Positions 1-39,124 of a DNA stretch of 39,124 bases are shown here, piece by piece. Source of the DNA: an uncultured Pseudomonadota bacterium. Lineage in GTDB: Bacteria; Pseudomonadota; Gammaproteobacteria; Steroidobacterales; Steroidobacteraceae. Every line of letters starts with the position of its first letter. Within the stretch, counting starts at the first letter, position 1. Position numbers and translations under genes: made by a program. The stretch is from contig CAIOHZ010000081.1 of the NCBI GenBank assembly GCA_903858165.1, positions 1 to 39,124 on the forward strand, given 5' to 3'. The notes beneath the pieces were generated by a model. The model made no database searches. It saw only the letters and a program-made list of their open reading frames with translations, and was not told where the DNA came from.

Positions 1-1561
1 CGGCATGTTCGTTGACCACGCGCGCTACGGCATCGGCGGTGGGCAGGAAGTCTTCCATGGACCCGCGATGCAGCACGAACAATGTCAGTTCGTCGGCTTC
101 GGCGCCGTTCGGGCGACATGCGGCTGCCACGACCTTGCCGAGTTCCAGGCCCGGTGCGCGGATGGCAATATTTTCCAAGTCATGTGGGTAGTAGTTCTGA
201 CCGTTGACGAAGATGATTTCCTTCGCGCGGCCCGTGATGATGACTTCGCCGTCGTGGTACAGGCCGAGGTCGCCGGTATCTAGCCAGCCTTCGGCAGTGA
301 TGACCCGGGCGTTCACTTCCGGCAACTGGAAGTAGCCGGAAGTGACGTTCGGCCCGCGAATTTCCAGATGCCCGACGGTACCTGCCGGCAATGCCTGCCG
401 AGTTTCATCGGTGAAACGCACTTCGGTGTCCGGAATAGGCGTGCCAACGCCCATGAGCGCCAGCGCTTCTGGAGCGGCAGCACTAACGACTCGCGCCGCT
501 TCGCCGACCCCAAGCTGATGGCGGTCGAAATGCACCACACGATAGGTGCCCACGGCGCTGCGAAACGTCATGGCCAAGGTGGCTTCTGCGAGGCCGTACA
601 CCGGGTACATCGAATCCTTCGGCAAGCCACTTGGCGCCATGCGGTCGAGGAATTCTTCGGTGAGTTCCGGCGAGATAGGCTCGGCACCGTTGAACAAGAT
701 GCGCACGTGCTTGAGGTCCATGCCATCCACGGGGCGGTCGCCCAGCACCTTCAAGAAATGGCGGTAGCCGAAATTCGGCGAGCACAGCACGGTACAGTGG
801 TGGCGGTCGGCCAGTTGTAGCCACAACAACGGACGCCTGATGAACAGTTCTGTGGGCATGATATGGACGTTCATGCCGGCGGCGTACATGAAGAAGTTCA
901 TGCCGATGAGACCCATGTCATGGGTTAGCGGCATCCAGCTCAGGGCATTATCGTCGCCCGTCAGGCGCGCAGCCTGCACCACGCTGCGCAGGTTGGCGAC
1001 GAGGTTCGCGTGCTTTAGCACCACGCCTTTCGGTTCGCTGGTGGAGCCGGAAGAAAACTGGATGAAGGCGGTGTCGTTGGGGGAGGGAATGAGCAGGTCT
1101 GCGTGGTGCGCGAGGCTGTCGATTTCGTCGACGAGAAAGGCGCGAGCCCGCAGTGCGGCCACGGCAGCCTCTTCACCCGCTTCACGGCCGAAGGTTTCCA
1201 GACGGTCCAATGTTTTGCGGTCGGTGTAGAGCCAAGGGTTGCCCAGTTGCCGCGCGATGCGCAGCAGTTTGAACTTGTGCTCATCGCTGATGCCGGTGGC
1301 TACTGGCACGGCCACCAGGCCGCCTGCAAGGCTGGCCCAATAGCCGTCGAGGAACTGTTCGTTATTGGCCAGGTAAAGGACGACGGCGTCGCCGCGCCGT
1401 GCGCCACGCTGCTGCAGCAAGTGCAGCAGGCCCAAGGCACGCTCGTGGAGTTCCGCGAACGTGACTTCGCGCGAGCTGTCGCCGCTTTCATGATGGAAGA
1501 TGGAGCGGTCGAGTTTCGCGTTGTCGCGAAGAATCTCGTTCAGCGTGTTCGCGAAGTTCAT
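1..1561 (-). CDS. Fatty-acyl-AMP ligase-like adenylating enzyme (C-terminus beyond left edge)
   Basis: This is the N-terminal ~520 residues of an ANL-superfamily enzyme, which activates a carboxylic acid as acyl-adenylate. The frame is open from the ATG at 1561 to the left edge. Visible motifs are the phosphate loop FIQFSSGSTSEPKG (about residues 163-176), FNGAEPI, YGLAEATLAMTF (about 320) and GRAKEIIFVNGQNYYPHDLE (about 440-460). YGLAEATL and the N-x-YP-x-D-[IL]-E segment are typical of fatty-acyl-AMP ligases that load acyl carrier proteins, rather than acyl-CoA synthetases, which usually have YG(L/M)TE. The start codon overlaps the stop of the upstream P450 (ATGA), so the two are translationally coupled. 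Stand-alone FAALs are about 580-630 residues, so roughly 60-110 residues are missing if it is one; it could instead be the loading domain of a larger PKS/NRPS protein. The substrate cannot be told. Confidence 0.85.
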   Translation of the reverse strand, partial: MNFANTLNEILRDNAKLDRSIFHHESGDSSREVTFAELHERALGLLHLLQQRGARRGDAVVLYLANNEQFLDGYWASLAGGLVAVPVATGISDEHKFKLLRIARQLGNPWLYTDRKTLDRLETFGREAGEEAAVAALRARAFLVDEIDSLAHHADLLIPSPNDTAFIQFSSGSTSEPKGVVLKHANLVANLRSVVQAARLTGDDNALSWMPLTHDMGLIGMNFFMYAAGMNVHIMPTELFIRRPLLWLQLADRHHCTVLCSPNFGYRHFLKVLGDRPVDGMDLKHVRILFNGAEPISPELTEEFLDRMAPSGLPKDSMYPVYGLAEATLAMTFRSAVGTYRVVHFDRHQLGVGEAARVVSAAAPEALALMGVGTPIPDTEVRFTDETRQALPAGTVGHLEIRGPNVTSGYFQLPEVNARVITAEGWLDTGDLGLYHDGEVIITGRAKEIIFVNGQNYYPHDLENIAIRAPGLELGKVVAAACRPNGAEADELTLFVLHRGSMEDFLPTADAVARVVNEHA

Positions 1562-2979
1562 GGGGTTTTCCTGAAATGCACGCGGAAGCGCAGCGGGCGC
1601 AAGGCCCGCAGGTTGACGGCCGCTTCAATGGGAATGGGACCTTCGTCGAGGTACTCGAGCCGGTAGCGCCGCGCCATGCGCGCCAGATGCACGGTCATTT
1701 CGTATAAAGCAAAATTCTCGCCGACGCAGTGACGGGGACCGGCAGCGAAGGGGATGTAGACCCATTTTTCGCGAGCGGCTTCCGCCTCTGGCAAGAAACG
1801 CTCGGGGCGATACGCTTCCGGCTCGGGCCAGTACGTCGGGTGGCGTTGGATGAGATAGGGACTGAGCATGACGTCAGTGCCGGGTGGCACCCTGTAGCCA
1901 CCCAGTACGTCTTCTTCCACGCTGCGCCGGGTTAGCAGCCAGCCCGGCGGGTAGAGGCGCATGGACTCTTTCAGCACAGCCTGCGTCCACACCAGTTGTT
2001 CGCTCGCGGCGTAGGTCATGCTGCGCGGGCCGCTTATGGACGGTTCGCTAGCGGTGCCAGGCTGCGCTACGGCCACGCAGTCAATGGCATCCACTTCCGC
2101 TTCAAGGCGCTCCAGCGCCGCCGGATGCGTAGCCACCAAATACCAAGCCCAGTTCAGGGCGCTGGCCGAGGTTTCGTGTCCGGCCACCACGAGCGTCAGG
2201 GCCTCGTCGACCATTTCACGGTCCGGCATGGGCCGGTCGTCCTTGTCGCGGGCATCCATGAGCATCTGCAGGAAGTCGAAACGTTCCCACTGCCCCGCAC
2301 GACGGGCAGCTACGAGTTCTACTACCAGTTTGGCGAGCGACCGGAATTTGTAGGCGAACAGCAGATCGCGTGCGGAATGTTCCGTGACCACGGCAAAAGG
2401 GTTGTTACCGCCCATCCGCTTTTCCAGCCAAGCGAGGTCCTCGCCGAAGATGGAGCACAGGATGATGTCGAGCGTCAGCGCGCTCATCTCGGCGGTGATA
2501 TCGAAGGGTTCGCTCGAATGGACTGCCGCGTCCCAACGCACTTGCGCGTTATCCAGGGCCGTATCGATGACGACGGCATATTGCTCCACCATCTTGCGAT
2601 GGAAAGCCGGCTGGATCATGCGGCGCTGGCGCTTCCAGAAGTCGCCTTCGCTCACCATGATGCCGTTGCCGAGCAGGATTTTTACCCGGTCCAGCCCGAC
2701 GCCTTTGGTGTAATTACGGTGATTGGTGACCAGCAGACGCTTGATATCGTCCGGATGGTTGCAGATCCAAGTGTCACGCTTGCGCCCCGGCGCATAGACG
2801 CGGAAGAGATCGCCTAGTTCCTGCGTACTGGCGACGAGCAGTTCCAGACTGTCCTCGGTAGAGGCCACATCGAACTGCGCCGCCGCCAGAGGCGGCAGGC
2901 CGGCACGGGTCGGCTCCAGGCGCCACGCCGGCGTCTCTTCCGCTAGGTCTACCGGCTTGTCGGTGTCAGGATTGGACAT
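1558..2979 (-). CDS. Cytochrome P450
   Basis: A 473-residue haem-thiolate monooxygenase, probably hydroxylating or epoxidising a lipid-like or carrier-bound substrate. The P450 signatures are intact: I-helix oxygen-activation motif AGHETS (266-271), K-helix ExxR in LKESMRL (E338, R341) and the haem loop FAAGPRHCVG with the cysteine ligand at C418. There is no N-terminal membrane anchor, so it should be soluble and need separate redox partners; no ferredoxin or ferredoxin reductase lies nearby. A loop at about 300-328, between the I and K helices, is rich in Ala, Ser, Gly and Pro and looks like an insertion. The ATG start has only a weak ribosome-binding site. Its stop overlaps the start of the acyl-AMP ligase, suggesting a shared pathway in which the ligase activates the acid that the P450 modifies (inference). 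Confidence 0.95.
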   Translation of the reverse strand: MSNPDTDKPVDLAEETPAWRLEPTRAGLPPLAAAQFDVASTEDSLELLVASTQELGDLFRVYAPGRKRDTWICNHPDDIKRLLVTNHRNYTKGVGLDRVKILLGNGIMVSEGDFWKRQRRMIQPAFHRKMVEQYAVVIDTALDNAQVRWDAAVHSSEPFDITAEMSALTLDIILCSIFGEDLAWLEKRMGGNNPFAVVTEHSARDLLFAYKFRSLAKLVVELVAARRAGQWERFDFLQMLMDARDKDDRPMPDREMVDEALTLVVAGHETSASALNWAWYLVATHPAALERLEAEVDAIDCVAVAQPGTASEPSISGPRSMTYAASEQLVWTQAVLKESMRLYPPGWLLTRRSVEEDVLGGYRVPPGTDVMLSPYLIQRHPTYWPEPEAYRPERFLPEAEAAREKWVYIPFAAGPRHCVGENFALYEMTVHLARMARRYRLEYLDEGPIPIEAAVNLRALRPLRFRVHFRKTP

Positions 2980-3054
2980 GACGGCATTTTACCGGAAGGC
3001 GGAGGCCTTCGCGGATACGCGACTGCCGAAACCGGGCGGGCCTTGGGAACGGTG

Positions 3055-3085
3055 TTGGGTGCCATGGCGTACCTAAGGGTATAAT
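3055..3085 (+). promoter_or_regulatory. Putative sigma70 promoter of the GT2-LABN-GT39 operon
   Basis: A perfect -10 hexamer TATAAT lies at 3080-3085, with a weak -35 (TTGGGT, 3055-3060) 19 bases upstream. Transcription would begin near 3092, leaving an 18-base leader that contains the TAGGAAG ribosome-binding site before the TTG start at 3110. The region is the 130-base gap between divergent operons. Confidence 0.5.
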
Positions 3086-3109
3086 CCGCATTTTAATAGG
3101 AAGCACGCT

Positions 3110-3838
3110 TTGCCCGCGCCGGACCTCTCGGTCGTTATTCCGGTCTGCAATGAGCAGGACAATGTCGCGCCATTGGCGCGCGAAATTGTCGTCGCTCTTG
3201 CGGGGCGTCCATTCGAAATCCTGTTCGTGGACGACGGCAGCACGGATGAGACGTTGGCGCGGTTGCGTGCTTTGCGCGCTGAAATCCCACAGTTGCGGGT
3301 GCTGCGGCACTCTCGCCGTAGTGGCCAGAGTTATGCCGTGGCTTCCGGCGTGCATGCTGCAGTAGCAGAGTGGGTGGCCACGCTCGATGGCGACGGCCAG
3401 AACGACCCCGCAGACATTCCCGCCTTGCTGGCGGCGCAGGCTGCGGCAGACGGGAATGTCCGGTTGGTGATGGGCAATCGCGTCGCCAACCGTCGTGATA
3501 CTTGGCTGCGCCGGTTGCAAAGTCGTATCGCCAATGGCGTGCGCGCAGCACTGCTCAAGGATGACACCGAGGATTCTGGTTGCGGCATCAAGTTGCTGCA
3601 CCGGCCTACTTTCCTGGCCCTGCCGTTCTTTAACCACATGCACCGCTTCATGCCGGCACTTTATCGTCGTCAAGGCACCGTGGTGCTGTCGGTGCCGGTC
3701 AACCATCGGCCGCGTTTGCAAGGTACTTCCAAGTACGGCTTGCTGAATCGTCTCTGGGTCGGGGTCGTCGACATGTTGGGTGTCATGTGGTTGCAGTCGC
3801 GCTTTGCGTCTGGTCTCCATGTGGAAGAGGACCGCTGA
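3110..3838 (+). CDS. GT2 glycosyltransferase, dolichol-phosphate mannose synthase-like
   Basis: A 242-residue family 2 glycosyltransferase expected to move a sugar from a nucleotide donor to a polyprenyl phosphate at the inner face of the cytoplasmic membrane. Visible features are the GT-A start LSVVIPVCNEQDN (6-18), VDDGSTDET (40-48), the metal-binding DGDGQNDP (93-100) and the GTSKYG motif (205-210) typical of DPM1-like enzymes. The C-terminal pair of membrane helices of ArnC/GtrB-type members is not evident, so it resembles the soluble DPM1 type. The start is TTG, chosen for the TAGGAAG ribosome-binding site and the point where homology begins. It heads a tight operon with a LABN protein and a GT39 transferase, which could use its lipid-linked sugar as donor. 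Confidence 0.9.
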   Translation: MPAPDLSVVIPVCNEQDNVAPLAREIVVALAGRPFEILFVDDGSTDETLARLRALRAEIPQLRVLRHSRRSGQSYAVASGVHAAVAEWVATLDGDGQNDPADIPALLAAQAAADGNVRLVMGNRVANRRDTWLRRLQSRIANGVRAALLKDDTEDSGCGIKLLHRPTFLALPFFNHMHRFMPALYRRQGTVVLSVPVNHRPRLQGTSKYGLLNRLWVGVVDMLGVMWLQSRFASGLHVEEDR

Positions 3839-3839
3839 T

Positions 3840-4145
3840 ATGGCGTTTCGTCTGGATGCCAATCACGTCTGGCTGGGAATCGGGTTTCTGGGGCAGGCAC
3901 TGTTTTCCGCGCGCTTCATCGTGCAGTGGATTGCCAGCGAGCGCGAAAAGCGCAGTGTCATTCCGCACCTGTTCTGGTGGTTCAGCCTCGGTGGCGGCAT
4001 GACCTTGCTGTTCTACGCCATCTATCGTGGCGACCCCGTGTTCATTCTCGGGCAGGCAACCGGTCTCATCGTCTATTTGCGCAACCTCTACTTCGTCTTG
4101 CGTGAGGCGAAGGCCAAGCGCGCGGAGGCTGGAGCCGCCCCTTGA
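3840..4145 (+). CDS. Small LABN-domain membrane protein
   Basis: A 101-residue protein matching the lipid-A-disaccharide-synthase N-terminal domain (LAB_N), here stand-alone without LpxB. Three hydrophobic helices are visible (about 9-28, 43-62 and 65-86). Family hallmarks are FSARFIVQWIASE, IPHLFWWFSLGGG, the DPVFILGQ segment and a C-terminal IVYLRNLYF. The ATG at 3840 is preferred over upstream starts because GGAAGAGG sits at good spacing before it and it follows the GT2 stop by one base. Its own stop overlaps the TTG start of the next gene. The biochemical role of stand-alone LABN proteins is not clear to me. Position between a polyprenyl-phosphate glycosyltransferase and a GT39 enzyme suggests it helps handle or flip the lipid-linked sugar (inference). 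Confidence 0.88.
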   Translation: MAFRLDANHVWLGIGFLGQALFSARFIVQWIASEREKRSVIPHLFWWFSLGGGMTLLFYAIYRGDPVFILGQATGLIVYLRNLYFVLREAKAKRAEAGAAP

Positions 4146-5878
4146 GCCCATGGCGACTGTCTTGGCGCGACCTCGTCTGGCTGCTGTTGCTGGCGGCGGT
4201 CGTCCTTGGGGCGGGTTTGGGATGGCGGGAACCGTGGCCCGCGGACGAGCCTCGTTTTGCTCTTATCGCGCGCGACATGGCGCAGGGCGCCTCTTGGTGG
4301 GTGCCGCATATTGGCGGCGACCTTTACCAAGACAAGCCGCCGCTGTTTTTCTGGGCCATCGCGGTAGGCTATCTCGCCACGGGCTCACTGCAGGTCGCTT
4401 TCCTGCTGCCGTCATTTCTCGCCGGCTTGCTTGCCGTCGGGCTGGTGTGGGATCTCGCCTACCGCTTGTGGTCACGGACCGTGGCAATGCATGCGGCGCT
4501 GCTGTTGCTCGCCACCGTGCAGTTCCTGCTGCAGGCGCGGGCGGCGCAAATCGACGGCTTCTTGTTGGTCCTCACAGTGCTGTCTGTGTACGGCTTGGCG
4601 CGTCACCTGCTGTTGGGACCGGCGTGGGGTTGGTACGCCGTTGCGGGGTTGTCCGCAGGCCTTGGCGTGGCCACCAAAGGCGTTGGCTTCCTGCCGCTGC
4701 TGCTGCTGTTGCCGTGGTGGGGCTTGGCGCGTGCCGGCTTTGCCTTGCCGGTCATCGGGGGCGGATGGCGTTGGGCTTGGGCACCGTTGGGTCTGCTCTT
4801 GGGTATTGCCATCTGGTTGGTGCCGATGCTGGTGGTGGTCGCCCAATCCCACGACCCCGCCTATGTCGCCTACCGAGATGAAATCCTGTTCCAGCAAACG
4901 GTGCAGCGCTACGCGCATGCTTGGCATCATCAGGCACCACCGTGGTTTTTTTTGGTGCATGTCATTCCGTGGCTCTGGTTGCCTGGCACCTTGCTGCTGC
5001 CTTGGGTGCTAGGGCTGAAGGGCCTGCGCTCAGTTGGCGAGGCTGCCGAGACGTGGCAAGACCATTGGCGCCTGCGCGACCCCCGTGCTTTGCTGTTTCT
5101 AGGTTGGGTGCTGCTGGTAGTGCTGTTCTTCTCGCTGTCCGCGGGCAAGCGGGGCGTGTATGTGCTGCAGGCTGTCCCCGCGTTCGTGTTGTCCTTGGCG
5201 CCTTTTTTGCCACGCCTGTTGGCGCGGCGCGGCGTTCAGTGGCTGTTCGCCAGTCTTCTGGGGGCCGTCGCCGTCGCTCTGGCCGGCGCGGTGGCGTGGT
5301 TCGCCACCATGGGGGCGCCGCTGTGGGACAGATTGGGCCAGGATAACGGGCTGAAGGCCTCCGCCGAACTGCTCGCCCCCCTCGCTACCATCGCGGCTGT
5401 CGCTGCGCTGGCGCTAGCGGTTGGCCGCTTGCGTCGCGCGCCCGTCGCCATGGCCGTGACCCTGTGGGGTGCCCTGGTGGTGCAAGGATTTTGGATCAAT
5501 CCGATGTTGGACGCGTCGCGTTCGGGCGCGGCCTTCATGCGGCAGGTAGAGGCTGCCGTGCCCATCGGTACGACGCTTGGTTTGGTCAACTATCGCGAAC
5601 AGTTCTTGTTGCAGGCCAGTCGCCCGGTGGTGAATTTTGGGCATCGCCGTTGGCGCGAGGGTCAGCAGGAGGTTTACGAGGCCTCGGCTTGGCTGTCTGC
5701 TGGCAGTGCCAACGCACCACGGGCGCTGCTGGTGGAGGGGGCCCTGCTGGCTGAGTGCTTTGCTACCGCCCAGCGCCGTTGGGTGGCGCGGGCTAGTCGC
5801 CAGTCTTGGTATCTGGTGACGGGCGTTGCGTCGCCGACCTGTGTGGCCCGGGGCGCCACGGGTCGCCTCGCCCGTTAG
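4142..5878 (+). CDS. GT39 (ArnT/PMT-like) integral membrane glycosyltransferase
   Basis: A 578-residue polytopic protein with about a dozen hydrophobic segments, of the ArnT/protein O-mannosyltransferase fold that transfers sugars from polyprenyl-phosphate donors outside the cytoplasmic membrane. The first periplasmic loop has the family's acidic motif in WREPWPADEPRFALIARDM (about 28-46; the DE pair is the expected catalytic/metal site), followed by LYQDKPPLFFW, matching the ArnT 'KPP' region. The TTG start overlaps the LABN stop (TTGA); the nearby ATG at 4150 is out of frame. The acceptor could be lipid A, another envelope glycan or protein. The operon lacks arnA/arnB-type genes for aminoarabinose, so polymyxin-type modification should not be assumed. 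Confidence 0.88.
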   Translation: MSPWRLSWRDLVWLLLLAAVVLGAGLGWREPWPADEPRFALIARDMAQGASWWVPHIGGDLYQDKPPLFFWAIAVGYLATGSLQVAFLLPSFLAGLLAVGLVWDLAYRLWSRTVAMHAALLLLATVQFLLQARAAQIDGFLLVLTVLSVYGLARHLLLGPAWGWYAVAGLSAGLGVATKGVGFLPLLLLLPWWGLARAGFALPVIGGGWRWAWAPLGLLLGIAIWLVPMLVVVAQSHDPAYVAYRDEILFQQTVQRYAHAWHHQAPPWFFLVHVIPWLWLPGTLLLPWVLGLKGLRSVGEAAETWQDHWRLRDPRALLFLGWVLLVVLFFSLSAGKRGVYVLQAVPAFVLSLAPFLPRLLARRGVQWLFASLLGAVAVALAGAVAWFATMGAPLWDRLGQDNGLKASAELLAPLATIAAVAALALAVGRLRRAPVAMAVTLWGALVVQGFWINPMLDASRSGAAFMRQVEAAVPIGTTLGLVNYREQFLLQASRPVVNFGHRRWREGQQEVYEASAWLSAGSANAPRALLVEGALLAECFATAQRRWVARASRQSWYLVTGVASPTCVARGATGRLAR

Positions 5879-5998
5879 GCCAGGAAATTGCCGCCGACCG
5901 AAGAGTGTAAGTCGCTGTTTTGCGACGTGGTTCTACGACATACCCCGGGGGGGTTCAAGCATCATTGCACCACTATCACTCACAATTTGTGGTGTCCC

Positions 5999-7114
5999 GT
6001 GCATCTTATTCACAGCGCGTTTCCCGAAGCCGTTCTGGCTCCCGTTCAGCCGACGCGTTTGGCGGAAGCCAAGCACGCTTTCACCACGCGCCGCTGTGAC
6101 CTCGACGATGCTCGTTACGTCGTGACCGGAGGGCTGGCTCCTTTGGCCGGCGATCTCGTGCTCGCGCGAGTGGAAAAGCTCGGGCAACATCCTGCTTTGC
6201 AGACCACGGCAGGGCGTCGTGCCACGTTGTTTCCTGGCGATGAAATCGTCGTGGTCTTCGGTAACCGATACGCTCCTGACCAGTTCGAGGCCGTGGTGCC
6301 TGCCGACCTCGGGCGTTGTCAGTTGGTAGCGGGCGGGGGCGTTGCGGCCAAGGTCCTGTCGGCCCACAGCAAGATGAAGCAGCCGACCCAGCTCGAGCCC
6401 ATTGGCTTGCTGGCGGACGTCAACGGCAAGGTTTTGAATTTGCGTGACTACGCGCTGCCCAAACTGGCCTCGCCGCCGCGCCGTCCGGTCACCATTGGTG
6501 TCGTCGGCACCGCCATGAACGCCGGCAAGACCACGACGGCCGCCCACCTCGTTCGCGGGCTGCGCGCTGCCGGGCTCAAGGTCGGTGCAGCGAAGGTGAC
6601 GGGGACAGGTGCTGGTGGCGACACTTGGCTCATGCGTGATGCGGGCGCCACCACGGTGCTCGATTTCACGGACGCCGGTTTTGCTTCCACCTACAAAGTC
6701 TCGCTGCCTGAACTGTGTGACGGCATCGATCGCATTTTGGACCAACTCGTTGCCAGCGGCACGGAAGTGGTGGTCCTGGAAGTGGCGGATGGATTGCTGC
6801 AGGCGGAAACTGCGGCAGTGCTCGATTGTCCTCAGGCCAGCACTTACTTCAATGCCCTGGTGTTTGCCGCCCAAGACGCCATGGGTGCGGCCGCCGGTGT
6901 GGACTGGTTGGAGCAGCGTGGGTTGCGTGTCGAGGCGGTCACCGGTTTGCTCACCGCTGCACCGCTTGCCAGCCGTGAAGCCGCAGAAGCCACCGGTCTG
7001 CCGGTGTTGGGCCTTGCCGCCCTCGGCGGGGCCAAGGCCGCGCGCGACCTGTACGCCGCCGCTCGCCAAGTCCATGATGCCGCCCTCGCCGTGGAAGCGG
7101 GCTGCGCGGCCTGA
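5999..7114 (+). CDS. DUF1611-like P-loop NTPase
   Basis: A protein of about 371 residues with a P-loop in GVVGTAMNAGKTTTAAHLV (about 166-184), followed by the KVTGTGAGGDTWLMRDAG and VLDFTDAGFASTY segments that I associate with DUF1611-type P-loop proteins, related in fold to MobB/BioD. An N-terminal domain of about 150 residues precedes it. The frame extends upstream to a TTG at 5888, but those 37 codons (rich in His, Cys and Thr) do not look coding; the GTG at 5999 is preferred although no clear ribosome-binding site precedes it. The stop overlaps the next ATG (TGATG). Some DUF1611 proteins are linked to D-amino-acid or dipeptide metabolism, but no such enzyme is adjacent, so the function is unassigned. 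Confidence 0.75.
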   Translation: MHLIHSAFPEAVLAPVQPTRLAEAKHAFTTRRCDLDDARYVVTGGLAPLAGDLVLARVEKLGQHPALQTTAGRRATLFPGDEIVVVFGNRYAPDQFEAVVPADLGRCQLVAGGGVAAKVLSAHSKMKQPTQLEPIGLLADVNGKVLNLRDYALPKLASPPRRPVTIGVVGTAMNAGKTTTAAHLVRGLRAAGLKVGAAKVTGTGAGGDTWLMRDAGATTVLDFTDAGFASTYKVSLPELCDGIDRILDQLVASGTEVVVLEVADGLLQAETAAVLDCPQASTYFNALVFAAQDAMGAAAGVDWLEQRGLRVEAVTGLLTAAPLASREAAEATGLPVLGLAALGGAKAARDLYAAARQVHDAALAVEAGCAA

Positions 7115-8178
7115 TGCAACTTCCCCTCCCCAATGGCGGTCCCCGCCGGAACTGGTTCATTCAATTGACGCTGCTGGCCTGTGCCGAACTCGGCGCCTTG
7201 TTTGGTCTGGCATTGGGCATTCGACACGCGTTCGATGCGGTGTTGGTAGGTGGGCCGGTGGCGGTTCAACAGTTGGGTTTCAGCTGGTTGGTTTGGGGTT
7301 TGGCCCTCGTTCTGGTGTCCGCCGTTGCTCGTGCCAGGCAGCGCCCGCTGGGTGAGAGTTTTGGGCAACACTACGCGCGCCGCGTCCGTTCGCGGGTATT
7401 GCGCTGTTGGTTGTCTGCCGATACCGAAGGCAACGACAAGGCAATTCCAGCCGTGTCCCCGTCTCCTGAAGCGGAGCCCGATACGGCGGGCCGTGGCTCC
7501 CTGCTGGTGCGTTTGCTAGGCGATACCACGGCGCTCTCCCGGTGGCATGGTCGCGTCAAGGCGCGTTCCTTTGCGAACCTGACGGCCTTGCTGGTGGTTA
7601 CCGTGGCGCTGGCTATCGTTGCTTGGCCATTGGCTTTGGCCGCGATGGGGCCGTTATTGTTCGGCTTGGCCGCCCAATGGTGGGTAGGCCTGCAGTTGGA
7701 AGCCCGTGCCGCCCATGCTCGTCAGCAACGTGCGCGCATGGCAGCTAGCGTGGCGCGCACCCTGGATGCCGGTTCCGGAAACTCCGCTGACGTAGATAAC
7801 CGCGCCGTGAAAAACCTCGATCGCCGTGGGCGCAAGCTCAGCACTGGCATGGTTGACGCGGCGCGAGCCAGTGGTGCCTTGGAGGGACTGGGAATGCTGA
7901 TGACCGGTGGCGCGTTGGTGGCGACGCTGGCAGTGGGTACCTACTTGGTTGGTAATGCTCAGGCCTCTGCCGGTACCGTGTTACTGGCTGCGCTCTGGGT
8001 GGGCCAGTCATCCCGTCCTATCCACGAACTGGCCCGCGCCCAAGATGCGTGGCGTCGTGCCCGCGTCAGCGAACGTAACCTGTCACGTTTTTTGGCTCGT
8101 GGTCGCGGTACTTCCGGCGGCCGTAAAAAGGGTGCGCCGAGGCGCCGCAAGGAGCCTCGTACCGAGGGACAGTCGTGA
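7114..8178 (+). CDS. ABC-exporter-type transmembrane domain protein lacking an ATPase domain
   Basis: A 354-residue protein resembling the membrane half of an ABC exporter. Hydrophobic segments occur at about 15-40, 50-72, 150-170, 172-190, 263-285 and 288-302. Between them are features of ABC type-1 exporters, such as GSLLVRLLGDTTALSRWHGR in the first long cytoplasmic region and ASAGTVLLAALWVGQSSRPI near the last helix. There is no Walker A, ABC signature or Walker B, and the protein ends in a basic Arg/Lys/Gly-rich tail. Start and stop overlap both neighbours. It may pair with an ATPase encoded elsewhere or be a repurposed scaffold. The upstream DUF1611 P-loop protein is not of the ABC class, so it is not an obvious replacement. 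Confidence 0.75.
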   Translation: MQLPLPNGGPRRNWFIQLTLLACAELGALFGLALGIRHAFDAVLVGGPVAVQQLGFSWLVWGLALVLVSAVARARQRPLGESFGQHYARRVRSRVLRCWLSADTEGNDKAIPAVSPSPEAEPDTAGRGSLLVRLLGDTTALSRWHGRVKARSFANLTALLVVTVALAIVAWPLALAAMGPLLFGLAAQWWVGLQLEARAAHARQQRARMAASVARTLDAGSGNSADVDNRAVKNLDRRGRKLSTGMVDAARASGALEGLGMLMTGGALVATLAVGTYLVGNAQASAGTVLLAALWVGQSSRPIHELARAQDAWRRARVSERNLSRFLARGRGTSGGRKKGAPRRRKEPRTEGQS

Positions 8179-9014
8179 CAATCCATGCTGACGCCCTGCC
8201 GCTCGAGGTGCCCCGCGGGCGGGTCGTGCTGCGGGTGCTGCCGGGGCAGTCTGGTGGCAAGTGCTATGTCTATCTGCCACGGCAATGGCAACCTGGGGGC
8301 CCGGTATTGGCTGCCATCCATGGCATCTCGCGAAACGCCCGCGAGCAGGCCCTTTTGTTCGCTGGCTGGGCGGAACGGCATGGTTTCGCGGTTATCGCGC
8401 CACTGTTCTCTCGCGAGAACTATCGCGACTATCAGCGGCTTGGCATTGAGGCGCGCGGCCAGCGGGCCGACCGCTTCTTCATTCGGGTACTGGAAGCGTT
8501 TGCCGACTGGGCTGGTGCGCCTATAGAGCGCGTGAACCTGTTCGGGTATTCGGGAGGTGGTCAGTTCGCACATCGTTTTGCCTTGCTTCACCCGGGGCGT
8601 GTTGCGGGGCTGGCGCTCGGGGCGCCGGGTTGGTACACGCTGCCCGATGAAAGTCGCGCTTTCCCGCTCGGCATTGCCGAGTTCCCGGAAGAGATTACGC
8701 CTGACCTAGCTGCCTGGCTGGTCTTGCCGATGATTGTGCTGGTGGGTAGTGAAGACAACCAACGCGACCCGGCGTTGCGGCAATCGGCACGACTCGATCG
8801 TTTGCAGGGGTTGACCCGTATCGAACGCGGCCAGCGGTTCATCGCCTTCACTGCGGCCACCGCGCACAAGCGCGGACTGACGCCGCGGCTGGAATTCACC
8901 TTACTGCCCGGGGTTGGGCATAGCTTCGAGGCAGCCATGACGGCTGGCGGGTTGCCTGAAAAAATACTGACTTTTTTGGGCCTGCAGGCCCTTTCGGTTA
9001 CTGGAGACTGCTGA
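8175..9014 (+). CDS. Alpha/beta hydrolase
   Basis: A 279-residue serine hydrolase of the alpha/beta fold. The likely catalytic triad is visible: nucleophile S126 in GYSGGG, acid D194 in LVGSEDNQRD and H249 in PGVGHSFE. The oxyanion-hole strand is LAAIHGISRNAREQ (about 45-58). No signal peptide is present, so it should be cytoplasmic. The GTG start overlaps the upstream stop (GTGA) and the stop overlaps the porin ATG. The closest general resemblance is to esterase/PHB-depolymerase-like or peptidase-like hydrolases acting on small molecules, but the substrate cannot be named. Co-translation with a porin and a transporter-like membrane protein suggests action on an imported or exported compound (inference). 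Confidence 0.85.
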   Translation: MTIHADALPLEVPRGRVVLRVLPGQSGGKCYVYLPRQWQPGGPVLAAIHGISRNAREQALLFAGWAERHGFAVIAPLFSRENYRDYQRLGIEARGQRADRFFIRVLEAFADWAGAPIERVNLFGYSGGGQFAHRFALLHPGRVAGLALGAPGWYTLPDESRAFPLGIAEFPEEITPDLAAWLVLPMIVLVGSEDNQRDPALRQSARLDRLQGLTRIERGQRFIAFTAATAHKRGLTPRLEFTLLPGVGHSFEAAMTAGGLPEKILTFLGLQALSVTGDC

Positions 9015-10240
9015 TGTTGTCGAATTCTCTCGTGCGGTTCGCCCGCTGTTCGTTAGTCGCCCGTGCGGGCGTTTCCAGTGCCGTGGTACTTGCGCTGTCG
9101 CTGGCAGCCCCGGCCGCGGAAGCGGCCAATCCCAAGTCGGGCTTCGACTTCGACCCAGAGTCGGGTTTGACCTTGCGCTTTGGCGATGGCCGCAAGGCAG
9201 CCAAACTGATTCTCGACGGCCGTATCCACGCCGACTACGCCCAGTATTCCGGTGATGGGGCCACGCTCAACGACGGCTTCCTGTTGCGCCGCGCGCGCCC
9301 GGCACTGGCACTGGACCTCGGTGATTGGAAGATTAAGGGCGAGTACGAATTCAGCCCCCGCTCGAAGGGCATCCGTCAGGCTTGGGTAGATTACTCAGGC
9401 TTCAAGCGTACCTCGCTGCGCTTGGGTAATCAGCCGACCAGCTTCGGCTTTGAGGCTTCCGGTTCGTCCAACGACAATCCTTTCATGGAGCGTTCGGTGG
9501 CGTCGGTATTGGCCCCCGGCATCATGCTCGGTCTCACCATGCGCAAATGGGACGACCGCTGGAACGTGACGCTAGGTGCGCACACCAACGACATTTCTGA
9601 CGATGAACAGCGTGGACTCGATGGTCGTGGCGTAACGCTGCGGGTGGTGGGCCAGCCTTACAAGGCGCGCCGTACGCGCCTGCATGTCGGTGCTTCGATG
9701 GAAGTACGTGACGCAAACGCCGTCGGTTCCCTTCGTTACCGTATCCGTCCGGAATCGAATGTCGATGGCGGACGCTTGGTAGATACGGGGGTAATTAACG
9801 GGGTGGACGGCTTGGTCACCGCTGCGGTCGAGGCTGCCTGGCAGCGCGGCCCTTTGCTATTGAGCGCCGAGTATCTGCAGTCGCGCGTTGCGACGGCCAC
9901 CGGGCCGGACCTTGAATTCAGCGGTTGGGAGACGACGGCGTCGTACTTTCTGACGGGTGAGCGCCGCGAGTATTCCGAAGCGATGGGTTCGTTCGGGGCA
10001 GTCGACCCGCGCCGCAAATGGGGTGCTGTGGAGTTGAAGGCGCGCCTGAGCGAAGTCGATTTGAGCGACGGTGGTTTCAATGGTGGCATGGAGCGAAATG
10101 AGGCGTTCGGCGTGAACTGGTGGTATTCCGCGAAGATTCGCGTGTTGGCAGAGTACCTCCGCGTGCATGCCAAGCCCGATGCCAACGGTTTTGTCCAAGA
10201 CCCTACCGTCGCCCAGGTGCGTCTGCAGGTGGCTTTCTAG
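9014..10240 (+). CDS. OprO/OprP-like porin
   Basis: A 408-residue outer-membrane beta-barrel protein of the phosphate-selective porin O/P family. It has a signal peptide (hydrophobic stretch about 21-33, likely cleavage after AEA at residue 37) and ends in phenylalanine (LQVAF), the usual barrel-assembly signal. Family features are DGFLLRRARPALALDLGDWK (about 88-107), a typical early OprP segment, alternating aromatic/hydrophobic strands and the C-terminal VNWWYSAKIRVLAEY region. It is the last gene of a four-gene overlapping run. Many members of this family are not phosphate-specific, so the solute is open; a link to the upstream hydrolase substrate is plausible. Confidence 0.88.
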   Translation: MLSNSLVRFARCSLVARAGVSSAVVLALSLAAPAAEAANPKSGFDFDPESGLTLRFGDGRKAAKLILDGRIHADYAQYSGDGATLNDGFLLRRARPALALDLGDWKIKGEYEFSPRSKGIRQAWVDYSGFKRTSLRLGNQPTSFGFEASGSSNDNPFMERSVASVLAPGIMLGLTMRKWDDRWNVTLGAHTNDISDDEQRGLDGRGVTLRVVGQPYKARRTRLHVGASMEVRDANAVGSLRYRIRPESNVDGGRLVDTGVINGVDGLVTAAVEAAWQRGPLLLSAEYLQSRVATATGPDLEFSGWETTASYFLTGERREYSEAMGSFGAVDPRRKWGAVELKARLSEVDLSDGGFNGGMERNEAFGVNWWYSAKIRVLAEYLRVHAKPDANGFVQDPTVAQVRLQVAF

Positions 10241-10292
10241 GTCCATCCCTCTGGACGGCTGGGTGGGGAATTATTTTCCTTAAATAACAGTC

Positions 10293-10313
10293 GTCTAGGT
10301 TGATTTTCTAGAC
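10293..10313 (+). promoter_or_regulatory. Inverted repeat in the leader of the GGDEF/EAL gene
   Basis: GTCTAG (10293-10298) and CTAGAC (10308-10313) form a perfect 6-bp inverted repeat around a 9-base AT-rich centre, 11 bases before the larger hairpin. It could be an RNA hairpin or a protein-binding dyad. TTGATT at 10300-10305, inside its centre, could serve as a -35 element. Confidence 0.4.
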
Positions 10314-10323
10314 AGAGGTGACA

Positions 10324-10372
10324 CAATGCTTCCCAAGTAGCTGCCGTGAAAGGCAGCAAAGGGGAAGCGTTG
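10324..10372 (+). promoter_or_regulatory. Long two-part hairpin enclosing the ribosome-binding site of the GGDEF/EAL gene
   Basis: Bases 10324-10334 pair with 10362-10372 over 11 bp (one G-U). An internal loop (AAGTA on the left, AAAG on the right) separates this from a perfect 6-bp stem, 10340-10345 with 10352-10357, capped by GTGAAA. The only good ribosome-binding sequence, AAAGGGGAAG, lies in the right internal loop and outer stem, and the TTG at 10370 lies at the stem base. The fold would therefore hide the translation signals. The sequence does not fit my memory of the GEMM-I c-di-GMP riboswitch consensus. A structural role is strongly suggested by the pairing; ligand sensing is speculation. 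Confidence 0.5.
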
Positions 10373-13114
10373 AGCGTGGTCTATCGCGATCCTGCACTGC
10401 AGGGAGCCTTTGTCGGGAGCGCCACTGGCCTTCCCGAGGGCCGCGATTTCACTGCTTCCGACCTTCTGTCCCCGCAACTCTGGGACCGCCGCGCCGGCTT
10501 GGCGCCACTCGGCATAGACGTTTCCTGCACCAAGATCGCCATCGACTTCCAGTCGCTGCAGGCCGCTACGGCCGAGGCCGTCCTGCAGCAAAGTATTGAA
10601 ATCCTTCGCGAATCGACGCGGGCGGACGCTACCTTCATTGCCTTGTACGACGCGACGGCGGCGCGTGTCGAACGCGTGGTGGCAGCCAAGGCACACTTCA
10701 CGGGGGCGGCGCCGGAAAGCCTCACGGGCGTGCCAATGGACAGCCTGCCGTGGATTCGTGAGCGTCTTGGCCACAGTCGTCTGCTGGAAATCCGCGACAC
10801 CCTGCAGGCCCGCAATGACCTCGCTGGCGAAGCTCTGGTCTTTGGCGAACGGGGTTTGCGCGCGGTATTGGTGGTGGGCTTTGCGGTGCGTGGCCGGCCG
10901 GCCGGCTTCATCGGGCTGGGAACGGCCATGCCGGTGGAAGGTTGGGATGTCTCCTTCCACCTGCTCCTCAAATTGGTGGGCATCAGCCTCGGGACGGGCC
11001 TGGACCGCGTGGCACTTGCCCGCGACCACGAGGTGCTGCGGGAACGCACGGCACTGGTGGACAGTTGCGCCAATGATGGCGTCTGGGAATACGATGCGCA
11101 GACGCAGGAAACCTACTTCAGCGCCCGCTGGAAAGCCATGTTGGGTTATGGGCTCAGCGATCTAGATGGACGAGGGCCCGGTTGGAAGCAGTTGGTGCAC
11201 CCTGAAGATTTGCCTTTGCTGTCACAGCAGATTCGTGACCACGTTTCCGGACAAACGGGGCCGGTGCGCAGCCTGCATCGACTGCGTCATCAGGACGGCG
11301 ACTGGCGTTGGGTAGAGAGCCGCCTCCGTGCGCAACTGGATGCTGGGGGTGCTCTGCGGCGTTTGGTCGCTGTCGAATTCGATGTCACCGAGCGTAAGCG
11401 CTATGAAGAAGCGCTGTTCCGTGAAAAAGAAAATGCGCAGGTGACGTTGCACAGTATGGGTGATGGTGTCATTACCGCCGACCGGCACGGGCAGGTGGAA
11501 TACCTGAACCCCGTTGCTGAAGCGCTCACTGGTTGGCACTTGCCCGAGGCGCTCGGTCGTGACATCGGCGAGGTGTTCCGTACCTTCCACGAGGAAACTT
11601 GCGAGGCGCTCGAAAATCCCTTGCTGGCGTCCGTGCGCCAACAGCAGTCGGTAAAGGCTTTGCGGCCTACTTTGCTGGTACGTCGCGACGGCAATGAACT
11701 CTATGTGCAGAGCACGGCAGCACCAAGGCGCAGTGGTGCGGGCGAGGTGGTAGGCGGTGTGCTCGTCTTCCACGACGTGACCGAAGCGCGTGAACTGCAG
11801 CGACGCCTGACCTACCACGCCAGTCATGACGTGCTGACCGGCTTGCCGAACCGACGCGAGTTCGAGCAACGCTTGGAACGTGCCTTGAAGTCGGCCCATG
11901 CGGGTGAGGGCAGTTATGCATTGCTCCATCTGGATCTGGACCAGTTCCGCATCGTGAACGATACCTGCGGCCACAACGCGGGCGATGCGCTGTTGGGTCA
12001 ACTGGGCACGCTGCTGAAAGGCAAAGTCCGTTGGCGCGATGCTTTGGCTCGGTTGGGTGGTGATGAATTTGCGGTCCTGCTGGAACACTGCGCAGTGGAT
12101 GAGGCCTTGCGCCTCGCTGATGGCCTGCGCGAAGCAGTCCGCGGCTTCCGGTTCGTTTGGGGTGAGCGTTCCTTCCGCCTCGGAGCGAGCATCGGCTTGG
12201 TCACCCTCAACGCCGAGACGCCCGATGTAGCCGCAGCGCTGTCTGCTGCCGATGGCGCCTGCAATGCGGCGAAGGAAGCCGGTCGCAACCGGGTCCATTG
12301 CTTCGAGGAAAACGATCTTGATCTGATGCGACGCCGTCGCGAGATGCAGTGGGCGGCGCGTATCAACGCCGCGCTTGAGGAAGGGCGCTTCGAGTTGCAC
12401 CGGCAGACCATCATGTCGCTGCAGGCTCCAGAAGTGGGCAGTCATTTCGAACTGCTCATCCGCATGCGCGACGAGCAGGGTAAGTTGGTGCCGCCGGATC
12501 ATTTCATTGCTGCGGCGGAACGCTATAACCTCATGCCGGCCATCGATCGCTGGGTGGTGGAGAATGCCTTTCGCTGGTTGGTTTCGGCGGCGGATGAACG
12601 CGCGGGTCTTGCCATGTGCGCCATCAATCTTTCCGGCCAAAGCATGGGCGATGACCAATTCCTGCCGTTCGTCATCCAGCAATTCCGCACCAGTGGCTTG
12701 GATGCCTCGAAGATTTGCTTCGAGATTACCGAGACCTCCGCTATCGCCAATTTCTCGCAGGCCAGTCGGTTCATTCAGGCGTTGCATGGTCTTGGCTGCA
12801 AGTTCGCGCTGGACGACTTCGGCACTGGCTTGTCGTCCTTCGGTTACCTGAAGCACTTCCCCGTCGATTTCTTGAAGATCGATGGCAGCTTCGTGAAGGA
12901 CCTAGTGAATGATTCCGTCGACCGCGAAATGGTGCGGTCCATCAATGAAATTGGTCATCTGACTGGCAAGAAGACCATCGCCGAGTATGCGGAGAGCGAG
13001 GAGATCATCACCTTGCTGCGGGCGCTCGGTGTGGACTATGCGCAGGGCTATGGGGTGGCCATGCCCGAGAGACTGACCATGACGGGCGAAGGCTGGGCCA
13101 GCCGAGAGGCTTGA
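10370..13114 (+). CDS. GAF-PAS-PAS-GGDEF-EAL cyclic-di-GMP signalling protein
   Basis: A protein of about 914 residues. Domain order from this start is GAF-like sensor (about 50-210), PAS with PAC (about 225-345), second PAS (about 350-475), GGDEF (about 480-650) and EAL (about 660-905). The cyclase motif RLGGDEF is intact and is preceded by an RxxD product-inhibition site (RWRD). In the phosphodiesterase domain EAL reads ELL, but the expected metal and catalytic positions remain: INLS, EITET, LDDFGTGLSS, LKID, an AEYAE glutamate and QGYG. Both activities are therefore possible. No membrane helices or signal peptide are seen. The frame is open to a GTG at 10346, but that codon lies in a hairpin loop without a ribosome-binding site; TTG 10370 or GTG 10376 is more likely. 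Confidence 0.93.
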   Translation: MSVVYRDPALQGAFVGSATGLPEGRDFTASDLLSPQLWDRRAGLAPLGIDVSCTKIAIDFQSLQAATAEAVLQQSIEILRESTRADATFIALYDATAARVERVVAAKAHFTGAAPESLTGVPMDSLPWIRERLGHSRLLEIRDTLQARNDLAGEALVFGERGLRAVLVVGFAVRGRPAGFIGLGTAMPVEGWDVSFHLLLKLVGISLGTGLDRVALARDHEVLRERTALVDSCANDGVWEYDAQTQETYFSARWKAMLGYGLSDLDGRGPGWKQLVHPEDLPLLSQQIRDHVSGQTGPVRSLHRLRHQDGDWRWVESRLRAQLDAGGALRRLVAVEFDVTERKRYEEALFREKENAQVTLHSMGDGVITADRHGQVEYLNPVAEALTGWHLPEALGRDIGEVFRTFHEETCEALENPLLASVRQQQSVKALRPTLLVRRDGNELYVQSTAAPRRSGAGEVVGGVLVFHDVTEARELQRRLTYHASHDVLTGLPNRREFEQRLERALKSAHAGEGSYALLHLDLDQFRIVNDTCGHNAGDALLGQLGTLLKGKVRWRDALARLGGDEFAVLLEHCAVDEALRLADGLREAVRGFRFVWGERSFRLGASIGLVTLNAETPDVAAALSAADGACNAAKEAGRNRVHCFEENDLDLMRRRREMQWAARINAALEEGRFELHRQTIMSLQAPEVGSHFELLIRMRDEQGKLVPPDHFIAAAERYNLMPAIDRWVVENAFRWLVSAADERAGLAMCAINLSGQSMGDDQFLPFVIQQFRTSGLDASKICFEITETSAIANFSQASRFIQALHGLGCKFALDDFGTGLSSFGYLKHFPVDFLKIDGSFVKDLVNDSVDREMVRSINEIGHLTGKKTIAEYAESEEIITLLRALGVDYAQGYGVAMPERLTMTGEGWASREA

Positions 13115-13201
13115 TTAGACGGGCCATTTGGGCTGAATGAACAAGCCATCTGGCTCGAATCATCAAGCGACCTCGCCTACATGAGGCGGGTCTAAACAAG
13201 A

Positions 13202-13224
13202 AAGGCCCGCACGCGGCGGGCCTT
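13202..13224 (-). terminator. Rho-independent terminator of the PuuD-N-like gene
   Basis: AAGGCCCGC (13202-13210) and GCGGGCCTT (13216-13224) form a perfect 9-bp stem with a 5-base loop. Read on the minus strand the stem is followed by TTCTTGTTTAG, a U-rich tail, so it mainly ends the minus-strand gene that stops at 13280. It may also stop read-through from the convergent c-di-GMP gene. Confidence 0.75.
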
Positions 13225-13279
13225 CCAGAGCAGTTGGCTTTCAAGGCCAGCTACAGCAGCCTGCAGGCTGCCTGCATCT

Positions 13280-13888
13280 TCAGAACGGCAAGCCGTGCTT
13301 CGCAGCGCCCATGCACAGCAGCATCGGCACCGAGAGCACGAAGTTCGTGCGGGAGGCCAGCATGGCCACCTTGCGCGCCTTCGCCTTCTCATCGTCCGTG
13401 GCGGCCACGAGGCCGAGCACCTTCTTCTGGTTCGGCCAGATGAAGTGCCACACGTTGAACAGCATGATGGTACCGAGCCAGGCGCCTACACCCATGGTCT
13501 CGAAGCCGTCAGCGAAGGTGAACACCTTGTGCAACGACACCATGCCACCGTAACCGCCCGCGGAACCGGCGACGATGTAGTAGGCACCCGACACCCAGGT
13601 GACTAGCGCGGCGTAGCGGAACCACAGCAGCGCGCGGGGCGCGACGTACTTGTTGATACCAGCGCCACCCGGGCCACCAGCGTCGGCAGCGGCCGCGGCG
13701 AGGGCGGGCATCTGCACCAGATTGAAGTAGTAGAGGAGGCCGATCCAGCAGACGCCGGCGACGATGTGCAGGGTGCGCATCAGGTTGGCGTGGTCGAAGG
13801 CAACGCCGCCGCCCAGCGCAATGCTGACGACGATGGCGAGTACGATGGCGGTGCTGATGGCACCTTTCACGGTAAGCAATGGATTCAT
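13280..13888 (-). CDS. PuuD N-terminal-domain-like membrane protein (urate oxidase N-like)
   Basis: A 202-residue protein with about five hydrophobic segments (8-28, 36-58, 86-106, 132-150, 181-197). The sequence LHIVAGVCWIGLLYYFN (40-56), the ALLWFRYAALVTWVSGAYY segment and MLFNVWHFIWPNQK resemble the membrane domain found at the N-terminus of urate hydroxylase PuuD. Such stand-alone domains are often mislabelled as NusG antitermination proteins. There is no cytochrome-c-like C-terminal domain and no purine-catabolism gene nearby, so urate oxidation is not implied. The ATG at 13888 is chosen because GAGGGAG precedes it; the frame stays open further upstream to 14116. Conserved histidines in the helices could bind haem (inference). 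Confidence 0.78.
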   Translation of the reverse strand: MNPLLTVKGAISTAIVLAIVVSIALGGGVAFDHANLMRTLHIVAGVCWIGLLYYFNLVQMPALAAAAADAGGPGGAGINKYVAPRALLWFRYAALVTWVSGAYYIVAGSAGGYGGMVSLHKVFTFADGFETMGVGAWLGTIMLFNVWHFIWPNQKKVLGLVAATDDEKAKARKVAMLASRTNFVLSVPMLLCMGAAKHGLPF

Positions 13889-14070
13889 CTGGAGATCTCC
13901 CTCTAGGTCTTCGGGCGGTGCGCTGCGGAATTCGTTGGATGCCAAGTGGGCGCTTTGCGGCCTGCGCCTGTACTGGACATTCGGGTTCCCCTCCGCCGCG
14001 CGTTGAAGGCTAGCCGACACACCCCCATAATTCAACCAGCCCGGCAGTCCCGCCGGCAGGAGTAGCCCCG

Positions 14071-14280
14071 TTGTCCGACGCCTTACCCTTGCACAAGCCC
14101 GCGCCCCGGTCCCCATGTATCAACGTCTGTACGTTGGATCCTGCGGGAAGTTGCCTAGGTTGCCATCGGACGCGGGCGGAAATTGCCGGCTGGGTGCGTG
14201 CCACGGCGGACCAGCAATGGGCCATCGTTACGGCAGCTGAAGTACGTCGGCGGGGCACCCCGGTGAGTAGCGTCCTCTAG
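14071..14280 (+). CDS. DUF1289 small cysteine-rich protein
   Basis: A 69-residue protein of the DUF1289 family. Four cysteines are arranged as C16-x3-C20-x7-C28-x2-C31 (SPCINVCTLDPAGSCLGCHRT region), suggesting a metal or Fe-S site, followed by the EIAGW and QQWAIV segments common in the family. The start is TTG, supported by CAGGAG about eight bases upstream. It lies just upstream of grxD, 57 bases apart and on the same strand, and may be co-transcribed with it. Function is unknown. Confidence 0.82.
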   Translation: MSDALPLHKPAPRSPCINVCTLDPAGSCLGCHRTRAEIAGWVRATADQQWAIVTAAEVRRRGTPVSSVL

Positions 14281-14337
14281 GCCGCCTTCCGCATGCGACA
14301 ATAGATCACAGTCTTTCCGTTCTCCCGAGGTCATCCC

Positions 14338-14658
14338 ATGCTCACCCCAGAAGTCCGCGCCCGCATCGAGAGCCAGTTGGCTGCCGCCCCGGTGGTGCTG
14401 TTCATGAAGGGTTCGCCCGATTTCCCGCAGTGCGGGTTTTCCGCGCAAGCGGTGGCTGCACTGCGCGCCTGCAAGACGGCCTTTCAGCACGTGAACATCT
14501 TCGAAGAGCCGGAAGTTCGCGAGGGCTTGAAGGAGTTTTCGCAGTGGCCCACCTACCCCCAGCTGTACGTGAAGGGTGAACTCATTGGTGGCTGCGACAT
14601 CATTCTGCAGATGTACCGCAGTGGTGAATTGCAGCAGGTGCTTGCCGAAACCAATTAA
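14338..14658 (+). CDS. grxD: Monothiol glutaredoxin Grx4
   Basis: A 106-residue monothiol glutaredoxin. The active-site motif CGFS is at 32-35, the glutathione-contact lysine is at 24 (FMKGSPDFPQ), and WPTYPQLYVKGELIGGCDI (about 70-88) is the conserved glutathione-binding region. Proteins of this class bind a bridging [2Fe-2S] cluster as homodimers or with BolA and pass clusters to targets in the cytoplasm. The length equals that of typical GrxD (about 105-115). A CGAGGT ribosome-binding site precedes the ATG. The convergent RNase T gene ends four bases after its stop. Confidence 0.96.
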   Translation: MLTPEVRARIESQLAAAPVVLFMKGSPDFPQCGFSAQAVAALRACKTAFQHVNIFEEPEVREGLKEFSQWPTYPQLYVKGELIGGCDIILQMYRSGELQQVLAETN

Positions 14659-14661
14659 GGC

Positions 14662-15354
14662 TTACTCCGCGGTTGGCTCCAACTGCGGGTTCCCTGCCGG
14701 TTCAGCGCCGCGCATGGCCTTTTGCCGCTCCAGTCCGGCCTCGAACATGGGCTGGAACTGGTTGCAGATGGCGCAGAACAAATCGGCCGTGCGCTGTGCG
14801 TCATACGACGCCGAGTGCGCTGCTGCTTCGTCCCAGTCCAAGCCGGCAGCAATCGCTGCGCGGGCCAGAACTGTCTGGCCATAGGCCACGCCACCCAAGG
14901 TGGCCGTATCAAAACTGCTGAACGGATGGAACGGGCTGCGCTTGATGCCGCAGCGGGTGATGGCTGCGTTCAGGAAGCCCAGATCGAACGAACTGTTGTG
15001 CCCGACGAGGATGGCGCGCGTGCAGCCATGTTGTTTCACGGCTTTGCGCACTTCATTGAAGATGCGGTCCAGCGCGTCTTTTTCGGGAATGGCAGGGCGC
15101 AACGGGTGGTGCGGGTCGATGCCATTCACGGCCAGCGAAGCCGGCTCCATATTGGCGCCTGGAAACGGCTGCACGTGGAAGCGGTGGGTTTCGCCGCGGC
15201 TCAGCATGCCGTCCTCGTTCATTTCCAGCAGCACCGCGGCCATTTCCAGCAGGGCGTCGGTTTTGGAGTTGAAGCCGCCGGTCTCGAGGTCTACCACTAC
15301 TGGCAGGAAGCCGCGGAAGCGCCGGCCGAGCAGCGTAGGCGATTCAATACCCAT
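14662..15354 (-). CDS. rnt: Ribonuclease T
   Basis: A 230-residue DEDD-family 3'-5' exoribonuclease that trims the 3' ends of tRNA, 5S rRNA and other stable RNAs. The acidic residues are visible: D22 and E24 in [10 protein letters not shown]124 in [10 protein letters not shown], and H180 with D185 in [14 protein letters not shown], the DEDDh arrangement. [11 protein letters not shown] at the N-terminus is characteristic of Rnt. The ATG at 15354 overlaps the last base of the pyrC stop (TGATG), which fixes the start ten codons inside the open frame. It is the last gene of a coupled three-gene minus-strand operon with the M17 peptidase and pyrC. Confidence 0.95.
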
Positions 15355-16409
15355 CAGGCGCAGCCTCCGGTAACCAGTTCCCAAGCGAGGCTTTCGCCGG
15401 CGCGGTAGGGAACGAGTTCGCCGCCAGCGAACGGGAAAGAGGCGGGGACGGCCACGGCGTTGCGGCGCAGCGTGATGCTGGACGTGTTGCGCGGCAGTCC
15501 GTAGTAATCGGCACCGAAGTGGCTGGCGAAGCCTTCCAAGCGATCTAGTTTGCCCACCGAGTCGAAGGCCTCGGCATACAGTTCAATGCCTGCATGCGCC
15601 GAATACACGCCAGCACAGCCACAGGAGTGCTCTTTCAGGTGTTTCGCGTGCGGTGCGCTGTCGGTACCCAGAAAAAATTTCGGACTGCCGCTGGTGGCAG
15701 CGTCGAGCAACGCTTCGCGATCACGTTCACGCTTCAGTACCGGTAGGCAGTACAGATGCGGGCGCAGGCCACCACGGAACATGTCGGTGCGGTTGTTCAG
15801 CAAATGCTGCGGGGTGAGCGTGGCGGCTACCTGTGCCCCTTGGGCGCGCACGAACTGCACCGCGTCGAGTGTGGTGGCGTGTTCGAATATCAGGCGCAGG
15901 CGCGGGAAGCGCCGTACCAGGGCTGCTGCAGTGCGTTCGATGAACACGCGTTCTCGGTCGAAGACATCGACGTCACCATCCGTCACTTCGCCATGAACTA
16001 GGAAGGGCACGCCACGCTCTTCCATGCGCTCCAGCACGGGGTACACCCGTGCCAGATCCGTGACGCCGGCATCGCTGTTGGTGGTGGCGCCAGCTGGGTA
16101 GTACTTGAAGCCGATGACTCCGGCGGTGTCCGCGGCAAGGTCGACTTCCTCCACGGGCGTGTTGTCCGTGAGGTACAAGGCCATTAGGGGGTTGAAGGTG
16201 CAGTCGGGCGGCAAGGCTGCGTGGATACGCGAGCGATAGGCTAAGGCTGCTGCCACGGTAGTGACTGGTGGCTTGAGGTTCGGCATGACCACGGCGCGCC
16301 CGAAGCGCTGGGCGGTGTGCAGCACTACCGCGCGCAGGGCTTCGCCGTCGCGCAGGTGCAGGTGCCAATCGTCGGGGCGGGCGATGGTGAGTTGGTCCAT
16401 GGGGCTCAC
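15354..16409 (-). CDS. pyrC: Dihydroorotase
   Basis: A 351-residue zinc enzyme that cyclises carbamoyl-aspartate to dihydroorotate in pyrimidine synthesis. It is the class II (E. coli PyrC-like) type, judged by the N-terminal [12 protein letters not shown] with metal-binding H16 and H18, the carboxylated lysine K102 in [14 protein letters not shown], metal histidines in FLVHGEV and FEHATT, and the catalytic aspartate in GTDSAPH. The GTG at 16409 overlaps the upstream stop (GTGA) and has AAGGAT just before it; the ATG at 16400, three codons later, is an alternative. It is coupled to both the aminopeptidase upstream and rnt downstream. Confidence 0.96.
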
Positions 16410-17992
16410 GAAATCCTTGCAGGGGTACGGTGGTGGATAGCGCCAGCAGGGCGGCCATCCAAAGCCTGCAGGAGGCTAGTATCCTGCAGCAGGGTAGTGG
16501 CATAGCGCACGCCGAACCCGGTGATGTCGGTGGTGATATGGGCGAGCCCGCCGTGCCGCGTGGCGGCGGCTAGGTCCAGATGAATCCATGGCAGGCCAGC
16601 GCCGACGAAGCGCTGCAGGAAACGAGCGGCGTAGATGTGGTCGCCTTTGCCTTCCACCGGACACTGGATGATGTCGGCGACCTTGGACTCGAGTTCCTGG
16701 TCGAAATCCGCATCCATAGGGAAGGCCCAGACGCGTTCGCCACACTGACGACCGATGGCTTCCAGTTCGTTGCGCTGCCCGAGCCGATTGGTGAACAGGC
16801 CCGCATAGCGTTCCGTGAGTGCACCAACGCAGGCGCCGGTGAGCGTGGCGAAGTCGATGAGAGCGCGCGGCTTGGTGCGCGAGGCTAGCGCTAGCGCATC
16901 GGCGAGTAGCATGCGGCCTTCAGCATCCGTGTGGATGATCTGAATGGTGGTGCCGTTACTGGCGACCACGACGTCTTGTGGCTTGTAAGCCTGAGCGGCC
17001 AAGTGGTTTTCAGCCAGCGCCAACCAGGCGTCTACTGGCGCCGGGTGGCCCAATTCGGTCAAGGCTAAAAGCGTGCCGAGGGCAACGGCACTGCCGGCCA
17101 TGTCGGTGTGCATATCCAGCATGCTGCGATGGGGTTTCAGGTTCACGCCGCCGGTATCGAAGCAGACGCCTTTGCCGACCAATGCCACGGGTGCCAAGGA
17201 TTGCTTGGAGCCTTGGCGTGGCTTTCGGGTGGGGCGGTACTGCACGCGGATGAGACAGGCGTCCGCGGCTGCGTTGCCTTGCGCCACGGCGAGAAAGGCG
17301 CCAGCACCCGCACGGCGCAGGGCAGTCTCGTCGTCAACTGTCAACTTCCAACCCTGTTGGCGCGCGAGGGCCTGTACCCGTTTGCGGTAGAGCGCAGGCG
17401 TTAGGTGGTTGCCAGGCAAGGCGGTGAGCCAGCGGGCGAGAGCGCCACCCCGTTCGACGGCCTGCCACTTCTGCAGGGCGGCGAGCCCCAAACCCACGGG
17501 TACAGCCACTGGAGGTTGCGGTGACGCGTGAGCGGCTTTGGCTGTGATTGCTTGGCTGCGCAGGGTGGGTAATGCGTAACGGCTGGCCACCCACGCGGAC
17601 CACAGCGCTTCTCGCGCAGTGTCGTCGCTACCCCACAGCACCACTTCATCCACGGGCACGGCCTGCGCTGACTGCACCAGTTTCCCGGCTTGTGTCAGGG
17701 CCGCGAACGGGCTCGTTTCGATGCCTTGGACTTGGATGAAAAGGTTCGCCGCCTGCCGACCCGTAACGATGGCGGCGCTCAGGGGGCCCGGCGTGACGCC
17801 TTGAGCGCGGGTATGTGCTGCCCAGAGTGCTTGCGCATCAGGGCCCAGTTCGCCGACGGCCTGAGCGAGTTCCGCGGGGCTGCCTAAGAGCAGGAGTACG
17901 CGGCGCCGATGGCCGCGTAGAGCACTGCGAAGGGTAGTTGCGCGCCGGTAGGGCGCGTCCGGCAGGTCGGGCAGGAGAGAGAGGGAAGCCAT
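16406..17992 (-). CDS. M17 leucyl aminopeptidase family protein
   Basis: A 528-residue cytosolic M17 metallo-aminopeptidase. The C-terminal catalytic domain has the family motifs: GKGVCFDTGGVNLKP (lysine and metal-binding aspartate), DMHTDMAGSAVALG, and IIHTDAEGRMLLADAL, which corresponds to the NTDAEGRL signature with His for Asn. The N-terminal half (about 1-200) is poorly conserved, as usual for this family. It is more divergent than canonical PepA and is best treated as a second M17 paralogue; its substrates are unknown. It heads the operon with pyrC and rnt and is transcribed divergently from aceE across a 149-base gap. Confidence 0.92.
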   Translation of the reverse strand: MASLSLLPDLPDAPYRRATTLRSALRGHRRRVLLLLGSPAELAQAVGELGPDAQALWAAHTRAQGVTPGPLSAAIVTGRQAANLFIQVQGIETSPFAALTQAGKLVQSAQAVPVDEVVLWGSDDTAREALWSAWVASRYALPTLRSQAITAKAAHASPQPPVAVPVGLGLAALQKWQAVERGGALARWLTALPGNHLTPALYRKRVQALARQQGWKLTVDDETALRRAGAGAFLAVAQGNAAADACLIRVQYRPTRKPRQGSKQSLAPVALVGKGVCFDTGGVNLKPHRSMLDMHTDMAGSAVALGTLLALTELGHPAPVDAWLALAENHLAAQAYKPQDVVVASNGTTIQIIHTDAEGRMLLADALALASRTKPRALIDFATLTGACVGALTERYAGLFTNRLGQRNELEAIGRQCGERVWAFPMDADFDQELESKVADIIQCPVEGKGDHIYAARFLQRFVGAGLPWIHLDLAAATRHGGLAHITTDITGFGVRYATTLLQDTSLLQALDGRPAGAIHHRTPARIS

Positions 17993-18059
17993 ACTAGGCG
18001 CGAAGTTTGCCTGAAAGCCGGGCCGGGCGCTTGACGGTGCATCGGTACTGGCTTCGCGA

Positions 18060-18083
18060 TATAATGCAACGTGACCTACGTTG
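18060..18083 (+). promoter_or_regulatory. aceE promoter -10 and candidate operator
   Basis: TATAAT at 18060-18065 is a perfect -10 hexamer. TTGACG at 18031-18036 looks like a -35 but the 23-base gap is too long, so the true -35 is probably weak or activator-dependent. Overlapping the expected start (about 18072) is a perfect dyad: CAACGT (18067-18072), five bases, ACGTTG (18078-18083). Its position is typical of a repressor operator. It differs from the AATTGGT...ACCAATT site of E. coli PdhR, so the regulator is unknown. Confidence 0.45.
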
Positions 18084-18141
18084 TCAGCGAAGGTTTTTGC
18101 GCGTCTGCGGTGCGCCCGCGGCGCCTTTTCGAGGGCCCCCG

Positions 18142-20826
18142 ATGACCGAAAACAATCGTCTGCCAGACGTAGATCCGGCAGAGACTCAAGATTGGCTTGA
18201 GTCGATAGACAGTGTACTGAGGGTTTGCGGAAAAGAGCGCGCCCACTTTCTGATCGAGCGCCTGATTGACCACGCGCGGCGCAACGGTGCGTACCTCCCT
18301 TACACGCCGAACACGGCGTATGTGAACACCATTGGTGTGGAGCGCGAAAAAGCGTATCCCGGCGACCGTGCGCTCGAGCGTCGTCTGGAGGCTTACCTCC
18401 GCTGGAACGCCATGGCGATGGTGGTGGCGGCCAACCGGCAGAGCAGCGAATATGGCGGCCATATCTCCACCTATGCGTCTTCAGCCACGCTTTACGAAGT
18501 GGGCTTCAATCACTTTTGGCATGCACCGACGCCTGACAACGGCGGCGGCGACTTGATCTACGTGCAGGGCCATTCGAGCCCCGGCATCTATGCCCGCGCT
18601 TATTTGGAAGGCCGTCTGAGCGACGACCAGTTACGGCACTTCCGCCAGGAAGTCGGCGGCAAGGGTTTGTCGTCTTACCCGCACCCTTGGCTGATGCCGG
18701 AGTTCTGGCAATTCCCAACAGTATCGATGGGTCTTGGGCCTTTGATGGGCATCTATCAGGCGCGCTTCATGCGGTATCTGGAACACCGCGGGCTTGCGCC
18801 AGCTTCGGACCGCAAGGTGTGGTGCTTCCTTGGCGACGGCGAGATGGATGAGCCCGAGTCGATGGGCGCGCTCACCATGCCCGTGCGCGAGAAACTCGAC
18901 AACCTCGTGTTCGTCGTCAACTGCAACCTGCAGCGCCTCGATGGCCCGGTACGCGGTAACGGCAAGATCATTCAGGAACTCGAAGCCGCTTTCCTTGGCG
19001 CAGGCTGGAATGTCATCAAGGTGCTATGGGGTAGCCGTTGGGATCCACTGCTGGCGCGCGATACTAACGGCACGCTGCGCCAGCTCATGGAAGAGTGCGT
19101 CGACGGCGAGTACCAGAACTTCAAGCAGAAGGGCGGTGCGTACACGCGCGAGCATTTCTTCGGCAAGTATCCGGAACTGCTCGAGATGGTCGCCAACATG
19201 AGCGACGACGAGATCTGGCGTCTGCAGCGTGGCGGCCACGATTCGATGAAGGTGTGGAATGCCTATGCCGCGGCTATGTCGCACAAGGGTGGACCTACAG
19301 TTATCTTGGCACACACCGTCAAAGGTTTCGGCATGGGCAAGGCTGGCGAAGGCCAGAACACTGCCCACCAGCAAAAGAAACTCGACGAGGAGGCGCTGCG
19401 TGCCTTCCGTGATCGCTTCAATATCCCCGTGAGTGATGAGGATATTGGCAAGCTGCCGTTCCGGCGTCCGGCTGATGACAGCCCGGAGATGAAGTATCTG
19501 CTCGAGCGCCGCGGTGCGCTGGGTGGCTCTTTGCCCGCGCGCAAAGTAAGCCAGCAGCGTTTGCCGGTGCCGGCGCTTGCAGCATTTCAGGGCCTGTTGG
19601 ATTCCAGCGGTGACCGCGAAATCTCCACGACCATGGCCTTTGTGCGGCTGCTGGGTGTGTTGCTGAAGGACAAGGCTTTTGGTCCTCACGTGGTGCCCAT
19701 CGTTCCCGACGAAGCACGCACCTTCGGCATGGAAGGCTTGTTCCGGCAGATTGGTATCTATTCGTCGGCGGGGCAGCTGTATACGCCGCAGGATGCGGAC
19801 CAGATGCTTTACTACCGCGAAGATCGCAAGGGCCAGATTCTCGAAGAAGGCATCAACGAAGCCGGTGCTGTCTGTTCGTGGATTGCGGCGGGTAGCGCCT
19901 ATGCGAACCATGGTATCCCCATGGTGCCGTTCTATATCTATTACTCCATGTTCGGCTTCCAGCGGGTCGGCGATTTCATCTGGGCCGCGGCCGACCTGCA
20001 GGTGAAGGGCTTCCTGCTGGGTGCCACTGCTGGTCGTACTACACTGTCGGGCGAAGGTCTGCAGCATCAGGACGGCCACAGCTTGCTGCTGGCAAGCACG
20101 GTGCCGAACTGCGTCACCTACGACCCTTGCTACGCCTATGAGTTGGCGGTCATCGTTCAGGACGGCTTGCGCCGCATGTATGGCGAAGGCGAAAGCATCT
20201 TCTACTACCTCACCGTCATGAACGAGAACTACACGCACCCGGCTATGCCGGCAGGCGTGGAGGCCGGCATCCTGAAGGGTATGTATCAGCTACGGGTGGG
20301 CGCTGCTGCATCCACGAAGGCCAAGGACACGCCGCGCGTACGTCTGCTCGGTAGTGGCACCATCCTGCGTGAGGTGGAGGCTGCGGCTGCGATGCTCGAG
20401 GCGGAACACGGTATTGCGGCAGATGTTTACAGCGTCACCAGCTTCGGTGAAATGCGTCGCGAGGCCATCGACACAGAACGCTGGAATTTGCTGCACCCAG
20501 AAGCGGCTGCCCGTATACCGTATGTCGCCAGCGTGCTGGCGGCAGGCAGTGGTCCGGTGGTGGCTGCCACAGACTACATGCGCAGCATTCCCGATCAGGT
20601 TCGTCAGTGGGTGCCGGGGCGTTACGCAACGCTCGGCACCGACGGTTTTGGCCGCAGCGATTGCCGCGCGCAGTTACGCAGCCACTTTGAGGTGGACCGT
20701 CGCTATGTAGTGGTGGCTGCGCTGAAGGCGTTGGCCGACGACGGATTGGTCACGGCCGCCACGGTAGCTAAGGCCATCGCCGCTTACGGGATCGACCCCG
20801 AGAAGCCCAGCCCGGTGCTGAGCTGA
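18142..20826 (+). CDS. aceE: Pyruvate dehydrogenase E1 component (homodimeric)
   Basis: An 894-residue thiamine-diphosphate enzyme that decarboxylates pyruvate and acetylates the lipoyl group of AceF in the cytoplasm. The ThDP motif starts GDGEMDEPE (about 231-239) and ends at NCNLQRLDGP, the GDG-x(n)-N form. GEGQNTAHQQKKLD, YYREDRKGQILEEGINE and GLQHQDGHS correspond to active-site loops of E. coli AceE (887 residues). The frame is open 45 codons further upstream, but the ATG at 18142 has GAGGG six bases before it and starts where family members start. It opens the aceE-aceF-lpd operon, 10 bases before aceF. Confidence 0.97.
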   Translation: MTENNRLPDVDPAETQDWLESIDSVLRVCGKERAHFLIERLIDHARRNGAYLPYTPNTAYVNTIGVEREKAYPGDRALERRLEAYLRWNAMAMVVAANRQSSEYGGHISTYASSATLYEVGFNHFWHAPTPDNGGGDLIYVQGHSSPGIYARAYLEGRLSDDQLRHFRQEVGGKGLSSYPHPWLMPEFWQFPTVSMGLGPLMGIYQARFMRYLEHRGLAPASDRKVWCFLGDGEMDEPESMGALTMPVREKLDNLVFVVNCNLQRLDGPVRGNGKIIQELEAAFLGAGWNVIKVLWGSRWDPLLARDTNGTLRQLMEECVDGEYQNFKQKGGAYTREHFFGKYPELLEMVANMSDDEIWRLQRGGHDSMKVWNAYAAAMSHKGGPTVILAHTVKGFGMGKAGEGQNTAHQQKKLDEEALRAFRDRFNIPVSDEDIGKLPFRRPADDSPEMKYLLERRGALGGSLPARKVSQQRLPVPALAAFQGLLDSSGDREISTTMAFVRLLGVLLKDKAFGPHVVPIVPDEARTFGMEGLFRQIGIYSSAGQLYTPQDADQMLYYREDRKGQILEEGINEAGAVCSWIAAGSAYANHGIPMVPFYIYYSMFGFQRVGDFIWAAADLQVKGFLLGATAGRTTLSGEGLQHQDGHSLLLASTVPNCVTYDPCYAYELAVIVQDGLRRMYGEGESIFYYLTVMNENYTHPAMPAGVEAGILKGMYQLRVGAAASTKAKDTPRVRLLGSGTILREVEAAAAMLEAEHGIAADVYSVTSFGEMRREAIDTERWNLLHPEAAARIPYVASVLAAGSGPVVAATDYMRSIPDQVRQWVPGRYATLGTDGFGRSDCRAQLRSHFEVDRRYVVVAALKALADDGLVTAATVAKAIAAYGIDPEKPSPVLS

Positions 20827-20836
20827 GGAGCAGGTC

Positions 20837-22150
20837 ATGAGCAGTAACGTGGAAGTGCGCGTACCTGACATCGGTGGAGCGGCCGGTGTGAAGGTCATCG
20901 AGGTGCTCGTTGCCGTTGGCGACACTGTCGACAAAGAGCAATCGCTGGTAACGCTCGAAAGCGAGAAGGCGACGATGGATGTGCCGTCGTCGGCCGCGGG
21001 TCGTGTGGTTGCAGTACATGTCAGGCCGGGAGCCGAGGCCGCTGAGGGCACACTGGTGGTGACGCTGGCAGTGGCTGGCGAGTCCAATGTGCCCGCTGGC
21101 GCTGAAGCCAGTCGCGAGCCAGCTCGCTCCTACAGTGCCCCCGTTGTTCCTGCTGCCCCTGCTGCCCAAGTCGTTCCGGTTTTCTTAGCGAACTCGCTCG
21201 CAACCCCCACTCTGCCTGCCATCAATGAATCTACTTTTGCCAAAGCGCATGCCAGCCCATCCGTGCGTCGTTTTGCGCGCGAGCTCGGCGTTGACCTCGG
21301 GCAGGTGCGCGGCAGTGGGCAGAAGGGACGCGTTTCCCACGATGACGTGAAGGGTTGGGTGAAGCAGACCTTGGCTGCCGCCGCGACCCGCGGTGCAGCG
21401 GGGGGCTCGTTGCCGAAATTGCCGGAGGTCGACTTCGCGAAGTTCGGCCCGATACGCGTTGTACCGCTCACCCGCATTCAGAAAATCAGCGGACCGCGTC
21501 TGCATGCTAGTTGGGTGAACTTGCCCCACGTCACGCAATTCGACCAAGCAGACATTACCGGTATGGAGGCTACCCGGCAGGAGCTCAAGGAGGCATCCGC
21601 TGAGAAGGGCGTGAAGCTGACACCTTTGGCGTTCGTAGTGCGTGCCTGTGCCAGGGTCATTGCCAAGTTCCCGAAATTCGCTGCGTCGTTGGATGCGGCT
21701 GGCGAAAACTTGGTCTACAAGCAGTACCTGCATATCGGCTTTGCAGCAGATACGCCGAATGGCCTTGTCGTGCCGGTCATTCGTGATGCTGACCGCAAGG
21801 ACGTGTACGAAATTGCTCGTGAACTGGCGGAGCTGTCGGCGAAGGCTCGTGCTGGTCAATTGAAAGCGGCAGAGATGCAGGGTGGCTGTTTCACCATCAG
21901 CTCGTTAGGTGGCATTGGTGGCACGGCTTTTACGCCCATCATCAACGCGCCTGAAGTGGCCATTCTCGGTGTCTCGAAGAGCAGCCAGCAGCCTCATTGG
22001 GACGGCAAGCAATTCGTGCCGCGTTTGCTGCTGCCGCTGTCGCTGTCGTATGACCACCGTGTCATTGATGGCGCGGACGGTGCGCGGTTCACTGCGGCGC
22101 TGGCGCTGGAACTGGCTAACGTCGCGGGCCTGCTGGAGGCAGTACCGTGA
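20837..22150 (+). CDS. aceF: Dihydrolipoamide acetyltransferase (PDH E2)
   Basis: A 437-residue core subunit of the pyruvate dehydrogenase complex that carries the acetyl group to CoA. Domains: one lipoyl domain (about 5-75) with the lipoylated K44 in LESEKATMDVPS; an Ala/Pro/Val linker (about 85-125); a peripheral-subunit-binding domain (about 131-175) with SPSVRRFARELGVDL; and the catalytic domain, with SLSYDHRVIDGADG carrying the HxxxDG catalytic motif. E. coli AceF has three lipoyl domains; this one has only one. TGAGGAG precedes the ATG. The stop overlaps the lpd GTG (GTGA), giving translational coupling. Confidence 0.97.
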   Translation: MSSNVEVRVPDIGGAAGVKVIEVLVAVGDTVDKEQSLVTLESEKATMDVPSSAAGRVVAVHVRPGAEAAEGTLVVTLAVAGESNVPAGAEASREPARSYSAPVVPAAPAAQVVPVFLANSLATPTLPAINESTFAKAHASPSVRRFARELGVDLGQVRGSGQKGRVSHDDVKGWVKQTLAAAATRGAAGGSLPKLPEVDFAKFGPIRVVPLTRIQKISGPRLHASWVNLPHVTQFDQADITGMEATRQELKEASAEKGVKLTPLAFVVRACARVIAKFPKFAASLDAAGENLVYKQYLHIGFAADTPNGLVVPVIRDADRKDVYEIARELAELSAKARAGQLKAAEMQGGCFTISSLGGIGGTAFTPIINAPEVAILGVSKSSQQPHWDGKQFVPRLLLPLSLSYDHRVIDGADGARFTAALALELANVAGLLEAVP

Positions 22151-23622
22151 GCGCGCAGGATGTCCTGGTGCCGGAACTCGCGGGGTCTGCCGACATGGAT
22201 GAACCGGCCGCTGATCTGCACATTCCGTTGCTGGTTCTCGGCGCCGGGCCGGGCGGATACACCGCTGCTTTCCGTGCGGCAGACCTCGGCCTTGAAGTCG
22301 GGCTGGTCGAGCGTTGGCCCACCTTGGGCGGTGTTTGCCTGAATGTCGGCTGTATTCCCTCGAAGGCCTTGCTGCATGCGGCGAAGGTCATCGAAGAAGC
22401 GCATGACATGTCGGCGCTAGGTGTGCAGTTCGCGCCGCCCGTCATCGACAACGTCAAGTTGAGGGCCTGGAAGGACCGGGTGGTCGGCAAGCTAACCACG
22501 GGCCTCATCGGGCTCGCCAAGCAGCGCAAGGTCAAAGTACTGCGCGGCACGGGAACGTTTCTGTCCGCCCATCGTCTGGCGGTCACCGCCGAAGATGGCA
22601 GTCGCCAGGTCGTCGGGTTCGACCAGTGCATCGTTGCCGCTGGCAGCGAGCCGGTGAAGTTGCCTGCGTTCCCGCCGGACCCACGGATTCTGGACAGCAC
22701 CAGTGCGCTGGAGTTGGGGCGTATCGATGGTCGCTTGCTCGTGATTGGCGGCGGCATCATTGGTCTCGAAATGGCCTGCGTTTACGACGCTTTGGGTGCC
22801 AAGGTATCCGTGGTCGAACTTGGTTCGGGTCTTATGCCCGGCGCTGACCGGGACCTTGTGCGGCCGTTGGAGAAGCGTCTCAAGGCGCGCTACGAAGCCA
22901 TCCTGACCGGCACCAAAGTCGTCGCCATCGAGGCGCTGCCGGAAGGTTTGCGTGTGACGTTTGAAGGTAAGGGCGCGCCTGAGCCGCAGGTCTATGACCA
23001 GGTACTGGTCGCTGTGGGCCGTGTGCCGAACGGCAAGCGTCTGGAAGCCGCTGCGGCAGGGGTGGACGTGGATGCCCGTGGCTTCATCGCCGTGGACAAG
23101 CAAATGCGCACCAACGTGCCGCACATCTTCGCCATCGGCGATGTGGTGGGGCAGCCCATGTTGGCCCACAAGGCGACGCATGAAGGTAAGTTGGCGGCAG
23201 AAGTGGCTGCGGGCGAGAAGCGTGCCTTCGATGCGCGAGTTATTCCCTCTGTCGCCTACACGGACCCGGAAATCGCTTGGGTGGGTTTGACGGAAACCCT
23301 AGCAGCAGAGCAGGGTATATCAGTGGAGAAGGGCGTGTTCCCTTGGGCGGCTTCGGGCCGTGCCTTGGCGGTGAACCGTGACGAGGGCTTCACAAAGCTG
23401 TTGTTCGACCCTACTACGCGTCGCCTGTTGGGCGCCGGCTTGGTTGGGCCCAACGCCGGCGAACTCATCGGTGAGGTGGCGTTGGCCGTGGAGATGGGCG
23501 CAGACGCCGCTGACATCGGCAGCACCATCCACCCCCACCCGACGCTCAGCGAAACCATAGCCTTTGCCGCGGAGGCGTTTGAAGGAACCCTCACGGATCT
23601 GTACCTGCCGAAGAAGAAATAA
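22147..23622 (+). CDS. lpd: Dihydrolipoamide dehydrogenase (E3)
   Basis: A 491-residue FAD enzyme that reoxidises the lipoyl groups of E2 and makes NADH. Visible features are the FAD-binding GAGPGG (32-37), the redox disulfide in GGVCLNVGCIPSK (C64, C69), the NAD-binding GGGIIGLEMA (about 198-207), FAIGDVVGQPMLAH, and the C-terminal catalytic His-Glu pair in HPHPTLSE. The GTG start overlaps the aceF stop and has GGAGG seven bases before it; ATG at 22195 is an alternative. The first ~25 residues resemble an interdomain linker, whereas related PDH-linked E3 proteins in several proteobacteria carry a full N-terminal lipoyl domain there. Confidence 0.97.
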   Translation: MSAQDVLVPELAGSADMDEPAADLHIPLLVLGAGPGGYTAAFRAADLGLEVGLVERWPTLGGVCLNVGCIPSKALLHAAKVIEEAHDMSALGVQFAPPVIDNVKLRAWKDRVVGKLTTGLIGLAKQRKVKVLRGTGTFLSAHRLAVTAEDGSRQVVGFDQCIVAAGSEPVKLPAFPPDPRILDSTSALELGRIDGRLLVIGGGIIGLEMACVYDALGAKVSVVELGSGLMPGADRDLVRPLEKRLKARYEAILTGTKVVAIEALPEGLRVTFEGKGAPEPQVYDQVLVAVGRVPNGKRLEAAAAGVDVDARGFIAVDKQMRTNVPHIFAIGDVVGQPMLAHKATHEGKLAAEVAAGEKRAFDARVIPSVAYTDPEIAWVGLTETLAAEQGISVEKGVFPWAASGRALAVNRDEGFTKLLFDPTTRRLLGAGLVGPNAGELIGEVALAVEMGADAADIGSTIHPHPTLSETIAFAAEAFEGTLTDLYLPKKK

Positions 23623-23752
23623 TGTTTCCTGATTGCGCCACAGGCTAGTTTACGCGGCCTACCGAACCGACTTTTCCCTGTCTGCCCAATAACCTACAAA
23701 CTATTGCGCTGCAAAACCGTTACACTATGCGGCCTTATACTAGGCGTACGCC

Positions 23753-25933
23753 ATGAACTCTCCTCAGGATTCCACCGCGAATCCCTCTGAACCGCAGCCC
23801 GCTGAGCCGGTTGAAGCCACCATCACTTTCGCCAGTCTCGGTCTTGCGGCACCAGTGCTCGAAGCGCTCTTGGCGGTCGGTTATGAATCGCCTTCGCCCA
23901 TCCAGGCCGCTACCATTCCGGCTTTGCTGGAAGGCAAGGATGTGCTCGGTCAGGCGCAGACCGGTACGGGCAAGACCGCAGCCTTCGCGCTGCCACTGTT
24001 GTCCGGGCTCGACCTCAACGTCGCTGGGGTGCAGGCCCTGGTCATGGTGCCAACGCGTGAATTGGCTATTCAGGTCGCCGAGGCGTTCAACAAGTACGCT
24101 GCCAAGATGCCTGGCTTCCATGTACTGCCTATCTATGGTGGTCAGAGCTACACCCCGCAGCTGAACGCGCTACGTCGTGGAGTTCACGTGGTAGTGGGCA
24201 CCCCGGGCCGCATCATGGACCACCTCGATCGTGGCACGCTGTCGCTCGAGGCCGTGCGTTACGTGGTTCTCGATGAAGCCGACGAAATGCTCCAGATGGG
24301 CTTCGTCGATGCCATTGAGCAGATTCTCGGCAAAGTGCCGCCGGAACGCCAAGTGGCGCTGTTCTCGGCCACGATGGCGCCGCAGATTAAGCGCATCGCC
24401 AAGACCCACTTGCGGTCGCCGCGCGAGATCAATATCCAAGGTAAGACCACGACGGCGGCGAATATCCGCCAGCGCTATTGGGTGGTCAGCGGTCTGCACA
24501 AGCTGGACGCGCTCACGCGCATCTTGGAAGTGGAGCCGTTCGACGCCATGCTGGTGTTTACGCGTACCAAGCAGTCCACGGTGGAGCTCGCTGAGCGTCT
24601 AGAGGCCCGTGGTTTCTCTGCCGCAGCACTGAATGGTGACATTCTGCAGGCGCAGCGTGAACGCACCATTGCGGCGCTGAAGGCCGGCAAAATCGACATT
24701 CTCGTGGCCACTGACGTGGCCGCGCGTGGTCTCGACGTGGAACGTATTGGCCATGTCGTGAACTTCGATGTGCCTTACGACACCGAAAGCTACGTGCACC
24801 GCATCGGTCGCACGGGTCGTGCGGGGCGCAAAGGCGAGGCCATCCTGTTCATCGCGCCGCGCGAACGCAACATGCTCTCGGCCATTGAGCGCGCCACGCG
24901 TTCACCCCTGGAGCCGATGCGCCTGCCGACCGTCAGCGACGTGAACGAAGCGCGTATCACCAAGTTCCGTGAACGGCTGGAAGCGGTCATCACGGAAGGC
25001 GTGTCTACCGAATACCGTAGCGTCATCGAGTCCGTCGTCCGCGAGTCTGGTCAGGACCTGCTCGATGTAGCCGCGGCTCTGGCGCGTATGGCGCAGGGTG
25101 AAACGCCGCTGCTATTGCCGGGTGGCGAAGAGCCGGGCAGTCGCGACGGCGCCCCGCGTTCGTTGCCGCCGGAAGACCGGCAGGGTCGTCCTCGCGACCG
25201 TTTGTCAGAGATGCTGGAAGAAGAACAGCGTCCAAATGGCAAGTATGTGTCCCGCGAGGATCGGTTCGGTCCGCAGCAGGTGTACCGCCTTGAAGTGGGC
25301 CGTGCCCACGGCGTGCAGCCGGGCAACATCGTGGGCGCTATTGCGCACACGGCGGACCTCGCCGGTAACCAGATCAACGGCGTCGACATCCACTTTGACC
25401 ACACGCTCGTGCGCTTGCCGGCGGGACTGTCGCCGGAAGTGCTGGGCAAGATTTCCGAGGTGAAGGTGCGCGGGCGTTCGCTCGACATCAAGCCTGCAGA
25501 GGCCGGTGCTGGCGAAGGGGGTCCCCGTGGCCCGCGTCAGTTCGAAGGCGGCGGCAGGCCGTTCCAAGGCGGCGGGCGTCCGCCGTTCCAAGGTGGCGGT
25601 CCGCGTCATTTCCAGGGCGGTGGCCGTCCGTTTGAGGGTGGTGGTCGTCCGTTCGAAGGCGGTGGTCCCCGTTCGTTCGAAGGCGGTGGCCGTCCCTCGT
25701 TCCCCCCGCGCGGTCGTCCCTTCGAGGGTGGCGCCCCGCGTCCGTTCGAAGGCGGCGGTCCTCGTCAGTTCGAAGGTGGCGCTCGTCCGCCGTTCGAAGG
25801 CGGTGGTCCTCGTCAGTTCGAAGGTGGCGCCCGTCCGCCGTTCGAAGGTGGTGCCCGTCCCCCGCGGCCGTTTGCCGGGCGTCCTTTCAGCGGTCCTTCT
25901 AAGCCGCATCGCAAGGGTCCGCCGAAGCGCTGA
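23753..25933 (+). CDS. deaD: DEAD-box RNA helicase, DeaD/CsdA-like, with FEGG-repeat tail
   Basis: A 726-residue ATP-dependent RNA helicase. The core motifs are the Q-motif (FASLGL...SPSPIQ, 26-51), Walker A AQTGTGKT (68-75), PTRELA, DEAD (174-177), SAT (205-207) and HRIGRTGRAGR (349-359). A DbpA-type RNA-binding domain fold is likely at about 503-580 (REDRFGPQQVYRLEVGRAHG), as in CsdA. The last ~130 residues are a low-complexity tail of F-E-G-G-G and R-P units ending in a basic PHRKGPPKR. DeaD proteins assist ribosome assembly and RNA turnover, particularly in the cold. It lies 130 bases after lpd, with no clear terminator between them. It converges on DUF1841 with a 22-base gap. Confidence 0.95.
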   Translation: MNSPQDSTANPSEPQPAEPVEATITFASLGLAAPVLEALLAVGYESPSPIQAATIPALLEGKDVLGQAQTGTGKTAAFALPLLSGLDLNVAGVQALVMVPTRELAIQVAEAFNKYAAKMPGFHVLPIYGGQSYTPQLNALRRGVHVVVGTPGRIMDHLDRGTLSLEAVRYVVLDEADEMLQMGFVDAIEQILGKVPPERQVALFSATMAPQIKRIAKTHLRSPREINIQGKTTTAANIRQRYWVVSGLHKLDALTRILEVEPFDAMLVFTRTKQSTVELAERLEARGFSAAALNGDILQAQRERTIAALKAGKIDILVATDVAARGLDVERIGHVVNFDVPYDTESYVHRIGRTGRAGRKGEAILFIAPRERNMLSAIERATRSPLEPMRLPTVSDVNEARITKFRERLEAVITEGVSTEYRSVIESVVRESGQDLLDVAAALARMAQGETPLLLPGGEEPGSRDGAPRSLPPEDRQGRPRDRLSEMLEEEQRPNGKYVSREDRFGPQQVYRLEVGRAHGVQPGNIVGAIAHTADLAGNQINGVDIHFDHTLVRLPAGLSPEVLGKISEVKVRGRSLDIKPAEAGAGEGGPRGPRQFEGGGRPFQGGGRPPFQGGGPRHFQGGGRPFEGGGRPFEGGGPRSFEGGGRPSFPPRGRPFEGGAPRPFEGGGPRQFEGGARPPFEGGGPRQFEGGARPPFEGGARPPRPFAGRPFSGPSKPHRKGPPKR
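25538..25858 (+). repeat. Coding repeats for the F-[EQ]-G-G tail of the DEAD-box helicase
   Basis: About 320 bases encode 13 units of F-E/Q-G-G separated by RP, PR or RPP (protein residues 596-702). At the DNA level TTCGAAGG recurs with GGCGGTGG or GGTGGC next to it, so the tract is internally repetitive and could expand or contract by slippage or recombination. The encoded pattern is a regular mix of aromatic, arginine and glycine residues, as found in disordered RNA-binding tails. Confidence 0.9.
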
Positions 25934-25955
25934 TCCTTTGTTATCGGCGTTGCCC

Positions 25956-26381
25956 TTACAACGACCGCAAGGCCGCTAGGTAGCGTTGCTCGTCGGGGGC
26001 AACGCCCTGCCGCTGTGCCTCCCACAGTGCCGCGCCTAGCGGTTCCATCATGCGGTGTTCGGCTTCGTGGTCGGAATCGTGGCGCCGCACGAGCAAGGCG
26101 TGAACATCGCGGATGCCCTTGGGGCGGTCCGTCGATACTTGCTCGCGCAAGGCCAGATGCATCCCCATGTGCAGGAACGGGTTGGTTTGGCCCTGTTCTG
26201 GCGTCCAGTCGCGGTCTAGTGCGTCTGGTGTTAGCAAGGCGTGGTACTCCGGGTGCAGAGCGACTACATCCGCCACTTGCGCTTGCAGCGGCGTGAGGGG
26301 CAGGCCCTCCCGATGGCGTTGCCAAGCTTCTAGGTACATGCGCCGCAGGGCGTCGCGCTGTTGGTCGTGGAACACGGGCAT
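25956..26381 (-). CDS. DUF1841 family protein
   Basis: A 141-residue protein of the DUF1841 family. The family hallmark is GQTNPFLHMGMHLALREQVS with TDRPKGI directly after, near the middle, followed by HDSDHEAEHRMMEPL with several histidines and acids that could bind a metal. The ATG at 26381 overlaps the nth stop (TGATG), which rules out the longer open frame to 26468. It is the last gene of the metG-rnfB-nth group. Function is unknown; linkage to nth is, as far as I recall, common in related gammaproteobacteria. Confidence 0.88.
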   Translation of the reverse strand: MPVFHDQQRDALRRMYLEAWQRHREGLPLTPLQAQVADVVALHPEYHALLTPDALDRDWTPEQGQTNPFLHMGMHLALREQVSTDRPKGIRDVHALLVRRHDSDHEAEHRMMEPLGAALWEAQRQGVAPDEQRYLAALRSL

Positions 26382-27046
26382 CAGCGGGGCTCCGGTGCGG
26401 GCAGTGTGCCCTTGGCGATAAGTTTGCGGCCATGGCGACACAGGTCGGCCACGACGCAATGCTTGCAATCGGGTTTGCGGGCCTTACACACATAGCGTCC
26501 ATGCAAAATGAGCCAGTGATGCGCATCCAGAAGGAAGTCTGCTGGCACGCGCTTGATCAAGGCGTCTTCGACGGCGCGTACGGTCTTGCCCGGCGCCAAG
26601 CCGGTGATATTCGAGACACGGAAGATATGCGTATCTACGGCCATCGTGGGCTGGCCGAAGGCCGTGTTCAGCACGACGTTTGCCGTCTTGCGCCCCACTC
26701 CGGGCAGCGCCTCGAGCGCTGCGCGGTCGGTCGGGACTTCACCACCATGTTCTGCCAAGAGTTGCCGGCATAGTTCGATAACGTTCTTCGCTTTGGCGTT
26801 GAACAGACCGATGTGCTTTACGTAGGTTGTGAGGCCGGCAACGTCCAATGCCAGTATTGCGGCTGGCGTATTGGCCACGGGGTAGAGCCGGCGGGTCGCT
26901 AGGTTCACGCTCTTGTCGGTGGCTTGCGCCGACAGCACTACTGCCACCAGCAACTCGAACGGGGAGTGGTACTCCAGTTCGGTTTTTGGGGCGGGGTTCA
27001 GGGCGCGCAGGCGCGTGAAGAACTCGCGGCGTTGTTCAGGGTTCAT
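26381..27046 (-). CDS. nth: Endonuclease III (DNA glycosylase/AP lyase)
   Basis: A 221-residue base-excision repair enzyme that removes oxidised pyrimidines and cleaves the abasic site. From the ATG at 27046 its key residues fall at the same numbers as in E. coli Nth: K120 in LPGVGRKTANVV (helix-hairpin-helix), D138 in AVDTHIFRVSN, and the [4Fe-4S] ligands C187, C194, C197 and C203 in the C-x6-C-x2-C-x5-C pattern. The start overlaps the rnfB stop (ATGA), excluding the 12-codon upstream extension. The extra C-terminal residues form a short basic/proline tail. Confidence 0.97.
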   Translation of the reverse strand: MNPEQRREFFTRLRALNPAPKTELEYHSPFELLVAVVLSAQATDKSVNLATRRLYPVANTPAAILALDVAGLTTYVKHIGLFNAKAKNVIELCRQLLAEHGGEVPTDRAALEALPGVGRKTANVVLNTAFGQPTMAVDTHIFRVSNITGLAPGKTVRAVEDALIKRVPADFLLDAHHWLILHGRYVCKARKPDCKHCVVADLCRHGRKLIAKGTLPAPEPR

Positions 27047-27621
27047 ACCGGCTCTACCCCCGTACCATGGTCGGCGCGCCACCGAGCGGCGCGCTCGGCC
27101 AAGGCCGCAGCACGCTGTTGCTCGCGCTGCTCACGACGTTGCTCGTGCGCTTGCTGCCGACTCCGGTAGTGTTGTGCCTCAACTGCTAGCGCTGTTGCGC
27201 TACGCAGTGCGGTACCGGTAGGTTCTAGCCGGATGCAGTCCACCGGGCAAGGAGCGATACACAGTTCGCAACCATTGCACTCGTTGGCTATAACGGTATG
27301 CAGCAATTTTCGTGCACCGACGATGGCATCCACTGGGCAAGCGGGCAGGCACTTGGCGCAGCCGATACAAACGCTTTCGTCGATGACCGCTACACGGGGT
27401 GGCTGGAAAGTGCCGCAACTGGTGTCGAGTGGCGTTGCCGGAACGCCTAGTGTCGCTGCCAGATTGGCGAGCGTGGACGGTCCGCCCGGCGGACAACGAT
27501 TGGGGGCAGCTTCGCCAGTAGCCATGGCTTCCGCGTAAGGGCGACAGCCGGCATAGCCGCAACGCGTGCACTGCGTCTGTGGCAGCAGTGCATTCAGACG
27601 CTCCGCAAGTGTGGTGTCCAT
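27043..27621 (-). CDS. RnfB-like iron-sulfur protein (stand-alone)
   Basis: A 192-residue protein resembling RnfB/RsxB of the ion-translocating Rnf electron-transfer complex. The N-terminal 4Fe-4S domain has CTRCGYAGCRPYAEA and a later cysteine in NRCPPGG. Two ferredoxin-type sites follow: CIGCAKCLPACPVD and CNGCELCIAPCPVD. The N-terminal membrane helix of classical RnfB is absent, and the C-terminal 45 residues are a charged Arg/Gln/Glu-rich helix. No rnfA, C, D, G or E is present. In E. coli nth follows the rsx/rnf operon, so the rnfB-nth pair may be a relic of that linkage. It is likely a soluble electron carrier; its partner is unknown. Confidence 0.88.
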   Translation of the reverse strand: MDTTLAERLNALLPQTQCTRCGYAGCRPYAEAMATGEAAPNRCPPGGPSTLANLAATLGVPATPLDTSCGTFQPPRVAVIDESVCIGCAKCLPACPVDAIVGARKLLHTVIANECNGCELCIAPCPVDCIRLEPTGTALRSATALAVEAQHYRSRQQAHEQRREQREQQRAAALAERAARWRADHGTGVEPV

Positions 27622-27640
27622 GCGGTACGGGGCGCCAGCG

Positions 27641-29749
27641 TTACTTGATGAGGCTGCCGGTAACAGCGCCGGCATCCGGCGACAGCACGAAGATGCCACC
27701 AGCGCCATTTTCGGCGGCGAGCACCATGCCCTCGCTGGTGCCGAAGCGCATCTTGCGCGGCTTCAAGTTAGCGACGATGACGACCTGACGCCCGACGAGT
27801 TGCTCCGGAGCATAGGCGGAACGAATGCCCGAGAAGATAGTGCGCTCGATGACTGTACCTTCGGCGCTGACGCCTAAGCTGACGCGCAGCTTCAATAGTT
27901 TGTCGGAGCCCTCGACCGTAGAGGCCTCGAGCACCTCGGCCACGCGTAGGTCCACCTTCATGAGGGCGTCAAGGTCGATTTCGGGAGTGGCACCTGCCGC
28001 GGCGCTAGCAGTTGCCGCTGCAGCGGGGGCCGCTGCCTTGCTCGCAGTCACTTCTTTCTGCGCAGGCTTCACCTCAGCGGCCGGCTCGCTCAGCGTTGGC
28101 GGCGTCACCACCAACTGTGCCACTACCTTGCTATCCAGCCGCGTGGCCAGCGCTTCATAGGTACGGATGGCATGGTTCAGCAGGGGGGTGTCCAGTTGTT
28201 CCCAACGGCTGATGGGAGCCTGCAGGAAGGCGTCGGCACCAGCGGCGAGGTTCGGCATGACGGGCTTCAGGAAACCCACCAGTGAACGGAACAGGTTCAG
28301 GCCCTGTGTGCACACTGCCTGCACCTCGGTCGCCTTGGCCGGGTCTTTTGCCAGCAACCAGGGCTTCTGCGTATCGATGTATTGGTTGGCTTTATCTGCC
28401 AGCATCATCACTTCACGCACGGCGGCTGCATAGTCGCGGGCTTCGTACAGCGCCTGAATGCGCGGGCGAGCAGCAGCGAATTCTGCGAATAGGGCGGGCT
28501 CCGGCAGGCTGGCGGCCAGACGGCCTTCAAAGCTGCGGGTGAGGAAGCCCGCGCAGCGGCTGCCAATGTTCACCACCTTACCCACCACTTCGGCGTTGAA
28601 GCGGCTGGTGAAGTCTTCGAGGCTCAGGTCCATGTCGTCGAGGCCGGGCGTGAGCTTGCTGGCGAAGTAAAAGCGCAGTGGCTCCGCGGGCAGCAGGTCG
28701 AGGTACTGGCGCGCGGTGATGAACGTGCCGCGGCTCTTCGACATCTTCTGGCCGTTCACGGTAAGGAAGCCGTGAACGAACACGCCGTTCGGCGTGCGCA
28801 TGCCGGCACCGTTCAATACGGCAGGCCAGAACAGCGCGTGGAAATACAGGATGTCTTTGCCGATGAAGTGGTAGAGCTCGGTGCCCGCCTTGCGTGCGCC
28901 TTCTTCCCCCCAGAACTCATCATGGGTAGCCGCCACATCCACGCCGCGCTTGGCGGACAGGGCGTCGAAGCTGCCGATATAGCCAATGGGTGCGTCGAGC
29001 CATACGTAAAAGAACTTACCGGGAGCCCCCGGGATGCCAAAGCCGAAGTACGGCGCATCGCGCGAGATGTCCCAGTCGCGTAGCCCCGCGGTGAACCATT
29101 CGTCCAGTTTGTTGGCGACACCCGAATCCACCGTGCCACTGCGGACCCATGCTTTTAGCAAGGGTTCGAAATGGCCGAGCTGGAAGAAGAGATGTTCGCT
29201 GTCGCGTTCTTCCGGCGTGGTGCCCGAGACGGCCGACACCGGGTCGATGAGTTCGGACGGAGAGTAAGTGGCGCCGCATTTCTCGCAGCTGTCGCCGTAC
29301 TGGTCCGCGGCCTTGCAGCGGGGGCAAGTACCCTTGACGTAGCGGTCCGGCAGGAACATGCCGGCCTTGGCATCGTAGGCCTGACGAATGGTGCGACGCG
29401 CGATGTGCCCCGCAGCATCCAACGACTGAAAGATTTGCTCGGTGCGCGCCCGGTTCTCTGGTGCGTTAGTGCTGTGGAAATGGTCGAAGTCGATGCCGAA
29501 AGCGGCGAAGTCGGCCACATGCTCTGCGCCTACGCGGGCGATGAGTTCCTCGGGCGTGATGCCCTCGGACTGCGCCCGTAGCATGATGGGCGTGCCGTGC
29601 GTGTCGTCGGCGCAAACGTAGTAGCACTCGTTGCCAGCCATCTTTTGGTGGCGCACCCAGATGTCGGTCTGGGTGTACTCCACCAAATGCCCCAGATGCA
29701 GCGGGCCGTTGGCGTAGGGGAGGGCACTGGTGACGAGAATACGGCGCAT
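27641..29749 (-). CDS. metG: Methionyl-tRNA synthetase
   Basis: A 702-residue class I aminoacyl-tRNA synthetase. It shows the HIGH-type motif in [14 protein letters not shown] (about 9-22), a zinc knuckle with [17 protein letters not shown] (about 145-161), the KMSKS loop in [10 protein letters not shown], and the anticodon-binding helical domain. After an Ala/Lys-rich linker (about 575-600) comes the C-terminal EMAP-like tRNA-binding/dimerisation domain ([15 protein letters not shown] onward). The frame is open 11 codons upstream, but the ATG at 29749 begins the conserved [15 protein letters not shown]. The RnfB-like gene follows 19 bases after its stop. Confidence 0.98.
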
Positions 29750-29811
29750 GGCAGGCGTAGGTCCGAAACGGTAATGCACCATTATGCCAAAGCGGGTGCC
29801 AACCCCGGCCG

Positions 29812-30489
29812 CTATCGCACGCCGGCCAAGTGCCCCACTTTCACGAAGAACCGGCCGCCCTCAGGCGCCGCGTAGGTAGCGGTGGTGCCGGGTGGGCGCC
29901 GCGACCATCGGCCGGTGGCAAGCGCATACAGTTCCTCGCCTGCCGGTGGGCTGCCGTCCTCATGGGGCAGCTTGAACTCGGAACCCGGTGTGGCCTCGAG
30001 TAGCCAACTCGACTCGATGCTTTCGCCGGCGAGCCACAGACCGCGCACGCTGCCTTGCAAGGCAGGCAAGGGCCGCCAGCCCGGGTTGGCGTGGCTGGTG
30101 TCGACAACCAACCTGCCGGCGGCGGAGACGCCAGGCGCTGCCACCCGACTCGCCGTGAGGTGGCGCAGTTTCACCAGCAATTCACAGCCCTCCACGCTGC
30201 CCGGAGCGTGGGTTTCGCCATGCGCGTTGCGCATAAAGGTTCCCGCCGGGTAGGTGCCGTGTTCGTCGTGGAAGGTCCCGGACAGCACCAGAATTTCTTC
30301 GCCACAGGGGTGCCCATGGGGTGGGAAGACGGAGTCGGGGGCGTAAGTGACACGCGAGGTGCAGCGGGCCTGTTCCGCACCGTCGCGTTCGATCATTTTG
30401 CGGTGGACTCCGGCCGCTGGGGAGGGCACCCACGCCAGCGTGCTGGTGTCCACGTCGGCGGGAAGCGTTAGGTCGGCATGCAGTTGCAC
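29812..30489 (-). CDS. ChrR-type cupin protein
   Basis: A 225-residue protein with a ChrR-like cupin domain (about 20-115), recognised by [30 protein letters not shown] and [15 protein letters not shown], whose His/Glu residues form the expected metal site. A second, less conserved cupin-like half follows ([10 protein letters not shown]-type region to GELYALATG, then the end). The N-terminal zinc-binding anti-sigma domain of true ChrR is absent, so it is not a standard anti-sigma factor. The GTG at 30489 has TGAGG just upstream and lies 7 bases after the pilT-like stop, marking it as the last gene of the kinase/PilU/PilT run. Confidence 0.8.
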
Positions 30490-30496
30490 GGCTGCC

Positions 30497-31564
30497 TCAG
30501 CCCGGTTCGCGGTCGCGGTACTGCTCGAACTTTGCTTTGTTGAAGGCCTTGGCGTAAGCGCTCTTGCCGGTGATGCGGCGTGTTTCCAGCAACTGCTGCA
30601 AGGCCATGTCCATGGTGCGCATGCCGTGCTGCGCACCGGATTGCATGACGGTTTCCAGTTGGTCGTTCTTGCCTTGCCGGATGAGGTTGGCCACGGCCGG
30701 TGTGTTCACCATGATCTCCAGCGCAGCAACACGCCCGGGGATGCCGGCGGTGGGCACCAACTGCTGTGACACCACACCCCGCAGGCTGGTGGAAAGCATG
30801 GCTCGCACTTGCCCTTGCTTGTCAGCTGGAAAGGCGTTGATGATGCGGTCGATGGTGGGCGCAGCGCCGTTGGTATGCAGCGTGCCCATCACGAGGATGC
30901 CCGTTTCCGCCGCCGTGACCGCGATGCTGATGGTCTCCAAGTCGCGCATTTCGCCGACGAGGATGACGTCCGGGTCCTCGCGTAGCGCACCATGAACGGC
31001 GGAAGCGAACGAGGGTGAATGCACTCCCACTTCGCGTTGGCTGATGAGACAGCCTTTGCGCTGGTGCACGAATTCGATGGGGTCCTCGATGGTGAGGATA
31101 TGGCCTTTCGTCCGTGCATTGATGTCGTCCACCATCGCGGCGAGCGTGGTGCTCTTGCCACTGCCGGTCTTGCCCGTGACCAAAATGAGGCCGTTGGAGG
31201 ACTTGCACAGCGCGCGCACGGCGTCTGGCATGGCCAGTTCGTCCAAGGTCTTGGTGCGGCTGGGAATGACGCGGAACACCGCACCGAGTCCCCCCAGATG
31301 GCGCAGCACGTTCACGCGAAAGCGCGCGACGTCCGGAATGGAATGCGCGAAATCGGCGCCGTCGCGCTTGTCCAGACGGTCCTGCGCGCGCTTGGGCATG
31401 ATCTCGAGCAGCATTTCCTGCACGGCTTGCGGCTGCAGGGTCTCGGCAGCTAAGGGTTGCAGTTCGCCATATTGGCGAAGTCGTGGCGGATCGCCGGCCA
31501 TGAAATGCAGGTCGGAGCCGTTGCGCTTCAGCACTTCCAGCAAGTACTCGTCGATGCGTGCCAT
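30497..31564 (-). CDS. PilT-like type IV pilus retraction ATPase
   Basis: A 355-residue secretion-superfamily ATPase of the PilT type, forming hexamers at the inner face of the membrane to drive pilus retraction. Motifs are Walker A GKTGSGKSTT, Asp box ILTIEDPIEFVH, Walker B ALREDPDVILVGEMRDLETI, His box GTLHTNGAAPTIDR and, near the C-terminus, AVANLIRQGK, the counterpart of PilT's AIRNLIRE retraction motif. AAGGAG precedes the ATG by six bases. It lies 10 bases after a PilU-like paralogue. The canonical pilT-pilU pair usually sits beside yggS/proC, so this is probably a second set; I leave the symbol blank. Confidence 0.9.
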   Translation of the reverse strand: MARIDEYLLEVLKRNGSDLHFMAGDPPRLRQYGELQPLAAETLQPQAVQEMLLEIMPKRAQDRLDKRDGADFAHSIPDVARFRVNVLRHLGGLGAVFRVIPSRTKTLDELAMPDAVRALCKSSNGLILVTGKTGSGKSTTLAAMVDDINARTKGHILTIEDPIEFVHQRKGCLISQREVGVHSPSFASAVHGALREDPDVILVGEMRDLETISIAVTAAETGILVMGTLHTNGAAPTIDRIINAFPADKQGQVRAMLSTSLRGVVSQQLVPTAGIPGRVAALEIMVNTPAVANLIRQGKNDQLETVMQSGAQHGMRTMDMALQQLLETRRITGKSAYAKAFNKAKFEQYRDREPG

Positions 31565-31574
31565 GCGCGTCTCC

Positions 31575-32666
31575 TTAGCCTGCCGTCTCGAACTTCGGCA
31601 CCAACGACGGGTCCGTCACGAAGCGCGCGAAGGACTTCTTGTCGGTAGCGTAGTGGTAGGCATCGTCCGGGTCGATTTCCTTGGCCTGCAAGGCCGCGTT
31701 CAAGGCCTGGTCCAGCGTCTGCATGCCAAGGTCGCGTCCGGTCTGCAATTGCGCCGGCAATTGGAAGGTCTGGTCCGTCTGAATGAGTTTGGCGATGGCG
31801 CGCGTCATGACGAGCGTTTCGACGATGGCACGGCGGCCCTTGCCGTCCGGCCTCTTCACCAGCACTTGCGTGATGACAGCAATGAGGCTCTGGCCGAGGA
31901 AGGCCTTGGTTTGCTCGCGTTCCTCGATAGGTAAGGCATCGAGGATGCGGTCGACGGTCTTGGTGGCACTGGTGGTGTGTAGGGTGCCGAACACCAGATG
32001 CCCCGTCTCGGCGGCGGTCATCGCCATGCGGATGGTATCGGCGTCGCGCATTTCACCGACAAGGATGACATCAGGGTCTTCGCGCATCGCGGCACGAACA
32101 CCATCGGCGAACGTGGGTACGTGGGTGTGGAGTTCACGCTGCACCACTTGTGACTGCTGGCTGCGGTGAACGAACTCGATCGGGTCTTCGAGGGAGATGA
32201 TGTTGACCCGCCGCGTACGGTTCAGGTGGTCGATCATCGCGGCGAGCGTGGTGCTTTTACCGGTGCCTGTGGCACCGGTGACGAGGATCATGCCCTGATG
32301 ATTATCCAGCAGGCTGGTGACTACCGGTGGCAGACCTAGGTCCGCGAGTAGCGGGGTGGTGTCCGGGATGGCGCGGAACACTGCACCGACGCCCGTATCC
32401 TTGCGGAACACATTGGCGCGATAACGCGTGCCATCTTCGGCGACATACGAAAAGTCGAGGTCGAGGCCTTGGCGAAACTGTGTCACTAGGTTTGGCGTGA
32501 GAATTTCAGCGATATAGCCTTCCAGTTCGGCAGGGCCCAGGTCACGGAACCGCACCGGTAACAGGTCTCCAGAGAGACGCAGCATGGGAGGAACGCCCAC
32601 GGCGAGGTGAATGTCCGAGGCGCCTTGTGCCCGTCCAAGCTTCAGGAAGGCGTCGATGCGGGGCAT
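31575..32666 (-). CDS. PilU-like type IV pilus ATPase paralogue
   Basis: A 363-residue PilT/PilU-family ATPase. It has Walker A GATGTGKSTT (the GATGTGKST form is typical of PilU), ISLEDPIEFVH, Walker B AMREDPDVILVGEMRDADTI and His box GTLHTTSATKTVDR. The C-terminal part is PilU-like (RPDGKGRRAIVE, GMQTLDQALN, DDAYHYATDKKSFARF). PilU-type proteins usually assist PilT and need it for force. The ATG starts 3 bases after the stop of the kinase gene, so the two are probably coupled, and the PilT-like gene follows. Both ATPases look catalytically complete. Confidence 0.9.
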   Translation of the reverse strand: MPRIDAFLKLGRAQGASDIHLAVGVPPMLRLSGDLLPVRFRDLGPAELEGYIAEILTPNLVTQFRQGLDLDFSYVAEDGTRYRANVFRKDTGVGAVFRAIPDTTPLLADLGLPPVVTSLLDNHQGMILVTGATGTGKSTTLAAMIDHLNRTRRVNIISLEDPIEFVHRSQQSQVVQRELHTHVPTFADGVRAAMREDPDVILVGEMRDADTIRMAMTAAETGHLVFGTLHTTSATKTVDRILDALPIEEREQTKAFLGQSLIAVITQVLVKRPDGKGRRAIVETLVMTRAIAKLIQTDQTFQLPAQLQTGRDLGMQTLDQALNAALQAKEIDPDDAYHYATDKKSFARFVTDPSLVPKFETAG

Positions 32667-32669
32667 GGG

Positions 32670-35225
32670 TCAGGTTCCCGGCAGGAAAGCGGCTAGGGCC
32701 AAGCGCAACTCGTCCATGGTTTGGAAGCGGCGGGTTTTATCCACTGCCATCGCCTGCATCACCAGATCCGAGAGCCCTGCGGGCAGATCGCGATTGATTT
32801 CGCCGGGCACTGTCGCCTTACCTTGCACATGCTGGTACATGACGGACATGTGGTCGCCGCGGCTGTATGGCGGAATGCCGGTAAGCATTTCGTAAAGGAT
32901 GACGCCAAGTGAATACACGTCCGAACGTGGGTCAACTTTTTTGCCGAGAATTTGTTCCGGCGCCATGTACTTCGGCGAACCGATGACATAGCCGGTTTTG
33001 GTGAGAGCGGTGTCCGTATCACGTTGCGCGGCGGCAACGCCGAAGTCCACAATCTTAAGCAAGTCCTCATCGTTGATGAGGACGTTAGCGGGCTTGAGAT
33101 CGCGGTGGATGATACCCACTTGGTGCGCCACAGCCATGCCGCTGGCAATGTCGATGCCGAACTGCAAGGCGCGGTGCAGCGCCAGTGGCTTGTCCTCGCG
33201 CAGTTCCATAGACAACGTGTGGCTGGGGAAGTACTCCATCGAGATGGCATACAGCCCTTGCAAGGCGATGAAGTCGTAGATGCGAATGACGTTGCGGTGC
33301 GTGATCTTGCGCGAGTAGCGCAGTTCGTGGACGAAGCGCTTGAGTACTTCCTCGTCCTGCGCGACGTTGGCATTCAGGAACTTCAAGATGAGTCGTTCGT
33401 CGACCACCGTATCTTCCATCAGCAGCACGGTACCGAAGGCGCCCTTGCCGATCTTCTCGAGGTACTTGTAGCGTCCTTCGATGATCTCGCCCGGCTGCAG
33501 TTCGCTAATGTCGAGGCGCGGCGTGCCGGCTGCAATGGGCGGGTTCTGGTTGAGCCCGCCACCCGCGCCACCTTGGGTACCACCCACCGTGCCGGCCGAG
33601 GTACCGGCGAGGGTGCCGACCGCGGTGGCAGATAGACGCCCGACGCCTGTGGCGGTCAGTTGCCCGATACCGGTGGCCGCCAGTACTTGGCTCGGACTGC
33701 CGGGCAGATGGACTTGTCCGGTGGTTTCGTCCAGCAGGGTGTGAGCCGGTTCTTGCAGCAGGCGTGCATGCTGTGCCGCCATGACCATGCTCGGTGAGAA
33801 GCGTGCTTCGATCGCCTCGATGGCGCTGAGAGCGGCGTTATGCAAAGCAACATCGCTGGTTTCCACCGCCAGCTGTCGGATAGTTTGTCGAACGGTTTCG
33901 GCGTTGCTGTCGTCGACGAGCCTTACTGCTGCGGTGACTGCTTCCGCGCGCACGGAAGGCTCTGCGTGCAGGAATTGCTCGACGACCGCTTGCAGGGCCT
34001 GAGGGTCGCCGAGCTTGCCGAGGGCGCGCAGCGCAGTGGGAATGCTGCGAGGCTCGCCGCGAAGCATTTCCAGCAGGCGCGGCACGGCCTTGCGGTTACC
34101 AATCTCCCCCAGTGCGTCCACCGCGCGTTCGCTGACCCACCAGTCGCTGTCGTTCGTCGCCTCGATGAGGCTGTCGACCGCGCGGGTGTCTTTGGTCTGG
34201 TTCAGAATTTCGATAGCGGCACGGCGTACATCACCGTCCTGGTCGCGCACCAATTGGAGAACCGCCTGCAGCACGCGCGGCCCACCAATCTTGGCGAGTG
34301 CGTCAGCGGCCCGTGAGCGTACCCACCAGTCCGCATCCTTGATGGCATCGAGCAGGAACTTCACGGAAGCGGCGTCACCGACTTCGTTCAGTACCTCCAC
34401 GGCGGCACGCCGGGCATACTCGTTCTCGTCTTTCAGCACTTCCACGAGGTAGGGGACGACGCCCGGATCGTGGGCGCGGATGAGGACTTCCACCGCACGG
34501 TTCTGTACCTCCATGTCCGAGTCGCGAAGGAGCCGGGCGATGATCGCCACGTCGACCGGACCGGTCATTTGTGCGATGGCGTTCAGGGCTGCGCCGCGGA
34601 TGAGGCGGTTCGTGTCCCGCAACTGCGTTTGCAGCGCGGTGCGGACGAGGGGGTCATCGAAGCGCGCGACCAACTGAATGATGTTGAGCCGCGCGACGGG
34701 ATCTTTACCATCGATGCGTGCCAGCAAATCGGGCAGCGCCGAGACGTCCATGATCTCGCCGATGATGCGGAACAAGGCGCTACGGTTCGTTGCTTCCTGT
34801 TGATAGGCCGCCTGCAACAGGTCGCGTACGGTAAGCCGGGCGCGATGGGCGTTGATGATTTCCATCACTTGCGTGCGGGGCAGCTCGGGCGATTGGAGCA
34901 GGCCGAGGAGGTTCGCCGGCGGAACGTTTCTGGCACCAGCCAGTGCCCAGGCCACTCCGGCCACCACGCGGGGGTTGGGGTCGCATAGACCCTTGAGGAA
35001 TTCAGGAAAGCTGCGGGCGTCTGCCAGCTGGGCCAGTACGTCCACGAACGCGAGGGTGGCTTTCTTCTCGCTCCGTGCGAGTTCGGCGATGACCAAGGGC
35101 ACCACGGACGACCCCAAAGCGGTCAATTTGGATAGCGCAACGCGAACTTCCGGACGCCCCGGATCGCTCGCTTCGCGAACGGTTGTCAGCAACCGGTCCG
35201 CACGCATAGAAGTGAAAAGCCCCAT
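32670..35225 (-). CDS. HEAT-repeat protein with C-terminal Hanks-type Ser/Thr kinase
   Basis: About 851 residues. Residues ~15-480 are around a dozen HEAT/PBS-lyase-like repeats, seen as recurring segments such as DADWWVRSRAADALAKIG and DSDWWVSERAVDALGEIG. A Gly/Thr/Ala linker with an octapeptide repeat (about 514-553) follows, then a complete kinase domain (about 585-851): IGKGAFG loop, ATP lysine in LILKFLN (about 615), HRDLKPANVL (about 707-716), DFGVA (about 727-731) and SPKYMAPEQ. No transmembrane helix or sensor domain is seen, so it is cytoplasmic. The start could be the ATG at 35225 (chosen), 35234 or 35207; none has a strong ribosome-binding site. The neighbouring PilU- and PilT-like ATPases are candidate substrates or partners (inference). 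Confidence 0.88.
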   Translation of the reverse strand: MGLFTSMRADRLLTTVREASDPGRPEVRVALSKLTALGSSVVPLVIAELARSEKKATLAFVDVLAQLADARSFPEFLKGLCDPNPRVVAGVAWALAGARNVPPANLLGLLQSPELPRTQVMEIINAHRARLTVRDLLQAAYQQEATNRSALFRIIGEIMDVSALPDLLARIDGKDPVARLNIIQLVARFDDPLVRTALQTQLRDTNRLIRGAALNAIAQMTGPVDVAIIARLLRDSDMEVQNRAVEVLIRAHDPGVVPYLVEVLKDENEYARRAAVEVLNEVGDAASVKFLLDAIKDADWWVRSRAADALAKIGGPRVLQAVLQLVRDQDGDVRRAAIEILNQTKDTRAVDSLIEATNDSDWWVSERAVDALGEIGNRKAVPRLLEMLRGEPRSIPTALRALGKLGDPQALQAVVEQFLHAEPSVRAEAVTAAVRLVDDSNAETVRQTIRQLAVETSDVALHNAALSAIEAIEARFSPSMVMAAQHARLLQEPAHTLLDETTGQVHLPGSPSQVLAATGIGQLTATGVGRLSATAVGTLAGTSAGTVGGTQGGAGGGLNQNPPIAAGTPRLDISELQPGEIIEGRYKYLEKIGKGAFGTVLLMEDTVVDERLILKFLNANVAQDEEVLKRFVHELRYSRKITHRNVIRIYDFIALQGLYAISMEYFPSHTLSMELREDKPLALHRALQFGIDIASGMAVAHQVGIIHRDLKPANVLINDEDLLKIVDFGVAAAQRDTDTALTKTGYVIGSPKYMAPEQILGKKVDPRSDVYSLGVILYEMLTGIPPYSRGDHMSVMYQHVQGKATVPGEINRDLPAGLSDLVMQAMAVDKTRRFQTMDELRLALAAFLPGT
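33567..33686 (-). repeat. 24-bp coding repeat (octapeptide) in the kinase linker
   Basis: Five consecutive 24-base units encode octapeptides of the pattern x-L-x-A-T-G-V-G: VLAATGIG, QLTATGVG, RLSATAVG, TLAGTSAG and TVGGTQGG, degrading toward the C-terminal side. They join the HEAT array to the kinase domain. Each unit has a threonine at position 5, so they may be phosphorylation sites. Confidence 0.85.
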
Positions 35226-35415
35226 CCTCGTCATTATGCCACAGCGTGTAGCCGTCAACCCTCGTCGAATCAGTAGGTTGGGTCGCGGAATCCGGTATCA
35301 TGTCGCGCTGCGGGAAGGGGTCTCGGCAGGGGCTGTCGTCGCCAAGTTTTCCGCGCCGTTATCCGGATTTTCCGGCCCCGTTTTCTCCTGTCCCGCCACG
35401 AGCACCACCCCCACC

Positions 35416-36528
35416 ATGTTTGCTGCCAATTCTCCGGAAGCCCGCGCCGCTCTGAACAGCGAGTTGAGCGACCGTGCCGCTGCCTGCCTCGATCCGGTGG
35501 TAGGGGTTCCGTTGGGTGCCTTGGGTGCGGTCCGCGTTGCGCCTGCCGGTGCAGGTTGGCGGGTGGCGGTGCAACTGCCATTCCCGGTGGGCGGTCCTGC
35601 CGGCGGCCATGCGGCTGCTTTGTTGCCGGTAGTGGCTGCAGCGCTGGGGGTTGAGCCCACGGCGATTACCTTGGAATTGTCAGCCCATATTCCCACCGGC
35701 GCCGTACAAGGCCAACTATCGCCGCTGCCTGGCATCCGCAACGTCATCGCGGTGGCTTCGGGGAAGGGCGGGGTTGGCAAGAGCACGGTCGCCGTCAATC
35801 TCGCGCTCGCGCTGGCTGCCCAAGGCGCGCGGGTTGGCTTGCTGGATGCGGATATCTACGGGCCAAGCGTGCCGTTGCTGCTGGGCTTGCAAGGTGAACG
35901 TCCACTTTCCCGTGACGGCAAGTCCTTTGACCCGTTGCGCGCACATGGCATCGAAGCGATCTCGATAGGGTTCCTGATAGACGCCGAACAGCCCATGGTG
36001 TGGCGTGGTCCTATGGTGACGCAGGCGCTCACGCAGTTGCTCAGTGACACGCGTTGGGCAGAGCTGGATTATCTGCTGGTGGACATGCCGCCGGGCACAG
36101 GTGACATTCAGCTGACCTTGGCCCAGCGAGTGCCCGTCAGTGGCGCCATCATCGTCACTACGCCGCAGGACATTGCACTCCTCGATGCCCGCAAGGGCTT
36201 GAAGATGTTCGAGAAAGTGCAGGTGCCCGTGCTCGGTATCGTCGAGAACATGGCGGTGCACACGTGCAGCCAGTGCGGCCATGCCGAGGCGGTGTTTGGC
36301 GAGGGTGGTGGGGAACGCATGGCGGCCGACTATCACGTGCCTTTACTGGGGCGCCTCCCGTTGCATCGGCGCATTCGCGAGGATGCGGATGCGGGTTGCC
36401 CGACGGTCGCCGCTGACCCGGAAGGGCCGGTGGCCGTGCTTTACCATGCTGCCGCGCGGCGTGCGGTAGCGGAACTGGCCCTGCGCACGGCTCCGGCCGG
36501 TCCGGTCATTACCGCCGACGACACCTGA
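35416..36528 (+). CDS. apbC: Mrp/ApbC-family iron-sulfur carrier ATPase
   Basis: A 370-residue P-loop protein of the Mrp/NBP35 family, which holds a [4Fe-4S] cluster at a dimer interface and delivers it to apo-proteins. It has the deviant Walker A GKGGVGKST (116-124), LLDADIYGPSVP, DMPPGTGDIQLTLAQ, and the cluster-binding CxxC in HTCSQCGHAE (about 281-284). The N-terminal ~95 residues are a MIP18-like domain. The ATG at 35416 is the natural start, though no strong ribosome-binding site precedes it; the frame is open much further upstream but overlaps the divergent kinase gene. It is followed by dcd on the same strand after 52 bases. Confidence 0.94.
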   Translation: MFAANSPEARAALNSELSDRAAACLDPVVGVPLGALGAVRVAPAGAGWRVAVQLPFPVGGPAGGHAAALLPVVAAALGVEPTAITLELSAHIPTGAVQGQLSPLPGIRNVIAVASGKGGVGKSTVAVNLALALAAQGARVGLLDADIYGPSVPLLLGLQGERPLSRDGKSFDPLRAHGIEAISIGFLIDAEQPMVWRGPMVTQALTQLLSDTRWAELDYLLVDMPPGTGDIQLTLAQRVPVSGAIIVTTPQDIALLDARKGLKMFEKVQVPVLGIVENMAVHTCSQCGHAEAVFGEGGGERMAADYHVPLLGRLPLHRRIREDADAGCPTVAADPEGPVAVLYHAAARRAVAELALRTAPAGPVITADDT

Positions 36529-36580
36529 AAAAGCAGCGCTGCGCCGGCAAGGGGCTGGCGGCGGCACGAGGGAGTGAGCG

Positions 36581-37147
36581 ATGAGCATTAAGGCAGACCA
36601 CTGGATTCGGCGTATGGCCGAGCAGCAAGGCATGATCGAGCCGTTTGAGCCTGGGCAAGTGCGCAGTGTCAACGGCCAGAAGATTGTGTCGTATGGCACT
36701 TCCAGCTATGGCTACGACGTGCGTTGCTCGCGCGAGTTCAAGATCTTCACGAACATCAACAGCACCATCGTCGACCCGAAGTCCTTCGACCCGCAGAGCT
36801 TCGTCGATGTGGAGGCGGATGTTTGTATCATTCCGCCCAATAGCTTTGCGCTGGCGCGCACGGTGGAGTATTTCCGCATTCCACGCAGTGTGCTCACGGT
36901 TTGTCTTGGCAAGAGCACTTACGCGCGCTGCGGAATCATCGTGAATGTCACGCCGCTCGAGCCGGAGTGGGAAGGCCACGTGACACTCGAGTTCTCGAAC
37001 ACCACGCCGTTGCCGGCAAAAATCTATGCCAACGAAGGTGTGGCACAGATGCTGTTCTTCGAGAGCGATGAAGTCTGTGGCACCAGTTACGCGGACCGCG
37101 GTGGCAAGTACCAAGGCCAGATTGGCGTTACGTTACCCAAGACCTGA
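36581..37147 (+). CDS. dcd: dCTP deaminase
   Basis: A 188-residue trimeric enzyme that deaminates dCTP to dUTP for dTTP synthesis. [30 protein letters not shown] and [20 protein letters not shown] (containing the catalytic glutamate of the family) match E. coli Dcd (193 residues). AGGGAGTGAGCG precedes the ATG. It follows apbC on the same strand, an arrangement I recall from xanthomonad-type genomes. It converges on the DUF3108 gene with a 25-base gap. Confidence 0.97.
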
Positions 37148-37163
37148 ACCGGTTGGCGGTGTC

Positions 37164-37190
37164 TGGCAACTGCTAAGGCAGCAGTTGCCA
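37164..37190. terminator. Convergent-gene hairpin overlapping the end of the DUF3108 gene
   Basis: TGGCAACTGCT (37164-37174) and AGCAGTTGCCA (37180-37190) form a perfect 11-bp stem with a 5-base loop, placed between the convergent dcd and DUF3108 stop regions and including the last codons of the latter. Neither strand has a clear U-rich tail, so it may stabilise 3' ends or act as a weak bidirectional terminator. Confidence 0.5.
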
Positions 37191-38075
37191 AGACAGAACG
37201 CTGAACGACATCAGTGGCTTGTTGCCGGCTACTTGCTCGGCTTTCACCGCCACATAGCCGAAGGCCGGCGCATACCACGTGCGCGTTACGCGGTTTGAAC
37301 CCGGGCGGCGCGAACTCCATACCAATGCATCTACCGGGCCTAGCGCCGTCTGCAAGCGTTCGCGTCCTTCGAAGGCGTAGTCGTAGTCCTTCGCTGTGGC
37401 CTTTTCCACCATCACCAGTCGCTGCGGTGCGCGGCCCTGCTGCAATAGCCACCGAACTTGTAACCCGACCGTCAAGGCGTCTTGCATACCCGGCACCAGC
37501 GGTAAATCAACGCTTTGGTTCTCGGCCACGCCAGTCACTCGGTTGCGGGCCCAGTCGAACGTTAGTCGGACATCTCGTGCGGTGGACTTGCCGCCATCGT
37601 CCAAGCTGTATTCATGCGGTCGCAGGCCATCGCCAGCGATGCTGAAGGTGGTGCGTTGGGCGATGACGCCTGGCAGAAACAGCGCGGCAAGGCCCTGGGG
37701 TGTGGACCGGTTGGTGAAGCGATACCGCGGTTCGCCCTCGCCGGCTAGGGACTCGAGGCGAATCTCGCTGGTTCCGGCATCGATGCCGCGATATCGCACA
37801 GCATAGCGAGCTGTGTGGGGTGTAAAGGTTTTGCCGTTGGTGACAGGCAAGGTGGCGTTCGGCGTTGCCGTGGCTGCGGTCGAGGCGGCGGGTGGTGGCT
37901 GCGCTGCGGTGGCACTCGACGAGATGCCAAGGAATGCTAACCCGCAGAGGGACGCCCCCAGAATAGAGACCGGTAGGTTGGAGCTTCCTAACGCATACAG
38001 GCGCGCGAGTAGCGTGTGACGGCAAGATTGCCTGTGCGGTTTGGAGCGCAGCGGGTTTGGAGCGGGCAAGGTCAT
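37173..38075 (-). CDS. DUF3108 exported protein
   Basis: A 300-residue protein with a long basic N-region, a hydrophobic stretch (about 36-50) and a likely signal cleavage near SSATAAQ (about 58), so it is probably periplasmic. A low-complexity Pro/Ala/Thr stretch follows. The mature part has DUF3108 features: ARYAVRYRGIDAGTSEIRL, RFTNRSTPQGLAALFLPG, FDWARNRVTGV and a C-terminal TWYAPAFGYVAVKAEQV. GGAGGACGTTC before the ATG supports the start despite the long N-region. It lies downstream of purM-purN on the same strand with a 38-base gap. Function is unknown; the predicted fold is all-beta. Confidence 0.88.
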   Translation of the reverse strand: MTLPAPNPLRSKPHRQSCRHTLLARLYALGSSNLPVSILGASLCGLAFLGISSSATAAQPPPAASTAATATPNATLPVTNGKTFTPHTARYAVRYRGIDAGTSEIRLESLAGEGEPRYRFTNRSTPQGLAALFLPGVIAQRTTFSIAGDGLRPHEYSLDDGGKSTARDVRLTFDWARNRVTGVAENQSVDLPLVPGMQDALTVGLQVRWLLQQGRAPQRLVMVEKATAKDYDYAFEGRERLQTALGPVDALVWSSRRPGSNRVTRTWYAPAFGYVAVKAEQVAGNKPLMSFSVLSWQLLP

Positions 38076-38113
38076 GAACGTCCTCCCGATAGCCTGCGTT
38101 CGGGCACCGGTTT

Positions 38114-38788
38114 TCAGGGTGCCGCGACCACCAGCGGTTCTTGTAGTGGTGCGCCGTCGAAACGCGGGTGGCTGTCGTGCCAGGCTAGCCGCCCTTGTGC
38201 CGCCCAGCGCGCCACCGTCGGGTAGAGTTTGCGTTCTGCCGCCTGAACGCGCGCTGAAAGGCTATCCACGGAATCTCCGGCCACTACGGGTACGCTCACT
38301 TGGGCAATGCGCGGGCCGCCATCCAGTTCGGCGGTGACGAAATGTACCGTACTGCCGTGTTCGGTGCAGCCATCGGCCAGAGCGCGTTCGTAGGTGTGCA
38401 GGCCCGGGTAAAGCGGCAGCAGCGAGGGGTGGATGTTCAGCAGGCGGCCGGCGAAGCGCTCGCAGAAGGTGGGCGTAAGTAGGCGCATGTAGCCGGCCAA
38501 CAAAATCCAGTCGGGTGCGCTGGCCGCGATAAGGTCGCCGAAAGCGTTGTCGAAAGCTTCGCGCGAGCCGAAGCTGCGGGGCGACAAAGCCTGTGCGGGC
38601 AGTGCGCGCTCACGCGCAATCTCGAGGCCGTAGGCGTCTACCTTGTCGGAGAACACGCCGCAAAGAGTAGCGGGTACTTCGCCGGCCAGCACGGCGTCGT
38701 GCAGGGCGCGAAACGTGCTGCCGCGCCCCGACAGCACCACGGCCAAGCGTGGCAGGGCAGGAGTTGCGGCTTCAGGCGTAACGGACAC
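38114..38788 (-). CDS. purN: Phosphoribosylglycinamide formyltransferase (GAR transformylase 1)
   Basis: A 224-residue enzyme that formylates GAR using 10-formyl-tetrahydrofolate in purine synthesis. SGRGSTFRAL (about 20-29), GYMRLLTPTFCERF, NIHPSLLPLYPG (catalytic Asn and His) and TAELDGGP (catalytic Asp) match E. coli PurN (212 residues). The GTG at 38788 is chosen because GGAGACGAAG precedes it and the protein length then fits; it overlaps the end of purM by 17 bases, indicating coupling. Confidence 0.95.
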   Translation of the reverse strand: MSVTPEAATPALPRLAVVLSGRGSTFRALHDAVLAGEVPATLCGVFSDKVDAYGLEIARERALPAQALSPRSFGSREAFDNAFGDLIAASAPDWILLAGYMRLLTPTFCERFAGRLLNIHPSLLPLYPGLHTYERALADGCTEHGSTVHFVTAELDGGPRIAQVSVPVVAGDSVDSLSARVQAAERKLYPTVARWAAQGRLAWHDSHPRFDGAPLQEPLVVAAP

Positions 38789-39124
38789 CTTCGTCTCCAG
38801 CGCGGACCTCGCCGAGCAGTCGAGGGGCTTCGCCCAATTCGCGGAGGCGAGCCATGACGGCGTCGGCATCAGCCGGGGCTACGTGCACCGTCATGCCGAT
38901 ACCGCAGTTGAAGGTGCGGTACATCTCCGCGTCGTCCACACCCGCTGCCTGCTGCAGCCAACGGAACACGGGCGGCAGTTCCAGTGCGCGCTTTTCTAGC
39001 ACGATGCCGAGACCCTCCGGAATGACACGCGGCAGGTTGTCGGTGATGCCACCACCGGTGACGTGCGCCAAGCCATGCACCTCGAACTCCTTGAGGAGTT
39101 GCAGCAAGGGCTTCACGTAGATGC
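38772..39124 (-). CDS. purM: Phosphoribosylformylglycinamidine cyclo-ligase (partial, N-terminus beyond right edge)
   Basis: The C-terminal ~116 residues of AIR synthetase, the ATP-dependent enzyme acting after PurL in purine synthesis. HVTGGGITDNLPRVIPEG, LPPVFRWLQQAAGV and MYRTFNCGIGMTVHV are highly conserved in the second half of PurM. The frame is open to the right edge. Its stop lies within the start of purN. PurM has about 345 residues, so roughly two thirds of the gene is outside the window. Confidence 0.96.
   Translation of the reverse strand, partial: IYVKPLLQLLKEFEVHGLAHVTGGGITDNLPRVIPEGLGIVLEKRALELPPVFRWLQQAAGVDDAEMYRTFNCGIGMTVHVAPADADAVMARLRELGEAPRLLGEVRAGDEGVRYA

Follow-up and report, generated by a model that had tools for sequence, protein, structure and literature searches.

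The c-di-GMP riboswitches GEMM-I and GEMM-II sit ahead of c-di-GMP genes, and the insertion elements IS10 and IS50 are protected from incoming transcripts by a fold-back similar to those described below. The passages on gene e (lysozyme) in a review of phage T4 report that the 5' strand of an inhibitory helix, which buries the Shine-Dalgarno (SD) sequence and start codon, is specified by late promoters, and that lysozyme output from the longer early RNA is 100-fold lower; the structure was demonstrated and the 5' ends were mapped (PMC3014915). The part of the IS200 literature that deals with transposase describes stem-loops that lower its expression, one occluding the ribosome site and another terminating impinging transcripts (PMC3196728).

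Here we analyse a hairpin in the window, by which we mean the whole 39,124-nt stretch of contig CAIOHZ010000081.1 from an uncultured member of the Steroidobacteraceae. The hairpin shares with GEMM-I and GEMM-II its position ahead of a c-di-GMP gene and differs from them in being a single imperfect hairpin with a variable loop and no covariance-model match. The closer likeness is to T4 gene e as the passages cited portray it: a promoter directly upstream of the ribosome site supplies the 5' strand of the helix, leaving promoter-proximal transcripts free and longer ones blocked, which is what we infer for the present locus (PMC3014915). Gene e is a phage gene with a late promoter, whereas here a chromosomal c-di-GMP gene would be served by a sigma70-like extended -10 promoter recognised from sequence only. 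With IS200, as that part of its literature presents it, the locus has in common a stem-loop that would occlude the ribosome site and may lower expression (PMC3196728); however, IS200 is a mobile element, and a scan of three intergenic regions at the present locus and in its congeners showed no terminating stem.

The hairpin and the gene behind it

The first-pass annotation had proposed a structured leader that can hide the translation start of a c-di-GMP enzyme and thereby switch translation, and the geometry that it described was recovered in full (Table 1). The outer stem has 11 pairs, including one T-G, between CAATGCTTCCC and GGGAAGCGTTG. It encloses a 6-bp inner stem (10340-10345 with 10352-10357) closed by the loop GTGAAA (10346-10351), and the ribosome-binding sequence AAAGGGGAAG (10358-10367) and the TTG at 10370-10372 lie in the 3' side. 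The small inverted repeat just upstream, GTCTAG (10293-10298) with CTAGAC (10308-10313), is also present; it retains 6/6 pairs in the congener G001 (one now G-T), 2/6 in G002 and 4/6 in G003.

Table 1. Features of the locus in window coordinates
Feature	Position	Strand	Remarks
Co-directional upstream porin gene (Porin_O_P)	9014..10240	+	Possible source of read-through
Conserved block abutting the -35 box upstream; possible regulator site	10287..10299	+	Family consensus ACAGnnnCTTAGC; window ACAGTCGTCTAGG
Small inverted repeat	10293..10313	+	Within -35 region and spacer; partly lost in G002 and G003
Predicted -35 box TTGATT	10300..10305	+	Family consensus TTGTAT
Predicted extended -10 (TGA + CACAAT)	10319..10327	+	16-bp spacer between -35 and -10 hexamers
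Outer stem, 5' arm	10324..10334	+	Final four bases of the predicted -10 and the discriminator
Discriminator GCTTCCC	10328..10334	+	Joins CAAT in the outer stem's 5' arm
Predicted transcription start	10335..10335	+	A10335 or A10336; A commonest at both columns (43/82, 56/82)
Inner 6-bp hairpin	10340..10357	+	Close to the predicted 5' end of the normal mRNA, which retains it
Shine-Dalgarno sequence AAGGGGA	10359..10365	+	
Outer stem, 3' arm	10362..10372	+	Part of the SD plus TTG start
PAS-PAS-GGDEF-EAL protein	10370..13114	+	TTG start; in-frame alternatives GTG 10376 and GTG 10346

The region 10280-10400 (121 nt) has a minimum free energy of -47.7 kcal/mol, whereas its shuffles average -31.4 (z -4.56; 0/200 as good), and both SD and start codon are buried in this fold. 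The native 49-mer reaches -30.2 kcal/mol, a stability matched by none of 2000 sequences in which the 5' part was shuffled and SD and start were kept, and again by none of 2000 in which CAATG was kept too. The number of SD and start bases paired upstream was equalled by 121/2000 shuffles of the first kind and by 583/2000 of the second. The stability of the hairpin is therefore exceptional, the extent of SD and start occlusion less so; between a C-rich discriminator and a G-rich SD, the shuffles show, substantial pairing arises by chance.

The downstream gene is, as the annotation had it, of the GGDEF/EAL type: the open reading frame in frame with the TTG encodes a PAS-PAS-GGDEF-EAL protein. Its best NCBIfam match, over residues 220-904, is PRK09776 (E. 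coli DgcE/YegE). The score of 635 bits lies below the model's cut-off of 1135, and by NCBI's rule the protein is not a member. Automatic start choice selected GTG 10376 in the window and, in G003, an ATG that precedes the TTG by 6 nt. We retain TTG, with some uncertainty, because of its spacing from the SD, and set it by hand for the four congeners in the pairing controls and openness calculations below.

A promoter-like block upstream of the orthologs

An ortholog is present in all four genomes of the genus (G000-G003, the source genome included) and in 99/120 sampled family genomes (E<=1e-200). From at least 586 matches in named genome contigs, 80 ortholog loci were kept. The pooled set comprised 110 loci with the window's own, 99 of them with distinct upstream DNA. 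These were searched with a promoter pattern of TTG, 15-17 bases and T[GA]nnAnAAT, which itself fixes TTG, T, A and AAT. The extended -10 pattern (TTG-N16-TGnnAnAAT) lies upstream in 83/99 distinct sequences, with identical spacing in all but one (82/83), locus L058 being one base longer. Among the 16 loci without it, two have 5-7 nt of upstream DNA (L033, L044), three are near matches (L068, L043, L071), three retain the -10 but differ in the -35 region (L011, L013, L107), and for eight the profile score gives no convincing match (L015, L046-L051, L059), L015 retaining the -35 half.

Conservation in the 82 loci of equal spacing extends to positions outside the search pattern. The columns 12 and 11 nt before the -35 box are C in 80/82 and A in 75/82, TTA stands 5-3 nt before it in 79/82, 82/82 and 81/82, and one spacer column is T in 82/82. 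The second base of TGn, where the pattern allows G or A, is G in 82/82. Beyond the last base of the -10, strong conservation gives way to a preference for A at the predicted start. Extended -10 promoters of the sigma70 type combine a TTG-type -35, TGn ahead of the -10 and A plus AAT within it. All of these, together with a fixed spacer and conservation among orthologs, are found here. In contrast to that consensus, the T at the first base of the -10 is replaced (C or G in 81/82), and conservation flanks the -35 and enters the spacer.

A profile (R1), built from sequence alone on 65 of the 82 loci, found one site in the source genome at E<=10. The pattern returned this same site and no other, so that neither search gave any sign of a promoter regulon in that genome. 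Across the family, R1 matched 83/120 genomes with 85 matches (E<=0.1), about one per genome, and 73/85 of these share the ortholog's strand and precede it by 0-500 nt. Of the rest, nine are strong and fall in genomes that yielded no ortholog or carry it on another contig, and three are weak and lie elsewhere. In a class-wide sample, R1 matched 4/274 genomes (E<=0.001). Two belong to the genus; the third is a relative at order level, with the site ahead of a protein of 52% identity; the fourth site had no such protein in the 3 kb inspected. A simple consensus scan missed the promoter (8/12 matches against 9 required) and reported a minus-strand site at 10297-10270 instead. Our literature search retrieved no report on the promoter of Steroidobacter GGDEF genes or on the 13-base consensus string. 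We infer that the block probably acts as a promoter dedicated to the GGDEF/EAL gene.

The distances to the start codons bear on where the mRNA begins. In 17/82 loci the start codon picked automatically (16 ATG, 1 GTG) follows the -10 box by 8-13 nt, with similar N-termini in the main group (MTNPSDT...), and these near-leaderless loci put the 5' end near the predicted +1. Starts picked in this way give leaders of 96-125 nt in 40/82 loci, 9-95 nt in 23/82, the four congeners among them, and 192-194 nt in two; with the TTG start, the genus leader is 35-37 nt long. Because leader lengths vary so much among the 82 loci, the promoter appears to be conserved while the leader is not. As in T4 gene e, the predicted promoter sequence encodes the outer 5' arm. 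The arm consists of the end of the -10 box and the discriminator, and the normal mRNA should therefore lack it while retaining the inner hairpin, SD and start. The transcription start is thus predicted to fall inside the stem, a position that the first-pass annotation had itself named as speaking against its proposal. The hairpin as leader of the normal mRNA is not supported, since its 5' arm coincides with part of a predicted promoter, the -10 box and discriminator, and that promoter is conserved well beyond the hairpin.

The stem in the genus and the genes upstream

Comparison of relatives, which the annotation had recommended, gave a divided answer: within the genus the outer stem is kept with some compensatory changes, but outside it the pairing is absent. 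All 11 outer pairs form in 4/4 congeners, with a one-base bulge in G003. Pair 330/366 (last three digits of the positions) varies among T-A, A-T and G-T, and compensatory changes occur at 330/366 and 342/355. The inner stem is intact in three congeners and has two broken pairs in G003 under the gap placement chosen. Over both helices, 97.1% of cells are paired, against 27-51% when the helices are slid, and two pairs show double changes. The observed paired percentage and covariation score were reached by 12/500 shuffles, the two double-sided changes by 345/500 and the further pair types by 287/500. Simulations that mutated the same columns gave a chance of 0.02-0.15 of leaving no outer pair broken, and random columns 0.0003-0.006 (0 broken pairs observed against 1.6-4.5 expected). 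For both stems, with at most the two broken pairs observed, the corresponding values were 0.005-0.10 and 0.0000-0.001. The genus sample is four genomes, two of them nearly identical, and thus amounts to effectively three independent sequences, so that the conservation of the stem is suggestive, not decisive.

The pairing between promoter segment and SD-start region was equalled in G000, G001 and G002 by 1/40 swapped and 0/40 shuffled segments, whereas in G003 it was not above controls (6/40 swaps, 13/40 shuffles). The family-wide test covered 62/82 loci, 20 with predicted leaders of <20 or >130 nt having been dropped. In the 58 loci outside the genus, pairing was not above that of swapped segments (mean 1.70 against 1.48), and 8/58 reached >=5. 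The promoter block thus appears to be conserved far more deeply than the hairpin.

An upstream gene runs in the same direction in 4/4 congeners and ends 35-81 nt before the -35 box. It is a porin gene in G000 and G001 and, in G002 and G003, a homologue of the window's 4142-5878 protein. No terminator-like site was found on the + strand between upstream gene and promoter in G000, G002 and G003, the three scanned. The SD and start are predicted to be buried in RNA carrying both arms in all four genus genomes, which bears out the annotation's hidden start for such RNA, but not for the predicted normal mRNA, from which the 5' arm is absent. Predicted mean openness of SD and start in G000/G001 is 0.25 in read-through RNA against 0.55-0.66 in normal RNA. 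For G002 it is 0.26 against 0.34-0.49, and for G003 0.29-0.30 against 0.31-0.36, a slight gain. Burial of the gene e type, limited to the long RNA, is thus predicted for G000 and G001, partially for G002 and hardly for G003.

The best reading is a real hairpin whose context had been misread: a promoter whose -10 box and discriminator can fold onto the ribosome site in read-through RNA. The gene's own promoter would start the normal mRNA near A10335, inside the stem, so that this mRNA carries just the small inner hairpin ahead of SD and start. Formation of the full hairpin would be confined to longer RNA entering from the co-directional upstream genes, in which the copy of the -10 and discriminator would pair with the SD and TTG and reduce translation. 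Output of the GGDEF/EAL gene would thus be tied to its own promoter. We put forward this arrangement, a dedicated promoter with a hairpin that silences the start in read-through RNA alone, as in T4 gene e, as a tentative proposal whose chances we rate a little short of even.

Almost as likely is that the promoter is real and the full hairpin functionless: the discriminator, rich in C, and the SD, rich in G and about 27 nt away, would pair by chance, and kinship would preserve the pairing. The 583/2000 shuffles that equal the native SD and start pairing agree with this by-product, as do the absence of pairing outside the genus, the controls in G003 and the small openness effect predicted there. 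Pairing was likewise not significantly linked to the orientation of the upstream gene (33 co-directional against 24 other loci, p 0.15, with orientation taken from the longest upstream ORF, a rough method). Against it stand the native stability, matched by 0/2000 shuffles, the compensatory changes and the outer stem without a broken pair.

Regulator and switch readings

The conserved block may instead, or in addition, bind a dedicated regulator of transcription at a site that overlaps the -35, with a leader that plays no regulatory part; this is compatible with either reading of the hairpin. Near-invariance begins 12 nt ahead of the -35 and continues to the tenth base counted from the -35 start, a stretch that exceeds the needs of a -35 box, and the block occurs about once per genome. 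But its dyad symmetry is weak, and we regard a regulator site as possible, though on the doubtful side. A broader proposal, which we think similarly unlikely, is that the promoter of about 40 bp, present about once per genome at Steroidobacteraceae and Woeseiaceae loci, forms a single-target circuit for the PAS-PAS-GGDEF-EAL enzyme. In the genus, its -10 and discriminator would double as an anti-Shine-Dalgarno sequence, and promoter choice alone would decide translatability.

The switch of the first-pass annotation, a structured leader of the normal mRNA responding to a nucleotide or to temperature, has in its favour the burial of SD and start in the folded 121-nt region, the stem kept in the genus and a gene for both c-di-GMP synthesis and breakdown domains. 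The annotation had also remarked that the element does not fit GEMM-I, and in this it was right: the Rfam covariance search, GEMM-I and GEMM-II included, gave no match in the window. At the gathering thresholds the leader matches no family, and at E<=10 its neighbourhood yields three chance-level matches to eukaryotic families and no GEMM. The leaders of 17 relative loci had no match either, the one hit being a tRNA elsewhere in L021. A riboswitch or thermometer finds no support in these searches. Not all thermometers are in Rfam; about -30 kcal/mol over 49 nt is very stable for a thermometer, which speaks against one. Hairpin loops differ among the congeners (GTGAAA, GCGAAA, ACTCAA and another loop in G003). 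CsrA recognises the motif ANGGA, and no such site was found in the leader of 4/4 congeners. With its 5' arm in the -10 box and discriminator, no pairing outside the genus, and relatives whose leaders are almost absent or of other length and sequence, a nucleotide or temperature switch is very improbable.

For the discovery of leader RNAs, the locus is a caution: a stable hairpin with compensatory changes may have one arm in a promoter and be absent from the normal mRNA. If silencing of read-through RNA is true, a signalling enzyme that lies behind a co-directional operon, without a terminator between them, would still be under its own promoter. Of more general bearing is the conserved promoter, found about once per genome, which offers a practical way to search for the regulator behind this c-di-GMP enzyme.

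Leader length and content among orthologs

The distance from the predicted promoter to the gene for the c-di-GMP enzyme (GGDEF/EAL) was compared across the 82 ortholog loci that carry the promoter pattern at identical spacing. Predicted leaders were 96–125 nt long in 40 of them. At 17 loci (including L060, L061, L062, L066, L069, L076, L079 and L081), the predicted start codon lies 8–13 nt past the -10 box, and the Shine-Dalgarno sequence is weak or absent in most of these 17. The predicted start codons point to a near-leaderless mRNA for the enzyme at these loci.

By-eye comparison of the longer leaders showed that 11 loci (L007, L008, L009, L014, L017, L018, L019, L024, L025, L074 and L080) share a segment in variant forms, one example being GTGTGACGCATTCGG. 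This segment may be a separate conserved element of the longer leaders; an Rfam scan of the leaders of eight of these 11 loci returned no match.

One pooled locus, L002 (CALQLF020000003.1), has a gene with 95% identity to the one in the window. Its record is titled Candidatus Planktophila lacus, which looks like a misnaming.

Genomic context in congeners

Four co-directional genes at 5888-10240 were found in the window's own genome (G000) and in its congener G001, where the first gene is truncated at the contig end. The block is missing between the same neighbours in congeners G002 and G003.

The predicted promoter/operator block and its flank

Predicted sites upstream of the GGDEF/EAL gene
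Feature	Position	Strand	Occurrence elsewhere
Weak sigma70-like site with AATAAT	10270-10297	minus	also found in G002
Predicted promoter/operator, ~40 bp	10287-10327	+	equivalent sites in 82 loci

Within the region of the opposite-strand site, the plus-strand ATTATT is retained in all four congeners; the site possibly serves the forward promoter as an A+T-rich upstream element. The promoter/operator itself occurs at approximately one copy per genome. Sequence conservation that reaches beyond the -35 box suggests that a dedicated regulator acts on the promoter of this c-di-GMP enzyme.
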